From positions 6,242,208 through 6,306,207 of the forward strand of contig NZ_JACHIS010000001.1 in assembly GCF_014203365.1 (NCBI RefSeq): a stretch of 64,000 nt of DNA, in the 5' to 3' direction. A program made the translations under genes and the position numbers. The notes beneath the pieces are model-generated. The model searched no databases. It was not told the origin of the DNA and was given only the letters and a program-made list of their open reading frames with translations. Within the stretch, counting starts at the first letter, position 1; each line of letters starts with the position of its first letter. Origin of the DNA: Actinoalloteichus hymeniacidonis. GTDB taxonomy: Bacteria; Actinomycetota; Actinomycetes; Mycobacteriales; Pseudonocardiaceae. Below, piece by piece: positions 1-64,000 of this stretch.

Positions 1-204
1 CAGGTGCAGGCCGCCGCAGTCGAGATCGAGGAACTTGCCATGCCGCTCGACGTCGCGGACCTCCCGGCCGTGAAGCTCCGTCCACGGCGGGGAGGCGGTC
101 TTCAACGCGGCGAGCGACACGATGTCGACCCGCGTCACCGTGCGTCCCACCGCGTGCTCGCGCAGAAAGTGGACGATCGCGGCGATCTCGGGCAGCTCCG
201 GCAC
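1..204 (-). CDS. Fpg/Nei-family DNA glycosylase, amino-terminal part (cut by window edge)
   Basis: Reading from a GTG at 204 on the minus strand gives 68 codons that run off the left edge, so only the amino end is present. After the start the protein reads PELPEI. In the Fpg/Nei family the Pro-Glu pair directly after the initiator is the catalytic pair: proline attacks the damaged-base sugar and glutamate helps open it. Further on, RHGKFLDL matches the family's beta hairpin with its conserved lysine. The role would be base-excision repair of oxidised bases in DNA. Whether it prefers formamidopyrimidines (Fpg) or pyrimidine lesions (Nei) cannot be told from this part. No strong ribosome binding site is visible upstream. 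Confidence 0.85.
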   Translation of the reverse strand, partial: MPELPEIAAIVHFLREHAVGRTVTRVDIVSLAALKTASPPWTELHGREVRDVERHGKFLDLDCGGLHL

Positions 205-312
205 CCTGCCAGTGTGGGCCCGACGCGGCGCTATGGCAGCGCCGAAGACCCGACACCGCACGGCCGGATGCATTCCTGCACGCCGCCGGAAGAGAGCCGA
301 GCGGTCGGGTGA

Positions 313-762
313 TCAGCTCGCGGTCTGATCGACCGGCTGCAACACCCCGTCTTGATCGGGCTCGGAGTACACCTCGATGTGCCTGGACACCTTGGCCGTC
401 TCCTGGCGCACCAGGAACACCCCGCGCACCACACCCGCCCAACGTTCGGAGGGATGCTCGTCCCCATCGCCCTGGGTGTCGGCGACCAGGGTCCACGGCC
501 TGCGCAGTACCCAGCGGGCCGGGAAGAAGACGATCACCAGGAACAGCGCGAGGATCAGCCAGGCCGGGATGTAGACCTCCGGCGGGCGCCAGAACAGCAG
601 CAGCAGAACCAGCGAGCCGAGCACGACCGACAACAGGATGCCGGGGCCCCGGCCACCGCTCACGTCGTGTTCGAACTCATCGAGTTGCATCGGATGAGTC
701 CACTCCATCTGACTCTGGATGTTCCACATCCGACCGTCGGCGCCGCGTACCACTTTGTTCAT
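313..762 (-). CDS. Small conserved actinobacterial membrane protein, two membrane segments
   Basis: This 149-residue protein starts at an ATG preceded by a near-perfect AGGAGG, which fixes the start against longer in-frame readings. It opens with MNKVVRGADGRMW, then has hydrophobic segments at about residues 41-58 and 64-84, a basic stretch and a polar tail of about 60 residues (ERWAGVVRGVFLVRQ). I recognise the opening as that of a conserved actinobacterial family of unknown function, but no enzymatic motif is visible. It is likely an inner-membrane protein with both ends in the cytoplasm. It stands alone between the DNA glycosylase and tRNA-Gly. Confidence 0.75.
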   Translation of the reverse strand: MNKVVRGADGRMWNIQSQMEWTHPMQLDEFEHDVSGGRGPGILLSVVLGSLVLLLLFWRPPEVYIPAWLILALFLVIVFFPARWVLRRPWTLVADTQGDGDEHPSERWAGVVRGVFLVRQETAKVSRHIEVYSEPDQDGVLQPVDQTAS

Positions 763-1138
763 GCCGCCTCCTAGCGGACTGTGGCGGCAGGAACCACCCA
801 CCACCAAGAGACAACGAAAACGAACCGATCCGACTACCGAGGGTAGGACCCACCGTACCGTGTTCCCGGGCCCGCGCCCAGATTCCGAGGTCCAGCGCGG
901 CGATCTCCCCGGCGATCCCGCCGAGCACGACACATCACCTGAGACGGGCGGGTCGACTCGCCGGCGAGTGGGCGAGATGGGTCTGCGGTGATCCCGGGCG
1001 GTTGTCGACCCGGTTTGGGAAGCGGCACCCGGAGGGGCTAGACTCATCCCACCGCGAGGGGCTCGCCCCAGACCGGTGCACAACGGCTTCGCGAAGAGGC
1101 CCACAGACGAATAGCCATCGCTTCGATGGCAGCACAAT
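763..1138. other. Intergenic region before tRNA-Gly
   Basis: No reading frame here has a convincing start, ribosome binding site or codon bias. The region must hold the promoter of the minus-strand membrane protein and that of tRNA-Gly, but I cannot place either with confidence. The 13-base string at 1090-1102 (CGCGAAGAGGCCC) recurs at 1211-1223 just after the tRNA. Confidence 0.5.
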
Positions 1139-1210
1139 GCGGACGTAGCGCAGTGGTAGCGCATCACCTTGCCAAGGTGAGGGTCGCGGGTTCGAATCCC
1201 GTCGTCCGCT
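1139..1210 (+). tRNA. tRNA-Gly (anticodon GCC)
   Basis: The 72-base sequence folds as a standard cloverleaf. A 7-bp acceptor stem pairs GCGGACG with CGTCCGC. The D-arm contains AGCGCAGTGGTAGCGC. The anticodon stem TCACC/GGTGA encloses TTGCCAA, so the anticodon is GCC, and the T-arm loop is TTCGAAT. The discriminator base is T and no CCA is encoded. It reads GGC/GGU glycine codons and is followed at once by an intrinsic terminator. Confidence 0.97.
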
Positions 1211-1214
1211 CGCG

Positions 1215-1253
1215 AAGAGGCCCGATCGAATGCGATCGGGCCTCTTTCCTTTT
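1215..1253 (+). terminator. Intrinsic terminator of tRNA-Gly
   Basis: A perfect 14-bp stem (1215-1228 with 1233-1246) closes a 4-base AATG loop and runs into TTTCCTTTT. This is a textbook rho-independent terminator placed four bases after the tRNA. Confidence 0.93.
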
Positions 1254-1336
1254 GTCGATGCCGGTGTCCGCCGCAAAGTCGATGGACGTCGCCCCTGCGC
1301 AGTCTCACGACCCGCAGGGACGACGGCCACCTCCGC

Positions 1337-4300
1337 TCAGCGAACCTCGTAGGCCGCGATCAACGTCTCCGTATAGGAATTGCCCGCGCCCTCGTCTGCC
1401 GCGTGCACTCGGAGCGAGACCGATCCGGCCTGCTGGCCGGGCACTGTGACGGTCCAACCTTGCTCCGCCGCTGTGACGACGGCGTCCTGCCAATTCTGGC
1501 CGTCGGTGGCGAACTCGGCCCGCAACTCCGTCACGCCGGAGGCATCGGCGGTCGAACCGGCTTGGTATCCGGCCGTCACGCCGAAGGTGAGGTCCTCGCC
1601 AACCGGCGCGGTGTGCAGCAGACTCAACGCCATGTCGTAACGAAGGTCGATCAGCGGCAGCACCTCGGGCTCACCCTCGACCGGACCACTGCGAAAGACC
1701 CAGTCGCCGCGATATCCGGTACCCACGCGCAGACCAAGTAGGTCACGGTCGGCCTGCACGGACAGCCGGTGCTCGGCATCCGATCCCGGCACCGAGAAGG
1801 TGCCGAGCCCCGGTGTGCTGGTGCGACCGGTCTCCATGCCGTCGCTGGTCAACACCGTCTCGCCGATGTTGGTCCATGGCTCGATCATGCCGATCGACCC
1901 GTTCGCGGAGTTCGCCTGGAACACCGGGAGGGAGATCCGGACATCGTCACCGGTCCGCCCCGCTAATGGAATCGGCTCGCCGGTGACGGCGTCATAGTGC
2001 GGAACGCCCAAGTCCACACCGTAGGGCCCGGAGAACAGATCGAGCTCGTAGTCGCTGCCTGCCTCATAGCGGGTGGTCACCGTTTCGTGAATACCAACCG
2101 GCCGTTGATTGTCATGACTGATTGTCGCGTTGTGGAACCACTCCAGACCTGGAGTGAGGTAGACGTCCTGTTCCAACGGGGCATAGGGAAAGGCCTCCAT
2201 CCCTATCAGACCGTCGCCGGTCTCAGCGAAATGAGCCACACTGACCACGGCGATATCCGAGGCGGGCGCATGAATCCGCATGCGAACCCGTGCCAGGTCC
2301 GCCGTGTCGTGAGACCAGTGAACCCCGGCAGGTAGTCCGGACCCATCCGTCTCGTCGTGCAGGACATAACTGGCGGGACCTTGTTCTCGACCGGTGATGG
2401 TGAACTCGGTCGGCCCCTCGGCGATCCTCGAAGTCAAGGCGTCGTCGTGGTCATTGGCGTTCAGGACTGGAACTCCCCAGGCCGAGTCATATGTCACGGA
2501 GCCATAACGAAGGATGATGGCAACGGCTCCTGCTTCGACCAGCTCGGTCACCCTTGCCTCGGTCTCCAAGTCATCAACCGGGAGGTACGGCACGGTCAGC
2601 AATGCCATTGCGTCGGCGACGTCCACCGCCGTCGGGTCTTCCGCTTCGCCGACGTCAACGATGGGCGCGGTCAGCTCGCCGATGAACCGAGCATCGGGAT
2701 TGTTGATTCCTCCGAAAGGGAACATATCGTTCATGTCGAAGACCAGCGGTTCTGCATCGTTGGTCATACCGGTCAAAACCGGCCGCTCCCAGAACGTGTC
2801 GGCGAACATCCCGAGTCCGTCGACCGGCCCACTGGGCACCACGAAGTCGCGACCGGGGTGCACAGCCCCGCTCAGCGTTGCAGGCACTCCGTTCTCCGGC
2901 TCAGAACGGACACCGAGCCTCGTACCGAAATTGCTGGCCACCAATCGCTGTTCGGGATCGTCGACCTGCACCTCCGCCGGCTCGCCGCCGCGTGCGTCCA
3001 GGGTGACGGTGCCGTTCTCGTCGAGTTCGACATCCTGCGCCAGATAGGTGAAGAGGTTCTCGCCGTGCACCTCTCCAACGTCGACCACCTGGGCGATCAC
3101 CCGATATCGGCCTGCGGGCAGCAGCGTGCCGCTATCCAGCCACTGCGACGCACCCGTCTCGAGGTTCTGTACGACAACGGAGGCCCTGTCCGCCGGTTCA
3201 CCGGATCTATCGATCGCGGAGTAGTCGAGCGAGTACTCCTCCGCGCCGATGTCCGCGCCGAGCGCCACCCGAACCGTCGCACCGTCGACGGTCGTGCCGA
3301 CGAGCCTGGCGCCCTTCGGTCCGGGCGTGTCGGCCGAGGCCGCGAAGTTCGCGGTGACCGAGACCTCTGCCGTGCCCTGCGCGGGAACGGTGATCGTCGA
3401 GACGTCGATGTCGAACAGACCTTCCGGTGTGCCGCCACCACCCGACGCGTCGATACCCAGGTCCAGCTCGACAGGCTCGGGGCCGTCGTTGTGCAACGTC
3501 ACCGGCATCGTGACCGGCTCGGCCGCCTCGGCGGGAAACGGTGCCTTGCCCAGGGACAACGAAGCGGGCTCGGCCCGAAGTGGCTGCTCCACGGCACGGG
3601 CCAGGTCGAGCCGCCCGGCGCCTTGGCCATAGAACGGGACCTCGTCCAACGGCTGCGCCGAACTCATCAGCGCGGACTTCAGCTCGGCCGCCGACCAGTC
3701 GGGATGCTGCTGGGCGAGGATCGCGGCGGCGCCCGCCACATGAGGTGCCGCCATCGACGTGCCGGACATCCTGATGTGCTGGTCGTCGACGGGCGCTCCG
3801 TTCTGGCTTCCCGCCGACCTGGCTGCCGTGATGTCGTGTCCGGGCGCGGCGATATCCGGCTTGAGCGCCGAGTCGATCACGCGAGGCCCCCGGCTGGAGA
3901 ACTCGGCGAGCGTGTCCTGCTTGGTCGACGCGGCCACCGTCAACGCGGAATCGGCGGAACCGGGCGAGCCCACGGCGAAATCCGCGCCGAAGTTGCCCGC
4001 CGCGATGACGAACAGGACACCGGAGCTGGCGGTGAGTTCGTCGACGGCCTGTGAGAGCGGGTCGCTGCCGTCCGTGGGCTCGCCACCCAGGCTCATATTG
4101 ATCACCGATGCCTGTTCGTCGACCGCCCACTGCATCCCGGCGAGGATGGCGTCCATCGGGCAACCCTCGATCCCGCACACCGTGCCGTGGAGCAGCTCGG
4201 CATCCGGGGCGACGCCTCGATAGCGGCCATCCGAAGCCGTTCCGGAACCCGCGATGGTGGCGGCGACGTGGGTGCCGTGTCCGTCGGGATCGGTCACCTC

Positions 4301-5101
4301 GCTGCCCGGCTCGATCAGATTCTCGGCTCCGACCGCGTTGTGCGCCAGGTCGGGATGATCGGGGTCGTATCCGGTATCCAGTACCGCGACCCGCACCCCC
4401 TCGCCGGTGAATCCGGCGTCCCAGGCCGATGGGGCACCGACCAGGCCGACACTCTCGTCGAGCGAGGGTTGCAACCGCTGGTTCAGCCATACCTTCTCGA
4501 CCGGCCCCGCTGCTGCGGAGAACTCGTCGGACTCGGGCTCGCCCGCGACCAGCTCGGACCAGAAGTCGACGGCCTCGGCCTTGTCCACGGCCAGCGCGGT
4601 GACGCCGAGGTCGGGAAGCGTTCGAGTCACGTCCGCCCCGGCAGGGTCGTCCGCGAAGGTACGCACTCCCGTCTCCGAGGCGGAGAGCAACGAGACGGAG
4701 TCGGTATTCGCGTCGCCGAACCCCTGTTCGGCAAGCAGTGAGACGTTGAACAACGCCTCGTCCACCCGATCCGCCCGCAGCATTCCGAGGGCATCCGACG
4801 GGTAGACGAAGTGCTCGCCGTTGCGCTGCGACCGGACGAAGTCGACGGTCTCGCGCCCCCGTCCTGGCTCGACGCCTGCCACCTGGACGGTCCCGTCGGG
4901 GGCGGTACGAATCGTGACCCGGTCACCGGTGACCAGCGTGAGGGTGCCTGGTGTCCCGGCTCCAGAGTTCCCGGACGGCGCCGATTCATCCGACTGCGCC
5001 AGCGAAGCCGACGAGGACACCGTCACCCCCGCCAACCCTAAGAACACGGCAACCGCCGTCAGCACCGCCGAAGGCGGTCTCCAAGATCGTCTTGCGTGCA
5101 T
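1337..5101 (-). CDS. Secreted S8 family serine peptidase (subtilisin-like), large form
   Basis: A 1254-residue secreted subtilase. The start is taken at the ATG at 5101 because AGGAG lies five bases before it; a GTG two codons upstream would overlap that site. A signal peptide (basic MHARRSWR, then a hydrophobic run to about residue 34) is followed by a probable propeptide to about residue 200. The catalytic triad is visible: Asp242 in VAVLDTGYDPD, His275 in DGHGTHVA and Ser449 in GTSMAAPH, with oxyanion Asn370 in AAGNFG. The remaining 700 residues are beta-rich extracellular domains. A segment near residues 790-880 (TAPIVDVGEAED to GAVAIILRYG) may be a PA-like domain. Probably an extracellular protease; its substrate is unknown. 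Confidence 0.93.
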   Translation of the reverse strand: MHARRSWRPPSAVLTAVAVFLGLAGVTVSSSASLAQSDESAPSGNSGAGTPGTLTLVTGDRVTIRTAPDGTVQVAGVEPGRGRETVDFVRSQRNGEHFVYPSDALGMLRADRVDEALFNVSLLAEQGFGDANTDSVSLLSASETGVRTFADDPAGADVTRTLPDLGVTALAVDKAEAVDFWSELVAGEPESDEFSAAAGPVEKVWLNQRLQPSLDESVGLVGAPSAWDAGFTGEGVRVAVLDTGYDPDHPDLAHNAVGAENLIEPGSEVTDPDGHGTHVAATIAGSGTASDGRYRGVAPDAELLHGTVCGIEGCPMDAILAGMQWAVDEQASVINMSLGGEPTDGSDPLSQAVDELTASSGVLFVIAAGNFGADFAVGSPGSADSALTVAASTKQDTLAEFSSRGPRVIDSALKPDIAAPGHDITAARSAGSQNGAPVDDQHIRMSGTSMAAPHVAGAAAILAQQHPDWSAAELKSALMSSAQPLDEVPFYGQGAGRLDLARAVEQPLRAEPASLSLGKAPFPAEAAEPVTMPVTLHNDGPEPVELDLGIDASGGGGTPEGLFDIDVSTITVPAQGTAEVSVTANFAASADTPGPKGARLVGTTVDGATVRVALGADIGAEEYSLDYSAIDRSGEPADRASVVVQNLETGASQWLDSGTLLPAGRYRVIAQVVDVGEVHGENLFTYLAQDVELDENGTVTLDARGGEPAEVQVDDPEQRLVASNFGTRLGVRSEPENGVPATLSGAVHPGRDFVVPSGPVDGLGMFADTFWERPVLTGMTNDAEPLVFDMNDMFPFGGINNPDARFIGELTAPIVDVGEAEDPTAVDVADAMALLTVPYLPVDDLETEARVTELVEAGAVAIILRYGSVTYDSAWGVPVLNANDHDDALTSRIAEGPTEFTITGREQGPASYVLHDETDGSGLPAGVHWSHDTADLARVRMRIHAPASDIAVVSVAHFAETGDGLIGMEAFPYAPLEQDVYLTPGLEWFHNATISHDNQRPVGIHETVTTRYEAGSDYELDLFSGPYGVDLGVPHYDAVTGEPIPLAGRTGDDVRISLPVFQANSANGSIGMIEPWTNIGETVLTSDGMETGRTSTPGLGTFSVPGSDAEHRLSVQADRDLLGLRVGTGYRGDWVFRSGPVEGEPEVLPLIDLRYDMALSLLHTAPVGEDLTFGVTAGYQAGSTADASGVTELRAEFATDGQNWQDAVVTAAEQGWTVTVPGQQAGSVSLRVHAADEGAGNSYTETLIAAYEVR

Positions 5102-5752
5102 GCACACTCCTGACAGTTCGCCCGATCGACCGAGCCGATCGCGGACTGCCGGTAGTACGCGGAGTGCACCGTCAAGGTTGCATCACCGATATTCATCCGA
5201 GTGCGATGACCCGTCGCTTCCACGCGGCAGGCTCCGAGGTCTTCTCCGCGATCGCCGCCGACCAGGCAACGTGCATCGGCGGCCGTGCGTCTCGGAAGCG
5301 GCGCCGGTGACCGGGCGGTCAACCTCTGACGCCTGGCGCAGAGCACAGCCAGGTCGGAGCGGGTGGCCGACGACAGGGTCGATCGACGTGTCGACCTCAG
5401 TCCCGGCGCAACGAATGGCGGTCGAGGTGCCGTCACGGGTTCGCTCTAATCTACGAGATCAGGCTAGCGTCGGTTTTTCCTCCGGCGTGAATCGCGAATC
5501 AGCCTGGTTGTCGGCTCGCGATGCGGACCGCCCGAAATGCCATCGGTCCGCATCGTTCGTTTTCCCCGCAGGGATTGCCGCCCGCACCGTGTCCACCGCT
5601 AGTCCCCTCCTCGCACCGGGCGCCGATGCCACCTCGGCTGCGGACCGATAACGAAGGCGAACCGGTTGATACGTGATCCGGTGGTAAGGCCGCCCGCGTT
5701 GCTAGCGTCCCGCCGTTCAGCCGTCCGCATCCGAACTGGAGGTGCTCCGCAG
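5102..5752. other. Intergenic region between subtilase and acyltransferase genes
   Basis: About 650 bases separate two divergently transcribed genes. Reading frames on both strands lack good starts and show mixed third-position composition, so I call no gene. The region should carry the promoters of both neighbours. A TTGATA hexamer near 5666 is a possible but unsupported -35 for the acyltransferase gene. Confidence 0.5.
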
Positions 5753-7087
5753 GTGACCAGCCGAGGATCGGGATCGCCTGTCGGAGTATCCGAGAAACCA
5801 GCACGTCGTTACCTGTACGGGTTGGATCTGCTTCGGGTGATCGCCACCATGCTCATCCTCTTCCGCCACCTCGCGGGTTGGGTGGCAAGCAACCACCCCG
5901 ATGACTGGTTGGCGGGCGCCCTCGTCAACGGCTTACTCGCGGAGCCGCTGAGCCTGAACACGAACCTCGGCATGATGGGCCTGACCACGCTGTTCCTGAT
6001 CAGCGGACTGGTCGTCACCTATGTGACGGCCAAGGAGGAGCCCGGCCAGTTCCTGTTACGTCGGATGGCCCGGCTGTTGCCCGCATTCTGGGTGACGGTG
6101 CTCGTGTTCTGGATACTGATCATGGTCGGTGTCTCGCGGGGTGCGAATCAGGATCTGCTGTCGCTGGCCATGAACATCGGCTTCATCGGCTTCGTCGGGC
6201 CGCTGGTGCTCGCGGTGACCTGGACCCTGAGCATCCAGCTGACCTTCTACTTCTTCACCGCGGCCACCCTGCGGATCGGCCGCAGCCATGCCTGGTTACC
6301 GCCCGTGCTGGGCGCGGTCGCCATCTGGTTCGTGCTCCTGATCGTGACGGACACCAATGTGGATCCCGCCCACCAGATCCGCACCATCGCGACCTACCTG
6401 CCGGTGTTGTTCATCGGCCAGCTCATCTCGCTGTGGGCAGCACAACGGCTGGCCGCGCGGACCGCCATCGCGCTCGGCCTCGGTCATGGCCTGCTCTTCG
6501 TCTGGGCGGGGATGAATCACGAGTCGATGCCATCGGGCGCCGCCACCGAACGCACCCTGCTGCTGGTCGTGCTGATCACCCTGCTGCTGTTGGGCGCCAA
6601 GGGACGTTTCGTCCGATCCAAGTGGATCGCCGCGCTGGCCAAGCGCAGCTATGCGATCTATCTGGTGCACCTCAACGTCAGCTACCCGGTGCTGCGGGCC
6701 ACGGTGGCCGAGTTGGGCCTGACCCTGGGCATGATCATCGCGCTGCTCGCCGTCGCCGTCGTCACCGAGTTGCTCTACCGCTTCGTCGAGGTACCGGTCT
6801 ACAACCGATTCCGTCGATGGGAATCCGCACGGGCGGCCCGCCGGGCGGGTGCCGAGCAATCCCAGCGGGCAACGGCATCGGCATCGGCGCCGCCCGCGAT
6901 CGGATCGGCTGGCACCACGACCGACGTGCAGTCGGACGCTGATCGTCGTCTGCCGTCGTTGGAACCGGTGATCGTGGTGTCGACCGCCGAGCAGGCGATG
7001 CCGATGGCGGTGTCATCGGATCAAGCAGGCACCCGGACCCCGTCCGACCGCTCCGAGCCGATCGCAGGCGATAACTCGTCGAACTGA
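5753..7087 (+). CDS. Acyltransferase-3 family membrane protein (OafA-like)
   Basis: A 444-residue multi-pass protein. The GTG at 5753 is chosen because GGAGGTG lies a normal distance upstream; an earlier in-frame ATG lacks one. After about 20 polar residues it reads RYLYGLDLLRVIATMLILFRH. This is the family's opening helix, in which Arg and His mark the acyl-transfer site. About ten hydrophobic helices follow, including AIYLVHLNVSYPVL near the end, and a polar cytoplasmic tail of about 75 residues. The family moves acetyl or similar groups onto exported sugars, lipids or antibiotics. It is a clear paralogue of the gene at 15838: both contain YLPVLFIGQLISL. The substrate is unknown. Confidence 0.87.
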   Translation: MTSRGSGSPVGVSEKPARRYLYGLDLLRVIATMLILFRHLAGWVASNHPDDWLAGALVNGLLAEPLSLNTNLGMMGLTTLFLISGLVVTYVTAKEEPGQFLLRRMARLLPAFWVTVLVFWILIMVGVSRGANQDLLSLAMNIGFIGFVGPLVLAVTWTLSIQLTFYFFTAATLRIGRSHAWLPPVLGAVAIWFVLLIVTDTNVDPAHQIRTIATYLPVLFIGQLISLWAAQRLAARTAIALGLGHGLLFVWAGMNHESMPSGAATERTLLLVVLITLLLLGAKGRFVRSKWIAALAKRSYAIYLVHLNVSYPVLRATVAELGLTLGMIIALLAVAVVTELLYRFVEVPVYNRFRRWESARAARRAGAEQSQRATASASAPPAIGSAGTTTDVQSDADRRLPSLEPVIVVSTAEQAMPMAVSSDQAGTRTPSDRSEPIAGDNSSN

Positions 7088-7127
7088 TCGGCCCGGCCGA
7101 GACCGCTCCCGCCTCGGAGGCCTCGAC

Positions 7128-7787
7128 TCAGGCGCCGAGGCCGACCGGGCACGACACGCCCGTGCCGCCGATTCCGCAGTAGCCGCCGGGGTTCTTGGCG
7201 TCGCTCAGGTACTGCTGGTGGTATTCCTCGGCGTAGTAGAAGTGGTCCAGCGGGGCGATCTCGGTGGTGATCTGGCCGTGGCCTGCCGAGGTCAGCGCGG
7301 GCTGGTACTCGTCGCGGCTCGCGATCGCCGCCGCGCGCTGTGCGTCGTCGGTGGTGTAGATCGCCGATCGATACTGCGTGCCGACGTCGTTGCCCTGTCG
7401 CATTCCCTGGGTCGGGTCGTGCCCTTCCCAGAACACGCGAAGCAGTTCGGGCAACGAGATCGCCTTCGAATCGAAGACGACCAAGACCACTTCGGTATGC
7501 CCGGTCCGACCGCTGCAGACCTCTTCGTAAGTCGGGTTAGGCGTACTGCCGCCCGCATAACCGACCGCAGTCGACCAGACACCGTCGGTCTGCCAAAAGA
7601 TGCGTTCCGCTCCCCAGAAACAACCCATACCGAACACCACGGTGCTCATCCCCGTCGGGAACGGACCGACGATCGTCCGATCCGGAAACACGGTGTGCCG
7701 CCCGGAGATAGTCAACGGAGTGTCACGGCCCGGCAACGCCTGGTCAGAACGCACGATCTGCCCCTTGTCTCGACCGAACAACGCCAT
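7128..7787 (-). CDS. msrA: Peptide-methionine (S)-S-oxide reductase MsrA
   Basis: A 219-residue cytoplasmic repair enzyme that reduces the S form of methionine sulfoxide in proteins, with electrons from thioredoxin. The catalytic cysteine is Cys56 in [22 protein letters not shown] and [15 protein letters not shown] sequence ([16 protein letters not shown]) follow as expected. Two cysteines near the end ([14 protein letters not shown]) are the likely resolving residues of the recycling relay. The length fits the family, with about 45 extra amino-terminal residues as often seen in actinomycetes. No msrB is next to it. Confidence 0.97.
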
Positions 7788-8089
7788 ATCATCACTCTAC
7801 TCATCCCGAGCCGCTCCGCCGTGCACCCTCGTGCACGCGGTCACCCCCTGAGCTGCTGTGATCTGTTCGGCTTTTTCGATCACCGTTGGTTGTCCGGCAA
7901 GAAAGAGCAGGGGTGCGGGATCGGCTCTCGACAACCGGCGATCCGCTGGACAAGATGATCCGAAACAGCGACAGATTGATCTCGATCACATCACAACGCC
8001 GCCTGCTTATATCGAAGTTTGAATAGGCGATGAACAACCCGGGGCGTTTCGCCATACAGGTTCCCCGGAAGCAGCGAAGGAGCAACATC
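7788..8089. other. Intergenic region between msrA and the first paralogous membrane protein
   Basis: About 300 bases between divergent genes with no convincing reading frame. It should carry both promoters; I could not identify core elements with confidence. Confidence 0.45.
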
Positions 8090-9505
8090 ATGACCTGGCA
8101 GGACGAGTTGCGCAGACTCGATACCGCTCTCGCTGCAGGCGACATCTCGCAGAGCGAGCATCAGGAACAACGAGACGCGGTCCTGTCGATTGCGGCGGGA
8201 AGTAGAGCGGGCTCCCCCTTCGACACCCAGCTGACACTCCGAAATCAGCCGATTTCCGCTATCAAGGCCAACACGGCAGCAGCCGACCAGCTGGATCCCG
8301 CCAGCCCGGCGCCCGTGATGGCGGCAGCCGACGAGCCGACTCCGACCGCGCCTGCCGAGACCGATGGCGACACACCATCCGCTGCCGAGTCCGTCGCGCC
8401 CGAAGCCGAGCAGAAGACCGCCGAGCAGCCTTCCGCCGAGCAGAAGACCGTCGAGCAGGGGGCCACGGAGCAGCCGACGACGGAGGCGGGGGAGAAAGCC
8501 GACTCGACGCCCAAGCCCGCTGCCGAGCCGCCGCCCGCCGAGACCACCTCGGTCACCCCGCTGCCGGCCGGCCCGCCCACGATGACCACGCCGCCCACCT
8601 CTGCCGATTCCAGCTCTGTCTCCACGACGACGGGAGTGCCCATGGCCGGTTCCACCGCACCGACGTCGAAGCAGGGCACCACCGACGAATCGGCGGACGC
8701 GGGCGGCCAGACCCTGGGTGCCCGCCTCGGCGCGGTCATGCAGGACCACCCGAACGTCCATCAGAGCGATCAGGATTCGCTGCCGCTGCCGATGACGACC
8801 GACACCATGGCCCGGCCCGGGCCCTATGCGGGCCGCGCCGAGGAGGTCTTCAACGCGCAGAGCGCCCGGCCACGACGCAAGCTCGTGCTCCCCATCGTAC
8901 TGACGGTGCTGCTGCTGGCGGTGATCGCCGCAGGCGTCGTCTGGTTCATGTCCAACCAATCGACGGCGGACGACACCCAACAGGACGTCAACCAGAGCCA
9001 ACCGCAGGACAACGCGCCGCCGCCCGCAGCAGGCGATCAGCCCACGCTGCCCACCCTGCCCGGCGAACCGGTGCCCCATCCGGAGGCGATGAGCCGGGAC
9101 GCGGCGGTGACCGCGGGCGTGCTCGGTGAGACCGAGGCCGAGGTGTTCGGCGAGCACGACGTCACCGAGATCCTGTTCCGTGGTTCGGCGGATGCGGGCA
9201 ACTCCTTCGGGGTCCTCGTCGGCGTCGCACCCTCCGAGGACGCGGCACTGGCCAGCGCCGAGGCATTGGCCTTCGGGCAGACCGAACTCGGTCTTGAAGC
9301 GGTTGCGATGGAGGAACTTCCCGGTCAGGTTCGCGTCTTCGAACAGGTCGGCGAGGAGCAGAGCATCTACCGCGCCGTCTACGTCTCGGGCGTGCACGTC
9401 GTCCGCCTCGGGGTCGCCGGTCCGACGAACAACGAAGCGGCACCGGTGGATGCCGCGTTCCGCACCCTCGCCGACGAGACGTTGCAGACACTGGAGCAGA
9501 ATTAG
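8090..9505 (+). CDS. Single-pass membrane protein with short amino-terminal helical (SHOCT-like) domain
   Basis: A 471-residue protein. The ATG at 8090 follows GAAGGAG and is preferred over an upstream in-frame ATG. It opens MTWQDELRRLDTALAAGDIS, a short helical segment resembling SHOCT domains. A long disordered stretch rich in Pro, Thr, Ala and Glu, with repeated EQKT/EQ units, runs to about residue 260. One membrane helix sits at about 264-286 (VLPIVLTVLLLAVIAAGVVW). The remaining 185 residues form a probable extracellular domain ending in TLADETLQTLEQN. The gene at 9782 is a paralogue with the same plan. The function is unknown; the pairing and the neighbouring glycan genes suggest an envelope role. 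Confidence 0.8.
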   Translation: MTWQDELRRLDTALAAGDISQSEHQEQRDAVLSIAAGSRAGSPFDTQLTLRNQPISAIKANTAAADQLDPASPAPVMAAADEPTPTAPAETDGDTPSAAESVAPEAEQKTAEQPSAEQKTVEQGATEQPTTEAGEKADSTPKPAAEPPPAETTSVTPLPAGPPTMTTPPTSADSSSVSTTTGVPMAGSTAPTSKQGTTDESADAGGQTLGARLGAVMQDHPNVHQSDQDSLPLPMTTDTMARPGPYAGRAEEVFNAQSARPRRKLVLPIVLTVLLLAVIAAGVVWFMSNQSTADDTQQDVNQSQPQDNAPPPAAGDQPTLPTLPGEPVPHPEAMSRDAAVTAGVLGETEAEVFGEHDVTEILFRGSADAGNSFGVLVGVAPSEDAALASAEALAFGQTELGLEAVAMEELPGQVRVFEQVGEEQSIYRAVYVSGVHVVRLGVAGPTNNEAAPVDAAFRTLADETLQTLEQN

Positions 9506-9781
9506 CCGACGTCCTCGCCTATCGCCTTCGAGTGGCCCGCATCGGACGTAACCGACCAAGCGCCCGGAGCGATACCCCTGCGTTGCTCCGGGGCGGAGTG
9601 GCTCCACCGCGAGCCATCCGCGAAGGCAGTCAGCACGATCGGCGCAGTGGCGCCGATGCACGCGGTCACCGCGAAGCGGGTGCTCATCACAGATTGGTGA
9701 CACCCGATCACAGCCTCATCGGACACTCGGTGGGGCGTGGACAATAGGCAGGCTTGACGTGTGAGGAAAGGGGGTGTCAGG

Positions 9782-11020
9782 GTGACCTGGCAGGAAGAGG
9801 CGCAGAAGCTGGACACGGATCTTGCGACGGGCCGGATCTCTGCCGAGGAATACCGCGCGCGCAGAGACCAGCTGCAGCCAGGCGGTCCATCGGGCACCAC
9901 AGGCACCCCCCAGAGCACAGGCCGTGAGGCCCCCTCGTCGATGGAGTCGACTCAGTTGATAGGCCCCAATTCAGAGAACGAGCAACGGCAGGGCGGCGCT
10001 ACCCCTCCGAGCGATGCAACCCAGGTAGTTCGCCATGATTGGCAACAACAACCCGGTGGTCAAGCAGGCCAGAGCGACGCCGACCGCACCCAGGTGGTGC
10101 GTGTCAACCAGCCGCCGCAGGGCGGTTATCCGCAGCAGCCGCAGGGCTACCCCGGCCAGCAGCCGCCGCCATCGCCCCCCGGTGGGTTCCCGCAGGGCGG
10201 CGGTTATCCCCCGCCCCCTGGTGGTGTGACCCAACCGCCGTGGGCAGGAGGCGACAGCCAACCGCCGTGGGCGGGCTCCGATCTACCCCCGCTGCCGAGC
10301 AACTCCTCGGACAACTGGATCCGGCAGGGTCCGGAGGCCTTCGAGAGCGATGGCGGCGGCAAGGGTCCGAAGATCGCAGGGATCATCGTGGCCGTCGTCG
10401 TGGTGATCGGTCTCGCCGTCGGCGCCTTCTTCCTGTTCGGCAACAGCTCGAACGAGCCAGAGGCCAGCGGCGGCACCACGCAGGGCGATGGCGATAACTC
10501 CGGCGGCGGTGGTAACGACGCGACGGAGGAACCCGAGCCGCCGCGCGACCCGATGCTGCCCGCCGACATCGGCGGTGCGCAGGAACTCGACAAGGCGCAG
10601 ATCACCGACTACGCCGGGATCCAGGGCATCCGGACCCTGACCGAAGGCGAGGACGAGGCCTTCACCACCGGCGGCGCGACCGACGCCAGGGCCTTGGTCT
10701 CCAACTTCGAAGAGGACGGCACCCAGGTCGTCATGTTCGTCGTGCAGATGCCGGATGAAGAGGCGGCGGCCCAGACCCGCGACCAACTCGGGACCCTGCA
10801 GGAGAACTACGGCCTCGAGATCCGCGATGGCGAGACCCCAGGCATCAACGAGGCGTGGAACGTGGCCGAGGACGGCGACGAGTCGATGGTCCGTGCGCAC
10901 TACGTCAGCGAGGACCTGTTGGTCCGCATCCAGGTTCGCGGCGTGAGCGAGAGCACCGTCGTCGAACGGTACGAGGCAGTTCTCGAGGACCAGGTGGTGG
11001 CGCAGGTGCCGAATGAGTGA
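9782..11020 (+). CDS. Single-pass membrane protein with short amino-terminal helical domain (paralogue)
   Basis: A 412-residue protein starting at a GTG with a GGGGG-rich site upstream; another in-frame GTG lies 21 bases earlier. VTWQEEAQKLDTDLATGRIS matches the opening of the protein at 8090. A Gln/Pro/Gly-rich linker (QQPQGYPGQQPPPSPPGG) leads to one membrane helix at about 197-220. A Glu/Gly-rich stretch and a folded extracellular domain of about 150 residues follow. The stop overlaps the start of the glycosyltransferase gene by eight bases, so the two are translationally coupled. That ties this unknown protein to glycan synthesis or its sensing. Confidence 0.8.
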   Translation: MTWQEEAQKLDTDLATGRISAEEYRARRDQLQPGGPSGTTGTPQSTGREAPSSMESTQLIGPNSENEQRQGGATPPSDATQVVRHDWQQQPGGQAGQSDADRTQVVRVNQPPQGGYPQQPQGYPGQQPPPSPPGGFPQGGGYPPPPGGVTQPPWAGGDSQPPWAGSDLPPLPSNSSDNWIRQGPEAFESDGGGKGPKIAGIIVAVVVVIGLAVGAFFLFGNSSNEPEASGGTTQGDGDNSGGGGNDATEEPEPPRDPMLPADIGGAQELDKAQITDYAGIQGIRTLTEGEDEAFTTGGATDARALVSNFEEDGTQVVMFVVQMPDEEAAAQTRDQLGTLQENYGLEIRDGETPGINEAWNVAEDGDESMVRAHYVSEDLLVRIQVRGVSESTVVERYEAVLEDQVVAQVPNE

Positions 11021-14000
11021 TGGCGTGACCGCGGTCGCCTGCACGATCGTCGCGAAGAACTATCTCCCCGCCGCGCGTGTACTGGCGCAGTCGTTCCGCG
11101 AACACCATCCCGAGCACGAATTCGTGATCGCGGTGATCGACCGGGAACACGGCGAGGAGCAGGACGAGCACGCCACGATCGTCGGACCGGACTGGTTCGG
11201 GATCACCGACGAGGACTATCTGCGGATGGCCACCTCGTACACGGTGATGGAGCTGGCCACCGCGGTGAAGCCCTATCTCCTGCGCACGCTGCGGGAGCGG
11301 GCGGACGTCGCCATCTACCTCGACCCCGATATCCAGGTCTTCAGCCCGTTCGGCGAGGTCGTCGAGCACGCGTCGACGAAGTCGATCGTGCTCACGCCGC
11401 ACACTCTGGAGCCGATCCCGCAGGATGGCCTGGAACCCGATGACGCCGTCATCATGGGCACCGGGATCTACAACCTCGGTTTCATCGCGGTCGGCGCGGG
11501 CTCCGAGGGCTTCCTGGACTTCTGGGCTTCCCGGCTTCGCCACGACGCGATCGCCGCGCCGGAACAGCAGTTGTTCACCGACCAGCGCTGGGTGGATCAG
11601 GCGCCCGCGTTGTTCCCGCACTACATCTGGCGGGATCCGGGCCTCAACGTCGCGTACTGGAATGTCTGGCAGCGGCCCATCGAGCAGACCTCGACCGGTG
11701 GCTGGACCGCCGCCGGTCGGCCGCTGCGGTTCTTCCACTTCAGCGGCTACCGGCCGGAGAAGCCCTGGCTGTTGACGTTCCACTGCGCCCGCAAACCCCG
11801 CACCCTGCTCTCCGACCACCCCGCGTTGCGGGCGCTGTGCGACGGCTACGGGCAGGCATTGCTGTCGGCCGGTTACGCGGACTCCGTGGAGTCGGTGCCC
11901 TATCGCTACAACACGCTCGCGGACGACACTCGCATCACGCCGATCATGCGGCGGGTGTTCCGGGCGGGCTGGATCAAGTCCGAACGCGCCAAGAAGAAGC
12001 CGCCGCCCGCGCCGCCGCACGCCTTCGGTGTCGACGGTGGGCAGGCCTTCCGCGACTGGCTGACCGCGCCCGACGATGCGCAGCAGGCCGCCGCCGGGCT
12101 CAGCAGATGGACGATGGCGGTCTGGCAGAACAGACCGGACCTCCAGATCGCCTTCCCGCAGCCCTGGGGTGCCGACGCCGAGGGTTACCGACACTGGTGC
12201 GTGAACTCGGGCGTTCAGGAGAAGCAGATCGCCCCGTGGGCCCTGCCGACGGCCGCGCCGAAGACCATCGCGCCGCTGGACCGGTTCGGCGTCAACCTGC
12301 TCGGCTACCTGACCGCCGAACTCGGGCTCGGCGAGATGGCTCGGATCGTGCACGACGCGATCAGCCACGCCGACATCCCGATCGCCGCCGTCGTCGAGGA
12401 CGAGCTGGTCTCCAACCGGACCGACCTCGATGCCCCGGACACGCTGGGCGATCCCCGGTTCCCGGTCAGTCTGATCGCGGTCAACGCCGATCAGCTGCCC
12501 GCCGTGAGCTCCACCCATGCCGCCGCGGTCAAGGGCCGCTACCGCATCGGGTTGTGGGCCTGGGAGCTGGAGGAGTTCCCCGAGTCGCTGCACGGCTCGT
12601 TCGACCTCGTCGACGAGATCTGGACGGTCAGCGAGTTCTGTCGGGAGGCGATCGCGCGGCACTCTCCGGTGCCGGTGCGCACGATCCCGGTTCCGGTACG
12701 CGACCCGGGTGCCCCGATTCGTCGGGACCGGGAAGAGGGCGAGAAGACCCGCTTCCTGTTCGCCTTCGACTTCAACAGCGTCGGCGAGCGGAAGAATCCT
12801 TGGGGCCTGGTGACGGCGTTCCAGCGTGCCTTCCCGGATCGCTCCGATGTGCAGCTCACCATCAAGGCCATCAACGCCGCCCTGCATCCCGAGGCGGCCG
12901 AACGGCTGCGCTCGGTGGTGCAGGCCGACGCGCGCATCGAGCTGTTGGAGCGCTACCTCCCGGTCGACGAGCTGCGCCAGCTCTACGCGGACAGCGACTG
13001 CTATGTGTCGCTGCACCGCAGTGAGGGTTTCGGGTTGACCGTCGCCGAGGCGATGATGTTGGAACTCCCGACCATCTCCACCGACTATTCGAGCACCACC
13101 GAGTTCCTGAACTCGGAGTTCGGTTGGCCTATTCCGCACACGATGACCACGGTCGGACCGCGTTGCGAGCCGTATCAGGCATCGGCGATCTGGGCCGAGC
13201 CCGATCTGGACGCCGCGGCCAAGGCGATGCGCGAGGTCGCCGACGATCCGGCGGAGGGCCGTCGACGGGGTCGTGCCGCACGGGCCCACCTGCTTCGGAC
13301 CCGCAACCTCGACATCACGGCCACGTGGATGCGGGAACAGCTCGAACGGGCCTACGCCAGTTGGCAGGGCCGGGGAGACGAACCGGAGAAGCCCACCGAG
13401 AAGACCAGTCCGATGGAACCGTTGCGGCAGGCCCGCGAGGCATTGCGCTGGCGGGCCGACACCGAGATGCCCTCGCGTAATCCGCTGGCTCCCGCCATGC
13501 GGCGCGCGGTGCTTCGGGCGGTCGACCACTACGACGTCCACCAGCGTCGGGTCCTCGGCGCGGTGACCGACGGCGTCGAGAGCAGCCTGCAGGCCGCACA
13601 CGACCGGATCGACGACCTCACGGGTCGGATCGCCGAGCTGCACCAGCGGCAGGTCGTCGACGTCGACGAGATCAAGACCGAGGTTCGGACGGTCGCCACT
13701 CGCATCGGTGAAGCCCGGCGGGATCAGGACGAGGTCCTGAATCGGCTGGAGACGAAGCTGGACCGGCAGATCGTCGAGTCCGAGCAGATGTGGGCCGATC
13801 ACGGGACGACCCAGGCTGGGCATACCGAGGAACTGGAGGGACTGCGCAAGCGCGTCGAGGCGAGCAGCGAACAGCAGTTCGCCATGTTCACCGAGCGGGA
13901 TCAGCGTGCCGACCACCTGGACATCGAACTCGCCCAGGCCCAGCGCGACCTGGAGGCACTGCACGCGCTCATCGCGGCCCGGCACACCGAGATCCCGCCG

Positions 14001-14750
14001 GGGTCGGAGGTGGTGGTCTGCGACGCGGGCGCGCTGCTGATGCCCGCCGACGAGATCGTCATGCCGTGGATTCGGCATCACCGCAGCTGGGAGCTGGATG
14101 AGGCCGAGCTGATCGCCCGGCTGGCGGGCGATGGGACGTTTCTCGACATCGGCGCGCACGTCGGTTACCACTCGCTGCGGCTGCTGACCAGGAACCCGTC
14201 GCATCGGGTGATCACGGTCGAGGCGAACCCGACGACGGTCGAGTACCTGCGCCGCAACATCAACGCGAACCTCGCGCCTGCCGCAGCCGATCGCGTGATC
14301 GTGTTGCCGGTGGCCGCGTGGGACACTGCGACGAAGTTGTCACTGCTGGCCGCCGATCCCGTCAACAGCGGCGACTATCGGGTGAGCGAGTGGGCCGAGG
14401 ACCGGTCGGTGACCGTTCCGGCCGTCGCCCTCGGCTCGCAGCCGGAGGTCACCGAGCATCGGATCTCGCTGATCAAGGTGGACCTGCAGGGCCGGGATCA
14501 CCGGGCGTTGGCCGGTCTGCGCGACCTGCTCGGCCGGGATCACCCGCACGTGGTGTGCGAGTTCTGTCCCGAGCAGATCGAGGAACTCACCGACGATCCG
14601 AGGACCGTGCTCGCCGAGTATCGATCCCTCGGCTACCGCATTCGCAGTGTCGCGGGAGTCGAGCAGGTCGATGACGAAGCGATCATCGAGGACGCTCGGG
14701 CCAGCAGCACAGGGTTCTCCACCCTCTGGCTGGATCCCTCGGCGCCCTGA
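11013..14750 (+). CDS. Multidomain glycosyltransferase with carboxy-terminal FkbM methyltransferase
   Basis: A 1245-residue protein with three catalytic parts in one chain. Residues 1 to about 330 look like a nucleotide-sugar transferase with a metal-binding DPD in YLDPDIQVF near residue 102. Residues about 420-800 form a GT-B (GT4) enzyme: FAFDFNSVGERKNPWG near 585 and EGFGLTVAEAMMLELPT near 670, the donor-binding Glu region. A helical, probably coiled-coil stretch (about 850-985) leads to an FkbM-type methyltransferase at about 1000-1245. FLDIGAHVGYHSLRLL near 1043 is its S-adenosylmethionine motif and VEANPTTVEYLRRN follows. It probably builds and O-methylates a surface or secreted glycan. 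It is co-transcribed with membrane proteins on both sides. Confidence 0.88.
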   Translation: MSDGVTAVACTIVAKNYLPAARVLAQSFREHHPEHEFVIAVIDREHGEEQDEHATIVGPDWFGITDEDYLRMATSYTVMELATAVKPYLLRTLRERADVAIYLDPDIQVFSPFGEVVEHASTKSIVLTPHTLEPIPQDGLEPDDAVIMGTGIYNLGFIAVGAGSEGFLDFWASRLRHDAIAAPEQQLFTDQRWVDQAPALFPHYIWRDPGLNVAYWNVWQRPIEQTSTGGWTAAGRPLRFFHFSGYRPEKPWLLTFHCARKPRTLLSDHPALRALCDGYGQALLSAGYADSVESVPYRYNTLADDTRITPIMRRVFRAGWIKSERAKKKPPPAPPHAFGVDGGQAFRDWLTAPDDAQQAAAGLSRWTMAVWQNRPDLQIAFPQPWGADAEGYRHWCVNSGVQEKQIAPWALPTAAPKTIAPLDRFGVNLLGYLTAELGLGEMARIVHDAISHADIPIAAVVEDELVSNRTDLDAPDTLGDPRFPVSLIAVNADQLPAVSSTHAAAVKGRYRIGLWAWELEEFPESLHGSFDLVDEIWTVSEFCREAIARHSPVPVRTIPVPVRDPGAPIRRDREEGEKTRFLFAFDFNSVGERKNPWGLVTAFQRAFPDRSDVQLTIKAINAALHPEAAERLRSVVQADARIELLERYLPVDELRQLYADSDCYVSLHRSEGFGLTVAEAMMLELPTISTDYSSTTEFLNSEFGWPIPHTMTTVGPRCEPYQASAIWAEPDLDAAAKAMREVADDPAEGRRRGRAARAHLLRTRNLDITATWMREQLERAYASWQGRGDEPEKPTEKTSPMEPLRQAREALRWRADTEMPSRNPLAPAMRRAVLRAVDHYDVHQRRVLGAVTDGVESSLQAAHDRIDDLTGRIAELHQRQVVDVDEIKTEVRTVATRIGEARRDQDEVLNRLETKLDRQIVESEQMWADHGTTQAGHTEELEGLRKRVEASSEQQFAMFTERDQRADHLDIELAQAQRDLEALHALIAARHTEIPPGSEVVVCDAGALLMPADEIVMPWIRHHRSWELDEAELIARLAGDGTFLDIGAHVGYHSLRLLTRNPSHRVITVEANPTTVEYLRRNINANLAPAAADRVIVLPVAAWDTATKLSLLAADPVNSGDYRVSEWAEDRSVTVPAVALGSQPEVTEHRISLIKVDLQGRDHRALAGLRDLLGRDHPHVVCEFCPEQIEELTDDPRTVLAEYRSLGYRIRSVAGVEQVDDEAIIEDARASSTGFSTLWLDPSAP

Positions 14751-14753
14751 CCG

Positions 14754-15800
14754 ATGGCCTCGGCAGAGCTTCACGCGACACAGGACGATCCAGGCAGGAC
14801 GACCGCCCGCGACTCCGCAGCACTGAGTGTGCTCGGCGCCGTGGGCGTCGTCCTCGTCCTGTACAGCTACCTGGTCGCGGTGTGGCCCAGCCGCCAGGGC
14901 GAGACGTTCGGTGTGGTCTCGCTGCTGCGGCGTTGGGTGAACGAACCGATGGGCATCGGATCCGACTTCGGTTTCCTCGGGACGGCCCTGATCTTCCTGA
15001 TCGCGGGCTATCTCGGGGCCCGCTCGATGGACGTCGAGCCACTCGGGCGCTTCGTCCTCCGGCTGCTGGTCACCTTCGCGGCCTTGGCGCTGGTGACGTC
15101 AGGCCTGGTGTTCCTGGCGGGCCTGGCAGGCGGCGAGGCCTACCGGGGTTCCGGTCTCGAACTCGGACCCGACCCCAGCTCCGGGTATTTCCTGCTCATC
15201 ATCTCGCTCTTCGTGTTGAGCGCACTGTTGTGCAGGCCGCTGGCGCGCATCCATCCCGCCTGGGCCGTCGCCGCGCAGATCGTGGTGTCCTCGGTCCCGG
15301 TGTTCCTCGGTGCTGGCGCCGAAGGCCTGCCGCGTTCGTTGAGCCTGCAGTTCGCGTTCCTACCGATCCTGATCATCGGCCAGCTCGCCTGGTCGGTTCG
15401 CACGGCACGGATGCCGCTATGGCTCGCCGTCGTGCTGGGGATGGCCGCGTTCCAGGTGATGGCCTGGGCCGAGCGCTCCTATCATGAGCTGCTGCCATGG
15501 TGGTATCCGTTGAGCGCGGTGTTCGCGATGCTGTTCTTCCTGTTGTTGCTCAACCATCCGCCCCGCTTCGGTCTCCATGCGGTGTTCGGTTGGTTGTTCG
15601 ATCGTCGATATCCGGCGTTGTTGTTCACCGTGACCCTCGGTTGGGCGACACTGTCTCTATTGGGTCCGGTGGTACCGACCGGTCTTGCCGTGCTCGCGTC
15701 GCTGCTCATTACCCTGGCGGCGGCGGATGGGTACCACCGCCTGATAGAGAAGCCGCTGCGGCGACTACTCGTGCGAGGTCGCCCGCCGCAAGGCGCGTGA
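14754..15800 (+). CDS. Multi-pass membrane protein, acyltransferase-3-like
   Basis: The ATG lies three bases after the preceding stop, so the gene continues the glycan operon. The 348-residue protein has about ten hydrophobic helices. The layout resembles the acyltransferase-3 proteins at 5753 and 15838 (AFLPILIIGQLAWSVRTARMP matches their LFIGQLISL region; the end has HRLIEKPLRRLL). However, the opening Arg and His of that family are not present in recognisable form (VLGAVGVVLVLYSYLVAVW). It may be a degenerate or specialised acyltransferase, or a partner of one. The assignment to the family is moderate. Confidence 0.72.
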   Translation: MASAELHATQDDPGRTTARDSAALSVLGAVGVVLVLYSYLVAVWPSRQGETFGVVSLLRRWVNEPMGIGSDFGFLGTALIFLIAGYLGARSMDVEPLGRFVLRLLVTFAALALVTSGLVFLAGLAGGEAYRGSGLELGPDPSSGYFLLIISLFVLSALLCRPLARIHPAWAVAAQIVVSSVPVFLGAGAEGLPRSLSLQFAFLPILIIGQLAWSVRTARMPLWLAVVLGMAAFQVMAWAERSYHELLPWWYPLSAVFAMLFFLLLLNHPPRFGLHAVFGWLFDRRYPALLFTVTLGWATLSLLGPVVPTGLAVLASLLITLAAADGYHRLIEKPLRRLLVRGRPPQGA

Positions 15801-15837
15801 GGCAACGGCCGTATCCGACGACGTGGGGATTGTTGAC

Positions 15838-17088
15838 ATGACGGCGCGGCCGGGCAGTGGATCCGCCCAGCACACTCGTCGGCCCCACCCGCAGGATGCG
15901 ATCACCGAGGTGATCCCGGTACAGGAACCGATCACCGAGGTGATCCCGGTCCCGGCGGGTCTCGGCGCGACACCGGCTGATGCGCCCAAGCGGAAGCCGG
16001 TCAAGAAGGGCTACCACGCGGGATTGGACCTGCTTCGGGTCCTGATGGCCATCGCCGTGGTGTACACCCATCTGACGATCTGGGTGTCGTCCAACGAGAT
16101 CCTCTGGCCGGGGCACACGATCGTCCACCGGGGGCTCACCACCCCGTTGAACCTCAACCTGAACCTTTCATTCGTCGGCGTCGGCGCGTTCCTACTGATC
16201 AGCGGCATCGTGATCACCAAGGTGGCCGACCGCGAATCACCGACCCGCTTCATGGCCAGGCGGCTGATCCGCATCCTGCCCGCCATGTGGCTCGTCGTGA
16301 TCGTGATGTACTTCCTGGTTCAGGAAGGGCTGGTCAACGCCGAGGGCGGCGAGCCGGGTCAACCCGTTGACCTGCTGGCGAATCTGACGCTGGGAGCGTA
16401 TTTCGAGACCCCCTCGGCGATCCTGCTCGGCGTGACCTGGACCCTCATCGTCCAGCTGATCTTCTACACCTATGTCGCGCTGACCATTCCGCTCTTACGG
16501 CGTTATCCCTGGTTGCCCGCGTTGCTGGGCGCCGCGTTGGTCTCGATAGCCCAGTCCTGGGCTGCGGCCGAGCAGAACACCGGGATCGTCAACTTCCGAA
16601 TCGGGATGTTCACCAGCTATCTGCCGGTGTTGTTCATCGGGCAGCTCATCTCGCTCGGTCATACCCGACGCATCCCGATTCCGGCAGCCATCGCACTGGG
16701 CAGCACGCACTTCATGCTCTTCCTCAGCGCCGACCTGTTCCAGGACTACATCACCACCGGCGTGGCCCACAGCCGGACACTGCTGTTGCTGATCATGGTG
16801 GTGCTGCTGGTGATGAACAGCACCGGCAGGCTGGCCACCTCGCCGTTGATCTCGGCGATCTCGAAACGGTCGTACAGCATCTACCTGGTGCACACGGCGT
16901 GCATCTATCCGATCATGGGGCTGATGACCTCGACCTACGGCGTCGGACTCGCGATCGTGACCTCGTTGGCAGCCGTGGTCGTCGCCACCGAACTGCTGCA
17001 TCGCTGTATCGAGATGCCACCGGTGCGACTGCATCGACGATTCGAGCGGTACCTCGACGGACGCCGGGGTGTCCGCCGCGCAGGTTGA
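15838..17088 (+). CDS. Acyltransferase-3 family membrane protein (OafA-like)
   Basis: About 416 residues. An ATG at 15838 is chosen with GTGGGG upstream; a GTG five codons earlier is possible. A polar amino tail of 55 residues contains the duplicated words AITEVIPV and PITEVIPV. The catalytic helix YHAGLDLLRVLMAIAVVYTH follows with the family's Arg and His, then about ten helices, SYSIYLVHTACIYPI near the end and a short basic tail. It is a close paralogue of the protein at 5753. As the last plus-strand gene of the block it probably decorates the glycan made by the upstream transferase. Confidence 0.87.
   Translation: MTARPGSGSAQHTRRPHPQDAITEVIPVQEPITEVIPVPAGLGATPADAPKRKPVKKGYHAGLDLLRVLMAIAVVYTHLTIWVSSNEILWPGHTIVHRGLTTPLNLNLNLSFVGVGAFLLISGIVITKVADRESPTRFMARRLIRILPAMWLVVIVMYFLVQEGLVNAEGGEPGQPVDLLANLTLGAYFETPSAILLGVTWTLIVQLIFYTYVALTIPLLRRYPWLPALLGAALVSIAQSWAAAEQNTGIVNFRIGMFTSYLPVLFIGQLISLGHTRRIPIPAAIALGSTHFMLFLSADLFQDYITTGVAHSRTLLLLIMVVLLVMNSTGRLATSPLISAISKRSYSIYLVHTACIYPIMGLMTSTYGVGLAIVTSLAAVVVATELLHRCIEMPPVRLHRRFERYLDGRRGVRRAG
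15900..15950 (+). repeat. Two 21-base direct repeats inside the acyltransferase gene
   Basis: Bases 15900-15920 and 15930-15950 are identical. Each contains the inverted pair ATCACC/GGTGAT. They encode the duplicated ITEVIPV words in the cytoplasmic tail of the acyltransferase. Confidence 0.9.
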
Positions 17089-17091
17089 CGC

Positions 17092-18402
17092 CTAGGAGAT
17101 CGGGTTGGCGCCCAAGTCGGCGGTGATGCGGTCGATCATCTCGGATTCGAGGAACGGTGCCGTGCCACCGACCAGGTTGCGCTCGACGACCTCGATCACG
17201 ATCGTCTCCTGACCGATGAGCATGTCGATCACCGACCTCGGGTCGTCGCTGAGCGTTCCGTAGTACTGCAGGGTCACGTCGCTGAAGAAGCCCGACACAT
17301 AACGGCTGCTGGCGGCGAGGAAGGAGTCACCGATGATCGCGGTGCGATCGGTGTTCATCCCGGCGAGGGGGCCGACGGAGAAGTGCTCCGGTTCGTCCAG
17401 GCGGTAGTTCAGTCCGTGGGTGTTGTCGGTCTGGCCGTCCGGGCGGATCCGATAGGTCATGCCCGCGCGTTGTTCCTTCTGGCCCAGCAGCACCGGGAGA
17501 TCGGCGTCGCTCTCCCAGATCTCGTGCTCATCGGTGGTGACGGCTGCGGTGGAACCGGGTTTCAGCTCTTCGGCGACCTCGGTGAGCATCGTGATGGCGC
17601 CCTCGTCCATCCAATGCGAGTCCAAGGGGTAGTAGATGGGCCTGCCCAGTTCCGCGCTTCTCTCCCGCAGCGGCTCGCGGAGGTCGATGGCGTCGGTCGC
17701 CTCGGGCAGCTCATTCCAGAACTCGGTGGCCGCCTCGGTGGCGCAACGCTTGCCCGCGTAGTCCTCCGGAAGATGCTCCGGCACCGCCGTGGTCTTGTCC
17801 GGCGCGATCACCAAAACGAATTCCCGGCCGGAGGCCTCGATCCCGGTGCGAAGCCGCTGTAGCGCGTCGATCACCTCGTCGAGGGACCGCTCCCGGTTGC
17901 ATCGGCTGTCGACGTCGGAGCCGAGATAAAGCCAGCCATCGCTGCCCTCGATCACGTTCGGGTAGGCGATCCGGCGGTCATCATCGCCGCCCGGGCCGGG
18001 GGTGATCGGGCCGCTGCCCGCGTCGTCACCGCCGTTCAGGGAGACCGACTCGCCGAAGACGACGTGGCTGACCGTGTCGGCGGCGTTGATGGCCGATTCT
18101 CGAAACGGCAGATAGTCGATCGACCACTGCGGGAACTCGGTGAAGAAGCCCCAACCGTGCATGATGTTGGGGAAATCGACCAACGCGCGGTTCTCGATCT
18201 CGGTGGCCCGCGAACCGAGCAGGAAGCTGAACACCGGGGCGCCGAAGAACAACAGTGCCGCGAGCAGCGCTAGCAACTGCCTGCCGCCATGCCGGGGACG
18301 GTAGAGATCGTGTTCCTTCGGCAGCCACGCCTCGTGCACCTCGGGAAGCCGCACACGAGGAATCGGTGCTGTCTGCTCGACCCCGGGCCTGGACATGTTC
18401 AT
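17092..18402 (-). CDS. AlgX/AlgJ-like SGNH-fold O-acetyltransferase-type protein, membrane anchored
   Basis: A 436-residue protein converging with the acyltransferase, with only three bases between their stops. An ATG two codons in (18396) has the better ribosome binding site. A cytoplasmic tail of about 40 residues precedes one membrane helix (LLALLAALLFFGAPVFSFLLG), so the rest lies outside. GSDGWLYLGSD and VIAPDKTTAVPEHLP are typical of the AlgX/AlgJ family. The SGNH catalytic features are visible as AIIGDSFL (Ser) and PLDSHWMDEGA (Asp-His). Such enzymes place acetyl groups on exported polysaccharides after an MBOAT or acyltransferase-3 protein delivers them, which fits the two membrane acyltransferases next door. 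Confidence 0.85.
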   Translation of the reverse strand: MNMSRPGVEQTAPIPRVRLPEVHEAWLPKEHDLYRPRHGGRQLLALLAALLFFGAPVFSFLLGSRATEIENRALVDFPNIMHGWGFFTEFPQWSIDYLPFRESAINAADTVSHVVFGESVSLNGGDDAGSGPITPGPGGDDDRRIAYPNVIEGSDGWLYLGSDVDSRCNRERSLDEVIDALQRLRTGIEASGREFVLVIAPDKTTAVPEHLPEDYAGKRCATEAATEFWNELPEATDAIDLREPLRERSAELGRPIYYPLDSHWMDEGAITMLTEVAEELKPGSTAAVTTDEHEIWESDADLPVLLGQKEQRAGMTYRIRPDGQTDNTHGLNYRLDEPEHFSVGPLAGMNTDRTAIIGDSFLAASSRYVSGFFSDVTLQYYGTLSDDPRSVIDMLIGQETIVIEVVERNLVGGTAPFLESEMIDRITADLGANPIS

Positions 18403-18620
18403 ACCCTAACGGGGGACCGACATCGGTTCGGGCGGTTCCATCCGGTTCTGCGGCGAAACCCCCGACATGCTGCGGAATTCCGCCGTCATCGGTGGGGATG
18501 GCATCCGCTCCTCGACACCGGCGCCCCACCCAAACGATGTGTCGAGACCGGTCATCGGCCTCGACACCCCGTCCGCTTCATCCCCCGACAGGCCCGGCCG
18601 AGCCTGCTTCCGTGGCGGGA
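18403..18620. other. Intergenic region upstream of the AlgX-like gene
   Basis: About 220 bases between two minus-strand genes. It separates the Asp-rich PepSY gene from the AlgX-like gene and probably carries the latter's promoter. I see no strong terminator or operator. Confidence 0.4.
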
Positions 18621-19163
18621 TCAGTCGTCCCAGTCGTCCCGGTCATCCCGGTCGTCGTCGTCATCGTCGTCATCGTCGTCGTCATCGTCGTCCCGGTCGA
18701 TCTTGAGGATCTCGCCGGACTCCGCGTCGATCTCCACGTCCCATTCGGTGCGGTCCTGGCGCAGCTCCAGTTCCCATTCCAGCCGGCCGTCGTCCTCGTC
18801 GCGCTCGACCTCGACGACCTCGGCGCCGGGCAGTTCGGCCTGCGCGATGCCGATGGCCTCCTCCCGCGCGATGGTGGTGCCGTTGCCCGACTTCGCGGGC
18901 TGGCTCGCGACGTCGTCGCGGTCATCGCGGTCGTCGTCCCGGTCATCCCGGTCGTCGCGGTCGTCGCGGTCGTCCCAGTCGTCGTCCCGGTCGTCCCAGT
19001 CGTCGACCCGCTGCTCGGTGGTCTGCTCGGTGGTCTGCTCGACGAAGCCGTTGCTCGTCGGCTGGCTGGCCGAGTTGCGGTCGTCCAGCGCGATGGCGGT
19101 GCCACCGATAGCCAGCAGACCGGCTGCGCCGATGATCGCTGCCATGATCTTCGGGTTACGCAT
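18621..19163 (-). CDS. Secreted Asp-rich PepSY-domain protein
   Basis: A 180-residue protein with a good GAGAGGA site before its ATG. A signal peptide (MRNPKIMAAIIGAAGLLAIGG) is followed by an acidic repeat region at about residues 52-85 made of DD(W/R)DDRDD units. One PepSY domain follows: AIGIAQAELPGAEVVEVE, then WELELRQDRTEWDVEIDAESGEILKI. The tail is almost all aspartate, with a run of 14 Asp. PepSY domains are known in secreted proteins, some of which inhibit proteases. The Asp-rich parts suggest calcium or other cation binding, which is inference. The DNA is strongly repetitive (GAC-rich) at both acidic stretches. Confidence 0.85.
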   Translation of the reverse strand: MRNPKIMAAIIGAAGLLAIGGTAIALDDRNSASQPTSNGFVEQTTEQTTEQRVDDWDDRDDDWDDRDDRDDRDDRDDDRDDRDDVASQPAKSGNGTTIAREEAIGIAQAELPGAEVVEVERDEDDGRLEWELELRQDRTEWDVEIDAESGEILKIDRDDDDDDDDDDDDDDRDDRDDWDD

Positions 19164-19349
19164 CAGATGTCCTCTCGTCGTGCTCCGTTGTGCTGGTACC
19201 TACCTTGGCGGAGCTCGACATAGCGGCACGCTTGCTGACTCCTAAGGGCTGGTTAAGACCGAAAATCGGTCGTGAAATCACTCGCCGAACCCGGCGGGAC
19301 CGGAACCACCGGTTTGGATGGACCGCAGTACGCCTTATGGTCTTGAGCC

Positions 19350-20312
19350 GTGGAGCAACGACGACTGGGTGACTCGGGTCTGACCGTCAGCGTCGTCGGC
19401 CTTGGCTGCAACAATCTCGGTAGACCCGGGACCAGCACGGAGACCCTGTCCGGGACCCGTGCCGTGGTCAACGCCGCATTAGACGTCGGAATCACCTTCT
19501 TCGACGTTGCCGACGTCTACGGCGCCCCCCGAGGTCGCAGCGAGGAACTGTTGGGGCAGGCGTTGTCCGGCCGACGCGAATGGGCGGTCATCGCCACCAA
19601 GTTCGGCATGGACATGCAGGGCGTCAACGGCCCGGACTTCGGCTCGCGAGGATCCCGCCGCTACATCAAACGAGCGGTGGAATCGTCGTTACGTCGATTG
19701 GGAACCGACTGGATCGACCTCTACCAGCTGCATCGGCCCGATCCGGCAACGCCGCTTGAGGAGACCCTCTCGGCGCTGGACGACCTGATCCGCGAGGGCA
19801 AGGTCCGCTATATCGGCCACTGCAATCTCGCGGGCTGGCAGATCGCGGACACCGCCTGGATCGCCGACGACCAGAAACTGACCGGACCGATCGCGGCGCA
19901 GAACCACTATTCCCTGCTGGAGCGCGAGGCCGAGCGCGAGGTGGTTCCGGTCTGCGAGCGCTTCGGCGTCGGACTGATCCCCTACTTCCCCTTGGCCAAC
20001 GGACTGTTGACCGGCAAGTACCGCCGGGGCGGTGAGACCCAACCCGGCACGCGGCTCGCCGGCCGCAGCAGGTTGCTCGCCGAGGCGCCGTGGGATCGCA
20101 TCGAGGCGATCCGGCACTTCGCCGATCAGCGGAATCTGAGTATGACCGACGTCGCGATCGGCTGGTTGGCGGCGCAACCCGCAGTAGCCTCGGTCATCGC
20201 GGGCGCCACCATGCCCGAACAGATCAAGATGAACGCCATCGCCGGGGACTGGCAGCCGACCCTGGCAGACTTGGCCGAGCTCGATCAGATCTGCCCGCCC
20301 GGTCGCCGCTGA
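19350..20312 (+). CDS. Aldo/keto reductase
   Basis: A 320-residue cytoplasmic NADPH-dependent oxidoreductase starting at GTG 19350 (VEQRRLGDSGLTVSVVGLG). Catalytic residues are in place: Asp and Tyr in FFDVADVYGAPRGRSEE, Lys in VIATKFG, and His in YIGHCNLAGWQ. IDLYQLHRPDP and the cofactor-binding end (AGATMPEQIKMN) also fit the family. The VADVYG/GRSEELLG pattern places it with the YajO/potassium-channel-beta-like aldo/keto reductases. It probably reduces an aldehyde or ketone, but the substrate is not predictable. The dehydrogenase downstream may be in the same transcript. Confidence 0.93.
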   Translation: MEQRRLGDSGLTVSVVGLGCNNLGRPGTSTETLSGTRAVVNAALDVGITFFDVADVYGAPRGRSEELLGQALSGRREWAVIATKFGMDMQGVNGPDFGSRGSRRYIKRAVESSLRRLGTDWIDLYQLHRPDPATPLEETLSALDDLIREGKVRYIGHCNLAGWQIADTAWIADDQKLTGPIAAQNHYSLLEREAEREVVPVCERFGVGLIPYFPLANGLLTGKYRRGGETQPGTRLAGRSRLLAEAPWDRIEAIRHFADQRNLSMTDVAIGWLAAQPAVASVIAGATMPEQIKMNAIAGDWQPTLADLAELDQICPPGRR

Positions 20313-20402
20313 GCGTCGCGCTGTCGACCCGCCTGGGTGGGCTACTACCGATCGACTCGGACACGTCCCGGCAGGTGGACCAACGGGCTCAAGGGAGAGC
20401 AC

Positions 20403-21164
20403 ATGCAGATCACGGACACCGCAGCGATCGTCACCGGCGGAGCCTCCGGCCTCGGCGGCGCCACCGCCCGAGCACTGGCGGCGGGTGGCGCGAAGGTATT
20501 CGCCCTCGATCTGCCCTCGGCGGTCGAGGCGGCGCAGCCCGTGGAGAACGTGGAGTTCGTCGCCGCCGACGTGCGAAGCGCCGAGCAGGTACAGGCCGCC
20601 GTCGATCAGGCCGTCGCCTCCGGAAGCCCGTTGCGCATCGCGGTGAACTGTGCCGGAGTCGCCGACGCAGGCCGCATCCTCAGCCGCAAGGGCGTCCACG
20701 ACCTGGAGCTGTTCCGCAAGGTCATCGAGATCAACCTCATCGGCACCTTCAACGTGATGCGGTTGGCGGCCGAGGCGATGGCGAACACCGAGAAGCTGAA
20801 CGAGGAGGGACACCGGGGCGTGGTGATCAACACCGCTTCGGTGGCGGCCTTCGAGGGCCAGGTCGGCCAGGCCGCGTACTCGGCGTCCAAGGGCGGCGTC
20901 GCCGGGATGACCCTGCCCGCCGCCCGTGACCTGGCATCGCTGGGTATCCGCGTGATGACCATCGCCCCCGGAATCCTGAGCACCCCGATGATGGCCGGGA
21001 TCACCGCCGAGTTCCGCGAGGAGCTCACCGCGAACCTTCAGTTCCCCAAGCGGATGGGCCACCCGGAGGACTACGCGCGGCTGGCGTTGTCGATCATCGA
21101 CCAGGACTACCTCAACGGCGAGACCATCCGGCTCGACGGGGCGCTGCGGATGCCGCCGCGTTAG
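20403..21164 (+). CDS. Short-chain dehydrogenase/reductase (3-hydroxyacyl-CoA dehydrogenase type)
   Basis: A 253-residue Rossmann-fold enzyme. The ATG at 20403 follows AAGGGAGAGC and is preferred over an upstream in-frame start. TGGASGLGG is the nucleotide-binding loop, VNCAGVAD the NAG strand, and Ser in [12 protein letters not shown] with YSASKGG the catalytic triad (Ser, Tyr, Lys). An acidic residue after the second strand (FALDLPSA) points to NAD. The overall pattern ([28 protein letters not shown]) resembles HSD10-type 3-hydroxyacyl-CoA dehydrogenases of branched-chain or fatty-acid oxidation. That substrate assignment is by similarity only. Confidence 0.93.
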
Positions 21165-21236
21165 TCGGCCCTGCCGCCGTTGCCCGCGCGGCCGCCCGCC
21201 TCACCGGCGGCCGCGCGGGCGAGACACCGTTCGAAC

Positions 21237-22865
21237 TCAGAGGTCGCCCGCGTAGGGCAGCTCGGTCATGGCCTTCGAGGTCATCCACTGCCGCAGCGTC
21301 CAGGTCGCACGCACGTCGTCCTCGTTGTAGCCGAGCAACCGCTCGCGCTGCGTGTCGTCGGGGGGCAACCCGTCCAAGCCCACCGCATCGCGGTACCACC
21401 GCATCGAGTTCTCCCCGCCCGCCTCGGGATCACGCCAGGCGAAACCGGCCTGCGGTGCGACGATCTTGAGCCCGCGTCCCCGTGCGCAGACGAACTGCTC
21501 CCGGACGATCGCGAACAGATCGACCCACTCGTCGGACTGGATGAAGGCGCGGACCTCGGCGGCGGTCGGCACGCCTGGGCTGCCGACGAAACGGCTCGCC
21601 GAGGACAACAACCAGCGGTTCTCGGCCAGTTCGTTGTAGCAGTAGGCGCGGAAACTCAATCCCCGGGAAGCCGCACGCAGCCGGACCATCCGCAGCCAGG
21701 CCCAGAACTCGGCGAAGGACCGCGCCTCATCCAGGGTGGGCACCGGCTCCCAGGTTGCGAAGGCACGGTAGCCGGCCGGGATACCGAGGTCCGCGCCGGA
21801 CAGCAGCGCGCCCCAGAGGTACGCGCCGCCGTCGCCGAAGCTCTCCATGTCGATGTCCACCTCGACGTCGGCCCTCGGCACCTCGATCCGGCGGACCCGA
21901 CGGACCATCGACAGATCCCGTAGCCACGCCTTGGCCAGGACGACGCTGTCGCCGAATGTGGCTCCGACCAAGGGCACCGGCGACTCGGCGGCCGGGTCGA
22001 ACTCGGCGAGCTGGTCGACCGTGCGCACCCCGACCGAACGCAGGGACGTGGCATCCTCCCCGCGCACCACCAGGCTGACATCGCGGTCAGCGCGCAGGGT
22101 CTGCTCGCACACCGGCCACCAGGCGCAGGACCGGCATTCCAGGATGCGGGAGGGCGCGGCCAGCGGCTCGGCGCCGGTCGCGGCTGCGGTGGCCACGGCC
22201 AACCGGTCGGCAAAGCGCGCGTCGTACTCACCAAGCGCCGAGCGACCGCCCGGCCAGTTGGGCGAGGTCAGGTCGTGCCAGACCACGATGTCGGCGTCCA
22301 GACCGATCACCCCGCCCATCGGCTTGCCGCCCGCGTCGTAGCCGATGGATTCGAGCATCCGATGGATGTGAGCGAGTCGAAGCTGGTCTCTGGCCTGCGG
22401 CCGGGCCTTGCGCTTCGGATCGACGGCCGCGGATGCAGGTAGCGGACTCTCCAGTGGGCTGGTGCGCACGCCGGAGCCGGGGTCGCTGACCTTGTGCCGG
22501 ACCACCAGGATCGGCACGTAGCCGGTATCGGCCCACACCAACAGGTCGATGGCGCCGCGCCGCCCGTGGGACGCGTCGGCAGGCAGCTGCGGACCCCAGA
22601 TGAAGGCCGTTTTCGCGGCCATCGCGTCGAGCGTGGCCTGCCGCCGCTCCAGCGAGCTTCCGGTGCGTGGGATCGTCACCCAGTCCCCGGCGTGCAGCTC
22701 GCCGAGCCGTCGGCCCACGGCCGCGCGGTGGGCTGCGGCATCGGCCATCCGCTGTTCCGAGGTCGCGTCCGGTGCGGCCCTGGGCGTGTCAGCCATCGCG
22801 GGGTCATGCTCCAGATGAACCCGACGACGACACCGCGTCACCACCCCCGCGTCCAGCAGCACCAT
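21237..22865 (-). CDS. TM0106-family RecB-like nuclease
   Basis: About 542 residues from the ATG at 22865 (MVLLDAGVVTRCRRRVHLEHDP); a GTG three codons earlier is equally possible, as neither has a good binding site. The amino part has the RecB-like nuclease pattern: GAIDLLVWADTGYVPILVVRHK supplies the acidic and lysine residues. A cysteine cluster CRSCAWWPVC follows at about residue 246. The carboxy part (VEVDIDMESFGDGG, then LLGYNEDDVRATWTLRQWM) looks like an RNase H/YprB-type 3'-5' exonuclease with Asp-Glu and a late Asp pair. Proteins of this build are known as TM0106-family RecB-like putative nucleases; their role in DNA metabolism is not well defined. Confidence 0.87.
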   Translation of the reverse strand: MVLLDAGVVTRCRRRVHLEHDPAMADTPRAAPDATSEQRMADAAAHRAAVGRRLGELHAGDWVTIPRTGSSLERRQATLDAMAAKTAFIWGPQLPADASHGRRGAIDLLVWADTGYVPILVVRHKVSDPGSGVRTSPLESPLPASAAVDPKRKARPQARDQLRLAHIHRMLESIGYDAGGKPMGGVIGLDADIVVWHDLTSPNWPGGRSALGEYDARFADRLAVATAAATGAEPLAAPSRILECRSCAWWPVCEQTLRADRDVSLVVRGEDATSLRSVGVRTVDQLAEFDPAAESPVPLVGATFGDSVVLAKAWLRDLSMVRRVRRIEVPRADVEVDIDMESFGDGGAYLWGALLSGADLGIPAGYRAFATWEPVPTLDEARSFAEFWAWLRMVRLRAASRGLSFRAYCYNELAENRWLLSSASRFVGSPGVPTAAEVRAFIQSDEWVDLFAIVREQFVCARGRGLKIVAPQAGFAWRDPEAGGENSMRWYRDAVGLDGLPPDDTQRERLLGYNEDDVRATWTLRQWMTSKAMTELPYAGDL

Positions 22866-23022
22866 CTCCGTCACACACCGAGCGTAAGCGCTGCCGTCAC
22901 CGCGCCGAGCCGATACCCGAGGTTGCACAGCCGTCGGGGCTGATCTGGCACGATTGGTGATCTCCAGCCTCTTTCAGGTGGGGCGGCGTTCCAGTCGGAA
23001 GAAAGGCGGAGGTGCACCGACG

Positions 23023-23478
23023 ATGGCACGAAGAAAGAAGAGCGAGACCGTTTCGACGGGCCGAGGCAAACGGCTGGTCGGACTGGCCAAGACGCTGGTA
23101 CCGCTCGCCGCGCCGGTCCTGCTGCCCTACGCCGCCACGGCGGCCGCCTCGGCACGCGAGAGCATCGACCGATACCGGGCCCGTCGGCTGGGCGTGCCGG
23201 TCGAGCGGTTGGCCGAGTTCACCGGCAGGGGTGCGGCTCTGCACGCCCGCATCGTCGGTATCCAGGAATCACTCGGGTCACTGGGTGAGCGCGCGGACGC
23301 CTCGGGGGGCGATGCCCGCTTCGCCTCGGGCATCGAACCACGACTTCGGCAGCTCCTCGCCGCGGTGCGGGCGGCCGAGCGGATGCCGAGCGTTCGACGT
23401 CGGGCCGCGCACCGGGCCATCGACGCCGAGCTGGCCCCGGTGGAGGACGAACTGCTCCGCCGATTCAACCTGCGCTGA
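23023..23478 (+). CDS. Small basic helical actinobacterial protein (DUF6474-like)
   Basis: A 151-residue protein whose ATG follows GGAGG by ten bases. It opens MARRKKSETVSTGRGKRLV. A hydrophobic stretch follows (LAKTLVPLAAPVLLPYAATAA), then an Arg/Glu-rich, mostly helical body ending LLRRFNLR. No catalytic motif is visible. I recall similar proteins grouped as DUF6474 in actinobacteria, a name I hold with moderate certainty. It may associate with the membrane through the hydrophobic segment. It stands alone and converges on the betaine-type transporter operon. Confidence 0.7.
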   Translation: MARRKKSETVSTGRGKRLVGLAKTLVPLAAPVLLPYAATAAASARESIDRYRARRLGVPVERLAEFTGRGAALHARIVGIQESLGSLGERADASGGDARFASGIEPRLRQLLAAVRAAERMPSVRRRAAHRAIDAELAPVEDELLRRFNLR

Positions 23479-23619
23479 GTCGCGCGCAGGACCATCGGGG
23501 GTCGGACCCCGGGCCATCGACCATGCTGCCCGCACCCGGCGGTATCTCGACGCAGACAGCGGCCCGTCGGCGTATCCGACGGGCCGCTGTCCAACAACGA
23601 ACTGCTCCTTCACCGGGCA

Positions 23620-24612
23620 TCAGTCGACGGCCGTGACGAAGCCTTCCTCGATCAGCCATTCCATGGCGACCTGGTCGGGGTCCATCCCGTCCACGTCCAC
23701 CCTGGCGTTCATCTTGGTGATGGCCTCATTGTTCAACCGCTCCGAGACCGGGTCAATCACGTCCCGGATCTGCGGGTACTCCTCGATGACGTCTTCCCGC
23801 ACCACGACGGAGGCGTTATAACGCGGGAAGAACTCCTTGTCGTCCTCGAGCACAACGAGATCGAGACCGAGGATGCGGCCATCGGTGGTGAACACCTCGC
23901 CGAAGTTGCACACCTCGCCATCGGCCGTGGCCTGATAGATCGGCCCGGTGCCCAGTAGCGAGACATTCTCCGGCGGCGCGGTGAACCCGTAGGCCTCCTC
24001 CATGCCCGGCAGCCCGTCGTTACGACTGGCGAACTCGGTCTCCACACAGAACGTGGCCTCATCCGGTTGTTCCCGGACAAGCTCCGCCAGATCGGACAGG
24101 GTCTCCACGCCGAGGCGTTCGGCGTTCTCCTGATTCATCGAGAAGGCGTAGGTGTTGTCCACCGGTGACATCGCGGTCCACACGAGCCCATGCTCGGCCT
24201 TATCGAGTTCCGCGACGGCCTCGTACTGTGCCTCGGCCCCCGGGACGGGATCGACCTTGCCGTTGTAGGAGATCCACGAGGTTCCGGTGTACTCCCAGTA
24301 CATGTCGATCTGCTCGGTATCGAGGGCATCCCGCGCACTATTGGAGCCCTGGATGTTGGTGAGGTCCCGCACCTCCGCGCCGGCTGCGGACAACGAGAAC
24401 AGGGTGATATAGCCCAGCACCCAGTTCTCGGTGAAGTCCTTGGAACCGACGGTGAAGGTGGCATCGGCGAGCGTCGGGTCGTGTTCGATCGAGCCGGGCC
24501 CGACCTCCAACGACAACGACGATCCCGAGCTCAGCCCGCAGCCTGCGAGCACCGACACCGAGGTCAGCAGCGTCACGCCCAACAGGGCGCTGCGGTTACG
24601 TTTCCGAGTCAT
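23620..24612 (-). CDS. Glycine betaine/quaternary amine ABC importer, substrate-binding lipoprotein
   Basis: A 330-residue exported lipoprotein. The signal ends in a lipobox (SVLAGCGLSSG) with the lipidated Cys at about residue 25. FTVGSKDFTENWVLGYI and DMYWEYTGTSWISY are characteristic of the OpuBC/OpuCC/ProX type receptors for glycine betaine, choline and related compatible solutes, where aromatic residues box the quaternary ammonium. It is the last gene of a five-gene operon and overlaps the permease before it by four bases. Its likely job is osmoprotectant capture outside the cell. Choline or another amine instead of betaine cannot be excluded. Confidence 0.92.
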   Translation of the reverse strand: MTRKRNRSALLGVTLLTSVSVLAGCGLSSGSSLSLEVGPGSIEHDPTLADATFTVGSKDFTENWVLGYITLFSLSAAGAEVRDLTNIQGSNSARDALDTEQIDMYWEYTGTSWISYNGKVDPVPGAEAQYEAVAELDKAEHGLVWTAMSPVDNTYAFSMNQENAERLGVETLSDLAELVREQPDEATFCVETEFASRNDGLPGMEEAYGFTAPPENVSLLGTGPIYQATADGEVCNFGEVFTTDGRILGLDLVVLEDDKEFFPRYNASVVVREDVIEEYPQIRDVIDPVSERLNNEAITKMNARVDVDGMDPDQVAMEWLIEEGFVTAVD

Positions 24613-25391
24613 CGCAGTCCCTTCGGTCCGAGCAGCCGCTCGGCGAGTCCGCCCAGCCAGTCCACCAGCAGGGCGAGTGCCATCGCCAACGCCGCACCGA
24701 CCACCAGCATGGACGGCCTGCCCAGCTTGTAGCCGGAGTCGATCAACTCACCCAGTCCGCCGCCCCCGACGAAGAAGGCCAGCGTCGCGACACCGACGGC
24801 CAACACCAAGGAGGTGCGAAGGCCTGCGAGCACGAACGGGATCGCCAATGGAAGCTCGATCCGACGCAGCACCGTGAACGGCGACATCCCAACACCGCGA
24901 CCCGCCTCCAAGAGGCTGGAGTCCACCTGCTGAATACCGATCATGGTGTTACGCAGCACCGGAAGCAGGGCGTAGAGCGCGGTCGGGAAGACCACCACCC
25001 AGAAACCCGTCTGCTCCGTCCAGAGGAAGAACAGCACCAGCACACCGAGTGCGGGCGCGGCCTGGCCGATATTGGCGATGACGAGCACGACCGGTGCGAT
25101 GAACTTCGCCCACGGCCGGGTCACCATCACACCGAGCGGCACCGCGACCAACAGCACGATCACCACCACCATGGCGGTGATCTGGATGTGCTCCCAGGTC
25201 AACGAAGCCAGCACGGGAACATTGATGTTCCGCGCCTCGATGTCGTCCAGTTCCCTGGTGAACGCCCACAGCAGTACCCCGGAGATCAGGGCGAGCACGA
25301 TCGCGGGTTCCAGGAACAACCGAAGCCGTTCCGAACGGTTCGACCCCGATTCGACGTCGAGCGACGCACCTTGCCGGACGGCCGCGGTCAT
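24609..25391 (-). CDS. Quaternary amine ABC importer, permease
   Basis: A 260-residue inner-membrane permease with about six helices. The EAA-type loop that docks the ATPase is seen around LLEAGRGVGMSPFTVLRRIELPLAIPFV. After an amino tail of about 30 residues the order of helices fits the OpuBB/OpuCD family. It overlaps the ATPase gene upstream and the receptor gene downstream by four bases each (ATGA), a sign of translational coupling. It probably pairs with the other permease at 26583 to form the channel. Confidence 0.92.
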   Translation of the reverse strand: MTAAVRQGASLDVESGSNRSERLRLFLEPAIVLALISGVLLWAFTRELDDIEARNINVPVLASLTWEHIQITAMVVVIVLLVAVPLGVMVTRPWAKFIAPVVLVIANIGQAAPALGVLVLFFLWTEQTGFWVVVFPTALYALLPVLRNTMIGIQQVDSSLLEAGRGVGMSPFTVLRRIELPLAIPFVLAGLRTSLVLAVGVATLAFFVGGGGLGELIDSGYKLGRPSMLVVGAALAMALALLVDWLGGLAERLLGPKGLR

Positions 25392-26596
25392 GCGTCCGCC
25401 CCGTCGGTGTCCTCGTGCTGCTCCCGCAACTGGCGAATGGTGCCCATCAACGTGTCGATGCCGACCACGCCCGCGTATTCACCTCTGGACCGGGTGACGA
25501 CCGCGTAGCCGTCGTCATCGGTGAGGATCGCCTCCAGAGCATCCTGGAGAGTGGAGGCCCGGTCGACGCTGTCCACGACCGGACGACCGACCGTCTCCAA
25601 CGAACTCGCCCTGGCCAGATCGCGTTTGGTGGCCCAGCGAATCGGCCGCCGACGCTGATCGAGCACCAGGCCGACCGCGCCCCGGCGGGAGCCGAGCTTC
25701 TCGGCCAACACACTCGGCGACTCCGTCACCGATGCGGTGGGCACCTCTTCGAGTTCGACGTCGCGAACCCGCAACAGCGTGAGCTGCTTGAGCGAGGCAC
25801 CCGCGCCGACGAAGCCCGCCACGGTGTCGTCCGCGGGGTTGGCCAGGATGGCCTCCGGCGTGTCGTACTGCAGGATCTTCGACTGGTTGCCCAGCACCGC
25901 GATCCGGTCGCCCAGCTTGACCGCCTCATCGAAGTCGTGCGTGACGAAGACGATGGTCTTGCCGAGTTCCGCCTGCAACCGCATCAACTCGTCCTGCAGG
26001 TTCCCCCTGGTGATCGGGTCGACCGCACCGAACGGCTCATCCATCAACAGCACCGGCGGATCGGCGGCCAAAGCCCTGGCCACACCGACACGCTGCTGTT
26101 GGCCACCCGAGAGCTGCCTCGGGTAGCGGCCGAAGAACTCGCCGCTCTCCAGACCCACGAGGTCGAGCATCTCCTCGGTCCGCGACCGGATGCGCGCCTT
26201 GTCCCAGCCGAGCAGGCCGGGCACGACACCGATGTTCTCGGCCACCGTCAGGTGCGGGAACAGCCCGACCTGCTGGATGGCGTATCCGATGCTGCGCCGG
26301 AGCTCGTCCGGGTTCAGGCTGGACGCGTCCCGGCCACCGATGAGGATTCGGCCGGAGGTCGGCTCGATCAACCGGTTGATCATCTTCATGGTGGTCGTCT
26401 TGCCGCAGCCGGACGGCCCGACGAAGACGACCAGCTCGCCGGCGGGAATGGTCATGCTCACCGCGTCCACGGCGGGCTCGGCCCGGTTCCCGTAGCGCTT
26501 GGTGACCTCTTCCAACCGGATCTCGACGCTGTCCCCGCCCGCCGAGCCCGACGGTGCGTTAGCACCCACTGTGCTGCTCGATTCAGACACGGACAC
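25388..26596 (-). CDS. Quaternary amine ABC importer, ATP-binding subunit with CBS domains
   Basis: A 402-residue ATPase. Walker A is GPSGCGKTT, the signature is LSGGQQQRVGVARALA, Walker B is VLLMDEPFGAVDP, and the switch His lies in FVTHDFDEAV. After residue 270 a pair of CBS-like segments ends the protein (VLDQRRRPIRWATKRDL and ALEAILTDDDGYAVVTRS). In OpuA/OpuC-type ATPases such domains sense ionic strength and switch transport on under osmotic stress, so the same regulation is likely here. The gene overlaps the permease genes at both ends. Confidence 0.94.
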   Translation of the reverse strand: MSVSESSSTVGANAPSGSAGGDSVEIRLEEVTKRYGNRAEPAVDAVSMTIPAGELVVFVGPSGCGKTTTMKMINRLIEPTSGRILIGGRDASSLNPDELRRSIGYAIQQVGLFPHLTVAENIGVVPGLLGWDKARIRSRTEEMLDLVGLESGEFFGRYPRQLSGGQQQRVGVARALAADPPVLLMDEPFGAVDPITRGNLQDELMRLQAELGKTIVFVTHDFDEAVKLGDRIAVLGNQSKILQYDTPEAILANPADDTVAGFVGAGASLKQLTLLRVRDVELEEVPTASVTESPSVLAEKLGSRRGAVGLVLDQRRRPIRWATKRDLARASSLETVGRPVVDSVDRASTLQDALEAILTDDDGYAVVTRSRGEYAGVVGIDTLMGTIRQLREQHEDTDGADA

Positions 26597-27230
26597 CCCT
26601 TGACGTGGTCATTCGGCCGATCAAGATGTACAAACCGTCCAGCACCAATGCCAGCGCGATGATCCCGAGCGTTCCCGCGACGGCCGAGTTCACCGCGTTC
26701 GCGCTTCCGATCCTGGCCAAACCGGTCAGGATCTGATTACCGAGACCGGGTCCCTTGGCGTAGGCCGCGATGGCCAGGATTCCCATCAACAGCTGGGTGC
26801 TGACGCGCATCCCGGTGAGAACCGAGGGCCAGGCCAGCGGCAATTCGACCCTGGTCAACACATGCCATCGACTCATTCCGATGCCCTTGGCCGCGTCGAC
26901 GACCGAGCGGTCGAGGGCATTGAGGCCGACGATGGTGTTGCGCACGATCGGCAACAGCGCGTACAGCACCAGGGCCGTCACCGTCGGCGGCACCCCGAGC
27001 CCGAGGACCGGAATCAACAATCCGAACAGCGCAAACGAAGGAACCGTGAGGATCGCGCTGGTCAGCGCCGTCGCCAACGAAGAACCCACCGGGCTCCGAT
27101 AGACGACGACACCGACCAGCACGCCGATGAACGCGGCGATGATGGTGCACTGCACCACGGCACTGGCGTGCTGGAAGGCATCGACTGCCAGCTGCTCCCA
27201 ACGAGAGCTGACGTATTCCCAGAAACTCAC
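26583..27230 (-). CDS. Quaternary amine ABC importer, second permease
   Basis: A 215-residue permease with five or six helices and the ATPase-docking loop VVDAAKGIGMSRWHVLTRVELPLAWP. This sequence parallels that in the permease at 24609, so the two probably form a heterodimer. It overlaps the ATPase gene downstream by 14 bases and the BCCT gene upstream by four bases. It is shorter than the other permease because it lacks the extra amino tail. Confidence 0.92.
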   Translation of the reverse strand: MSFWEYVSSRWEQLAVDAFQHASAVVQCTIIAAFIGVLVGVVVYRSPVGSSLATALTSAILTVPSFALFGLLIPVLGLGVPPTVTALVLYALLPIVRNTIVGLNALDRSVVDAAKGIGMSRWHVLTRVELPLAWPSVLTGMRVSTQLLMGILAIAAYAKGPGLGNQILTGLARIGSANAVNSAVAGTLGIIALALVLDGLYILIGRMTTSRGVRV

Positions 27231-28996
27231 TTAGCGGAGTCCTCGGAATGGTCCGACTCGCCGTCAGTCAGATTCTCGACGGTCGGGGCCGAACCCTTTT
27301 TCTTCTTGATGGCTCCGACCTCGATCTGGAAGTCACCCGCGAATCGCTTGTTTCCGTGGATGACCGCCTGCTCGATGACTGCCTCCGCCTTCTCACTGCG
27401 GCGAACCATCGGGTCGCTACGCAGATCCTTGGCCAACGAGAAGCACATGAGCACCATCACGAGGACGAATGGCGTCGCCGCCAGAATCGTCAGATCCTGT
27501 AGGCCGGATAGCGCATCGTCGCCACCACCGCCAACCATCAGCATGATGGCCGCGACGGCACCGGTGGCCACACCCCAGAAGATGACCACGGGACGGCTGG
27601 GGGAGATGGAACCGCGTTCCGACATCGTCCCCATCACCACGGAAGCCGCGTCGGCACCGGAGACGAAGAAGATCGACACGAGGATCATCACCAGCACGCT
27701 CACCACCTCGAAGAGTGGGAACTGTGCCAACAGGCCGAACAACTGGGCTTCCTGCCCGCCCGCATTCGCTAGATCGACGCCCTGTGATTGTTCATAGATC
27801 GCCGTACCGCCGAGGATGGCGAACCACACCAGGCTGACGATGCTGGGAACGAGGATCACGCCGGTGACGAACTGCCGGATGGTCCGGCCACGGCTGATGC
27901 GCGCGATGAACAGACCCACGAACGGCGCCCAGGAGATCCACCAGGCCCAGTAGAAGACGGTCCAGCCGGACAGCCAGGTGTTGACGGCGTCGCCGCCGGT
28001 GGCGTCGGTCCGCGCGGCCATCTGCGCGAGGTCGTTGAAGTAGGCGCCGATGGAGGTCGGCACCAGGTTCAGGATCATGACCGTCGGGCCGACCACGAAC
28101 AGGAACAACGCGAGCAGCAGTGCCAACACCATGTTGATGTTCGACAGCCACTGGATGCCCTTGGCCACGCCGGAGACCGCCGAGGCGATGAAGGCGATGG
28201 TGAGCACGGTGATGATCGCAACCAGCACACCGGTGCCGATGCTCTCCTGCCAGCCGACCTCTTGGAGCCCGCTGCCGATCTGCAGCGCGCCGAGGCCGAG
28301 CGAGGTGGCCGAGCCGAAGAGGGTCGCGAAGATCGCGAGGATGTCGATCACGCGCCCGGCGGGGCCGTTTGATATCCGCTTGCCGAACAGCGGCGCGAAG
28401 GTCGCACTGATCAGCTGCTTGCGGCCACGACGGAACGTGCCGTAGGCGATGGCCAGTCCGAGCACCGCGTAGATGGCCCACGGGTGCAGGGTCCAGTGGA
28501 ACAACGAGGTGGCCATCGCGGTCGAGAGGGCTTCGTTGCTCTCCGCCGCAACCGTGCCGGGCGGGGGATCCGCATAATGCGTCAACGGCTCGGTAACACC
28601 GAAGAACATCAGACCGATTCCCATACCGGCGCTGAACATCATCGCGATCCACGAGACGGTCCGGAATTCCGGCTTCTCGTCATCGCGACCCAGTGGGATG
28701 TTGCCGTACCTACTTGCCGCCAGCCACAGGATGAAAACCACGAATCCGGAGGCAGCCAGCACGAACACCCAGCCCGTGTTGGTCATCAGCCAGCCGAGTG
28801 CGGAGCCCGAGAAGCTTCCCAGGCCGGCGGTGTCCACGATGCCCCACACCATGAAAGCCACCGCGAGGAACGCGGAGACACCGAAGACCACGTAGTCGGT
28901 CTTCGGCCGGTCCGCCTTCGTGACGGCTGTCGCAGCCGTGCCTGGCGGTTCTGCGGGGTCGGTCGATCGTGCGTTGTCAGGGTCGTCAGTCGTCAC
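27227..28996 (-). CDS. BCCT-family betaine/carnitine/choline transporter
   Basis: A 589-residue secondary carrier with twelve hydrophobic helices. The family's central signature is clear: TVFYWAWWISWAPFVGLFIARISRG, where the Trp residues bind the quaternary ammonium. GMGIGLMFFGVTEPL marks helix 3, the sodium/substrate region of BetP-like carriers. The amino tail is acidic and polar, and the carboxy tail (about 75 residues) ends with a Lys run and an acidic stretch. It begins the operon that also encodes a full ABC importer for the same solute class. The nearest ribosome binding site lies 25 bases before the GTG with an inverted repeat between. Confidence 0.95.
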   Translation of the reverse strand: MTTDDPDNARSTDPAEPPGTAATAVTKADRPKTDYVVFGVSAFLAVAFMVWGIVDTAGLGSFSGSALGWLMTNTGWVFVLAASGFVVFILWLAASRYGNIPLGRDDEKPEFRTVSWIAMMFSAGMGIGLMFFGVTEPLTHYADPPPGTVAAESNEALSTAMATSLFHWTLHPWAIYAVLGLAIAYGTFRRGRKQLISATFAPLFGKRISNGPAGRVIDILAIFATLFGSATSLGLGALQIGSGLQEVGWQESIGTGVLVAIITVLTIAFIASAVSGVAKGIQWLSNINMVLALLLALFLFVVGPTVMILNLVPTSIGAYFNDLAQMAARTDATGGDAVNTWLSGWTVFYWAWWISWAPFVGLFIARISRGRTIRQFVTGVILVPSIVSLVWFAILGGTAIYEQSQGVDLANAGGQEAQLFGLLAQFPLFEVVSVLVMILVSIFFVSGADAASVVMGTMSERGSISPSRPVVIFWGVATGAVAAIMLMVGGGGDDALSGLQDLTILAATPFVLVMVLMCFSLAKDLRSDPMVRRSEKAEAVIEQAVIHGNKRFAGDFQIEVGAIKKKKGSAPTVENLTDGESDHSEDSAK

Positions 28997-29005
28997 TTCG
29001 TGCGA

Positions 29006-29030
29006 CGCCCGGTTCCGGGCGCCCCTCCTT
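29006..29030 (-). promoter_or_regulatory. Ribosome binding site separated from the BCCT start by an inverted repeat
   Basis: On the minus strand AAGGAGGGG (29030-29022) is followed by an inverted repeat CGCCC/GGGCG (29021-29006, seven pairs if a two-base loop were allowed), then ten bases and the GTG. The plain spacing is too long. A hairpin between them would bring the site to a normal distance. Whether it forms, and whether it regulates, is inference. Confidence 0.4.
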
Positions 29031-29052
29031 TCAGTGGGAAGGCACGCCCATT

Positions 29053-29081
29053 ACTCAGAGCACCCGTTGTGTGCTCTGAGT
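29053..29081. promoter_or_regulatory. Perfect 11-bp inverted repeat upstream of the BCCT/ABC operon
   Basis: ACTCAGAGCAC at 29053-29063 is mirrored by GTGCTCTGAGT at 29071-29081 with a 7-base spacer. It lies about 60 bases before the BCCT start, in the gap between divergent transcription units. There is no T-run, so it looks more like an operator for a dimeric regulator than a terminator. Confidence 0.6.
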
Positions 29082-29181
29082 GAGAAGCGTGCCATCAGCG
29101 GGTCCACAGTTGCTCAACACGCTCGCAGAAGCAACCAGACCCGGGCATGGCGTCATCGAAACGACACATAGGCTTGACACC

Positions 29182-29751
29182 GTGACCGACGCGCCGTACA
29201 GGGCTCGCGGGGTGCCTTCGGCGCTCTGCGGGACGCTGTCGGCACTGCTCGCTTCGTCACTGTCGGTATCGGCACACGCCGTGGCGGGGGGCGCCGCCCC
29301 GGACCTCGGACTAACGCTGATTCTCACGACTGCACTCGCCACCATCCTGGTAGGCGCGCCGAGACGACGCCGAGGTCTTCCCACCGCGCTGGGCACCCTG
29401 GCTCTCTCTCAGCTCGGGATGCACGCATTACTCGAATTGCTGAGCACGCACAGCCACCAGGCGTCCACAGTGGCGTATATCACGTTTAATCCGCTCGTGA
29501 TGGTCGCCTCCCACGCGGTGGCCACCCTCGTGGGCGCCCTCCTGCTGACACATGCCGATCATGTATTGCGGCGTGGCCTCGGCATGGTGCACCGAGGCGT
29601 CGAACGCCTCCGGGGTCTGTTGGCAGGCACCGCACGCCCTGTCGCCGACGGCGTGCCGTGCCTCGTCCCGCTGACGGCAGGGCCATCGCGGCGCTTCCGG
29701 ATCCAGGCAGGCCGGGTGAACACCCGGCGCGGCCCGCCACGAACTCCCTGA
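29182..29751 (+). CDS. Membrane protein of the copper-handling gene set
   Basis: About 189 residues from GTG 29182; this start is uncertain, since longer in-frame GTGs exist but would begin inside an inverted repeat. About four hydrophobic helices are seen (ALCGTLSALLASSLSVSAHAVAGG, LILTTALATILVGAP, VMVASHAVATLVGALLL). A histidine-bearing loop between helices reads GMHALLELLSTHSHQ. I recognise the layout as that of a small His-containing membrane protein often found next to ycnI and copC in actinobacteria. Its tail is basic. A role in copper insertion or sensing is inferred from the neighbours only. Confidence 0.7.
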   Translation: MTDAPYRARGVPSALCGTLSALLASSLSVSAHAVAGGAAPDLGLTLILTTALATILVGAPRRRRGLPTALGTLALSQLGMHALLELLSTHSHQASTVAYITFNPLVMVASHAVATLVGALLLTHADHVLRRGLGMVHRGVERLRGLLAGTARPVADGVPCLVPLTAGPSRRFRIQAGRVNTRRGPPRTP

Positions 29752-29818
29752 AGAACCCCGTACGGTCGGCGCCCGACGAACAGCGTCGCCGACCAACCAC
29801 TTCAGGAAAGAGAAGGAC

Positions 29819-30532
29819 ATGGCGACAACACGCATGCCCAGCAGGTTCGGCGGCGCCCTCGCGCTCGCCGGGGTCTGCTGCCTCGTCGGCACGGGCCAGG
29901 CGATGGCCCACGTCAGTGCCGTTCCGGACGAGGCGGCGAAGGGCGGCTACGCCACCATCGCGCTGCGGGTGCCCAACGAGCGACCGGACGCGAGCACGGT
30001 GAGCGTTGCGGTCGGCTTCCCGGCCGATCAGCCGCTGGCCTCGGTACGCACCCAACCGCAGCCCGGCTGGACGATCGAGGTCGAACGGGCGGACGAGGAG
30101 TCCGAGGACTCCCCCGTGAGCACCGTGACCTGGACCGCCGAGGACGGCGCGGAGATCGGCCCCGACCAGTTCCAGGAGTTCTCGCTGAGCCTGGGCGGAC
30201 TTCCGACCGATACCGATCAGTTGGTGCTTCCCGTCGATCAGACCTATGACAGCGGCGAGGTGGTGAGCTGGGACGAGCCGCCCGCCGATGGCGAGGAGGA
30301 GCCGGAGCGACCCGCGCCCGTGGTCACCCTCGTCGATAGCGAGGACACCGGTCACGGTCATGGCGTGGACTCGGCGACCGGTTCGGCGGACGAGACCACC
30401 GACGACGCGGCCGAGTCGGCTGGTCAGACGCAGGACGACACCGCTCGACTGTTGGGCGGGGGCGGCCTGGTGGTCGGTGCGCTGGGCGTCGGGTTCGGCA
30501 TCGGCGCGATCCTGCGGTCGAAGAAGCGATGA
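29819..30532 (+). CDS. ycnI: YcnI-family (DUF1775) copper-binding protein
   Basis: A 237-residue secreted, membrane-anchored protein. The ATG follows AGAGAAGGAC. The signal peptide ends AMAHVSAVPDEAAKG, so the mature chain begins with a histidine, which in this family helps bind Cu(II). The YcnI fold covers residues about 30-160 (YATIALRVPNE, QPGWTIEV, EFSLSLGGLP, WDEPP). A polar linker with GHGHG and a carboxy membrane helix (LLGGGGLVVGALGVGFGIGAIL) follow, ending in a basic tail. Copper chaperone or storage outside the membrane is the accepted role. Its stop overlaps the copC start. Confidence 0.92.
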   Translation: MATTRMPSRFGGALALAGVCCLVGTGQAMAHVSAVPDEAAKGGYATIALRVPNERPDASTVSVAVGFPADQPLASVRTQPQPGWTIEVERADEESEDSPVSTVTWTAEDGAEIGPDQFQEFSLSLGGLPTDTDQLVLPVDQTYDSGEVVSWDEPPADGEEEPERPAPVVTLVDSEDTGHGHGVDSATGSADETTDDAAESAGQTQDDTARLLGGGGLVVGALGVGFGIGAILRSKKR

Positions 30533-31095
30533 CGACGCGGCGCGGCGCGCGTTGGTCGCTGATCGCCTCGATCGTCGGGTTCATGCTGCTCGGGATCGCG
30601 GCACCGGCCTGGGCGCACAACGTGTTGATCGAGAGTCGTCCCGGGGACGGCGACATGGTGGAGGGCGCACCGGAGATCGTCGAGTTGGTCTTCGATCAGC
30701 GGGTTCAACCGGGCTTCAACACGGTGACGGTGACCGGGCCGGATGGGAATCGCTGGGAGGAGACCAGCGAGGCGACGGTGTCGAACGACACCGTCAGCAC
30801 CTCGCTGCATCCGCTCGGGCCCGAGGGCGAGTACACCGTCGGGTACCGGGTGCTCTCCGCCGACGGCCACACCGTCACCGGAAGCACCACCTTCACCCTC
30901 TCGACGGCAGGGGACGGCGAGGTTCCGCCGCAGCCGGTCGACGAGTCCACCGAGTCCGCCGAGGAGGGCGCCGATTCCGGGGATACGGGTGGAATGCCGG
31001 TCTGGCCGTGGATCGCCGGGGCGGCGCTGCTGTTGGTCGTCGGAGTCACGGTGGCCATGCGGCTGGGCAACGACGACCGGAGCCCGAAGAAGTAG
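30529..31095 (+). CDS. copC: CopC-domain copper resistance protein
   Basis: A 188-residue exported protein overlapping ycnI by four bases. A signal peptide ends AWAHN, giving the amino-terminal histidine used in copper binding. The CopC domain covers residues about 27-125: SRPGDGDMV, LVFDQRVQPGF and a conserved DGHTVTGSTTFTL with the second His ligand. A disordered acidic linker and a carboxy membrane helix (VWPWIAGAALLLVVGVTVA) anchor it. It would bind copper on the outer face and hand it to the CopD protein encoded next. Confidence 0.94.
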   Translation: MTTRRGARWSLIASIVGFMLLGIAAPAWAHNVLIESRPGDGDMVEGAPEIVELVFDQRVQPGFNTVTVTGPDGNRWEETSEATVSNDTVSTSLHPLGPEGEYTVGYRVLSADGHTVTGSTTFTLSTAGDGEVPPQPVDESTESAEEGADSGDTGGMPVWPWIAGAALLLVVGVTVAMRLGNDDRSPKK

Positions 31096-31152
31096 TGCGA
31101 TAGACGGCAACCAAGGCATCGAAATGGTGAGCGTTTCGCGTGAGTATTAATA

Positions 31153-32151
31153 GTGAATCGCGATACTGACCGAGGTCTCGCTCGGTTTCCGCTGTTCATC
31201 GCCTTGGCAGGGGCGGTGGCCGGGCTGGCGCTCGGCCTCGCCCTTGCCGTGGGCACTGCGGCGACGCCCGCCGATGTGTTCGCGCTGCCCGCCCTGCGGC
31301 TGGCGGTCGACCTCACGGGCACCCTCGTGGTCGGCTCGTCCGCCATCGGCCTCCTGTTGCCCGCCGAATCGCATTCGCCTGCCCGATCCACGGCCGGTCG
31401 TGCCGCAGCCCGCGAGGTTCGACATCTCGGCGGACGACTCACGCTCGCAGGCTCGGCGGCCTGGGCCCTGCTCGCCCTCGTCCTGCTGTGGGTGCAGGCA
31501 GGCATCGCCAGCGGCGAAGGACTGGGTATCGGGCTCGACCGGGTCTCGGACTACCTCGATGTGGTGGCGGCGGGCCGGGGGCTGCTCGTCGCAGCAGCCG
31601 CCGCAGTGCTGTGTGGCGTCCTCGTCGCGGTCGGCGAGCGCCGCGAGCTCCCACCCTGGATGCTCCCGGCGGTAGCCCTACTCGGGATCACCGCCCTACC
31701 GCTCACCGGACACGCCGCCGCGCTGGAGGACCACGGCCTCGCGGTGGCCGTGGCGGCGCTCCACGCGGGTGCCGCAGCGGTATGGGTCGGTGGACTCGCG
31801 GTGATCCTGCTGTTGGTGGCCCCGCGCCGGGGACTGGCAGCGCAGGTATTGCCCCGGTTCTCCCGGATCGCGGCCTGGTCACTGGCCATCGTTGCGGTAA
31901 GCGGTCTACTCAGTGCGCTCATCCGCATCGATCCGATGCCCGCCGGGCTGCTCACGACCGGGTACGGCTGGCTGGTCCTCGCGAAAACCGGCGTCCTCAT
32001 GTTGCTGGCCGCCGTCGGCTGGACACTGCGATCCCGGGTCGTTCCCAGCGTCGCCCGGCATCAGCCAGGTAGCCTGCGGCGCTGGGCCACGATCGAACTG
32101 GGCCTCATGACCCTCGCCTTCGGACTCGCCGCCGTACTCGCGATGGTCTGA
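31153..32151 (+). CDS. copD: CopD-family copper transport membrane protein
   Basis: A 332-residue protein with eight or nine helices starting at GTG 31153. Conserved features of the CopD domain are present: ALPLTGHAAALEDHG with histidines near a helix end, and LHAGAAAVWVGGLAVILLL, whose His-Ala-Gly-Ala region is the family mark. RFSRIAAWSLAIVAVSGLL and TGYGWLVLAKTGVLMLLAAVG follow. It probably imports copper into the cytoplasm, working with CopC and YcnI upstream. The carboxy-terminal cytochrome-assembly domain seen in some larger fusions is absent. Confidence 0.92.
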   Translation: MNRDTDRGLARFPLFIALAGAVAGLALGLALAVGTAATPADVFALPALRLAVDLTGTLVVGSSAIGLLLPAESHSPARSTAGRAAAREVRHLGGRLTLAGSAAWALLALVLLWVQAGIASGEGLGIGLDRVSDYLDVVAAGRGLLVAAAAAVLCGVLVAVGERRELPPWMLPAVALLGITALPLTGHAAALEDHGLAVAVAALHAGAAAVWVGGLAVILLLVAPRRGLAAQVLPRFSRIAAWSLAIVAVSGLLSALIRIDPMPAGLLTTGYGWLVLAKTGVLMLLAAVGWTLRSRVVPSVARHQPGSLRRWATIELGLMTLAFGLAAVLAMV

Positions 32152-32183
32152 CGAACCACCGACCCGAACACCGCGGCCGCCGA

Positions 32184-32498
32184 TCAGAATCGGCCGATAT
32201 GGCGGAGTGTCCTGGCACCCTCGGGGCGACGAGCCATCCGGTCCAGGACCGCGACGCATTGCCTGCCACGTTCGTGGAGCTCACGACGGCCGATCCAGCC
32301 CGCCCCGTACCAGCGATACGCCTGCCCCAACATGACCAGCGCGGCCAGATACTCACTCGCCCGCCGAGCCGAGGGTTCCGACAGCCCCACTACCAGTGGC
32401 AACTGTGAATCGACGAGCTCGTCCAGCATGGCGGCGGTGCGCAGAGCCCGCCTAGCCGATGATCCCGATCGAACCCGACGATCCCTGCGCCACGTCAC
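32184..32498 (-). CDS. Small hypothetical protein
   Basis: A 104-residue frame with high G/C in third positions. Its GTG at 32498 follows GAGGTGGG by seven bases. The body is helical and Arg-rich (YLAALVMLGQAYRWYGAGW, RRELHERGRQCVAVLDRMA) with no motif I recognise. An internal ATG at 32429 gives a shorter form of 81 residues. It converges on copD with 32 bases between stops. Real but unknown is my best judgement; a chance frame remains possible. Confidence 0.5.
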   Translation of the reverse strand: MTWRRDRRVRSGSSARRALRTAAMLDELVDSQLPLVVGLSEPSARRASEYLAALVMLGQAYRWYGAGWIGRRELHERGRQCVAVLDRMARRPEGARTLRHIGRF

Positions 32499-32696
32499 GG
32501 ACAGCCCACCTCACCTCGTGCGACCGCGCTACGCCTCGAGAGGACGAAACCGGTGGCCGACGACCGCGAACGGTGCGGCGGAGTCGACGAACGGTCGCCC
32601 ATGCCGGGCTGGACGGTCATTCCGGCCGGATAGCCTGGGCATCGCCGAATCGGCGACTCGCGTTACGCACCCGGACCGAATGCCCACGTCGAGTGA

Positions 32697-33611
32697 TCAA
32701 CGATAGGGCGTCCACGGGACCGTGACATCGCCCGATCGCAGCGATTCGAGGCGCAGCTGCAACTGGGCGCGAACGCCGGGATTACTCCGCAGGATCGGCA
32801 GCACACTGGTGGTCAGCTTCAGTTCTCGGACGTCCCGCAGCACGGCGAATCCCGACCAGCGGGTGATGTCGAAGCCGTACTCGTAGGCCAACAGCCGCTG
32901 CTGCTCCTCGGGGTGCAGGAAGCGTTGGGCGCCGACGGCCAGCGGGGTGAGGTCCCACTCCCGGGGGCCGACGCACGTCGAATCGAAGTCGCAGATCGCC
33001 GTGCCGTCCGGCCCCGGGATGAGATTGCCGAGGTGGGCATCGCCATGCAGCACGCCCTGCGGCAAGGGGAAACGCAGGTCGCGCAGCCGGTCGGCCACCT
33101 CGGCACAGCGGCCCTCCAGAAAGGCCCGGTCCCGATCGGACAGTTCCTCCGCGTCGGCGAGTCGCCGATGAACGTCGTCGAGCGGCCGCCAGGTCGGCAA
33201 CGGGAAGTCCGGTGCCTGGAGGCGATGGATGTCGCGGAGCAGCCGGGCCAGGTCCTTGGCACCCGGTGGCGGGCCGACGTGGGGGATCATCTCCCAGATC
33301 GTCGCCACCTGACCCGCCGCATAGACCGGCTGCTCGATACCCGCAGGCAGCCGGACCGCCGAAACGTCGTTCTCGGCCAGCCAGCGGGCGATCCGCACCA
33401 CCTTCTCGGCGCGGTGCCGGAGCCGGGCCGACGCGACGATACGCACGACGTGCCGCCGATCGGCCAGCTCGAACACCGCGTTGTTCGTCACGCGGATCAA
33501 CCTCGCCCCGCGTGGATCGAGTCCGACTCGCGCGCAGATCTCCTCGAGCGCGACGGTCAGCTTCGCGATCGTGAAACGACCGTCGATTCGGTTCTCCGCG
33601 ATCACCGTCAT
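32697..33611 (-). CDS. Aminoglycoside-phosphotransferase-family kinase
   Basis: A 304-residue protein with the APH/choline-kinase fold. The catalytic loop VLHGDAHLGNLI (near residue 189) carries the Asp, His and Asn of the family. AICDFDSTCVGPREWDL supplies the metal-binding Asp. The amino lobe (NAVFELADRRHVVRIVAS) fits an ATP site without a glycine-rich loop. The overlapping ATGA with the XRE-family regulator means the two are co-translated. The substrate is unknown: members phosphorylate antibiotics, sugars, choline or homoserine. Drug resistance should not be assumed. Confidence 0.88.
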   Translation of the reverse strand: MTVIAENRIDGRFTIAKLTVALEEICARVGLDPRGARLIRVTNNAVFELADRRHVVRIVASARLRHRAEKVVRIARWLAENDVSAVRLPAGIEQPVYAAGQVATIWEMIPHVGPPPGAKDLARLLRDIHRLQAPDFPLPTWRPLDDVHRRLADAEELSDRDRAFLEGRCAEVADRLRDLRFPLPQGVLHGDAHLGNLIPGPDGTAICDFDSTCVGPREWDLTPLAVGAQRFLHPEEQQRLLAYEYGFDITRWSGFAVLRDVRELKLTTSVLPILRSNPGVRAQLQLRLESLRSGDVTVPWTPYR

Positions 33612-34990
33612 GCCACTCGGTGGCTCCTGATCCGCTCCGCGAGCTCCTTGCTCATCGGATTGGCGGATCGCTTCTGCGCTAGGTCTTCCAACGGCTTCAT
33701 CCGGTCGAACACCCGCTTGGAGCGGACGTGTTCACTCGCGTCGAGTGCCAACGAGCCCATCTGCGAGCTCTGGTCGGTGTCGCCCTCGATGAGGTGGTTC
33801 AACGCGAGCATCGTGCACTGGAACGCCACATTCCTGGTCGGTGCACCGCCGACGGCCTGGTAGTCGCTGATCGCCCTGTTCAGCGAGTTGATCGCGATCC
33901 GGCTGTGCTTGGGATCGGCGTCGTCCTTGGTGGCCAGCTCGGTGTGGATGGCTCCGATCATGGCGAAGAGGTCGGTCTCGTCGAAGAACCGCACCCAGCC
34001 GGGCGGATCGCTGCGCTCACTGCGCTCGAACATGTCCTTGGCCATGTTGACCAAGTTCTTCGCGGGCCGCTCCATGCCCATCTTCGCGTACGCCCACGCC
34101 TCGTTCGCGCAGAGCACCGCAGTGGTGAGCTGCGAACCGGTGTTCTGGGCAGCCATCTGGCCGAGTTGGAAGAGCTTCAGCGCCTCGTTGGGCTCGTCGT
34201 GGTGTAGGTACAACCGGCCCGTGCGGTAGAGCACGTTCGCGACCAGCGAATCGTCGCCGCCTCGGCGGGCGAACTCGAGTGCTCGCGAGAAGTGTCCGCG
34301 CGCGGAGTCGATCAGTCCGGTGTCGAACGACGTCCAGCCCGCGAGGTTGTGCAGGTCGCCGATGGCGACGAAGAGCCGGTTCTCGATCCCGTCCCGGCGC
34401 TGCGCGCTGAGAAGCTGCTGAGCCCATCTGAGCTGGGCGATCACGGCGTCCCGACAGAAACCGCCGCCGTGTCGGGAGTCCAATGACCGCAGCGCACTGG
34501 TCGCCGCCTCGATCTGACGTACGTCGGTCACCCCGATCCGCCCCGGCACCGGGGTCTGATCCGAGGTAGGCGCCCAAACCTCGTCTTCTCCGAAGACGGC
34601 AGCCCCGACGGTCACGGCGGCAGCGTGCGCCAGGAATTTACGGCGCTTCACCGTTTCGTCCTCCTCCGACTTTGAGTCACCAGTCACGCCAACGACCTTG
34701 ATCGCGGTGCCCTCGTCATAGGCCAAGCCCATGAACCCCCGAGGAACCCGGAGCCCGTCTGCAATCCGGACCAGCACGTCATAAGCCATGACCTGTCGGC
34801 CCTTGAGGATCTCCGAGACCTCGGACTGCGACTGCCCTGTCGCGGCGGCGATCTGACGCTGAGAGATGCCGTGTTTGCGTAGCAACCGATAGACGGCGCT
34901 GATCTCGCGCTTGAGAAGCGCGTCGCGCATCTCTTGGCCCTCCCAGAACTCGGGTGTAACAAGAGCGCTGCGCGTACCGATGGTGTTCAT
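33608..34990 (-). CDS. XRE-family regulator with TPR-like carboxy region
   Basis: A 460-residue protein from the ATG at 34990, which follows GGGAGGGGG; a longer frame lacks a binding site. Residues about 29-90 form an HTH: LLRKHGISQRQIAAATGQSQSEVSEIL. The rest is a long helical array with TPR-like repeats (LGQMAAQNTGSQLTTAVLCANEAWAYAKMG, NRAISDYQAVGGAPTRNVAF). This build is common in streptomycetes and relatives, often next to small genes of unknown function, as here on the other strand. It may control its own operon and the divergent pair. The kinase gene overlaps it. Confidence 0.88.
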   Translation of the reverse strand: MNTIGTRSALVTPEFWEGQEMRDALLKREISAVYRLLRKHGISQRQIAAATGQSQSEVSEILKGRQVMAYDVLVRIADGLRVPRGFMGLAYDEGTAIKVVGVTGDSKSEEDETVKRRKFLAHAAAVTVGAAVFGEDEVWAPTSDQTPVPGRIGVTDVRQIEAATSALRSLDSRHGGGFCRDAVIAQLRWAQQLLSAQRRDGIENRLFVAIGDLHNLAGWTSFDTGLIDSARGHFSRALEFARRGGDDSLVANVLYRTGRLYLHHDEPNEALKLFQLGQMAAQNTGSQLTTAVLCANEAWAYAKMGMERPAKNLVNMAKDMFERSERSDPPGWVRFFDETDLFAMIGAIHTELATKDDADPKHSRIAINSLNRAISDYQAVGGAPTRNVAFQCTMLALNHLIEGDTDQSSQMGSLALDASEHVRSKRVFDRMKPLEDLAQKRSANPMSKELAERIRSHRVA

Positions 34991-35219
34991 TTGAACCCCC
35001 TCCCGCTCCAACGGGCGTCTCCCGCAGAGTAAGGCCACGTTGTGCCCCGGTGAAGTCCCGATCGGCGAGGCTGATCGGCTCCACCTAACGCCGCTGACCG
35101 CTTGTCGTCGAAGTGCAGCCGATCAACGCAACTGGGCTCGCCAGGACAACGCTTGTGAATCAAGGTTGTACCCGGAACGACGGAACGCGGTGCGATCGAC
35201 AGTGAGGAACGGAAGAGTC

Positions 35220-35519
35220 GTGAGGCTGACGAGTCAGATCGACCCCCTAGGCGGGGGCGACGCGGGACAGGTGGAGCACACAGCCGGTCTCCGCTCGGGC
35301 TCGGCATCGAGCGGTACGACCGAGCCGCATGGTGGCAGGCCGCACTGGTTGGTGGATTGCCGCGATGTGGCGAACCGCCCCTGCGTGATCACCGTGCTCG
35401 TCGACAACGGCAAGGTGGTCCTGCTCGGACCGCCCGGCGAAACCGCCGTGCTGACCCAAGCCGAGGTCGGTCGACTTCGGACAGTGCTGCAAGAAGCCGC
35501 CGAGCTGGCGGAAAGGTGA
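35220..35519 (+). CDS. Small protein divergent from the XRE regulator
   Basis: About 99 residues from GTG 35220, with GGAAGAG close before it; a GTG at 35202 is an alternative. The conserved-looking part is HWLVDCRDVANRPCVITVLVDNGKVVLLGPPGETAVLT followed by a helix (EVGRLRTVLQEAAELAER). No known domain name comes to mind. The beta-rich core and helical end resemble small actinomycete proteins encoded beside XRE-type regulators. It forms a two-gene unit with the next gene, seven bases on. Confidence 0.65.
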   Translation: MRLTSQIDPLGGGDAGQVEHTAGLRSGSASSGTTEPHGGRPHWLVDCRDVANRPCVITVLVDNGKVVLLGPPGETAVLTQAEVGRLRTVLQEAAELAER

Positions 35520-35526
35520 CGTTGCG

Positions 35527-35922
35527 GTGGACGAGATACTTGGCCGTGTCTTGCGCACGGCGGTCTGGGAACGGCTCGACATGCTCACCGAGCTTGCCGA
35601 GCGAGCTGACACCTCATCACTTCTCTCGGTAGCGCGCTCCGAACTGCCACGGCTGACCGAGTGCTGGCGTGAGCTGCTGAACGCGCACCAACCCGACAAC
35701 CGGGGCAACTGCCGCGAATGCTCGACGCGGTGGCGCCAGCAACAGGCACCGTGCGAGGTCTGGCGGGCCGCGTACGAGCACCTGGTGATGGGTGGGCTGG
35801 CCCCATCGGCGGCCGATCCGAACACCGGTGCAGCCCCGGCGGCAACCGCCACGATCGGCAAGAACAGGTTGACCAATGCTTCGAGCGCCGACCGGACACA
35901 CCTGATCGTCGGGGCGGCCTGA
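35527..35922 (+). CDS. Small Cys-containing protein paired with the preceding gene
   Basis: A 131-residue protein starting at GTG 35527. The amino half is helical (VLRTAVWERLDMLTELAER). A compact cysteine motif follows, with Cys in GNCRECSTRW and a further Cys in APCEVWRAAYEHLV, possibly a zinc site. The last 45 residues are disordered. Proteins with this Cys-x2-Cys and PC-x-VW pattern occur in Pseudonocardiaceae near XRE regulators, which I recall only as hypothetical. It is co-transcribed with the gene before it. Confidence 0.65.
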   Translation: MDEILGRVLRTAVWERLDMLTELAERADTSSLLSVARSELPRLTECWRELLNAHQPDNRGNCRECSTRWRQQQAPCEVWRAAYEHLVMGGLAPSAADPNTGAAPAATATIGKNRLTNASSADRTHLIVGAA

Positions 35923-36374
35923 CAACCCAGACGGGCGGCCTCGACCTCGTGCCAACCCCCGACTGGAGCGAGTTCGATCAGCCGCCTGCGGTACCGGTGG
36001 TCCGCCAGAGCACGGCCCCCGACGGTTCGGCGGGCCACCGGTCGCCGAAGACCACAACTGCACAGTGACTTCCAACGGCAGAACCGCAGCACGTCTGCTC
36101 TTCCTCGCCAGCGTGGTGTTCCACTTGGGCGAGGGCGGATCGAGCGCGATGCCGATGACGACTTCCGCGGGCCGACACTCACGTCCCTCCCCCGACAGTG
36201 TCGGTCCGCGGATTCCAACCAAGCCTTCACCGAGATGGGGCCTGAGTCCGTCGACGCCCACACGACGTGACCGCCCCACGAGAGGCGGGTGGCCGCCCAC
36301 GCCACCCGCCTCTCGCATACTTCTTTCACCGTCGCCCCGGCTGGTCTCGCCGTCGCGCCAGGCTGCGCGGTGGC
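35923..36374. other. Intergenic region between converging genes
   Basis: About 450 bases with no convincing gene. Frames on both strands have poor starts and atypical composition. The only clear element is the strong inverted repeat at 36280-36314 close to the right side. Confidence 0.5.
36280..36314. terminator. Bidirectional terminator hairpin between converging genes
   Basis: A perfect 14-bp stem (36280-36293 with 36301-36314) encloses seven bases. It lies between the plus-strand small genes and the minus-strand methyltransferase. The T content after it on the plus strand is modest (ACTTCTTT), so termination may be partly factor dependent. Confidence 0.75.
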
Positions 36375-37403
36375 TCAGCGGCTCCGGCAGATGATCCCGT
36401 TGTGCGACTTGATCTCGCCGTGCCGCAGCACCTCGAACCCGTTCTCGTGCGCGTAGAGCCCGAGTTGCGCGACGTTCTGCAGCTCCCGGTATGAGAAGTT
36501 CATCAGGTCACCGAACAGCCGGTAGAACGCCTTGGTACGCAAGGCGACCCTCGGCGTGGTGAGAATCGCGTAGCCGCCGGGGCGCAGGAACCGTCGGTGC
36601 CAGTCGAAGGCCATCGGCTTGTACTGATCCGGAAAGTGCTCGACCAGGCCAATCGATACGACGACGTCGAACTCCTTACCGAAGTCGAGGTCGCGGATGT
36701 CGGAGACGAGGTACGAGATGTCCATCTCGTCGCGATGCCACACCTTCCGCGCGCCGGTGGCCGGATTCACGCCCAGGAACGGGTAATCGGTGGGGAAAGC
36801 GCCGAATCGGCCCTCGACGCAGAACTCGTCGTAGTCGACCAACACCACCTCGCCGCCGGGATACATCGCCGAGAGCAGCATCGCCTCGTATCCCTCCGCC
36901 GCGCCGAGGAACAGGATCCGCGGCCGTTCCAAATCCAAGCCCTCGAACAGCGATCGCTTGGCTCTCGGGTCCCACACCGTGTCGCCAACCCGATGGGCCT
37001 GGTTCCAGATCGTCCAGCGCGCGACCTCGGAGATCGCCGCGTAGGCGGCCTTGACCTGCAACGAACTGATCCGCATTCCCGCCGTGCGCAGTGCGGCGAC
37101 CCTGGCGCGCACCGGATCGGCGTCGAAGAGCGATTGGAAGGAGCGATTGAACAGTTGCCAGGCGACGGGCACCGGCAGCGATTCCTCGTGCTGCGCCTCC
37201 CATTCCCTGCGGCTGCGCGACCAGTTCTCGACCCGGAAGGGGCGACCCGCCTCCTTCCAAGTCAGGCGCGAGAAATCCAGTGGTCTGGCATCGGCGAAGA
37301 CATCACGCGAACCAGGCCGCAGGTCCGCTCGATACGTGTCACGGACTTCGGTTCGGCCGAGATCCGCGTTCGTCCATCGCGATGACGAGGAAATCGATGT
37401 CAT
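36375..37403 (-). CDS. Class I S-adenosylmethionine-dependent methyltransferase
   Basis: A 342-residue enzyme whose ATG follows AGGAGGCGTC. The Rossmann core spans about residues 160-290. ILFLGAAEGYEAMLLSAMYPG is the SAM-binding loop, VVLVDYDEF supplies the acidic residue for the ribose, and DVVVSIGLVEHFPDQYKP and FLRPGGYAILTTPRVAL match the later motifs. About 150 residues before the core are unusual and probably form a separate helical domain or substrate lid. It is divergent from a TetR regulator and belongs to the block with the isonitrile-synthase-like gene. It could methylate a small-molecule product. Confidence 0.82.
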   Translation of the reverse strand: MTSISSSSRWTNADLGRTEVRDTYRADLRPGSRDVFADARPLDFSRLTWKEAGRPFRVENWSRSRREWEAQHEESLPVPVAWQLFNRSFQSLFDADPVRARVAALRTAGMRISSLQVKAAYAAISEVARWTIWNQAHRVGDTVWDPRAKRSLFEGLDLERPRILFLGAAEGYEAMLLSAMYPGGEVVLVDYDEFCVEGRFGAFPTDYPFLGVNPATGARKVWHRDEMDISYLVSDIRDLDFGKEFDVVVSIGLVEHFPDQYKPMAFDWHRRFLRPGGYAILTTPRVALRTKAFYRLFGDLMNFSYRELQNVAQLGLYAHENGFEVLRHGEIKSHNGIICRSR

Positions 37404-37528
37404 GACGCCTCCTGCTCATTCGCTCGATCTGGTAGAGCATCGTCGCCCGCGATGTCCTAGATCGTTAGAGAGGAGAGGGGCCGCCTGACCAGCTGCCCTC
37501 CCAAACATGAAGTTGATTCGCATGTTAG

Positions 37529-37544
37529 GTGAGGCGCGGCTCAC
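37529..37544. promoter_or_regulatory. Short inverted repeat in the methyltransferase/TetR divergent promoter
   Basis: GTGAG at 37529 and CTCAC at 37540 form a 5-6-5 inverted repeat in the 197-base gap between the two divergent starts. The position suits a TetR-family operator acting on both genes, but the repeat is short. Confidence 0.35.
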
Positions 37545-37600
37545 AGGAAAGAGCCCGATCCGAGTCGCCGCAAGACGACAACATCATGAGGAGAGTTGAC

Positions 37601-38227
37601 GTGACGATCGCCCCCACCTCGCTCCGTCGACGGCCCGTGCAACAACGCAGCACCCGCCGGGTCGAGAGAATGCTCAGTGCGTGCGCCGAACTCATCGGCG
37701 AACTGGGCTACGACGGAGTGACAACGACCCTCATCGCCGAACGAGCAGGCGTGGCCGTCGGTTCGCTCTACCAGTTCTTCCCCGACAAGAAGGCCGTCGT
37801 CGCGGAGTTGACCCGCCGCAACCTCGACGAGTTCCTCGTCCGGGTCCGCGATCGATTCACCACGACGATTCCCAATGACTGGTGGGAAGCCGTCGACACG
37901 GTCTTCGACGTGTACGTGACCATGCACCGCACCGTGCCCGGCTTCTCCCGACTGCACTTCGGCGACGCCGTCGATCTGCAGCTACTCGACGAGCGCAAGG
38001 AGAACAACGCACTGATCACCGATGGGCTGGCCCGGCTGCTCTCGCCCCGCTTCCAGATCGCGCCCGACCGGCTCTACCTGCCGCTGGCCGTGGCCATCGA
38101 GGCCGCCGATGCGGTGCTCAACATGGCGTTCCGGCGCGACCCGGGCGGCGATGGACGTGTCATCGAAGAGGCGAAGGCCATGACTCGCGGCTACCTTTCG
38201 GCGCGGCTGAACTCGAGCGTCGAATGA
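37601..38227 (+). CDS. TetR-family transcriptional regulator
   Basis: About 208 residues from GTG 37601, which sits seven bases after GAGGAG; an ATG at 37586 would overlap that site. The DNA-binding helices are at about residues 20-62 (TTTLIAERAGVAVGSLYQFFPDKKAVVAELT). The ligand-binding half is typical of the family (FDVYVTMHRTVPGFSRLHFGDA). It probably represses itself and the divergent methyltransferase, responding to a small molecule. The ligand is unknown. Confidence 0.92.
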   Translation: MTIAPTSLRRRPVQQRSTRRVERMLSACAELIGELGYDGVTTTLIAERAGVAVGSLYQFFPDKKAVVAELTRRNLDEFLVRVRDRFTTTIPNDWWEAVDTVFDVYVTMHRTVPGFSRLHFGDAVDLQLLDERKENNALITDGLARLLSPRFQIAPDRLYLPLAVAIEAADAVLNMAFRRDPGGDGRVIEEAKAMTRGYLSARLNSSVE

Positions 38228-38430
38228 GCGCGCGGTCGGTGGACGCAGCAGTACGCAGTGGCGTCCGGGTCGCACCGAAACCGAAGCCGAAGCCCAACCA
38301 AGCAGCACACCATCGGCGGCATGAACGGTGGTGCGCCGCCACCCCCTGATCGGCAAGAAGTCGATTACCACGCCGATTCGGACGGCCCGGGGCAGGCCGT
38401 CCGTCAGGTGGCTGGATACGACGACCGGAC

Positions 38431-38769
38431 TCAACTGGCGAGGTGTACGCCTCGCCTCGCGCGGTGCCGACCCTCGCCCTCGCGATGCGGCGTCACCAAC
38501 AGCATGCCGTCCGAGCACTTCACACAGTCCTCGCACGCGCAATCGAACCGCAGCAGGACTGCCGACCTGGTGTTCTCCACCGACTCCTGGCGCCAGCGGT
38601 GCACTCCCGCCAGGCAGGACGAGCAGCGGGTATCCCGACGCGGCAACCGGAGCAGGGTCGACCCGTCGGAGTACCGCACCTCCCGGCCGATCGGACGACA
38701 TCTCGACCCACTCGCCACGGCGGTATCCCTTGGCGGCCAGGTCCAGTCGGCCAATGCAGACGATTCCAC
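38431..38769 (-). CDS. Cys-rich small protein, possibly a frameshifted gene
   Basis: The GTG at 38769 follows AAGGAG by nine bases and opens a 112-residue frame with CSSC and a dense CACEDCVKC near the end, suggesting a metal site. From about residue 30 onward codon use is good. Before that, the frame one base over reads better (GRLDLAAKGYRRGEWVEMSSDRP) and starts at an ATG at 38791. Joining the two frames by removing one G from the run at about 38681-38684 would give a continuous protein. It is either an intact short gene or one broken by a single-base insertion. It lies downstream of the large fusion gene on the same strand. Confidence 0.45.
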   Translation of the reverse strand: MESSALADWTWPPRDTAVASGSRCRPIGREVRYSDGSTLLRLPRRDTRCSSCLAGVHRWRQESVENTRSAVLLRFDCACEDCVKCSDGMLLVTPHREGEGRHRARRGVHLAS

Positions 38770-39127
38770 GATCTACCACTCCTTGAGACACGGCGTGCGT
38801 CGGCCGCCGGGCGAGACGCCGCCGGGCGACCGGACCCCGAATTGGGCCCGCACGGTCGGCTGGTCACAGGTGTCGACGCACTCTGCGCCCCAGCCCTTCA
38901 CAAGAGGGGTATCGGCACAAGGCAGCGCGATACGGAGAACCAGACGCTCACGCAACCGGGTGATAAATGATCTTCATGACCTGCGGGTTCGCGTCGTTTT
39001 CCCTGTGATGCCAACGGTTTCCGGCGCCCGAGGTCTCATCGTGGGCCGCCGCTGCGGCCTCGCGGGGAACTCGGTCGCAGCGACTTACCGCCCAACGTGC
39101 GCCGTGCTGCGCCGAGCGGCGCGACGA
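38770..39127. other. Gap between the fusion gene and the Cys-rich gene
   Basis: About 360 bases downstream of the fusion gene's stop. I see no further gene and no clear terminator, so read-through into the Cys-rich gene is possible. The long frames crossing here on the plus strand are antisense to the fusion gene. Confidence 0.4.
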
Positions 39128-42100
39128 TCAGCGTTTCCGCAACCGGATGGTGCCCGCGAACTCCGGGTTCAACCGCGCGCCACGCTCACCCGGCGCCACC
39201 TCCGACGCCGTGATCGGCACCATCATCCACGGCTGCCTATTTCCGATGAGCGGCGAGTACACCGGCACGAACGCCTGGTCGTACAGCGAGACCGCGAAGT
39301 CCGCCGAGACGTTGCCCCGCCGGTCCACGGCCCCGGTCCCGTGCCAGGGCAGCAATCCCGAGCCACCCAGGCCGGAGAATCCGCATCGGCCCGGCCTCGG
39401 CACGTTGGTCAGACGTACGCGGGAGGAGAACACGTCCTCGTAGTGCGAGTCGTGGTCCGCCTGGCGCACGACCACGTACCGCACCGCCGAGCGCCATGCC
39501 CGACGCAACACCTGGCGGCGGGCTCGCAGCACCTCGGGATGCGCCCGAGGGTCCCGGACGTCGAAGACGTCGGCGAAGACCCGTGCCGAGAAGCCCATCA
39601 GATCGGTCGAATCGGGGTGTTCGGGGGCCGTCGAGTACAGGGCCGAATGGAAGAAGTCCGGCAGCGCCGAGAGCAACTCCCGCGCGAGATCGACGTCGAG
39701 CACCCGGTCGTCCGGTTGGAGCGCCAAACGGCCGATCTCCTCCAGCACCCGCAACGGGTCCACGCTCACATCCAGATCTCCGAGCAGTTCGAGCAGGCCC
39801 CGGTGATAGCGCCGGATGCGACGTTGCCGCTCGGCCTTGCGGTCCTGGCTCAACCGCTCGTGCGCGAGATCGTCGATATCGATCAACTCGATGACGTCCC
39901 CGGCGCCGACCATGGCCAGATAATCGCGCAGAATCCGCTGGTAGGCGGTGGTCGCCGAATCGGGCCGGGAGTGGAAGTGCTGACCGTCGGTCAACACCGT
40001 CAGCCGAACCCCGGGCGGATACACCTGGCCGACCGCCTTGGCCAGCTCCCGCAACCGCACCAGCACCCCGAGTTCGGCGAGATCGGGCAGCGGGCCCGAT
40101 GCCTTCAGACCATTCTGGCCGTGTTTGATCGGGAATCCGGTGATGACCATCCGGATCGGCTGGTCGGTGTGCAGGAACGGAAGCATGTCCTGCCTGGCCT
40201 GTTCCACCGAGTAGTTCGACCGCGAGCCCTTGATGAACTGTTTGCGGGTCAGTACGTGGTGGATCAGCGCCACGATGCGATCGTGCGCGGAATCCACCGT
40301 GGCCAGGCGATCCGCGAGGTGCCGCCGGGCGTTGGCGGCCACCCGCACCGCGGCGCTGTCGGCGCCCCGGACCAGTTGCGCGACGATCCCTCGGCTCTCG
40401 GCCATCGACAGTCGAACCGCCTGCCCTCGCGCAGGCCGGTTGGTCCGCAGTTCCCCGATGCGCAGCCCCGCCAGGGAACACGCGTAGGACAACCGGGGAA
40501 GTGCCTGCTCCCCCGGTTCGACCGCCGACCACGGCGTGGTCTCGAAATCCTGGATCGCCTGCTCCGACCGCGCAGCCGGTGCATCGTCGGGAGCGGCCAC
40601 GGCCAATCTGATGGCCGAGGGGAACTCACGGTCCAGCAGCGTCCAGTTGGCCGAGGTCTGCGCGATGACGGCGACCATCGCGAGATCCGGACTGTTCTTC
40701 GCGGTCAACGCCGTCTGTCTAAGCCGCCCGCCGTTGGTGAGGAAGACCTCGCCGCCCGCGTCCGTCACATCCCGGCGGAATCGGCGCAAGCCCGGCAGCG
40801 CACGTTCCGGGTCGGCTAAATCGAGCTGGATCAGCACCGAGGGCCGCTGAGAGGTCTGTCCGGTACGCCGAGCCTGCGTCTGCCTGCGGACCTCGGCGAG
40901 CACCTCCTTCAACCGATCGTCCTGACCGGTCGGCACGCAATGCACGAACTCCCGCAGCGGATGCCGGGAACCGAGCCTGCGCACCGTCTCCGGACGTAGG
41001 AAACGCAGTTCGTCGTGCAGCACGTCCGTCACCGCCCGTCGGACCTCGGCGGCCGAGTACCGGTCGAACCAACCGGTACACCGACGGAAGGCGACGGTCA
41101 GAACGCCGATCAGGTCGTAGAGCGCGCTCATGCTCGCCCCAGACTCACCGGAGTCGGGTCGGCCCGGCTCGGTGGGCAGCGTGGGGTCGCACAACACGAC
41201 CCGACCGGTCAGGTGCAGTTCCGGCGACAGCTCGATGGCGACGTTCTTGTCGTGCAGGCCCGCGAGCCCGAAGCCGTATCGGTCGATCAGCACCCGGAAC
41301 ACCGTGGCCAGCGGTCGGATGAGGAACTCGATGAAATGCTCGAGTTCGCTCTCGGACCTTTCGAAGCGGTTCTCCAGCGCGCGCTGCAGCAGGGTGGGCG
41401 AGTGCCGGTCCTGTCCGCTGGTGAGGGCGTTGATGCTCACCGGCAGGGTCCCGCCGGGGAACTCCGGATGCGCGGGGTGAACCTGCGGTGAGCGCAGCAC
41501 CGCCGTGGCCCCGCTCTCGACGTCGACCAGCGCCGCCAACACCGGGCGGGCGGCCGCATACAACCGCAGCAGCGGATCGGTCCGCAGGATCTCGATCAGC
41601 GTCCAACAACGCTGCAGCCGGTGCTGGGTCTGTCTGCGGACGACGCTCTCGGCGGGCCAGATCTGCTGCGAACCGCCGTAGAGCGGCGCGGCTCCCGGCT
41701 CGGTCTCCAATTCGACCTGCCATGGCCCTCGACCACCGCGAAGGTCGGGCTCGGCCAGCAGCATGGTGTTGGGCGAGGAGGTCAGCTCACCGACCAGGGT
41801 GCGGTATCCGATAGAGGCGCGGTGCGCGTGCTCGGCTCCGGCCACTTCGATCGGGAAGGTGAGGCTTCCGTCCGGATCGGTCAGGAACTCGAGTCTGCTC
41901 GCCGTCTCGGCGGCGAACTGTTCCGGCAGGTCCCCCGAGGGTAGGAGCGTCTCGACTCGATCCGCAGGCAGTAGCGCGCAGCGCAGCAGGAACGGTCCTG
42001 GCGGGGAGCCGGCGGCCGGATCGGACCGAGGTTCGGCCACCTGCCGTTCGCCGAGGACGTCGAAGTTCCGCCGGTCGCCCGTGGTCTGTTCGCGGAACGC

Positions 42101-42472
42101 GCCGCCCGCCTCTGCCTGGCCGACGATGTCCTGTTGCCAGCCCAGATCGGGCCTGACACGGGTCTGGCGGAGTCGGACCAACACCCGATACAGCGCAAGC
42201 CGGTCGACGGGCCCTCGAATTTGGATCCCGGCTCCGGTCCCCGGTCCGGTCAGCAGCACACCCGCGTGGTTCTCGACCACCGTCAATGGGTAGCCGCCAT
42301 CCCGCAGCAGTCCATTGAGCTGGTTCTCGTTGAGAACCTCCTCGGCTGCCATCCGAGCCAATGGGGCCGGTCTCAGCGCGTCCGGCCGAGGAATGCTCGG
42401 TCCGGTGTTCTCAGGCCCGACCTCAGCGGCCGAGTGCCCCCATGACATCAGGAGCCCGTCCTGATCTATCAC
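39128..42472 (-). CDS. Large fusion: IucA/IucC-like amino part and DIT1/PvcA isonitrile-synthase-like carboxy part
   Basis: A 1114-residue protein from GTG 42472, which follows GGGGGAGG by nine bases. Residues about 280-440 resemble the carboxy region of IucA/IucC siderophore synthetases (FIEFLIRPLATVFRVLIDRY, GLAGLHDKNVAIEL near 406, then RVVLCDPTLP), but the usual ATP-site words of the amino region are not seen. Residues about 520-700 are a linker domain (VLIQLDLADPERALPGLRRF) I cannot name. Residues about 728-1060 match the DIT1/PvcA isonitrile synthases: GFPIKHGQNGLKASGPLPD near 781, VYPPGVRLTVLTDGQHFHS and LLPWHGTGAV near 1043. Known members turn Tyr or Trp into vinyl- or alkyl-isonitriles. 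A metallophore-like product is inference. Confidence 0.75.
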   Translation of the reverse strand: MIDQDGLLMSWGHSAAEVGPENTGPSIPRPDALRPAPLARMAAEEVLNENQLNGLLRDGGYPLTVVENHAGVLLTGPGTGAGIQIRGPVDRLALYRVLVRLRQTRVRPDLGWQQDIVGQAEAGGAFREQTTGDRRNFDVLGERQVAEPRSDPAAGSPPGPFLLRCALLPADRVETLLPSGDLPEQFAAETASRLEFLTDPDGSLTFPIEVAGAEHAHRASIGYRTLVGELTSSPNTMLLAEPDLRGGRGPWQVELETEPGAAPLYGGSQQIWPAESVVRRQTQHRLQRCWTLIEILRTDPLLRLYAAARPVLAALVDVESGATAVLRSPQVHPAHPEFPGGTLPVSINALTSGQDRHSPTLLQRALENRFERSESELEHFIEFLIRPLATVFRVLIDRYGFGLAGLHDKNVAIELSPELHLTGRVVLCDPTLPTEPGRPDSGESGASMSALYDLIGVLTVAFRRCTGWFDRYSAAEVRRAVTDVLHDELRFLRPETVRRLGSRHPLREFVHCVPTGQDDRLKEVLAEVRRQTQARRTGQTSQRPSVLIQLDLADPERALPGLRRFRRDVTDAGGEVFLTNGGRLRQTALTAKNSPDLAMVAVIAQTSANWTLLDREFPSAIRLAVAAPDDAPAARSEQAIQDFETTPWSAVEPGEQALPRLSYACSLAGLRIGELRTNRPARGQAVRLSMAESRGIVAQLVRGADSAAVRVAANARRHLADRLATVDSAHDRIVALIHHVLTRKQFIKGSRSNYSVEQARQDMLPFLHTDQPIRMVITGFPIKHGQNGLKASGPLPDLAELGVLVRLRELAKAVGQVYPPGVRLTVLTDGQHFHSRPDSATTAYQRILRDYLAMVGAGDVIELIDIDDLAHERLSQDRKAERQRRIRRYHRGLLELLGDLDVSVDPLRVLEEIGRLALQPDDRVLDVDLARELLSALPDFFHSALYSTAPEHPDSTDLMGFSARVFADVFDVRDPRAHPEVLRARRQVLRRAWRSAVRYVVVRQADHDSHYEDVFSSRVRLTNVPRPGRCGFSGLGGSGLLPWHGTGAVDRRGNVSADFAVSLYDQAFVPVYSPLIGNRQPWMMVPITASEVAPGERGARLNPEFAGTIRLRKR

Positions 42473-42487
42473 GCGCGCATGCCTCCC

Positions 42488-42586
42488 CCACTGGATCCGC
42501 GACAGCGGTTGTCACGCGAAGGTGCATTGTCGCAACGGATCGCAGCGGAGTCGAACCTGCTGGGTAAGCAGGCGACCACCCAGTGG
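42488..42586 (-). promoter_or_regulatory. Structured 5' leader of the fusion gene (candidate three-way junction)
   Basis: On the minus strand, CCACTGG (42586-42580) can pair with CCAGTGG (42494-42488), which abuts the ribosome binding site. Inside are a perfect 6-bp hairpin (CCTGCT/AGCAGG, 42572-42556) and a longer stem of two parts, GATCC/GGATC and GCGACA/TGTCGC, split by a 3-base bulge (42541-42528 with 42504-42494). CCAC-TGG-GTGG is a competing local hairpin that would free the outer strand. No known riboswitch class is recognised. Confidence 0.45.
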
Positions 42587-42643
42587 AATGAAACGCGACG
42601 CACCTCCCCGTCGATACGAATGCGGATAGTGGCCAGTTTGACT

Positions 42644-42657
42644 CATACGGGTGTATG
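42644..42657. promoter_or_regulatory. 14-base dyad upstream of the leader
   Basis: CATAC and GTATG form a perfect inverted repeat around GGGT. It lies about 170 bases before the fusion gene and could be an operator near its promoter. Confidence 0.35.
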
Positions 42658-43007
42658 GCGGAACAACAACGCTCACCCGACATGACACAAGCGTGCGCGC
42701 CGGAATCCAACACCGTTTTCACATTCCGCAACCACTCGAACGCCGAAAGCATCCGGGCCGATGCGAATCGTCTTTCGCCAGATCTCGGCACGGCGGGCCG
42801 ACGGCCATTGGCGGCCGCCGACCCGTTATGCCCCGGCGAAGGCGAGGTACCGCAGGGCGCATTCACCCCGGGGTGATACGACATTCGGACTAACGCATTC
42901 GATCGAATGCGCCAAACCGGAATTCGCCGGAAGCGCCGATTGCCGTGATTCCCGGCGAATACGGTGTTCGTGGACGATCAGGACCGACTCCGGGCAGGCG
43001 CTCCCGA

Positions 43008-43658
43008 TTACAAGCCCGCGACCGCCGTCGAGATCGGTGTCCGGCCACCCACCAACTCCGCGGTCACGCCGCCGAGGGTGGGCCTGTCCAACAGCTCCAA
43101 CAGCACGGCGGCGACATCGTCCCTGGGAACCGCGCCCGCCGCCACCGACGGCGCGAGCTCGATCAAGCCGGTGCCGGGATCATCGGTCAACGATCCCGGC
43201 CGAAGCGCGATCCAGTCGAGATCCTTGGTGCGAAGTTCCTCCTCCGAGGCCTTCTTCGCGCGGAGATAGGCCGCGAACACCGGGTCGATGCCCGGATCGT
43301 CTGCACGATCCGCCCCCATCGAGCTGACCAGCAGGTATCGGCGTACCCCTGCCCGCACCGCCGCATCGGCCAACAGCACTGCGGCCGCCCGGTCCACCGA
43401 TTCCTTGCGCGCCGCCCCGCTTCCCGGCCCGGCGCCCGCGGCGAACACCACGGCGTCGGCGCGATCGAGGGTGTCCACGACGGACGAGATGTCCGACTGC
43501 TCGAGATCGCAGAGCACTGCCTGCGCCCCGGTGTCGGCTACCTCGTCTAGATGGTCCGGATTGCGGACCAAGCCGATTGCGCTGTCCCCTCGCGCACTCA
43601 ACAGCCGTTCGAGCCGAAGTGCGATCTTCCCGTGTCCACCTGCGATCACCACATGCAC
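43008..43658 (-). CDS. NAD(P)H-binding protein of the extended/atypical SDR type
   Basis: About 216 residues from GTG 43658 (VHVVIAGGHGKIALRLERLL); an ATG four codons earlier is possible. GGHGKIALRL is the glycine-rich nucleotide loop. VFAAGAGPGS and YLLVSSMGADRADD match NAD(P)H-binding family proteins related to NmrA and YwnB. ALRPGSLTDDPGTG is the usual late strand-loop. The active-site Tyr-x3-Lys is represented by YLRAKKASEEEL. It may be a reductase or a redox sensor. It is on the same strand as the fusion gene, 535 bases upstream. Confidence 0.88.
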   Translation of the reverse strand: MHVVIAGGHGKIALRLERLLSARGDSAIGLVRNPDHLDEVADTGAQAVLCDLEQSDISSVVDTLDRADAVVFAAGAGPGSGAARKESVDRAAAVLLADAAVRAGVRRYLLVSSMGADRADDPGIDPVFAAYLRAKKASEEELRTKDLDWIALRPGSLTDDPGTGLIELAPSVAAGAVPRDDVAAVLLELLDRPTLGGVTAELVGGRTPISTAVAGL

Positions 43659-43718
43659 GTGGATCACCATAATGCCGGTTCAGCCCGGGCGCCGGTCTCT
43701 CGGCGCGAGTCTTCGAGA

Positions 43719-44333
43719 CTACTGGGCCAGGACCAGCTCGTAGATCACCTCGTTGAGCCAGAGGCCCGTCACCGTGGCCGCCGGGTCGATCAGATCGGGC
43801 CATGCGGGCTGGGCTACGTCCAGGCTCTCGTCCTGCCCTGCGGTCAGCACCGTCACCTCGTGGTCACGGGCGCGCGGCAGACAGTTGTCCTGGAAGTCCG
43901 CCAGACCCAGAACGCCGTCGGGCAGCACCATCGCGGCCGGGCAGAACCGCGCGAACGGTGCCACCGAGGCGAGGCCGGTCCGCCAATGCCTGCCCAGTGC
44001 GAGCATTCCGGTGATTCGAACGGCAGGCGGCGGCGCCTGAACCGAGAGCTCCGGCCAGACCCACGTCTCGACGGATGCGCGGTCGACCACCGGGGTGAAT
44101 CCCAGACACAACCGTTCGGCGTGTGCCTCGGGGATCAATTCGGCAACCGGTACGACGCGCCTACCGAAAAGGGTGCAGGCGGGAAGTACGACGCCCCGCC
44201 ACCCCAGCAGGCCAGCCGCAGCCACCGCCAAATGCTCCGCAGGGGTGGGGAGTGCGACATCCGGCTCGTGCCTGACGGGCAACACGTCGGCATTGTTTCC
44301 GGTCGCGTGCCCTGGTGAGCGGTTCACCGACAA
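43719..44333 (-). CDS. Hypothetical protein
   Basis: A 204-residue protein of unknown family. Codon bias is good and the start has AGGAGG-like bases (AAGGAGGC) just upstream. It is a mixed alpha/beta globular sequence with no signal peptide or membrane segment. The amino part has LAVAAAGLLGWRGVVLPACTLF. The later part (FARFCPAAMVLPDGVLGLADFQDNCLP) has two of its cysteines, and the end is IDPAATVTGLWLNEVIYELVLAQ. It precedes the NAD(P)-binding gene by 60 bases on the same strand, so the two may share a transcript. Confidence 0.72.
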   Translation of the reverse strand: MSVNRSPGHATGNNADVLPVRHEPDVALPTPAEHLAVAAAGLLGWRGVVLPACTLFGRRVVPVAELIPEAHAERLCLGFTPVVDRASVETWVWPELSVQAPPPAVRITGMLALGRHWRTGLASVAPFARFCPAAMVLPDGVLGLADFQDNCLPRARDHEVTVLTAGQDESLDVAQPAWPDLIDPAATVTGLWLNEVIYELVLAQ

Positions 44334-44650
44334 GCCTCCTTATCCGATACTTCACGACAATGGGTGAGTCGTGCATTTCTGCTCTTCTCAGAGCAGACGT
44401 ACCAGTTCGGAAGAATCGGGCGACCGGCTACCGCTCGTCGGTGCGACCGGCGGCGGGGAGCGGTCGATGACCGGTCGATAACCGGTAGGTGGCCTTCAGC
44501 CCTACATGCCGCCGTTCGTGTGAGTGCGGTTCGTCAGGTTGGTGGATCGAGCCGAAATCCCGAGCGGCCGAAGTCGGTCCGCGCTAACCGGCGCAGGCCG
44601 AATTTCGTCCTGCGCCGAAGCCGATCGGGATCCCTTCCCCACTGTGCGCT
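44334..44650. other. Gap between argS and the hypothetical gene
   Basis: About 317 bases with no convincing gene. The clearest element is a perfect 8-bp inverted repeat at 44378-44397 (TCTGCTCT/AGAGCAGA around TCTC), about 45 bases before the hypothetical gene's start. It could be an operator or a hairpin ending argS transcription; it lacks a T-run on the minus strand. Confidence 0.5.
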
Positions 44651-46399
44651 TCAGAGTCGTTCTGGCGCGGCAATACCCAACAACGACAGTCCCAAGGTCA
44701 GCACCTGGGAGGTCGCCGCCGCAAGGGCGAGTCGCGATTGCCGGACCTCGTCGGGCGTTCCCGGGGCCAGGATCGGGCAGCGCTCCCAGAATGACGAGAA
44801 CGCGGTGGCGATCTCGTACAGGTGCCCACAGATCCGATGCGGTGCCAACGATTCGACCGCCGAGGACACCGCGGCAGGGAAGCGCAGCAAGGCCAGTGCC
44901 AACTCCCGTTCCGCAGGCTCGACGGGCAGGACCGCGGTGTCCGCCGAGGGCCGCTGTCCGGCCTTGCGCAGCACCGAGAGGCTCCGCGTGTTGGCGTACT
45001 GAAGGTAGACGGCGGTGTTGCCGTCCATCGCCAGCATCTTGTCCCAGGAGAACAGGTAGTCCTTCTCACGGTCGCCGGAGAGGTCGGCGTACTTCACGGC
45101 GCCGATGCCCACCGACCGGGCCACCGAGGCGCGCGCCTCGGCATCGAGCTCGGTGCGCTCCGCGACGACCGCGCCCGCCCGCTCGACGGCCTCGTGCAGG
45201 AGTTCCACCAGCTTGACCGAACCGCCCGCCCTGGTGCGGATCGTCTTGCCATCGGAGCCGAGGATCGACCCGAATGCGACGTGTTCGGCCCGGTGCTTCT
45301 CGGTCAGCCAGCCCGCCTGCGCTGCGACGGCGAAGACCATGGCGAAGTGCTGTGCCTGCGGGGTGCCCACGACGTAGAGCAGGTCGGTGGCGCCGCGCTC
45401 GCCCGCCCAGTAACGAGCGGTCGCCAGGTCGGTGGCCGGATAGCCGTAGCCACCGTCGCTCTTGCGGACGATCAGGGGCAGCCGTTCGCCCTCCCGATTG
45501 GTGAAGCCGGGTGGGAAGACGCACACCGCGCCGTCGCTGATCTCGGTCAGTCCCTTGGCCTCCAGCTCGGCGACCGTGTCGGCGAGCATCGGGTTGTAGA
45601 AACTCTCGCCGTAGAGGTCCTCGCGGCGCAGGGAGACGCCGAGCAGTTCGTAGACCTCTTCGAAGTGACGGGCCGACTCGTCGACCAGCCCCTGCCACAA
45701 CGCGAGGGTCTGCTCGTCGCCGCCCTGAAGCAGCACGACCCGCTTCCTGGCCCGGTCTGCGAAGTCCTCGTCACCGTCGAACTTGACGCGCGCCTGCTGA
45801 TAGAAGCCGTTGAGGTCGCCGATCGCATGTGCCTGCGCCCCGTCGGCCACCCAGCCCTCGTCGATCAGGTGCTCGATGAGCATTCCGAAGGGGGTGCCCC
45901 AGTCACCGATGTGGTTGTGCGGGACGACCTCGTGTCCGATGAACTCGAGCAGCCGCCGCAGCGCCTCACCGATGATGGAGGACCGCAGGTGCCCGACGTG
46001 CATCTCCTTGGCCACGTTGGGGCTGGAGTAGTCCAGGGCGAATCGACGGGGTTCGTCGACCACTGGCACGCCCGCCCTCGGGTCTGAGAGCAACGCGGTC
46101 AGCGCAGAGCCGAGGAAGTCGTCGCGGAGGACGATGTTGATGAACCCGGGGCCCGCGATCTCGGTCTCGGCCACCAGGTCGCCTGCGTCGAGGTTCGAGA
46201 CCGCCGCCTCGGCGACCTCCCTCGGTTTGCGGCCGAGCTTCTTGGCCAGGCCCATCGCCACATTGCACTGATAGTCGACGCCCGCTCGGTTGGACGGTCG
46301 GATCAGGGCTTCCTCGGGGGTGATCGACACGTCGAGTGCCGTCCGCAGCGCGGTCGCGATCCGACCGCCGAGCTCCAACCCGATATCGCCCTGTAGCAC
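44651..46399 (-). CDS. argS: Arginyl-tRNA synthetase, E. coli type
   Basis: A 582-residue class I synthetase that charges tRNA-Arg. The GTG at 46399 follows GGAGG by seven bases. The HIGH motif reads HVGHLRSSIIG with His134 and His137, after DYSSPNVAKEM. The second signature is GSDGKTIRTRAGG, without a classical KMSKS, as in E. coli ArgRS. The end (GLSLLGIAAPERL) also parallels E. coli (GIETVERM). M. tuberculosis ArgRS has instead NPTGPIHIGG and MSKRAG. This type may therefore be a second copy or a replacement. Its place beside the isonitrile-type locus makes a link to resistance or biosynthesis possible but unproven. Confidence 0.95.
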   Translation of the reverse strand: MLQGDIGLELGGRIATALRTALDVSITPEEALIRPSNRAGVDYQCNVAMGLAKKLGRKPREVAEAAVSNLDAGDLVAETEIAGPGFINIVLRDDFLGSALTALLSDPRAGVPVVDEPRRFALDYSSPNVAKEMHVGHLRSSIIGEALRRLLEFIGHEVVPHNHIGDWGTPFGMLIEHLIDEGWVADGAQAHAIGDLNGFYQQARVKFDGDEDFADRARKRVVLLQGGDEQTLALWQGLVDESARHFEEVYELLGVSLRREDLYGESFYNPMLADTVAELEAKGLTEISDGAVCVFPPGFTNREGERLPLIVRKSDGGYGYPATDLATARYWAGERGATDLLYVVGTPQAQHFAMVFAVAAQAGWLTEKHRAEHVAFGSILGSDGKTIRTRAGGSVKLVELLHEAVERAGAVVAERTELDAEARASVARSVGIGAVKYADLSGDREKDYLFSWDKMLAMDGNTAVYLQYANTRSLSVLRKAGQRPSADTAVLPVEPAERELALALLRFPAAVSSAVESLAPHRICGHLYEIATAFSSFWERCPILAPGTPDEVRQSRLALAAATSQVLTLGLSLLGIAAPERL

Positions 46400-46576
46400 C
46401 CGGTGTCCTCCGGTTTCTCTTTCGTCGTGGCTTCTGCGCCGATGTCCGAGACAAGTATCCCAGTATCCGAGGGATGCAGGTCGCAGTCACCCCGACAACG
46501 GGTTCCGGGCACCCCTACGCCGGGGACACGGGTGAACCCGGATGTTGCGGCGGTGGCGGATTCGCAGACTCGATTG

Positions 46577-47812
46577 GTGATCAGAACCGAACCGAATGAG
46601 ACCCGATTCACCACCGACCGCAGGCGAAGGCAGGCCGCGATGCTCCCGCTGGCCTTGGCGCTCGTCGCATCGCTGGCCGTGCCTGCCGCCGCCACCGCCG
46701 AACCGGCCGAGGCTGTTTCGCCCAACGCGGAACCTTTACTGACCCTGCCCGAGCCGACCGGCGGGCACCTCGTCGGTTCGACCAGCCTGCACCTGGTCGA
46801 CGAGAGCCGATCGGACTATTGGCGTCCCGAGGAGGACCGGGAACTCATGGTCGGGCTGTGGTACCCGGCGATCGCACCGACGTCGAAGCGAGCCGAGTAC
46901 ACCTCTGCGGCGGTCTCGGAACGAATAGTCGCAGGCCACGGGGTCGATGCGCCTGGCGACTCGTTGACCAGGGTCGAGACCCATTCGTTCCGGGATGCGA
47001 TCCCGAGGCCCGCGCGCGGCGGACGCCCGCTGGTGCTGCTGTCGCCGGGTGCCGGGCTCAGCCGCGAGTCGTTGACCTCGTTGGCCGAGGAGCTGGCCTC
47101 GCGGGGAAACATCGTCGCCACCATGGATCACAAGTACGAGGCACAGGGAATCGAGTTCCCCGACGGCCGGGTGACCGGGTGCCTGCTGTGCGAGGAGAAG
47201 ACCTCCCGAGAGCTGGGTGCGGCGATGGCCGAGGGACGGTCGGCGGACGCCTCGTTCGTCATCGACGAGCTCACCGGCCGAGATCCGGCCTGGTGGGCGG
47301 GAATGCTGATCGATGAGTCGCGCATCGCCATGGCAGGCCATTCCTTGGGCGGCGCCACGGCGTATCTCGCGATGGCGACCGACAACCGGATCGATGCGGG
47401 CGTCAACATGGACGGCACGATCTTCACCACCGTCGCAGGCGAGGGCCTCGATCGTCCGTTCATGCTGTTCGGCGGGCTTCCCCACGACCGACCGGTCGAC
47501 CACGAGGACTACGACGAGACCTGGGCACGTGAGTGGGCTCATCTGGAAGGCTGGCGACGCTGGATCCAGGTCTGTAACGCCGACCACATGGGTTTCACCG
47601 ACATCCCGCTGCTGGCCGAGGCCTTCGACATCCCGCCGACCCAGACCCCGCAGTGCGCGGCAGACGAGGTCGGCCTGCCTACCGGAGAACGATCGGTGGA
47701 GATCACCCGCGCCTACCTGAGCGAGTTCGTCGACCATCACCTGGCAGGCAAGGAGAGTGACCTGCTAGACGCTCCCGCTCCGGATTTCCCAGAAGTGGAG
47801 TTCCGAGGCTGA
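46577..47812 (+). CDS. Secreted alpha/beta hydrolase (PAF-acetylhydrolase/lipase-like)
   Basis: About 411 residues from GTG 46577. A basic stretch and hydrophobic run (MLPLALALVASLAVPAAATA) form a signal peptide. VLLSPGAGLSRESLTSLAEEL is the oxyanion-side strand and loop. The nucleophile elbow is AMAGHSLGGATAYLAM with catalytic Ser. An Asp in GVNMDGTIF and a His in VCNADHMGFTD complete the probable triad. The layout resembles platelet-activating-factor acetylhydrolase and related polyester hydrolases or lipases. Four cysteines (VTGCLLCEEK and later single ones) may form disulfides outside the cell. The substrate is unknown. Confidence 0.87.
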   Translation: MIRTEPNETRFTTDRRRRQAAMLPLALALVASLAVPAAATAEPAEAVSPNAEPLLTLPEPTGGHLVGSTSLHLVDESRSDYWRPEEDRELMVGLWYPAIAPTSKRAEYTSAAVSERIVAGHGVDAPGDSLTRVETHSFRDAIPRPARGGRPLVLLSPGAGLSRESLTSLAEELASRGNIVATMDHKYEAQGIEFPDGRVTGCLLCEEKTSRELGAAMAEGRSADASFVIDELTGRDPAWWAGMLIDESRIAMAGHSLGGATAYLAMATDNRIDAGVNMDGTIFTTVAGEGLDRPFMLFGGLPHDRPVDHEDYDETWAREWAHLEGWRRWIQVCNADHMGFTDIPLLAEAFDIPPTQTPQCAADEVGLPTGERSVEITRAYLSEFVDHHLAGKESDLLDAPAPDFPEVEFRG

Positions 47813-48004
47813 CACCCGAATCGCCATGGTGACGCATGGGACTCAACCAACTCCCATGCGTCACACCCAAGCAGCCCACAACCACACGTTCAGCCCCTAG
47901 CCCCACCCCCCACGACCAGGTAACTTCCCGCACCACAACCAAAACCAGGCACCCCAGCCCAAACGCCAACGCCAACGCCAAGGCGGCAAGACCCGCTGGT
48001 CAAA

Positions 48005-48330
48005 GTCGAGATCCCAAAGCCGAAGGCAAGGGAACGAGATCCGCTGGTCAACACCCAGCCGCTCCCCACCCAACACAAGGAGCGGCACCACACCACAGCA
48101 ACAAACCCCGAAGGCCGAAGGCCGAGAAAAAGTCGAGATCCCAAAGCCAAAGGCAAGGGAGCAAGATCCGCTGGTCAACACCCAGCCGCTCCCCACCCAA
48201 CACAAGGAGCAGCACCACACCACAGCAACAAACCCCGAAGGCCGAAGGCCGAGAGATAGTCGAGATCCCAAAGCCGAAGGCAAGGGAACGAGATCCGCTG
48301 TCAACACCCAGCTGCTCCTCGCCCCACGCA
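48005..48330. repeat. 127-base tandem repeat, about 2.6 copies
   Basis: Units begin with GTCGAGATCCCAAAGCC at 48005, 48132 and 48259. The first two are full length and differ at only a few positions. The third diverges after about 70 bases. The unit is A/C-rich on the plus strand and ends in GGCCGAAGGCCGAGA. The stretch just before (47955-47985) has short AACGCC repeats and a degenerate piece of the unit. It lies downstream of tRNA-Leu, which is on the minus strand. Confidence 0.9.
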
Positions 48331-48354
48331 AGGAGCAAGCAACGCGGGGGGCAT

Positions 48355-48411
48355 GGGGGGCTCGGCCCCCCAACAAGCGCGGGAACCCGCGAGGTTCCCC
48401 AACGGGGAACC
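48355..48411 (-). terminator. Hairpins downstream of tRNA-Leu
   Basis: GGTTCCCC/GGGGAACC (48393-48400 with 48404-48411) and GGGGGGC/GCCCCCC (48355-48361 with 48365-48371) lie just after the tRNA's 3' end. A competing pairing, GGGAACC/GGTTCCC, uses 48381-48399. They probably end the tRNA transcript, though there is no U-run. Confidence 0.6.
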
Positions 48412-48419
48412 GAATAGAG

Positions 48420-48502
48420 TGGGCGAGGAGGGAGTTGAACCCTCACGTCCTTGCGGACACACGGACCTGAACCGTGCGCGTCTGCCATTCCGCCACTCGC
48501 CC
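48420..48502 (-). tRNA. tRNA-Leu (anticodon CAG)
   Basis: An 83-base class II tRNA read on the minus strand. The acceptor stem pairs GGGCGAG with CTCGCCC and the discriminator is A. The anticodon stem CACGG/CCGTG encloses TTCAGGT, giving anticodon CAG for CUG codons. A long variable arm (TGTCCGCAAGGACG) and the T-loop TTCAACT follow. A leucine tRNA at this place beside fhaA is also found in mycobacteria. Confidence 0.97.
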
Positions 48503-48641
48503 GAGTGACTGACACCCGGTCTTGCTGGGTGCGGCGAAAGCGTAGCACACGTTCTGAGGCGCCTTTTGCACTAGACGCTGTGGCCCGCTGTCGGCACGGA
48601 TACGATCGGGACAAGTAGTCGTATCGGGTGGAGGTTATGCC

Positions 48642-49832
48642 GTGGGCCTCGTGCAGCGCTTCGAGCGCCGTCTCGAAGGCATGGTAGGGAACACCTTCGC
48701 GCGGGTGTTCGGCGGAAACGTAGTGCCGCAAGAGCTTGCGCAGAACCTCCAGCGGGAGGCTGACGGGCATGTACAGGAGCTGGCGGGTGGCCGCCTGCTC
48801 GCGCCGAACCACTTCGTGGTCACGCTCGGCCCGAGCGACCACGAGCGACTCACTGGTGACGAGCAGCGGGTCAAGCAGCTGCTCGCAGACTGCGTCCAGG
48901 AGCACCTCGCCGAACAAGGGTGGGATACCTATGGTGACGTCGTAGTCTCCTTGGAGCGCTCTGAAACGCTGCACACGGGACAGTTCCGAACCAGTTCGTC
49001 TGTCGACCCGGATGCGGGCAGTCAGGCGGCACCACCTCGCAACGCAGGAGACCGACCCATGAGCCAGCCCCCCGGCCAGCAGTACCCCGAGAGCGACCCG
49101 TACGGCCAGCAGCAGTACGGCTACGACCAGCAGGGTTACGGCCAACAACAACAGCAGTACGGCTACGACCAGCAGGGTTACGGCCAGCAGCAGGGTTACG
49201 ACCCGAACTACGGGCAGCAGCAGGGATATGGCGGCCAGCCCGGTTACGACCAGCAGGGTTACGGCCAGCAGCAGGGTTACGACCCGAACTACGGGCAGCA
49301 GCAGGGATATGGCGGCCAGCCGGGCTACGACCAGCAGGGCTACGGCGGCCAGCCCGGTTACGACCAGCAGGGCTACGGCCAGGGCGGGCAGCCGGGTTAC
49401 GACCAGCAGGGCCAGCAGGGTTACGGCCAGCAGGGCTATGACCAGCAGGGCTACGGCCAGCAGCAGGGTTATGGCCAGCAGCAGGGCTACGGCCAGCAGC
49501 AGGGGGGCTATGCTCCGCCCGCCGTGCAGACCGGCCCTCGGCAGATCACCGCGACCCTGCAACTCGACGACGGTTCCAACCGCACCTATACGCTTGTGCA
49601 GGGAAGCAATGTCGTCGGTCGAGGCCAGGATGCACAGTTCCGGCTGCCCGACACAGGAGTCTCCCGGCGACACCTGGAGATCACCTGGGACGGACAGAGT
49701 GCGACCCTTGCTGATCTCGGTTCCACAAACGGCAGCACCGTCAACGGCAATTCAGTCCAGACTTGGCAGCTCGCGGAAGGCGACGTCGTCCGCATCGGCC
49801 ACTCCTCCCTGGTCTTCCGAAGCCAGGGCTGA
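48642..49832 (+). CDS. fhaA: FhaA: DUF3662 and FHA domain protein
   Basis: A 396-residue cytoplasmic protein starting at GTG 48642. The first 110 residues are the DUF3662 domain ([25 protein letters not shown]). Residues about 145-285 are a low-complexity region made of QQGYG and GYDQ units. The last 95 residues form an FHA domain: [24 protein letters not shown], with Arg and Ser for phosphothreonine binding, and [12 protein letters not shown]. In mycobacteria FhaA is a substrate of PknB-type kinases and tunes peptidoglycan synthesis through MviN/MurJ. It opens the growth-control gene cluster. Confidence 0.97.
49080..49510 (+). repeat. Tandem coding repeats in fhaA (Gln/Gly/Tyr-rich)
   Basis: Units built on CAGCAGGGTTACGGC recur with spacer variants, including a longer duplicated block (about 49180-49250 and 49253-49323). 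They encode the Gln/Tyr/Gly-rich linker between the two FhaA domains. Copy number is likely to vary between strains. Confidence 0.9.
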
Positions 49833-49938
49833 CGAAGCCGCAGGCACGACCGACCACGAGACCTCGGTGGCGGCATGGAGTAGGAGCATCCAGAACGGTG
49901 GAAGGCGCATATCCCCTCCGTAGCGGGGGTGGTCGGTC

Positions 49939-50394
49939 ATGCCAGAGTTGGTGATCCAACTCACCAGGGCAGGCTTCCTCGCCCTGCTCTGGTTGTTCGT
50001 GTTGGCCGCGCTCCGGGTCGTCCGATCCGATCTGTACGCGGCTTCGGGACTGCGAGTGACAGTCCCGGGTGGACGACGTGAACCGCAGAAGTCGCGCGGT
50101 CGCTCGCCTCGACAGCTCGTGGTGACACACGGGGCCCTCGCGGGCACCCGGATCTCGTTGGACGGAAGGCCGATCACTCTCGGTCGAGCCGACGACTCCA
50201 CATTGGTGTTGGACGACGACTACGCCTCGACACGGCATGCGCGTCTGGTACTCCGAGGGACGGACTGGTACGTGGAGGATCTAGGCTCCACCAACGGCAC
50301 CTACCTCGACCGGGCGAAGGTCACGGGTCCGACCCGAGTCTCGCTCAGAGCCCCGATCCGTATCGGCAAGACGGTGATCGAGCTGCACTCATGA
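49939..50394 (+). CDS. fhaB: FhaB (FipA): membrane-anchored FHA protein
   Basis: A 151-residue protein. A membrane helix near the amino end (LVIQLTRAGFLALLWLFVLAAL) is followed by a basic linker and an FHA domain: ITLGRADDSTLVLDDDYASTRHARLVL with Arg, Ser and His of the phosphothreonine pocket, then DLGSTNGTYLDRAKV. In mycobacteria FipA links FtsZ and FtsQ at the septum under kinase control. Its stop overlaps the pstP start by four bases. Confidence 0.96.
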   Translation: MPELVIQLTRAGFLALLWLFVLAALRVVRSDLYAASGLRVTVPGGRREPQKSRGRSPRQLVVTHGALAGTRISLDGRPITLGRADDSTLVLDDDYASTRHARLVLRGTDWYVEDLGSTNGTYLDRAKVTGPTRVSLRAPIRIGKTVIELHS

Positions 50395-51887
50395 CCCTTG
50401 TCCTCCGCTATGCGGCCCGAAGTGATCGAGGCCTGGTTCGCTCCAACAACCAGGACTCCGTCTACGCAGGGCCCAGACTTCTGGCGCTCGCCGACGGAAT
50501 GGGCGGCCATGCTGCAGGCGAGGTGGCCAGCAAGGTCGTCATCGCCGCGCTGGCACCGCTCGACGACGACGAGCCGGGTGACGACCTACTCGGTCGGCTG
50601 CGCGAAGCCGTCAGCAACGGCAACGGCATGCTCAACGAGTTGGTCGCAGGCGATCCCGACCTCGACGGCATGGGCACCACGCTGACCGCGGTGCTCTTCG
50701 CGGGCAGCAGGTTGGGCCTGGTCCATGTCGGCGACTCCCGCGCTTATCTGTTGCGGGACGGCAGGTTCGCCCAGATCACCCACGACGACACCTTCGTCCA
50801 GTCGTTGATCGACGAAGGCCGGATCAGCGAGGAGGACGCGGCGAACCATCCGCAGCGTTCGCTGCTGCTCCGCGCTTTGACCGGCAACGACGTGGAGCTG
50901 ACCCTCACGGTGCGCGAGGCTCGACCGGGCGACCGCTATCTCCTCTGTTCGGATGGGCTGTCCGGCCCGGTGAGCGATGAGACGCTCGACGAGGCCATGC
51001 GCATCTCGGACCCGCAGGCCTGCGCGGACCGGATGATCGAGCTGGCGCTCAAGGGCGGCGGGCCCGACAACGTGACCTGCATCGTCGCCGATGTGGTCGA
51101 CGTCGAGTTCGGCGAGAACGCCCCGATCGTCGGTGGCGCGGCCGGTGACGGCTCCGAGGAGCCACCGCCGCCGGATTCGGCTGCGGCGCGTGCTTCGGCC
51201 ACGACTCTTCCTCGGCCGCCGAGGAAGGAAGCCGAGCCGGAGCCCACCAAGAAGAAGCGCAAGGGCCTTCGGACCGCGCTCGTCCTGTTCGCCGTCCTGG
51301 TACTGCTCGGCGTCGGTGGCTATTTCGGCTACAGCGTCGTGATGGGCCAGTACTTCGTCGGCGCCAACGATGACGACGAGGTCGCCGTCTTCCAAGGCGT
51401 TCGCGGCACGGTGGTGGGTATCCCGTTGCACCGCCAGGTCGAGGATTCCTGTGGTGGCGCCGGGGAGGACTGCGAGCGCATCCAGATCGGTGATCTGCGG
51501 CCTGCGTACCAGGGCACGGTTCGAGACGGCATCGTGAACCAGGGCGATCTGAACGACGCCAGGGAGACGATCGACCAGCTTCGCACCGAGCAACTGCTGC
51601 CGCCCTGCACCGAGGAACAGCCCGCTTCCAACGGCGACAACGAGCCCGCCGACAACGACGACTCCGCGAACAGCGCCGGGGACACCGAGGAAGCCGAGGG
51701 CGACCAGCGCACTCCCGAGGACGAACAGACTCGCCCAACGCCTCCTTCGGAGGGGCCCTCCGGCTTGGTCGGCCAGGACGACGAACGTTCCGACACTCGT
51801 GAGCAGGACGCGAAGGACGAGACCACCGGAGGCAGCGCCGCACGTCACGTGCAGGAGCCTGGAGTCGATTGCCGGACGGTCGGCTGA
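50391..51887 (+). CDS. pstP: PstP: PP2C-family Ser/Thr protein phosphatase
   Basis: A 498-residue membrane phosphatase that reverses PknA/PknB phosphorylation. The metal-binding motifs are RSDRGLVRSNNQDS, LALADGMGGHAAGE, HVGDSRAYLLR and GGPDNVTCIVAD, all with the expected Asp residues. A cytoplasmic linker (Pro and Lys-rich) leads to a membrane helix at about residues 292-318 (TALVLFAVLVLLGVGGYFGYSVV). The extracellular part is about 175 residues, with a Glu/Asp-rich disordered tail longer than in mycobacteria. Its stop and the next gene's start share one base (TGATG). Confidence 0.96.
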   Translation: MTLVLRYAARSDRGLVRSNNQDSVYAGPRLLALADGMGGHAAGEVASKVVIAALAPLDDDEPGDDLLGRLREAVSNGNGMLNELVAGDPDLDGMGTTLTAVLFAGSRLGLVHVGDSRAYLLRDGRFAQITHDDTFVQSLIDEGRISEEDAANHPQRSLLLRALTGNDVELTLTVREARPGDRYLLCSDGLSGPVSDETLDEAMRISDPQACADRMIELALKGGGPDNVTCIVADVVDVEFGENAPIVGGAAGDGSEEPPPPDSAAARASATTLPRPPRKEAEPEPTKKKRKGLRTALVLFAVLVLLGVGGYFGYSVVMGQYFVGANDDDEVAVFQGVRGTVVGIPLHRQVEDSCGGAGEDCERIQIGDLRPAYQGTVRDGIVNQGDLNDARETIDQLRTEQLLPPCTEEQPASNGDNEPADNDDSANSAGDTEEAEGDQRTPEDEQTRPTPPSEGPSGLVGQDDERSDTREQDAKDETTGGSAARHVQEPGVDCRTVG

Positions 51888-53335
51888 TGTCCAGCCCGGT
51901 CGACGCCACGTCGAATCCGGGGCAGGCGGCAACGCCGTCGCCCCCTGCCGTGCCCACTCGGCGAAACACCGAGCTGTTGATGCTCGCGTTCGCCGCCATT
52001 CTCGTCACGATCGCCAACGTCCTGGTCGAGGCGAACCAGGAACAGGAGTTGTCCACTCAGCTGCTGTACAACGGCGCGGCCTTCCTCGCGCTGTTCGGCA
52101 TCGCGCACCTGGCGGTGCGCAAGTGGGCGCCCTATGCGGATCCGCTGATCCTGCCGTTCGCCGCGCTGCTCAACGGCGTCGGGCTGATCGCGATCTACCG
52201 AATCGATCTCGCCGACGCGGCCGCCGACCCGGATCACGGATACCTGGTGAACCGGCAGATCGGCTGGATGGTCATCAGCGTCGTGCTGTTCGTCCTGATC
52301 CTGGCCTTCGTCAAGGATCATCGGCTGCTGGCCCGCTTCGGCTATACCTGTGGCTTCGTCGGGCTCATCGCGCTGGCGCTGCCCGGTTTCCTGCCCGCGA
52401 GCATGTCCAGCGCGGGTGGAGCGAAGATCTGGATCCGTATCGGCGGGGCGGGTATTCAGCCGGGTGAGTTCGCCAAGATCCTGTTGATGATCTTCTTCGC
52501 GTCCTTCCTGGTCTCCAAGCGCGACCTGTTCACCGTGGCGGGTAGGCGTTTCCTGGGTATGGACTTCCCGAGGATGCGCGACATGGCCCCGATGCTGCTG
52601 GCCTGGGCCGCCTCGGTCGGCGTGCTCGTCTTCGAGCGCGACCTCGGCACCTCGCTGCTGTTCTTCGGCCTGGTGCTGGTCATGATCTACGTGGCCACCG
52701 AACGGGTGTCATGGGTGGTCATCGGACTCAGCCTGTTCGCGATCGGCTGTGTCATCGCCTATCCGCTCTTCAATCACCTCCGGGTCCGAGTCCTGAACTG
52801 GATGGACCCACTCGGCAGGCTCGATGCGACCGACGGCGACAGCTTCCAGCTAGTTCAGTCGTTGTTCGGCCTCGGTACGGGCGGCATCTTCGGCACCGGA
52901 CTGGGCAGCGGACGACCGACGCTCATCCCTGCGGCCGAGACCGACTTCATCATCTCCGCGATCGGCGAGGAGATCGGTTTCGTCGGAGTCGCCGCCGTCC
53001 TGTTGCTGTACCTACTGCTGGTGATGCGTGGCCTGCGTACCGCGCTGGCCGTCCGAGACAGCTTCGGCAAGCTGCTCGCCAGCGGTCTGGCGTTCATCAT
53101 CGGTCTGCAGGTGTTCATCGTCGTCGGCGGTGCCACCCGGCTGATTCCGTCTACCGGTATCACCGCCCCGTTCCTGTCCTACGGTGGCTCGTCGCTGCTG
53201 GCGAACTACATTCTGGTCGCACTGTTGCTGCTCATCTCTCATGCAGCACGCAAGCCGCAGCCCCCGTCGAAACCCCGGCCGCAGCAGGCTCCGCTGGCTG
53301 AGGCACACACGGAGATGGTGGCCCGACCGACATGA
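51887..53335 (+). CDS. rodA: SEDS-family peptidoglycan glycosyltransferase (RodA/FtsW)
   Basis: A 482-residue protein with about twelve helices, starting at the ATG that overlaps the pstP stop. SEDS signatures are seen: GGAKIWIRIGG, IQPGEFAKILLMIFFA, LVFERDLGTSLLFFGLVL with the catalytic-region Asp, and TGITAPFLSYGGSSLLANY. It polymerises lipid II into glycan strands with the transpeptidase encoded next. The place between pstP and pbpA is that of M. tuberculosis rodA. The stop overlaps the pbpA start by four bases. Confidence 0.96.
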   Translation: MSSPVDATSNPGQAATPSPPAVPTRRNTELLMLAFAAILVTIANVLVEANQEQELSTQLLYNGAAFLALFGIAHLAVRKWAPYADPLILPFAALLNGVGLIAIYRIDLADAAADPDHGYLVNRQIGWMVISVVLFVLILAFVKDHRLLARFGYTCGFVGLIALALPGFLPASMSSAGGAKIWIRIGGAGIQPGEFAKILLMIFFASFLVSKRDLFTVAGRRFLGMDFPRMRDMAPMLLAWAASVGVLVFERDLGTSLLFFGLVLVMIYVATERVSWVVIGLSLFAIGCVIAYPLFNHLRVRVLNWMDPLGRLDATDGDSFQLVQSLFGLGTGGIFGTGLGSGRPTLIPAAETDFIISAIGEEIGFVGVAAVLLLYLLLVMRGLRTALAVRDSFGKLLASGLAFIIGLQVFIVVGGATRLIPSTGITAPFLSYGGSSLLANYILVALLLLISHAARKPQPPSKPRPQQAPLAEAHTEMVARPT

Positions 53336-54798
53336 ACACACCGATCCGTCGAGTCGCCCTGACCGTCATGCTGCTGATCGTGGCGCTGATGGTGAACCTG
53401 ACCTATATCCAGGTGATCTGGTCGGACGAGCTTCGGGCGCATCCCAGGAACAGCCGCACCCTCAACGAGGAACTGGCGCGGCAGCGGGGCGACATCATCG
53501 TGGGCAACGAGGCGGTCGCCACGGTCGAGGAGACCGGCGACAACCTCTACCCGTACGAGCGGGTCTATCCGGATGGCCCGGTCTACGCGCCGATCACCGG
53601 TTACTACTCACCGATTGGTCGCACCGGCTTGGAGCGCGCCGAGGACCCGGTACTCAACGGATCGGACGACCGGCTGTTCGTCCGGAGACTCTCCGACCTG
53701 ATCACCGGTCGGGACGCCCGAGGCGGCATGGTCGAGCTCACCATCGATCGGCGGATGCAGGAGACCGCCTATCAGATGATGACGGACCGAGGCCTCACCG
53801 GCGCGGTAGTGGCATTGGAGCCGAGTACCGGTCGAATCCTGTCCTTGGTGTCCACGCCGACCTTCGATCCGAATGAACTCTCCACTTTGGATTCCGAAGC
53901 ACGCGCTGCGGCGACCGAGGAACTGGAAGCCGACGAGAATCGCCCGTTGCACAACCGGGCGATCTCCGAGACCCAGCCGCCTGGCTCGACGTTCAAGCTG
54001 CTCGTGGCGGCCGCCGCGTTGGATAACGGCTATTCCAACGACAGCGAGGTCAACGCCGCGCCCTCCGTCCAGCTGCCCGGCAGTAGCGTCAGCCTGCCCA
54101 ATTACAACAACAATCCGTGCGGGAATGGACAGCGCGCGACACTCCTTCAGGCGATGGAGGAGTCCTGCAACGTTCCCTTCGGTGAGATCGCGGGGGAACT
54201 CGGTCCCGAGGTACTTCAAGAGCAGGCTGAAGCGCTAGGCTTCAGCGACCCAGACCTCGAGATTCCGCTTTCGGTTGCGTCCTCCGAACTCGGTGAGATG
54301 GCGGACTCCGCAGCGGTCTACCAAAGCGGAATCGGCCAGCGCGATGTCCGGGTCACCCCATTGCAGAACGCGATGATGGTTGCGACTATCGCAAACGAGG
54401 GCAGCCGGATGGAGCCGCACGTCGTCTCGCGGATTCTCACTCCCGAGCTCGATCTCCTCGACGAGATCAACCCGGATGAAGCTGAGCAAGCGTTCTCGCC
54501 TCAGGTCGCACAGGACCTGACCGAGATGATGATCGCCTCCGAGCAACACACCGGCGGCGAGGGACAGATCCCCGGCGTGACGATCGCGTCGAAGACCGGT
54601 ACCGCCCAGTGGGGCGTCGACCCCTCAGAGACCAACCCGCACGCCTGGTATGTCGCCTTCGCACCTGCCGAGGACCCGCAGGTCGCCGTGGCCGTACTCG
54701 TCGAAGCAGGCGGCGATATCGGCGCGGGTGCCACCGGCGGTCGAGTCGCCGCACCGATCGGCCGGGCGGTGCTCGGTGCCGGGCTCGGAGGTGGCTGA
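53332..54798 (+). CDS. pbpA: PbpA: class B penicillin-binding protein
   Basis: A 488-residue transpeptidase. One amino-terminal membrane helix (VALTVMLLIVALMVNLTYIQV) anchors an extracytoplasmic protein. After a dimerisation-type domain (LARQRGDIIVGNEAVA) the penicillin-binding domain has Ser and Lys in PPGSTFKLLVAA, the SxN motif as EESCNVPFGEIA, and KTG in IASKTGTAQWG. It cross-links the strands made by the SEDS protein upstream. Regulation by the kinases encoded next is known for the mycobacterial homologue. Confidence 0.96.
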   Translation: MNTPIRRVALTVMLLIVALMVNLTYIQVIWSDELRAHPRNSRTLNEELARQRGDIIVGNEAVATVEETGDNLYPYERVYPDGPVYAPITGYYSPIGRTGLERAEDPVLNGSDDRLFVRRLSDLITGRDARGGMVELTIDRRMQETAYQMMTDRGLTGAVVALEPSTGRILSLVSTPTFDPNELSTLDSEARAAATEELEADENRPLHNRAISETQPPGSTFKLLVAAAALDNGYSNDSEVNAAPSVQLPGSSVSLPNYNNNPCGNGQRATLLQAMEESCNVPFGEIAGELGPEVLQEQAEALGFSDPDLEIPLSVASSELGEMADSAAVYQSGIGQRDVRVTPLQNAMMVATIANEGSRMEPHVVSRILTPELDLLDEINPDEAEQAFSPQVAQDLTEMMIASEQHTGGEGQIPGVTIASKTGTAQWGVDPSETNPHAWYVAFAPAEDPQVAVAVLVEAGGDIGAGATGGRVAAPIGRAVLGAGLGGG

Positions 54799-54801
54799 GC
54801 C

Positions 54802-56292
54802 GTGCTCACCTCCGGGCAGCTGCTCGCGGACCGCTACCGACTCGGTACGCGGATCGCGGTCGGCGGCATGGGCGAGGTCTGGGAGGCGGCTGACACGCGC
54901 CTCGATCGCAAGGTCGCGGTCAAGGTCCTCAAACCGGAGCTCTGCGGCAATGCCGAGTTCCTGCACCGGTTCCGCACCGAGGCCCGCACCACCGCATCAC
55001 TGAACCACCCGAATATCGCGGCGATCCACGATTACGGCGAGACCGCTGCGGTACCGGATGGCCCGGAGGACACCGCCTACCTCGTGATGGAGTTGGTCGA
55101 GGGCGACCCGTTGGCCGCTATCCTGGCCACCCAGGGCAGGCTTAACGCCGACCGCGCGCTCGACATGCTCGAACAGGCGGGCCAGGCACTTCAGGCCGCG
55201 CACGAACGCGGTTACGTCCACCGCGACGTCAAGCCCGGCAACATCATGGTGACCCCGAACGGCAAGGTGAAGCTCACCGACTTCGGGATCGCCAAGGCGG
55301 CCGATGCAGCGCCGGTGACCCGATCCGGCATGGTGATGGGCACCGCGCACTACATCGCGCCGGAACAGGCATTGGGCGGCGAGGCCGAACCCGCCAGCGA
55401 TGTCTACTCCTTGGCCGTCGTCGGTTACGAATGCCTGATGGGGCACCGTCCCTTCGTGTCCGACAACGCGGTGACGGTCGCCATGATGCACATCAGGGAG
55501 AACGTCCCGCCGCTCCCGCCGGATGTGCCGATCGGTGCGCGGACCCTCATCGAGAACACCCTGGTCAAGGATCCGAGGCGGCGTTACCGCACCGGAGGCG
55601 AGTTCGCGGCGGCCGTGTCCGCGGTACGCGCGGGTCATCCGTTGCCTGCGCCCTCGGGTCTGGCGATGCTGTCCAACGGACCGATCACCGGCAACATCCC
55701 CCGCGTTCCGCCGGGGGGCAACATGATGATGCCTGCGGCTCCCGTGCAGAACATGCCACCGGCACCGCCCGCCCATGGTCCGGCCCCGATGGGTCATCAC
55801 CCGGGCGGCGGTTACCACCCCGGGATGCAGCAGCCACCGCGTCGTCGAAGCAACGCCGCCGCATGGACGGTCGTCTCGCTGCTGGTCGTCATACTCATCG
55901 GCTTGGCCGTGTGGGGTATCTCCACGGTTCTGCAGGAAGGGCAGGGGCGCGCGGAAAGCCCCGGTTCCGGCACCGATCTCGAGGAAGATTCGGGTCCTTC
56001 GGTTTCCGACGAAGATGTCTTACCCTCATTCCCCGAGCCCGATGAACAGCCACCGCCTGGTCAGAGCGAGAATTCTGCTCTCGTCGAACTCGCCGAGACC
56101 GAGTTTCAGAACAAACCGTCCGAGGTAGTGGCGGAACGGCTCGAAGAGCTCGGAATGCGCCCAACGGTGGTGGGAATCGACGACGATCCGGTGGAACTCG
56201 CGAGAATGTGCCTGGTGACAGGCATAGAACCGAGTGGTCTGCAGCCAGTGAACACTGAGATCGTTGTTCGGTGTACCACAGGGGGTGCTTGA
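54802..56292 (+). CDS. pknA: PknA: receptor Ser/Thr protein kinase
   Basis: A 496-residue kinase starting at GTG 54802, three bases after pbpA. The kinase domain covers residues about 10-270: [15 protein letters not shown] is the glycine loop, VAVKVLKPE has the ATP lysine, [11 protein letters not shown] the catalytic loop, LTDFGIAKA the metal-binding Asp, and [11 protein letters not shown] the activation end. A Pro/Met-rich linker leads to a membrane helix ([20 protein letters not shown]). The outer part ends with about 70 residues that look like one PASTA-type unit ([20 protein letters not shown]). It regulates cell shape and division with PknB. Confidence 0.95.
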
Positions 56293-56394
56293 TCCGATGT
56301 ATCACCACGAGGACATGCTTATGCAGACTCGGCATCGGACCGGGCGAACCGGCATGATGAGACGACCGTTAACGAGGATCGGGACGACGCAGTA

Positions 56395-58395
56395 ATGGGC
56401 ACGCAGCGACTGCTCTCCAACCGCTATGAACTGGGTGACACACTCGGTTATGGCGGCATGTCCGAGGTCCACATGGGCAGGGACGTTCGACTCAGCCGCG
56501 ATGTGGCCGTGAAGGTGCTACGCGCCGACCTCGCACGGGATCCCACGTTCCAGCTGCGCTTCCGCAGAGAAGCGCAGAACGCCGCAGCGTTGAATCATCC
56601 CGCCATCGTCGCCGTCTACGACACCGGCGAGACGGAGACCGAGCACGGTCCGCTGCCCTACATCGTCATGGAGTACGTCGACGGTCGGACGCTGCGCGAC
56701 ATGGTGAAGGGCGATGGCCCACTCACCGGTCGTCGGGCGATGGAGGTCATGGCCGACGCGAGTGCGGCCCTGGACTTCAGCCACCGACACGGCATCATCC
56801 ACCGCGATGTGAAGCCCGCCAACATCATGATCACCAAGTCCGGCGCCGTGAAGGTGATGGACTTCGGTATCGCGCGGGCACTGCACGATGGCCAAGCCGC
56901 CGTCACCCAGACCGCAGCCGTGATCGGCACCGCGCAGTACCTGTCGCCGGAGCAGGCCAGGGGCGAGGCGGTCGACGCCCGAAGCGACGTCTACGCGGCG
57001 GGCTGTGTGCTCTTCGAGCTGTTGACCGGCGAGCCGCCGTTCACCGGTGATTCGCCGGTTGCGGTCGCCTATCAGCATGTCCGGGAGGATCCCCGGCGGC
57101 CGTCCGAGGTCAACGACCAGATCACGCCCGAGCTCGACGCGATCATCCTCAAGGCGATGAGCAAGAACCCCGCCAACCGGTACCAGTCGGCGGCGGAGAT
57201 GCGCGCCGACCTGGTGCGGGTGCTGTCGGGGCAGCGGCCGAACGCGCCGATGGTGATGACCGACGAGGAACGCACCACCATGATGGGCTCCGAGGACGCC
57301 CCGCAGCCCGGCAGGCGGCGACGTCCGCCGCCGCCCCCCGTCGACGACGACTACGACGAACTCGCCGATGAGGAGGAGGAACGGCGCGCCCGACGCCGGA
57401 AGGGCTGGGTCGCCGCGCTGATCACGGCGCTGTGTGTCGGCATCATCGCGTTGGCCGCCGTCCTGACCATCAACGGATTCAACTCGGGCGAGGACGACGC
57501 CCCGACCACACCGACCGTCTCGGTACCCGACCTCACCGGAATGACCGAGCGGGAGGCCAGGGACGCCCTGGACGCTGCCAATCTCCGGATCGATATCGGT
57601 GAGCCCGTGGAATCCACCGCAGAGGAGGCAGGCACGGTCATGTCCACCGACCCGGCGCCTGACGCGGAGGTCGAAGAGGACTCCACCGTGCAGGTCATTC
57701 TCGGTGCAGGCCCGGGTACTGCAACGGTGCCGGATCTCACCGGGATGTCGGCGAGTGAGGCAGGGGACGCCCTGGGCGAGGTGGGGCTGCGGCTCTCCGA
57801 GGAATACCAGTACGAGGAGACCGAGGACGAGAACCTCGTCGGGGCGGTCATGGGACAGAACCCGCCGCCGGACCAAGAGGTCGACGGCGGTTCGCGCGTG
57901 CAGATCACCCTCGGCGAGGCCATCGAGCAGGTCAACGTCATCAATGCGGTCGGGCAACAGGTCGACACGGCCAGGTCGAACCTGGAGAGCCTGGGATTGA
58001 CCGTCGACGTGCAGACCACCAGCAGCGCGGAGGAGGAGGGCGAGGTCCTCTCCCAGAGCATCCCGCCGAACACCCCGGTCGACCGGGGTTCGACCATCAC
58101 CCTCCAGGTGTCGCTCGGCGATCAGCTCGAGATGCCCGATCTGACCGGGATGACCGCAGATGAGGCATTGGAGGCGCTCCAGCAACTCGGGTGGGACGGC
58201 GAGCTCGTCGAGCAGGGCGTCATGGTCGACGATATCTCCCAGCTCGATCGAGTGGTGTCGCAGTCCTTCGACCCCGGCAATCCACTCCGCAACGACGAGT
58301 CCGTGATCATCGGCATCGGAAAACTCACCGGCGGCGATGACGACGGCGGCGGCGACGATGACGGGGGCGGCGGCGGCTTTCTGAACCCGCCGTGA
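56395..58395 (+). CDS. pknB: PknB: PASTA-domain Ser/Thr protein kinase
   Basis: A 666-residue receptor kinase. The kinase domain (residues about 9-275) has LGYGGMSEVHMGRD, VAVKVLRADLA, HRDVKPANIMI, VMDFGIARAL and GTAQYLSPEQARGE. A juxtamembrane acidic/Arg-rich stretch and one membrane helix (ALITALCVGIIALAAVLTI) follow. The outside has four PASTA domains, opening VSVPDLTGMTEREARDAL, ATVPDLTGMSASEAGDAL, a more divergent third, and LEMPDLTGMTADEALEAL, then an Asp/Gly-rich tail. PASTA domains sense muropeptides and lipid II. A 102-base gap from pknA may hold an extra promoter. Confidence 0.97.
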   Translation: MGTQRLLSNRYELGDTLGYGGMSEVHMGRDVRLSRDVAVKVLRADLARDPTFQLRFRREAQNAAALNHPAIVAVYDTGETETEHGPLPYIVMEYVDGRTLRDMVKGDGPLTGRRAMEVMADASAALDFSHRHGIIHRDVKPANIMITKSGAVKVMDFGIARALHDGQAAVTQTAAVIGTAQYLSPEQARGEAVDARSDVYAAGCVLFELLTGEPPFTGDSPVAVAYQHVREDPRRPSEVNDQITPELDAIILKAMSKNPANRYQSAAEMRADLVRVLSGQRPNAPMVMTDEERTTMMGSEDAPQPGRRRRPPPPPVDDDYDELADEEEERRARRRKGWVAALITALCVGIIALAAVLTINGFNSGEDDAPTTPTVSVPDLTGMTEREARDALDAANLRIDIGEPVESTAEEAGTVMSTDPAPDAEVEEDSTVQVILGAGPGTATVPDLTGMSASEAGDALGEVGLRLSEEYQYEETEDENLVGAVMGQNPPPDQEVDGGSRVQITLGEAIEQVNVINAVGQQVDTARSNLESLGLTVDVQTTSSAEEEGEVLSQSIPPNTPVDRGSTITLQVSLGDQLEMPDLTGMTADEALEALQQLGWDGELVEQGVMVDDISQLDRVVSQSFDPGNPLRNDESVIIGIGKLTGGDDDGGGDDDGGGGGFLNPP

Positions 58396-58483
58396 GGCGT
58401 GGCAAGCACTCGCTGGGGCGGCTGGAGCTGAATCCGGCAGGTTGGACAAGGACCCGACAACCGCCCCAGTAGGCTTGGCGGCC

Positions 58484-58888
58484 ATGGTGTCCACGGCGCA
58501 GACGCAGACGCGGCGGACCATCGATCGGTATCTACGGCTACTGGCTGCGGGAGACGCGGCGGGTGTGTTGGAGTTGTTCACCGATGACGGGGTGGTCCGC
58601 TCGCCGATGAACGGCGAGATCCCGGCACGCGAGTTCTACCCCGAACTCGCGGCGACCACCGCACGCTCGGAGATCACCCCGGTCGACGTGTATCTATCCA
58701 CCGAGCAACCGAACTGCGCGGCCGTGCGGTTCCGCTACGACTGGCGGCTGCCGGACGACACCGCGACAGCCTTCGACTGCGTCGACATGCTCACGCTCGA
58801 CGAGACGGGCCGGATCACCGAACTGCGCATCGTCTACGACACTCATCCGCTGCGAATGGCCTGGCAGGCGAGCCTTCCCGCGCCTTGA
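58484..58888 (+). CDS. NTF2-like/SnoaL-type small protein
   Basis: A 134-residue protein starting at ATG 58484, 88 bases after pknB. It has the NTF2-like fold pattern: an amino helix (RRTIDRYLRLLAAGDAAGVLELFTDDGVV), then strands with AAVRFRYDWRLPD and FDCVDMLTLDETGRITELRIVYD. Members are ketosteroid isomerase-like enzymes or binding proteins; the active-site acids are not diagnostic here. It is probably cytoplasmic. The ribosome binding site is weak (GGCGGCC), and the role is unknown. Confidence 0.85.
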   Translation: MVSTAQTQTRRTIDRYLRLLAAGDAAGVLELFTDDGVVRSPMNGEIPAREFYPELAATTARSEITPVDVYLSTEQPNCAAVRFRYDWRLPDDTATAFDCVDMLTLDETGRITELRIVYDTHPLRMAWQASLPAP

Positions 58889-58992
58889 TCCGAACCTCGG
58901 CGTCTCCTGTTGCGTCCCGGCACAGCTCACCCCACGCTGACACGACGGGTGGCCGATCGTCGGCTTCGCGGGTCGCTTAGGAGGTGCCAGAG

Positions 58993-59280
58993 ATGGCGGA
59001 CGAGATGATCCCGTCGGCGGAGCGGGCACTGCCCGAGGTCACCTGCCGAGACATCCAGGGCCGCACCTGTCTGATCACGGTGCGCGTCGTGGACGACCGG
59101 ATCGAGCTCAGTTCCCCGGCAAGCGAGATCATCATGCTCGAACCGGATTCGATCCGCGCTCTGGGCATCGTCCTCCGAGGCGCGGTCGCCCGGGTTCAGG
59201 CCAGGATCAGGGCCCGGTCGATCCCGCTGCCCAGCCCTCGGCGGCCCGGCGGGCCCGAGCCGATCATCGGCACGCTCTAG
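58993..59280 (+). CDS. Small hypothetical protein
   Basis: A 95-residue protein starting at ATG 58993, eight bases after a perfect AGGAGG. The body has a beta-rich part (CLITVRVVDDRIELSSPASEIIMLEP) and a helix (DSIRALGIVLRGAVARVQARIRAR) and ends in a Pro/Gly-rich tail. I recognise no domain. It converges on trpG with eight bases between stops. The strong binding site and codon use make it a real gene. Confidence 0.75.
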   Translation: MADEMIPSAERALPEVTCRDIQGRTCLITVRVVDDRIELSSPASEIIMLEPDSIRALGIVLRGAVARVQARIRARSIPLPSPRRPGGPEPIIGTL

Positions 59281-59288
59281 AAGACGCG

Positions 59289-59930
59289 TCAGGCCTGTGC
59301 AGCGGCCGCCAGCTTCCGGGCGCCGTGCTCCAACTCGTCGACCAAGGCCGAGGGCACCGTCGTGCCACAGGCCGCCAGCCAATTGGCCAGCATCCGATGT
59401 CCGCCATCGGTGAGCACCGACTCCGGATGGAACTGGACGCCCTCGATCGGCAGCGTCCGGTGTCGAATGGCCATCACCACGCCGGACTCGGTCCGGCCCG
59501 TGACCTCGAAGTCGGCGGGAACGGTGTCCGGCCGCACGGTCAAGGAGTGGTAGCGGGTCGCGACGAAGGGGTTCGGCAGCCCGGTCAGGACGCCCGAGCC
59601 ATCGTGGTGAACCAGGCTGGTCTTGCCGTGCAGCAGCTCGGGAGCCCGCTCGACGACGCCGCCCCAGACCTGGGCGATCGCCTGGTGGCCGAGGCAGACC
59701 CCGAGCACCGGTAGGGCTCGCTCGGCACAACGACGGATGAGCTCCATGCTCTGACCGGCCCGGTCCGGCGTTCCCGGTCCCGGGCTGATCAGCACACCGC
59801 TGACCTGGTCCAGGTCATCCTGTTCGACGACGTCGTTACGACGCACCAGCACCTCGACGTCGAGCTGCGCCAGGTACTGGACCAGGTTGTAGACGAAGCT
59901 GTCGTAGTTGTCGACGACCAGGATGCGCAT
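59289..59930 (-). CDS. trpG: Anthranilate/aminodeoxychorismate synthase, glutamine amidotransferase subunit
   Basis: A 213-residue class I amidotransferase from the ATG at 59930 (MRILVVDNYDSFVYNLVQYL). GVLISPGPGTPDRAG forms the oxyanion-side loop. The nucleophile is Cys in VLGVCLGHQAIAQVWGG. His and Glu of the triad lie in GVQFHPESVLTDGG. It supplies ammonia to make anthranilate (tryptophan) or 4-amino-4-deoxychorismate (folate). The sequence cannot separate TrpG from PabA; in mycobacteria this locus is named trpG. The synthase partner is not in the window. Confidence 0.95.
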   Translation of the reverse strand: MRILVVDNYDSFVYNLVQYLAQLDVEVLVRRNDVVEQDDLDQVSGVLISPGPGTPDRAGQSMELIRRCAERALPVLGVCLGHQAIAQVWGGVVERAPELLHGKTSLVHHDGSGVLTGLPNPFVATRYHSLTVRPDTVPADFEVTGRTESGVVMAIRHRTLPIEGVQFHPESVLTDGGHRMLANWLAACGTTVPSALVDELEHGARKLAAAAQA

Positions 59931-59970
59931 TCGACCAGCGTATCCGAGCGTCAAGGCCCGCCGATGCGCG

Positions 59971-60147
59971 TCATTCGACCGTGTTGACGTCGGTAGGCAC
60001 GTCGACGCTGTTCCAGGGCAGCAGCGGCGCCACCCACGGGAACACGACGAACAGCAGCAACGAGATCACGATGGCCACCAGCACCAACGCCTCGATGATC
60101 TTGACCACGAGTGGTCCCGGCAGATGTCGCCAGATCCAGCCGTACAC
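59971..60147 (-). CDS. Small conserved single-pass membrane protein (Rv0012-region type)
   Basis: A 58-residue protein from GTG 60147, easily missed because it is short. It reads VYGWIWRHLPGPLVVKI, then one membrane helix (LVLVAIVISLLLFVVFPWV), then PLLPWNSVDVPTDVNTVE. I recall the YGWIWRHLPG opening from small membrane proteins encoded near trpG and crgA in other actinobacteria. It lies 11 bases after the sortase gene and 40 bases before trpG on the same strand, so the three probably share a transcript. The function is unknown. Confidence 0.82.
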   Translation of the reverse strand: MYGWIWRHLPGPLVVKIIEALVLVAIVISLLLFVVFPWVAPLLPWNSVDVPTDVNTVE

Positions 60148-60158
60148 GTCGTCTGCGC

Positions 60159-62321
60159 CTACTCTCGTTCCAGGGTCACTGACTCCAGCTCGGGCGGCAG
60201 TCCGGCGCCCTCGCCTTCCTTCGGATACTGAGCGGTCAAGAGACCGTGGATGATCATCCGTTGCTCGGCGGAGAACCTCGGGTGACAGGTGGTCAGGGTG
60301 ATCAACGAACGCTGATCCGCCTCGGCCAGCTCCACACCGGGATTGCTCGGTACGGGCAGGATGACCTCACCCTGGCTCGGCGAGACGATCTGCTGGCCGG
60401 GGGTCATCCCGTAGGCGCCGCCGCCCTCGACGTTCGGATCGACCAGCGAGGGCACATCGGTGCACTCCGGCCGGGCCGCCCTGGTGGCCTCCCAGTCCGC
60501 GATCTCGCTCTCCATCGGCAACACCCGATAGACGAACCACTCCGACTGGCCCTCGATGACGATCGCGTCGCAGCTCTCCAACAGGTCGAGGTTGTTGAAG
60601 GGCGAGCCCCAACCGACCCGGTGTCCCGCCACCGCGAAGTTGCCGCGCTCGCCGGGCAACGCGCTGTCGATGTAGTGGCCTGGGCCGACCTCGAGGTTCT
60701 CGTCGCTGGTGCCCTCGACGATGCTGTACCGGTAGTCGGAGCCGAACTTGGGCACGTAGATCCGTGCGAAGGCATCGCCATCCATCGGGGCGATACCCGA
60801 ATCACGCTCGTTGGCGCCCGCCTGCCACATCTCCTCCATCCGCGAGTCGGCCTGGGCCTGCCGCGAGGAGGTGAACCAACCGGTGACGAAGAGCTCGTAG
60901 AACACGAACAGCAGCACCACGAACCCCGCGGTCAGCATCAGCTCGCCGCCGGAGCGGGCGAGGATCCGGCCCGCGCTGTCCTTCTTCTTTTTCTTGGTCG
61001 CTACCGACTTCTTCTTCGTGCGCGGTTTGCCCTCGGCTGCGGCAGCGTGTTCCGAGTCGTCGTCGGCCTCGTCGTAGCCGTCGTCATAACCGTCGTCGTA
61101 GTCGTCCGCGTACTCATCGTCGTAGTCGTCCTCGACGGGCGCGATGAGCTCGGTGGCCGCCTCCGGCGCGGGTTGCCCGGCGCGGTTCGGTGCGTGCGAT
61201 GCCGATGCAGCGGGCAGCAGCTCGGTCTGCATCGACTCCGGGTCCGGCCCGGGTGCCTGCATGCCCCGCGTCTGCATCGGGCCTCGGCCTGCGCCACCCG
61301 GCGCCTGCCGGGGCGGCATCCCGGGGATGGGCGCCATCGAGGGCCGGGACCGATTGGGCCCGTCGGCGTCGAGGGCGCCGTCGAGTCGGGCGCCCAGCAA
61401 GGAACCGGCGCTGGACTCGACGTCGTCATCGATCGGCGCGGCGAACGGCGGTTCGGCACGGGGGGTCGAGCGCGGTGCGACAGGCAGCTGACCGGCGAGG
61501 TCGGCCGAGCGAGGCCCGTCCGAGGTCGGTCGCCCCATCGGGGCGTCGGGGAGCGGCAGCACACCGCCGAGATTGGGTGCGGCGGGCGGCGGCCTGTCGT
61601 CCGGCCTCGGCCAGTCCTGGCTGGTCTCCGGGCCTCGGGGAGCGGCCGCGGGCGGGTAGGTCGGCGGGGGGCCGGGCCGGGTTGGCGGCTGCGGCCGTCG
61701 GGCCCGCCTGCCATCCGGTGCATCGGCCGGGCGCTCCCCCGGGCGTCGCGGGGCGGCAGGCGGCGTACCACCCGCCGGACCGGCCGGCCTGCGCTCGCGG
61801 CGAGTGCCGTTCGGCGCATCGTTGGGCGCGGTCTGCGGCCAGGCGTGCTCGGTGGCGGAGCTCAGCGGGCCGCTGGCGATCGGGGCGGAGAATCCGGTGG
61901 ACCCGGTGGAACCGCTGGGTCGCGGCGGAGCGGAGAACTCGGTGCGCTCGCCCGCCAGGTCCGGCCGAGCCGGGTTGTCGACGGGTTCGGCGCGGCGACG
62001 TCGACCCCCCTGGCCCGGTGTGGGACGCGCGGGCGGTGGCTCCTGGTGGTTCTCCGGCTCGGCGGCCCGCCGACGACCGGTGACCGGGCGTTGGACGCGC
62101 GTCGCCTCGGGCGGGTTCGGCGCCTCCCACGTGCCCGATGCGGAGTGCCTGCCCGGGTTGGCCGGGTGCTGGTCTTCCGATCCCTCGCGCGCGGCGCGCC
62201 TACGGCCCGGGCCTGCGGTGCGCGCCGGGCGCGCGGCCGCCGGGCGCTGCTCGTCCTGCGCAGGCTGCGGAGCACGAGTGCGGGGGGCGTAGTCGTCCCG
62301 CTCTGGCGGGAACTCACTCAC
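60159..62321 (-). CDS. Class E sortase with a very long Pro/Arg-rich amino region
   Basis: A 720-residue protein. The start is one of two adjacent GTGs (62321 preferred) seven bases after AGGAGG. The first 430 residues are disordered, rich in Pro, Arg, Ala and Gly, and end with an acidic DDYDDGYDDGYDE-type stretch and a Lys-rich patch. A membrane helix (LMLTAGFVVLLFVFYELFV) precedes the sortase domain. It has His in VAGHRVGWGSPFNNLD, Cys in TLTTCHPRFSAEQRM and a nearby Arg. Sortases cleave a cell-wall sorting signal and attach surface proteins to peptidoglycan; class E prefers LAXTG-type signals. The cytoplasmic tail is far longer than usual. Confidence 0.92.
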   Translation of the reverse strand: MSEFPPERDDYAPRTRAPQPAQDEQRPAAARPARTAGPGRRRAAREGSEDQHPANPGRHSASGTWEAPNPPEATRVQRPVTGRRRAAEPENHQEPPPARPTPGQGGRRRRAEPVDNPARPDLAGERTEFSAPPRPSGSTGSTGFSAPIASGPLSSATEHAWPQTAPNDAPNGTRRERRPAGPAGGTPPAAPRRPGERPADAPDGRRARRPQPPTRPGPPPTYPPAAAPRGPETSQDWPRPDDRPPPAAPNLGGVLPLPDAPMGRPTSDGPRSADLAGQLPVAPRSTPRAEPPFAAPIDDDVESSAGSLLGARLDGALDADGPNRSRPSMAPIPGMPPRQAPGGAGRGPMQTRGMQAPGPDPESMQTELLPAASASHAPNRAGQPAPEAATELIAPVEDDYDDEYADDYDDGYDDGYDEADDDSEHAAAAEGKPRTKKKSVATKKKKKDSAGRILARSGGELMLTAGFVVLLFVFYELFVTGWFTSSRQAQADSRMEEMWQAGANERDSGIAPMDGDAFARIYVPKFGSDYRYSIVEGTSDENLEVGPGHYIDSALPGERGNFAVAGHRVGWGSPFNNLDLLESCDAIVIEGQSEWFVYRVLPMESEIADWEATRAARPECTDVPSLVDPNVEGGGAYGMTPGQQIVSPSQGEVILPVPSNPGVELAEADQRSLITLTTCHPRFSAEQRMIIHGLLTAQYPKEGEGAGLPPELESVTLERE

Positions 62322-62657
62322 CACGAAACCTCCTGGGCTACGACGTCGGCAGCTCTGCACCAGCAGCGTAAGCACACGTCTGTTGTGACCGTGTCCATTC
62401 GTCGAGAGACGCAGGCCACTTGGGGCTGATCGCGTCATAGGCTGGCGGACATCACGACCGCCGAGTGGGCGAATAATCGCGACCGTCTCGGCGCCATCCG
62501 CTCGACGGGTACACCTGTCCTTCGCTGAGAGCCTCGACTACGTTAACGTGATTGCGGGATCGAGGCGTCCACCTTGCGTTTTCTCACCAGGCGTAGACTG
62601 GACGGCCACATTCCGTGATGACGACGAGCAACACCGGTCGACGCCAGCGAGGAAACG

Positions 62658-62930
62658 ATGCCGAAGTCCAAGGTCCGCAAGAAGGACGTCTACACCGTTC
62701 CGCAGGATAAGCGCACACCGGTCAAGGCAGAGGCAGTGGGTCTTGGTCCTTCGCATCCGGTCTACGTGTCCGTGATGCTCGGGATCATGCTGATCGGCCT
62801 GCTCTGGTTGATCGTCAACTACATCGCCGGAGATCGTATTCCGCTGATGCAGGAGCTCGGGTCGTGGAACTTCGCCATCGGCTTCGCGCTGATGATCACC
62901 GGTTTGTTGATGACCATGCGGTGGCGCTAG
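62658..62930 (+). CDS. crgA: CrgA: cell division inhibitor/regulator
   Basis: A 90-residue membrane protein. It opens [15 protein letters not shown] and has two membrane helices ([23 protein letters not shown] and [18 protein letters not shown]), the standard CrgA plan. In streptomycetes CrgA holds back FtsZ-ring formation during sporulation, and in mycobacteria it links FtsZ to PBPs and CwsA. The divergent sortase gene starts about 340 bases away. The length and both helices are complete. Confidence 0.97.
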
Positions 62931-62984
62931 AGCACCGAGCCCGGACGACTCCGGGTCGGCAACTCCATACTGACAGTGACAACG

Positions 62985-63010
62985 GGCCCGGGCACCTGTG
63001 TGTCCGGGCC
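62985..63010 (+). terminator. Hairpin terminator after crgA
   Basis: An 11-bp stem (62985-62995 with 63000-63010, one G-U pair) closes a CTGT loop 55 bases after the crgA stop. There is no clear U-run, as is common in high-GC genomes. Confidence 0.65.
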
Positions 63011-63096
63011 TCGCTCTGCCTGATGAAGATCGTTCAGCTCAGGCACGAGCCGTGCACGGTGGGTACTCGAACCACATCCATGTAAGTCATCCCCAG

Positions 63097-63167
63097 TGGG
63101 GACAACTCCTGTGGATAACTTTGCGCATTTCGGCACAAGCGCCGGTAGAGGGCCTTGGTTGTCCACA
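63097..63167. promoter_or_regulatory. Cluster of DnaA-box-like sites
   Basis: TTGTCCACA lies at 63159-63167 on the plus strand. TTATCCACA lies on the minus strand at 63118-63110, and a one-mismatch box TTGTCCCCA at 63105-63097. All three are in the gap between crgA and the rhomboid gene. The two exact boxes match actinobacterial DnaA consensus forms. Confidence 0.6.
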
Positions 63168-63177
63168 AGACAGCGAC

Positions 63178-63201
63178 GGGCTCACCCGCTTGGGTGAGCC
63201 C
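63178..63201. terminator. Hairpin after the rhomboid gene
   Basis: A perfect 10-bp stem (63178-63187 with 63192-63201) closes a GCTT loop 30 bases after the rhomboid stop. It probably ends that minus-strand transcript; no U-run follows. Confidence 0.7.
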
Positions 63202-63230
63202 ATCCATGACGGATCAGCAAATCCGCTATG

Positions 63231-64000
63231 TCAACCGATCCGGCCGCAGGTCTCCCGACCGTCGATGGTCATGCACGTCCATTCGCCGAGCTGTGCTTCT
63301 CGGATCAAGAACGCCACCACCAACAGCGCGATCAGCGCGACCACGACACCGATCTGAACGGCATCACGCCGCTGCCGAGGCGCGAAGACCATCCCGGCCG
63401 TGGCCAGCGCACCGACCACCAGACCACCGACGTGTCCCAACAGGGAGATCCCGGGGATGGTGATGCTGATGACCAGGTTGATGCCGATGACCATCAGAGC
63501 CTGACGCGGATTGACCTTCAACCGGATCGCGGCGATCGCGATGCCGCCCATCAACCCGAACACCGCGCCGGATGCTCCGGCGACCTGGACCTGTAGTTCC
63601 CCGAACAGATAGACGGCGATCCCGCCGCCCATCAGGGAGACCAGATACACGGCGATGAACCGCAGTCTGCCGAGGAGAAGCTCCAGATCCCGGCCCAGCA
63701 CCCACAGCGCGAACATGTTCAGCGCCAGGTGCAGCAGGCCGAAGTGCAGGAATCCGGACGTGAACAGCCGCCACCACTCGCCCGCCGCAACCATCGGCGG
63801 CCACAGCGCCCACGCCCCGAAGAGTTCCGATGCGGCGTTGCCCATCGGATTGCCCGCTTGGGCCGCGGTGATCAGGTAGACCACCACGTTCAATGCGATG
63901 AGGACCGGAACGACGATCGGCTTGGCGCCAACCGGGGCACCGGCCAGGGTCTTGGGCCTACGCGTGGTGCGCGCGCCCTCCGAGATGCAGTCGACGCACT
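63231..64000 (-). CDS. Rhomboid-family intramembrane serine protease (cut by window edge)
   Basis: The frame is open to the right edge, so the start lies outside the window; 256 codons are visible. Near the edge CVDCISEG is the end of an amino-terminal Cys pair region that may bind zinc. Six or seven helices follow. The catalytic Ser is in GASGAVFGLMGG and the catalytic His in LLGHVGGLVVGAL. HFGLLHLALNMFALWVLG carries the conserved His and Asn of the oxyanion region. The carboxy end has an extra Cys pair (EWTCMTIDGRETCGR) outside the membrane. It cleaves membrane proteins within the bilayer; substrates are unknown. Confidence 0.94.
   Translation of the reverse strand, partial: CVDCISEGARTTRRPKTLAGAPVGAKPIVVPVLIALNVVVYLITAAQAGNPMGNAASELFGAWALWPPMVAAGEWWRLFTSGFLHFGLLHLALNMFALWVLGRDLELLLGRLRFIAVYLVSLMGGGIAVYLFGELQVQVAGASGAVFGLMGGIAIAAIRLKVNPRQALMVIGINLVISITIPGISLLGHVGGLVVGALATAGMVFAPRQRRDAVQIGVVVALIALLVVAFLIREAQLGEWTCMTIDGRETCGRIG

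Follow-up and report, generated by a model that had tools for sequence, protein, structure and literature searches.

Isonitriles are rare, metal-binding and bioactive compounds. Isonitrile synthases (ICS) are reported to join the nitrogen of L-Trp or L-Tyr to a carbon of ribulose-5-phosphate (PMC7949033). The closest described proteins, PvcA of Pseudomonas aeruginosa and PIsnA (PDB 3e59, 9dh4, 9dhm), are solo proteins of ~315–330 aa. One account gives the solo ICS and the ICS–dioxygenase as the common bacterial architectures, to which fungi add the ICS–NRPS; the ICS is also fused in XanB, IcsB and IsnAB (fungal or bacterial ICS–dioxygenase) and in CrmA (fungal ICS–NRPS), where the partner is TauD or an NRPS (PMC5974471). 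The same three types are described for fungi (PMC10153163). The yeast family member Dit1 is, according to one report, no isocyanide synthase (PMC7345447). For Actinoalloteichus hymeniacidonis HPA 177, a table of 25 biosynthetic clusters contains siderophores and no isonitrile cluster (PMC5168871).

We analysed a stretch of 64,000 nucleotides (the window) from A. hymeniacidonis, whose genome is a single contig of 6,306,207 bases. A preliminary description had proposed that one gene of the window encodes a single chain of 1114 residues, with a DIT1/PvcA domain behind a part resembling NRPS-independent siderophore (NIS) synthetases of the IucA/IucC type. This was right: the reading frame is uninterrupted (Table 1), and all the words quoted for it (FPIKHG, GPLPDLAE, PPGVRLTVLTDG, PWHGTGAV, LHDKNVAIEL and VLCDPTLP) are found in the translation. 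The domain limits needed amending, as the C-terminal domain begins at about residue 726 and the NIS-like part reaches to about 511, not 450. Compared with PvcA and PIsnA, the protein has 725 extra residues in front and belongs to a separate clade on a long branch. We interpret the gene as a three-part fusion of a predicted NIS fold that has probably lost catalysis, an apparently decayed HAD phosphatase domain and an ICS domain likely to form an isonitrile, a reading to which we give a probability of roughly 0.58. Judged from its sequence, it is a new domain architecture within a known family and likely isonitrile-forming. The earlier remark that no described enzyme was known to have this architecture agrees with our literature search, where no description of an NIS–HAD–ICS fusion was found among the open-licence PMC papers listed.

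Table 1. Features of the locus (positions in the window; residues of the 1114-residue protein).
Feature	Position	Strand	Remarks
Small protein with recurring YR-Y--GWIGRREL-like motif	32184–32429	-	after APH kinase
APH-type kinase	32697–33611	-	after NsdA-family regulator
NsdA-family TPR regulator	33608–35038	-	
Class I SAM methyltransferase	36375–37403	-	Pfam Methyltransf_23
Whole gene, NIS-like/HAD remnant/isonitrile-synthase fusion	39128–42472	-	1114 aa, GTG start
DIT1/PvcA isonitrile-synthase domain, residues 726–1114	39131–40297	-	
ICS motif GFPIKHGQNGLKASGPLPDLAE, residues 779–800	40073–40138	-	K783, K790, D797 and E800 conserved with PvcA-like synthases
Conserved linker, residues 631–725	40298–40582	-	dN/dS 0.16–0.19
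Apparent HAD phosphatase remnant, residues 540–630	40583–40855	-	aligns with homologues that carry DxD/T/K/DD
Predicted NIS (IucA/IucC) synthetase fold, residues 36–511	40940–42367	-	
HDKN, aligned with the catalytic H-x-x-N of NIS enzymes, residues 407–410	41243–41254	-	not conserved in family
Protein of ~202 residues	43719–44333	-	without Pfam or NCBIfam match
FhaA-type protein, FhaA_N and FHA domains	48642–49832	+	adjoins PP2C gene

On sequence grounds, the C-terminal domain is a member of the DIT1/PvcA family. The assignment, first made by eye, was borne out by the profile search: Pfam PF05141 (DIT1/PvcA) matches residues 766–891, i.e. profile positions 4–121 of 273, far above chance (E = 6.9e-20; 72.1 bits for a curated cut-off of 26.4). 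A PvcA fold is predicted across the whole domain. The FPxK, K, PDxxE, PPG and DG residues of DIT1/PvcA are all present, and the first half of the active site is invariant in the fusion family (alignment of 49 members). The second half is unlike that of the PvcA-like comparators. The motifs RSxAWG and SIHPQP, which are features shared by these five comparators and not a published defining trait, are absent from the fusion family. In addition, NCBIfam NF045653 (the PvcA equivalog, L-tyrosine isonitrile synthase) gives 45.7 bits, below its cut-off of 600. Hence, the substrate or the chemistry may differ.

Neither Pfam nor NCBIfam gave an NIS family, and a comparison of folds was therefore needed. 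Scans of 36 and 29 family members retrieved no match to IucA_IucC (PF04183) or FhuF (PF06276) at E ≤ 10, a result to be read knowing that HMMER filters may drop weak matches to them, and NCBIfam returned no NIS family for any family protein scanned. The predicted fold of the window protein matches the NIS fold over 323 residues. It resembles AcsD, SbnC, AlcC, AsbB, IucC and DesD, with a colinear C-lobe; the aligned ranges begin only at residues ~110–150 of these enzymes (144 in AcsD). Profile–profile alignment with hhalign gave weaker backing. Against a first profile of three NIS sequences the scores were weak (P = 0.044 for residues 36–540 and 0.018 for the C-lobe), and against the final profile of 21 sequences they were 1.1e-3 over 80 columns and 6.2e-5 over 122 columns, respectively, with controls at 0.55 (HAD part) and 0.12 (ICS part). 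The N-lobe was not aligned by hhalign and is assigned from the predicted fold only. The likeness to IucA/IucC thus stands for the fold, without a Pfam match, while the suggestion of a working siderophore synthetase is unsupported. Every one of the 49 family members aligned has the C-lobe (residues 291–511); 26 have the N-lobe too, and it is wholly missing in 23. With the columns of the H-x-x-N motif (H444 in AcsD) placed by hhalign, position 407 is H in six members and position 410 is N in five of the 49, and both occur together in two, the window protein and its A. fjordicus orthologue. The NIS-like domain has, from these alignments, probably lost its own catalysis in the family, the window protein itself keeping both residues. 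Unlike NIS synthetases, the family has no Pfam NIS match, does not conserve H-x-x-N and is fused to an ICS.

The middle part, previously left as an unassigned domain, is not new: it aligns with the HAD phosphatase domains of relatives and is decayed in the window protein. Pfam Acid_phosphat_B was found in homologues, and the fold comparison showed a HAD fold for the middle part of a Streptosporangium homologue; it barely covered residues 540–630 of the window protein. Of 49 family members, 30 retain the full HAD tetrad (DxD/T/K/DD); in the window protein it is broken, with Q, D, N, K, A and Q in the six catalytic columns of the alignment. The cap is missing, as are the nucleophile Asp, the Thr of motif II and the acidic residue of motif IV; what remains is the second motif I Asp, together with a Lys in the motif III column. 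In contrast to HAD class B/C acid phosphatases and the PNKP phosphatase domain, the cap and most catalytic residues are gone, and this part appears, in the alignment, to be the remnant of a HAD phosphatase. A tandem ICS copy at residues 599–651, considered for a likeness to the PvcA C-terminus (~6 bits), was rejected, since the segment aligns as a strand of the HAD remnant.

By the measure of codon substitution, every domain is under purifying selection. Orthologues in two genomes of the same genus have 73–75% end-to-end identity (73–74% for the A. fjordicus and A. hoggarensis proteins in the protein search). Comparison with these two (Nei–Gojobori) gave dN/dS of 0.13–0.42 in all stretches from residue 36 onward: 0.21–0.30 in the NIS-like domain, 0.29–0.42 in the HAD remnant and 0.13–0.21 in the ICS domain, the linker being given in Table 1. 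The unstructured tail (residues 1–35) had values of 0.40 and 0.41, and 1.04 in the closest pair only. The gene is no pseudogene in decay. The later part of the linker is present in ICS-only relatives too.

Three protein searches retrieved at least 103 proteins including the window's own, all with precomputed PF05141; this is a lower bound, because only the best ~7990 candidates by shared words were scored. All named hosts among the proteins listed are actinomycetes. Residue counts and the tree use 49 of 104 proteins. A pattern scan of genome contigs that used just the window protein retrieved no relatives, and an alignment-based scan gave 51 loci. Within the same bacterial family, 61 of 200 genomes had a match, which open-frame length divides into 44 long fusions (one split over contigs), 10 ICS-only relatives (~500–630 aa) and seven solo proteins (323–358 aa). 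The survey of homologues for the same fusion shows that many other actinomycetes carry relatives of such a design. In the class-wide search, one of 394 genomes matched, the genome of the window itself; either the family is patchy or this sample is poor in the orders where it occurs. In the tree, fusions and ICS-only relatives fall on one side of a 100/100 branch, as opposed to four PvcA-like proteins, and this separating branch is long. The fusions form a clade of their own in Actinomycetes, including Saccharopolyspora, Kutzneria, Nonomuraea, Streptosporangium and Longispora, and the well-studied antibiotic producer Saccharopolyspora erythraea has a homologue. Homologues are named isonitrile synthase family, pyoverdine/dityrosine biosynthesis, HAD family hydrolase or hypothetical protein. 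In Saccharopolyspora-type genomes (loci L043, L044, L060 and L061), two diverged fused ICS paralogues, of ~850–890 and ~1130–1145 aa, are separated by ~7–10 kb and flank the NsdA–APH genes.

The gene lies within a conserved block of genes for NmrA, TetR, two small proteins, an NsdA-type regulator, an APH kinase, CopC and DUF1775/YcnI, and the copper genes nearby are CopC, CopD and DUF1775/YcnI. The order TetR-c5-c7-NsdA-APH-CopC-YcnI is kept in all 14 chosen loci from genomes lacking the ICS gene (NmrA in eight, some stretches ending before its place), and 172 of the 200 same-family genomes have an APH gene. Since the order is kept without the ICS gene, the block neighbours are not evidence of its function, and the copper neighbours, TetR, the NsdA-type regulator and the APH kinase were rejected as partners. 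The metal-binding product suggested earlier is a guess, CopC and YcnI homologues being equally near where the gene is missing. In loci L102, L104, L112 and L115, from genomes lacking the ICS gene, the insertion spot between TetR and the two small proteins is occupied by different genes, which by eye are family 1 glycosidase (GH1) or MFS genes; it is possibly a site for lineage-specific cargo. NsdA/APH genes directly precede the ICS gene in nine of 10 ICS-only loci among those with a name, and APH is directly upstream in nine of 11 short loci; of the two others, L148 is, we think, a fusion of A. caeruleus split by the gene caller. The small protein after the APH kinase is 79–128 aa in most relatives and occurs in 19 of 37 clustered neighbourhoods, and the same type directly follows the ICS gene in eight of 10 ICS-only loci. 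The ~202-residue protein was seen in 20 of the 37, often adjoining NmrA. Further away, the FhaA-type protein has a long low-complexity QQGYG-rich repeat between FhaA_N and FHA.

Biosynthetic neighbours occur in a few relatives. For example, the ICS, MFS and ATP-grasp genes of Catellatospora tritici have 4-base overlaps and lie next to a gene for an AMP-binding enzyme, and in Longispora albida the ICS gene overlaps an ATP-grasp gene. In Streptosporangium carneum, a second copy and an ATP-grasp gene converge with 4 bases between them, and an NRPS gene encoding condensation, AMP-binding and PP-binding domains is close by. Overall, ATP-grasp neighbours were found in three of 51 loci, and a relative of TauD, the Fe/2OG partner in classic isonitrile clusters, in two of 52 neighbourhoods (one TauD query), 4.8–5.3 kb away; both counts speak against our main reading. 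In the genome of the window, no ATP-grasp, NRPS or MFS partner is adjacent; the search turned up a single lineage-specific neighbour, the methyltransferase. Among the neighbourhoods searched it lies beside Actinoalloteichus copies only, and it is possibly a tailoring enzyme.

As the first-half ICS residues are intact, we infer for the window protein the type of reaction described for PvcA/IsnA-type enzymes, in which the ICS domain would form an isonitrile from an amino acid's amino group and one carbon of ribulose-5-phosphate. The NIS-like domain would be a non-catalytic scaffold that helps to dimerise or that keeps hold of the acid and hands it on. Where it is intact, the HAD domain may dephosphorylate a sugar-phosphate by-product or intermediate; it would be dispensable. 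In the few relatives with such neighbours, the product would probably be coupled onward by an ATP-grasp ligase or an NRPS and exported by an MFS pump. The precedent of Dit1 (PMC7345447) means that the product of the ICS domain could differ. A Dit1-like or otherwise diverged enzyme would yield, in place of an isonitrile, an N-formyl amino acid or some other adduct of the pentulose phosphate. The second half of the active site, where most canonical positions differ from those of the PvcA-like set, and the long branch to the PvcA-like proteins are consistent with this, but the strict conservation of the first-half residues and the prediction of a whole PvcA fold make it rather unlikely.

The activity of both large domains, as the preliminary description had suggested, would have the NIS part couple an ATP-activated carboxylate to the isonitrile to give an isonitrile siderophore or metallophore. 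We consider this highly improbable: the extent of the NIS fold and the retention of H407 and N410 in the window protein and its A. fjordicus orthologue speak for it, as do the binding of copper by isonitriles and the copper regulation of fungal isocyanide clusters in one report (PMC5974471), but almost all members lack the H and N pair, nearly half lack the N-lobe, Pfam gave no NIS match, the structural alignment leaves AcsD unmatched ahead of residue 144 and the copper genes are syntenic background. A regulatory or sensory pseudoenzyme tied to the NsdA/APH locus, with no biosynthetic role, is improbable too, given the invariant ICS residues, the biosynthetic operons of Catellatospora and Longispora and the existence of the NsdA/APH block without the ICS gene, although repeated HAD decay, the degenerate NIS motif and the position of most ICS-only genes directly behind the regulator and kinase genes point towards it.

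The fusion with a likely isonitrile-forming ICS domain may represent an undescribed class of biosynthetic enzymes, an idea we advance tentatively and would not count on. A retired siderophore-synthetase fold would serve as a docking and hand-over platform for an ICS with a rebuilt second-half site, assisted in many lineages by a HAD domain that clears the sugar-phosphate leaving group, and actinomycetes including Saccharopolyspora erythraea would share unrecognised isonitrile metabolites. The architecture raises a testable question on pseudoenzyme platforms, and another on where the carbon and the phosphate of ribulose phosphate go during the ICS reaction. The actinomycete clade of NIS-fold, HAD and ICS proteins is a handle for genome mining of unrecognised isonitriles, including those that Saccharopolyspora erythraea may make.
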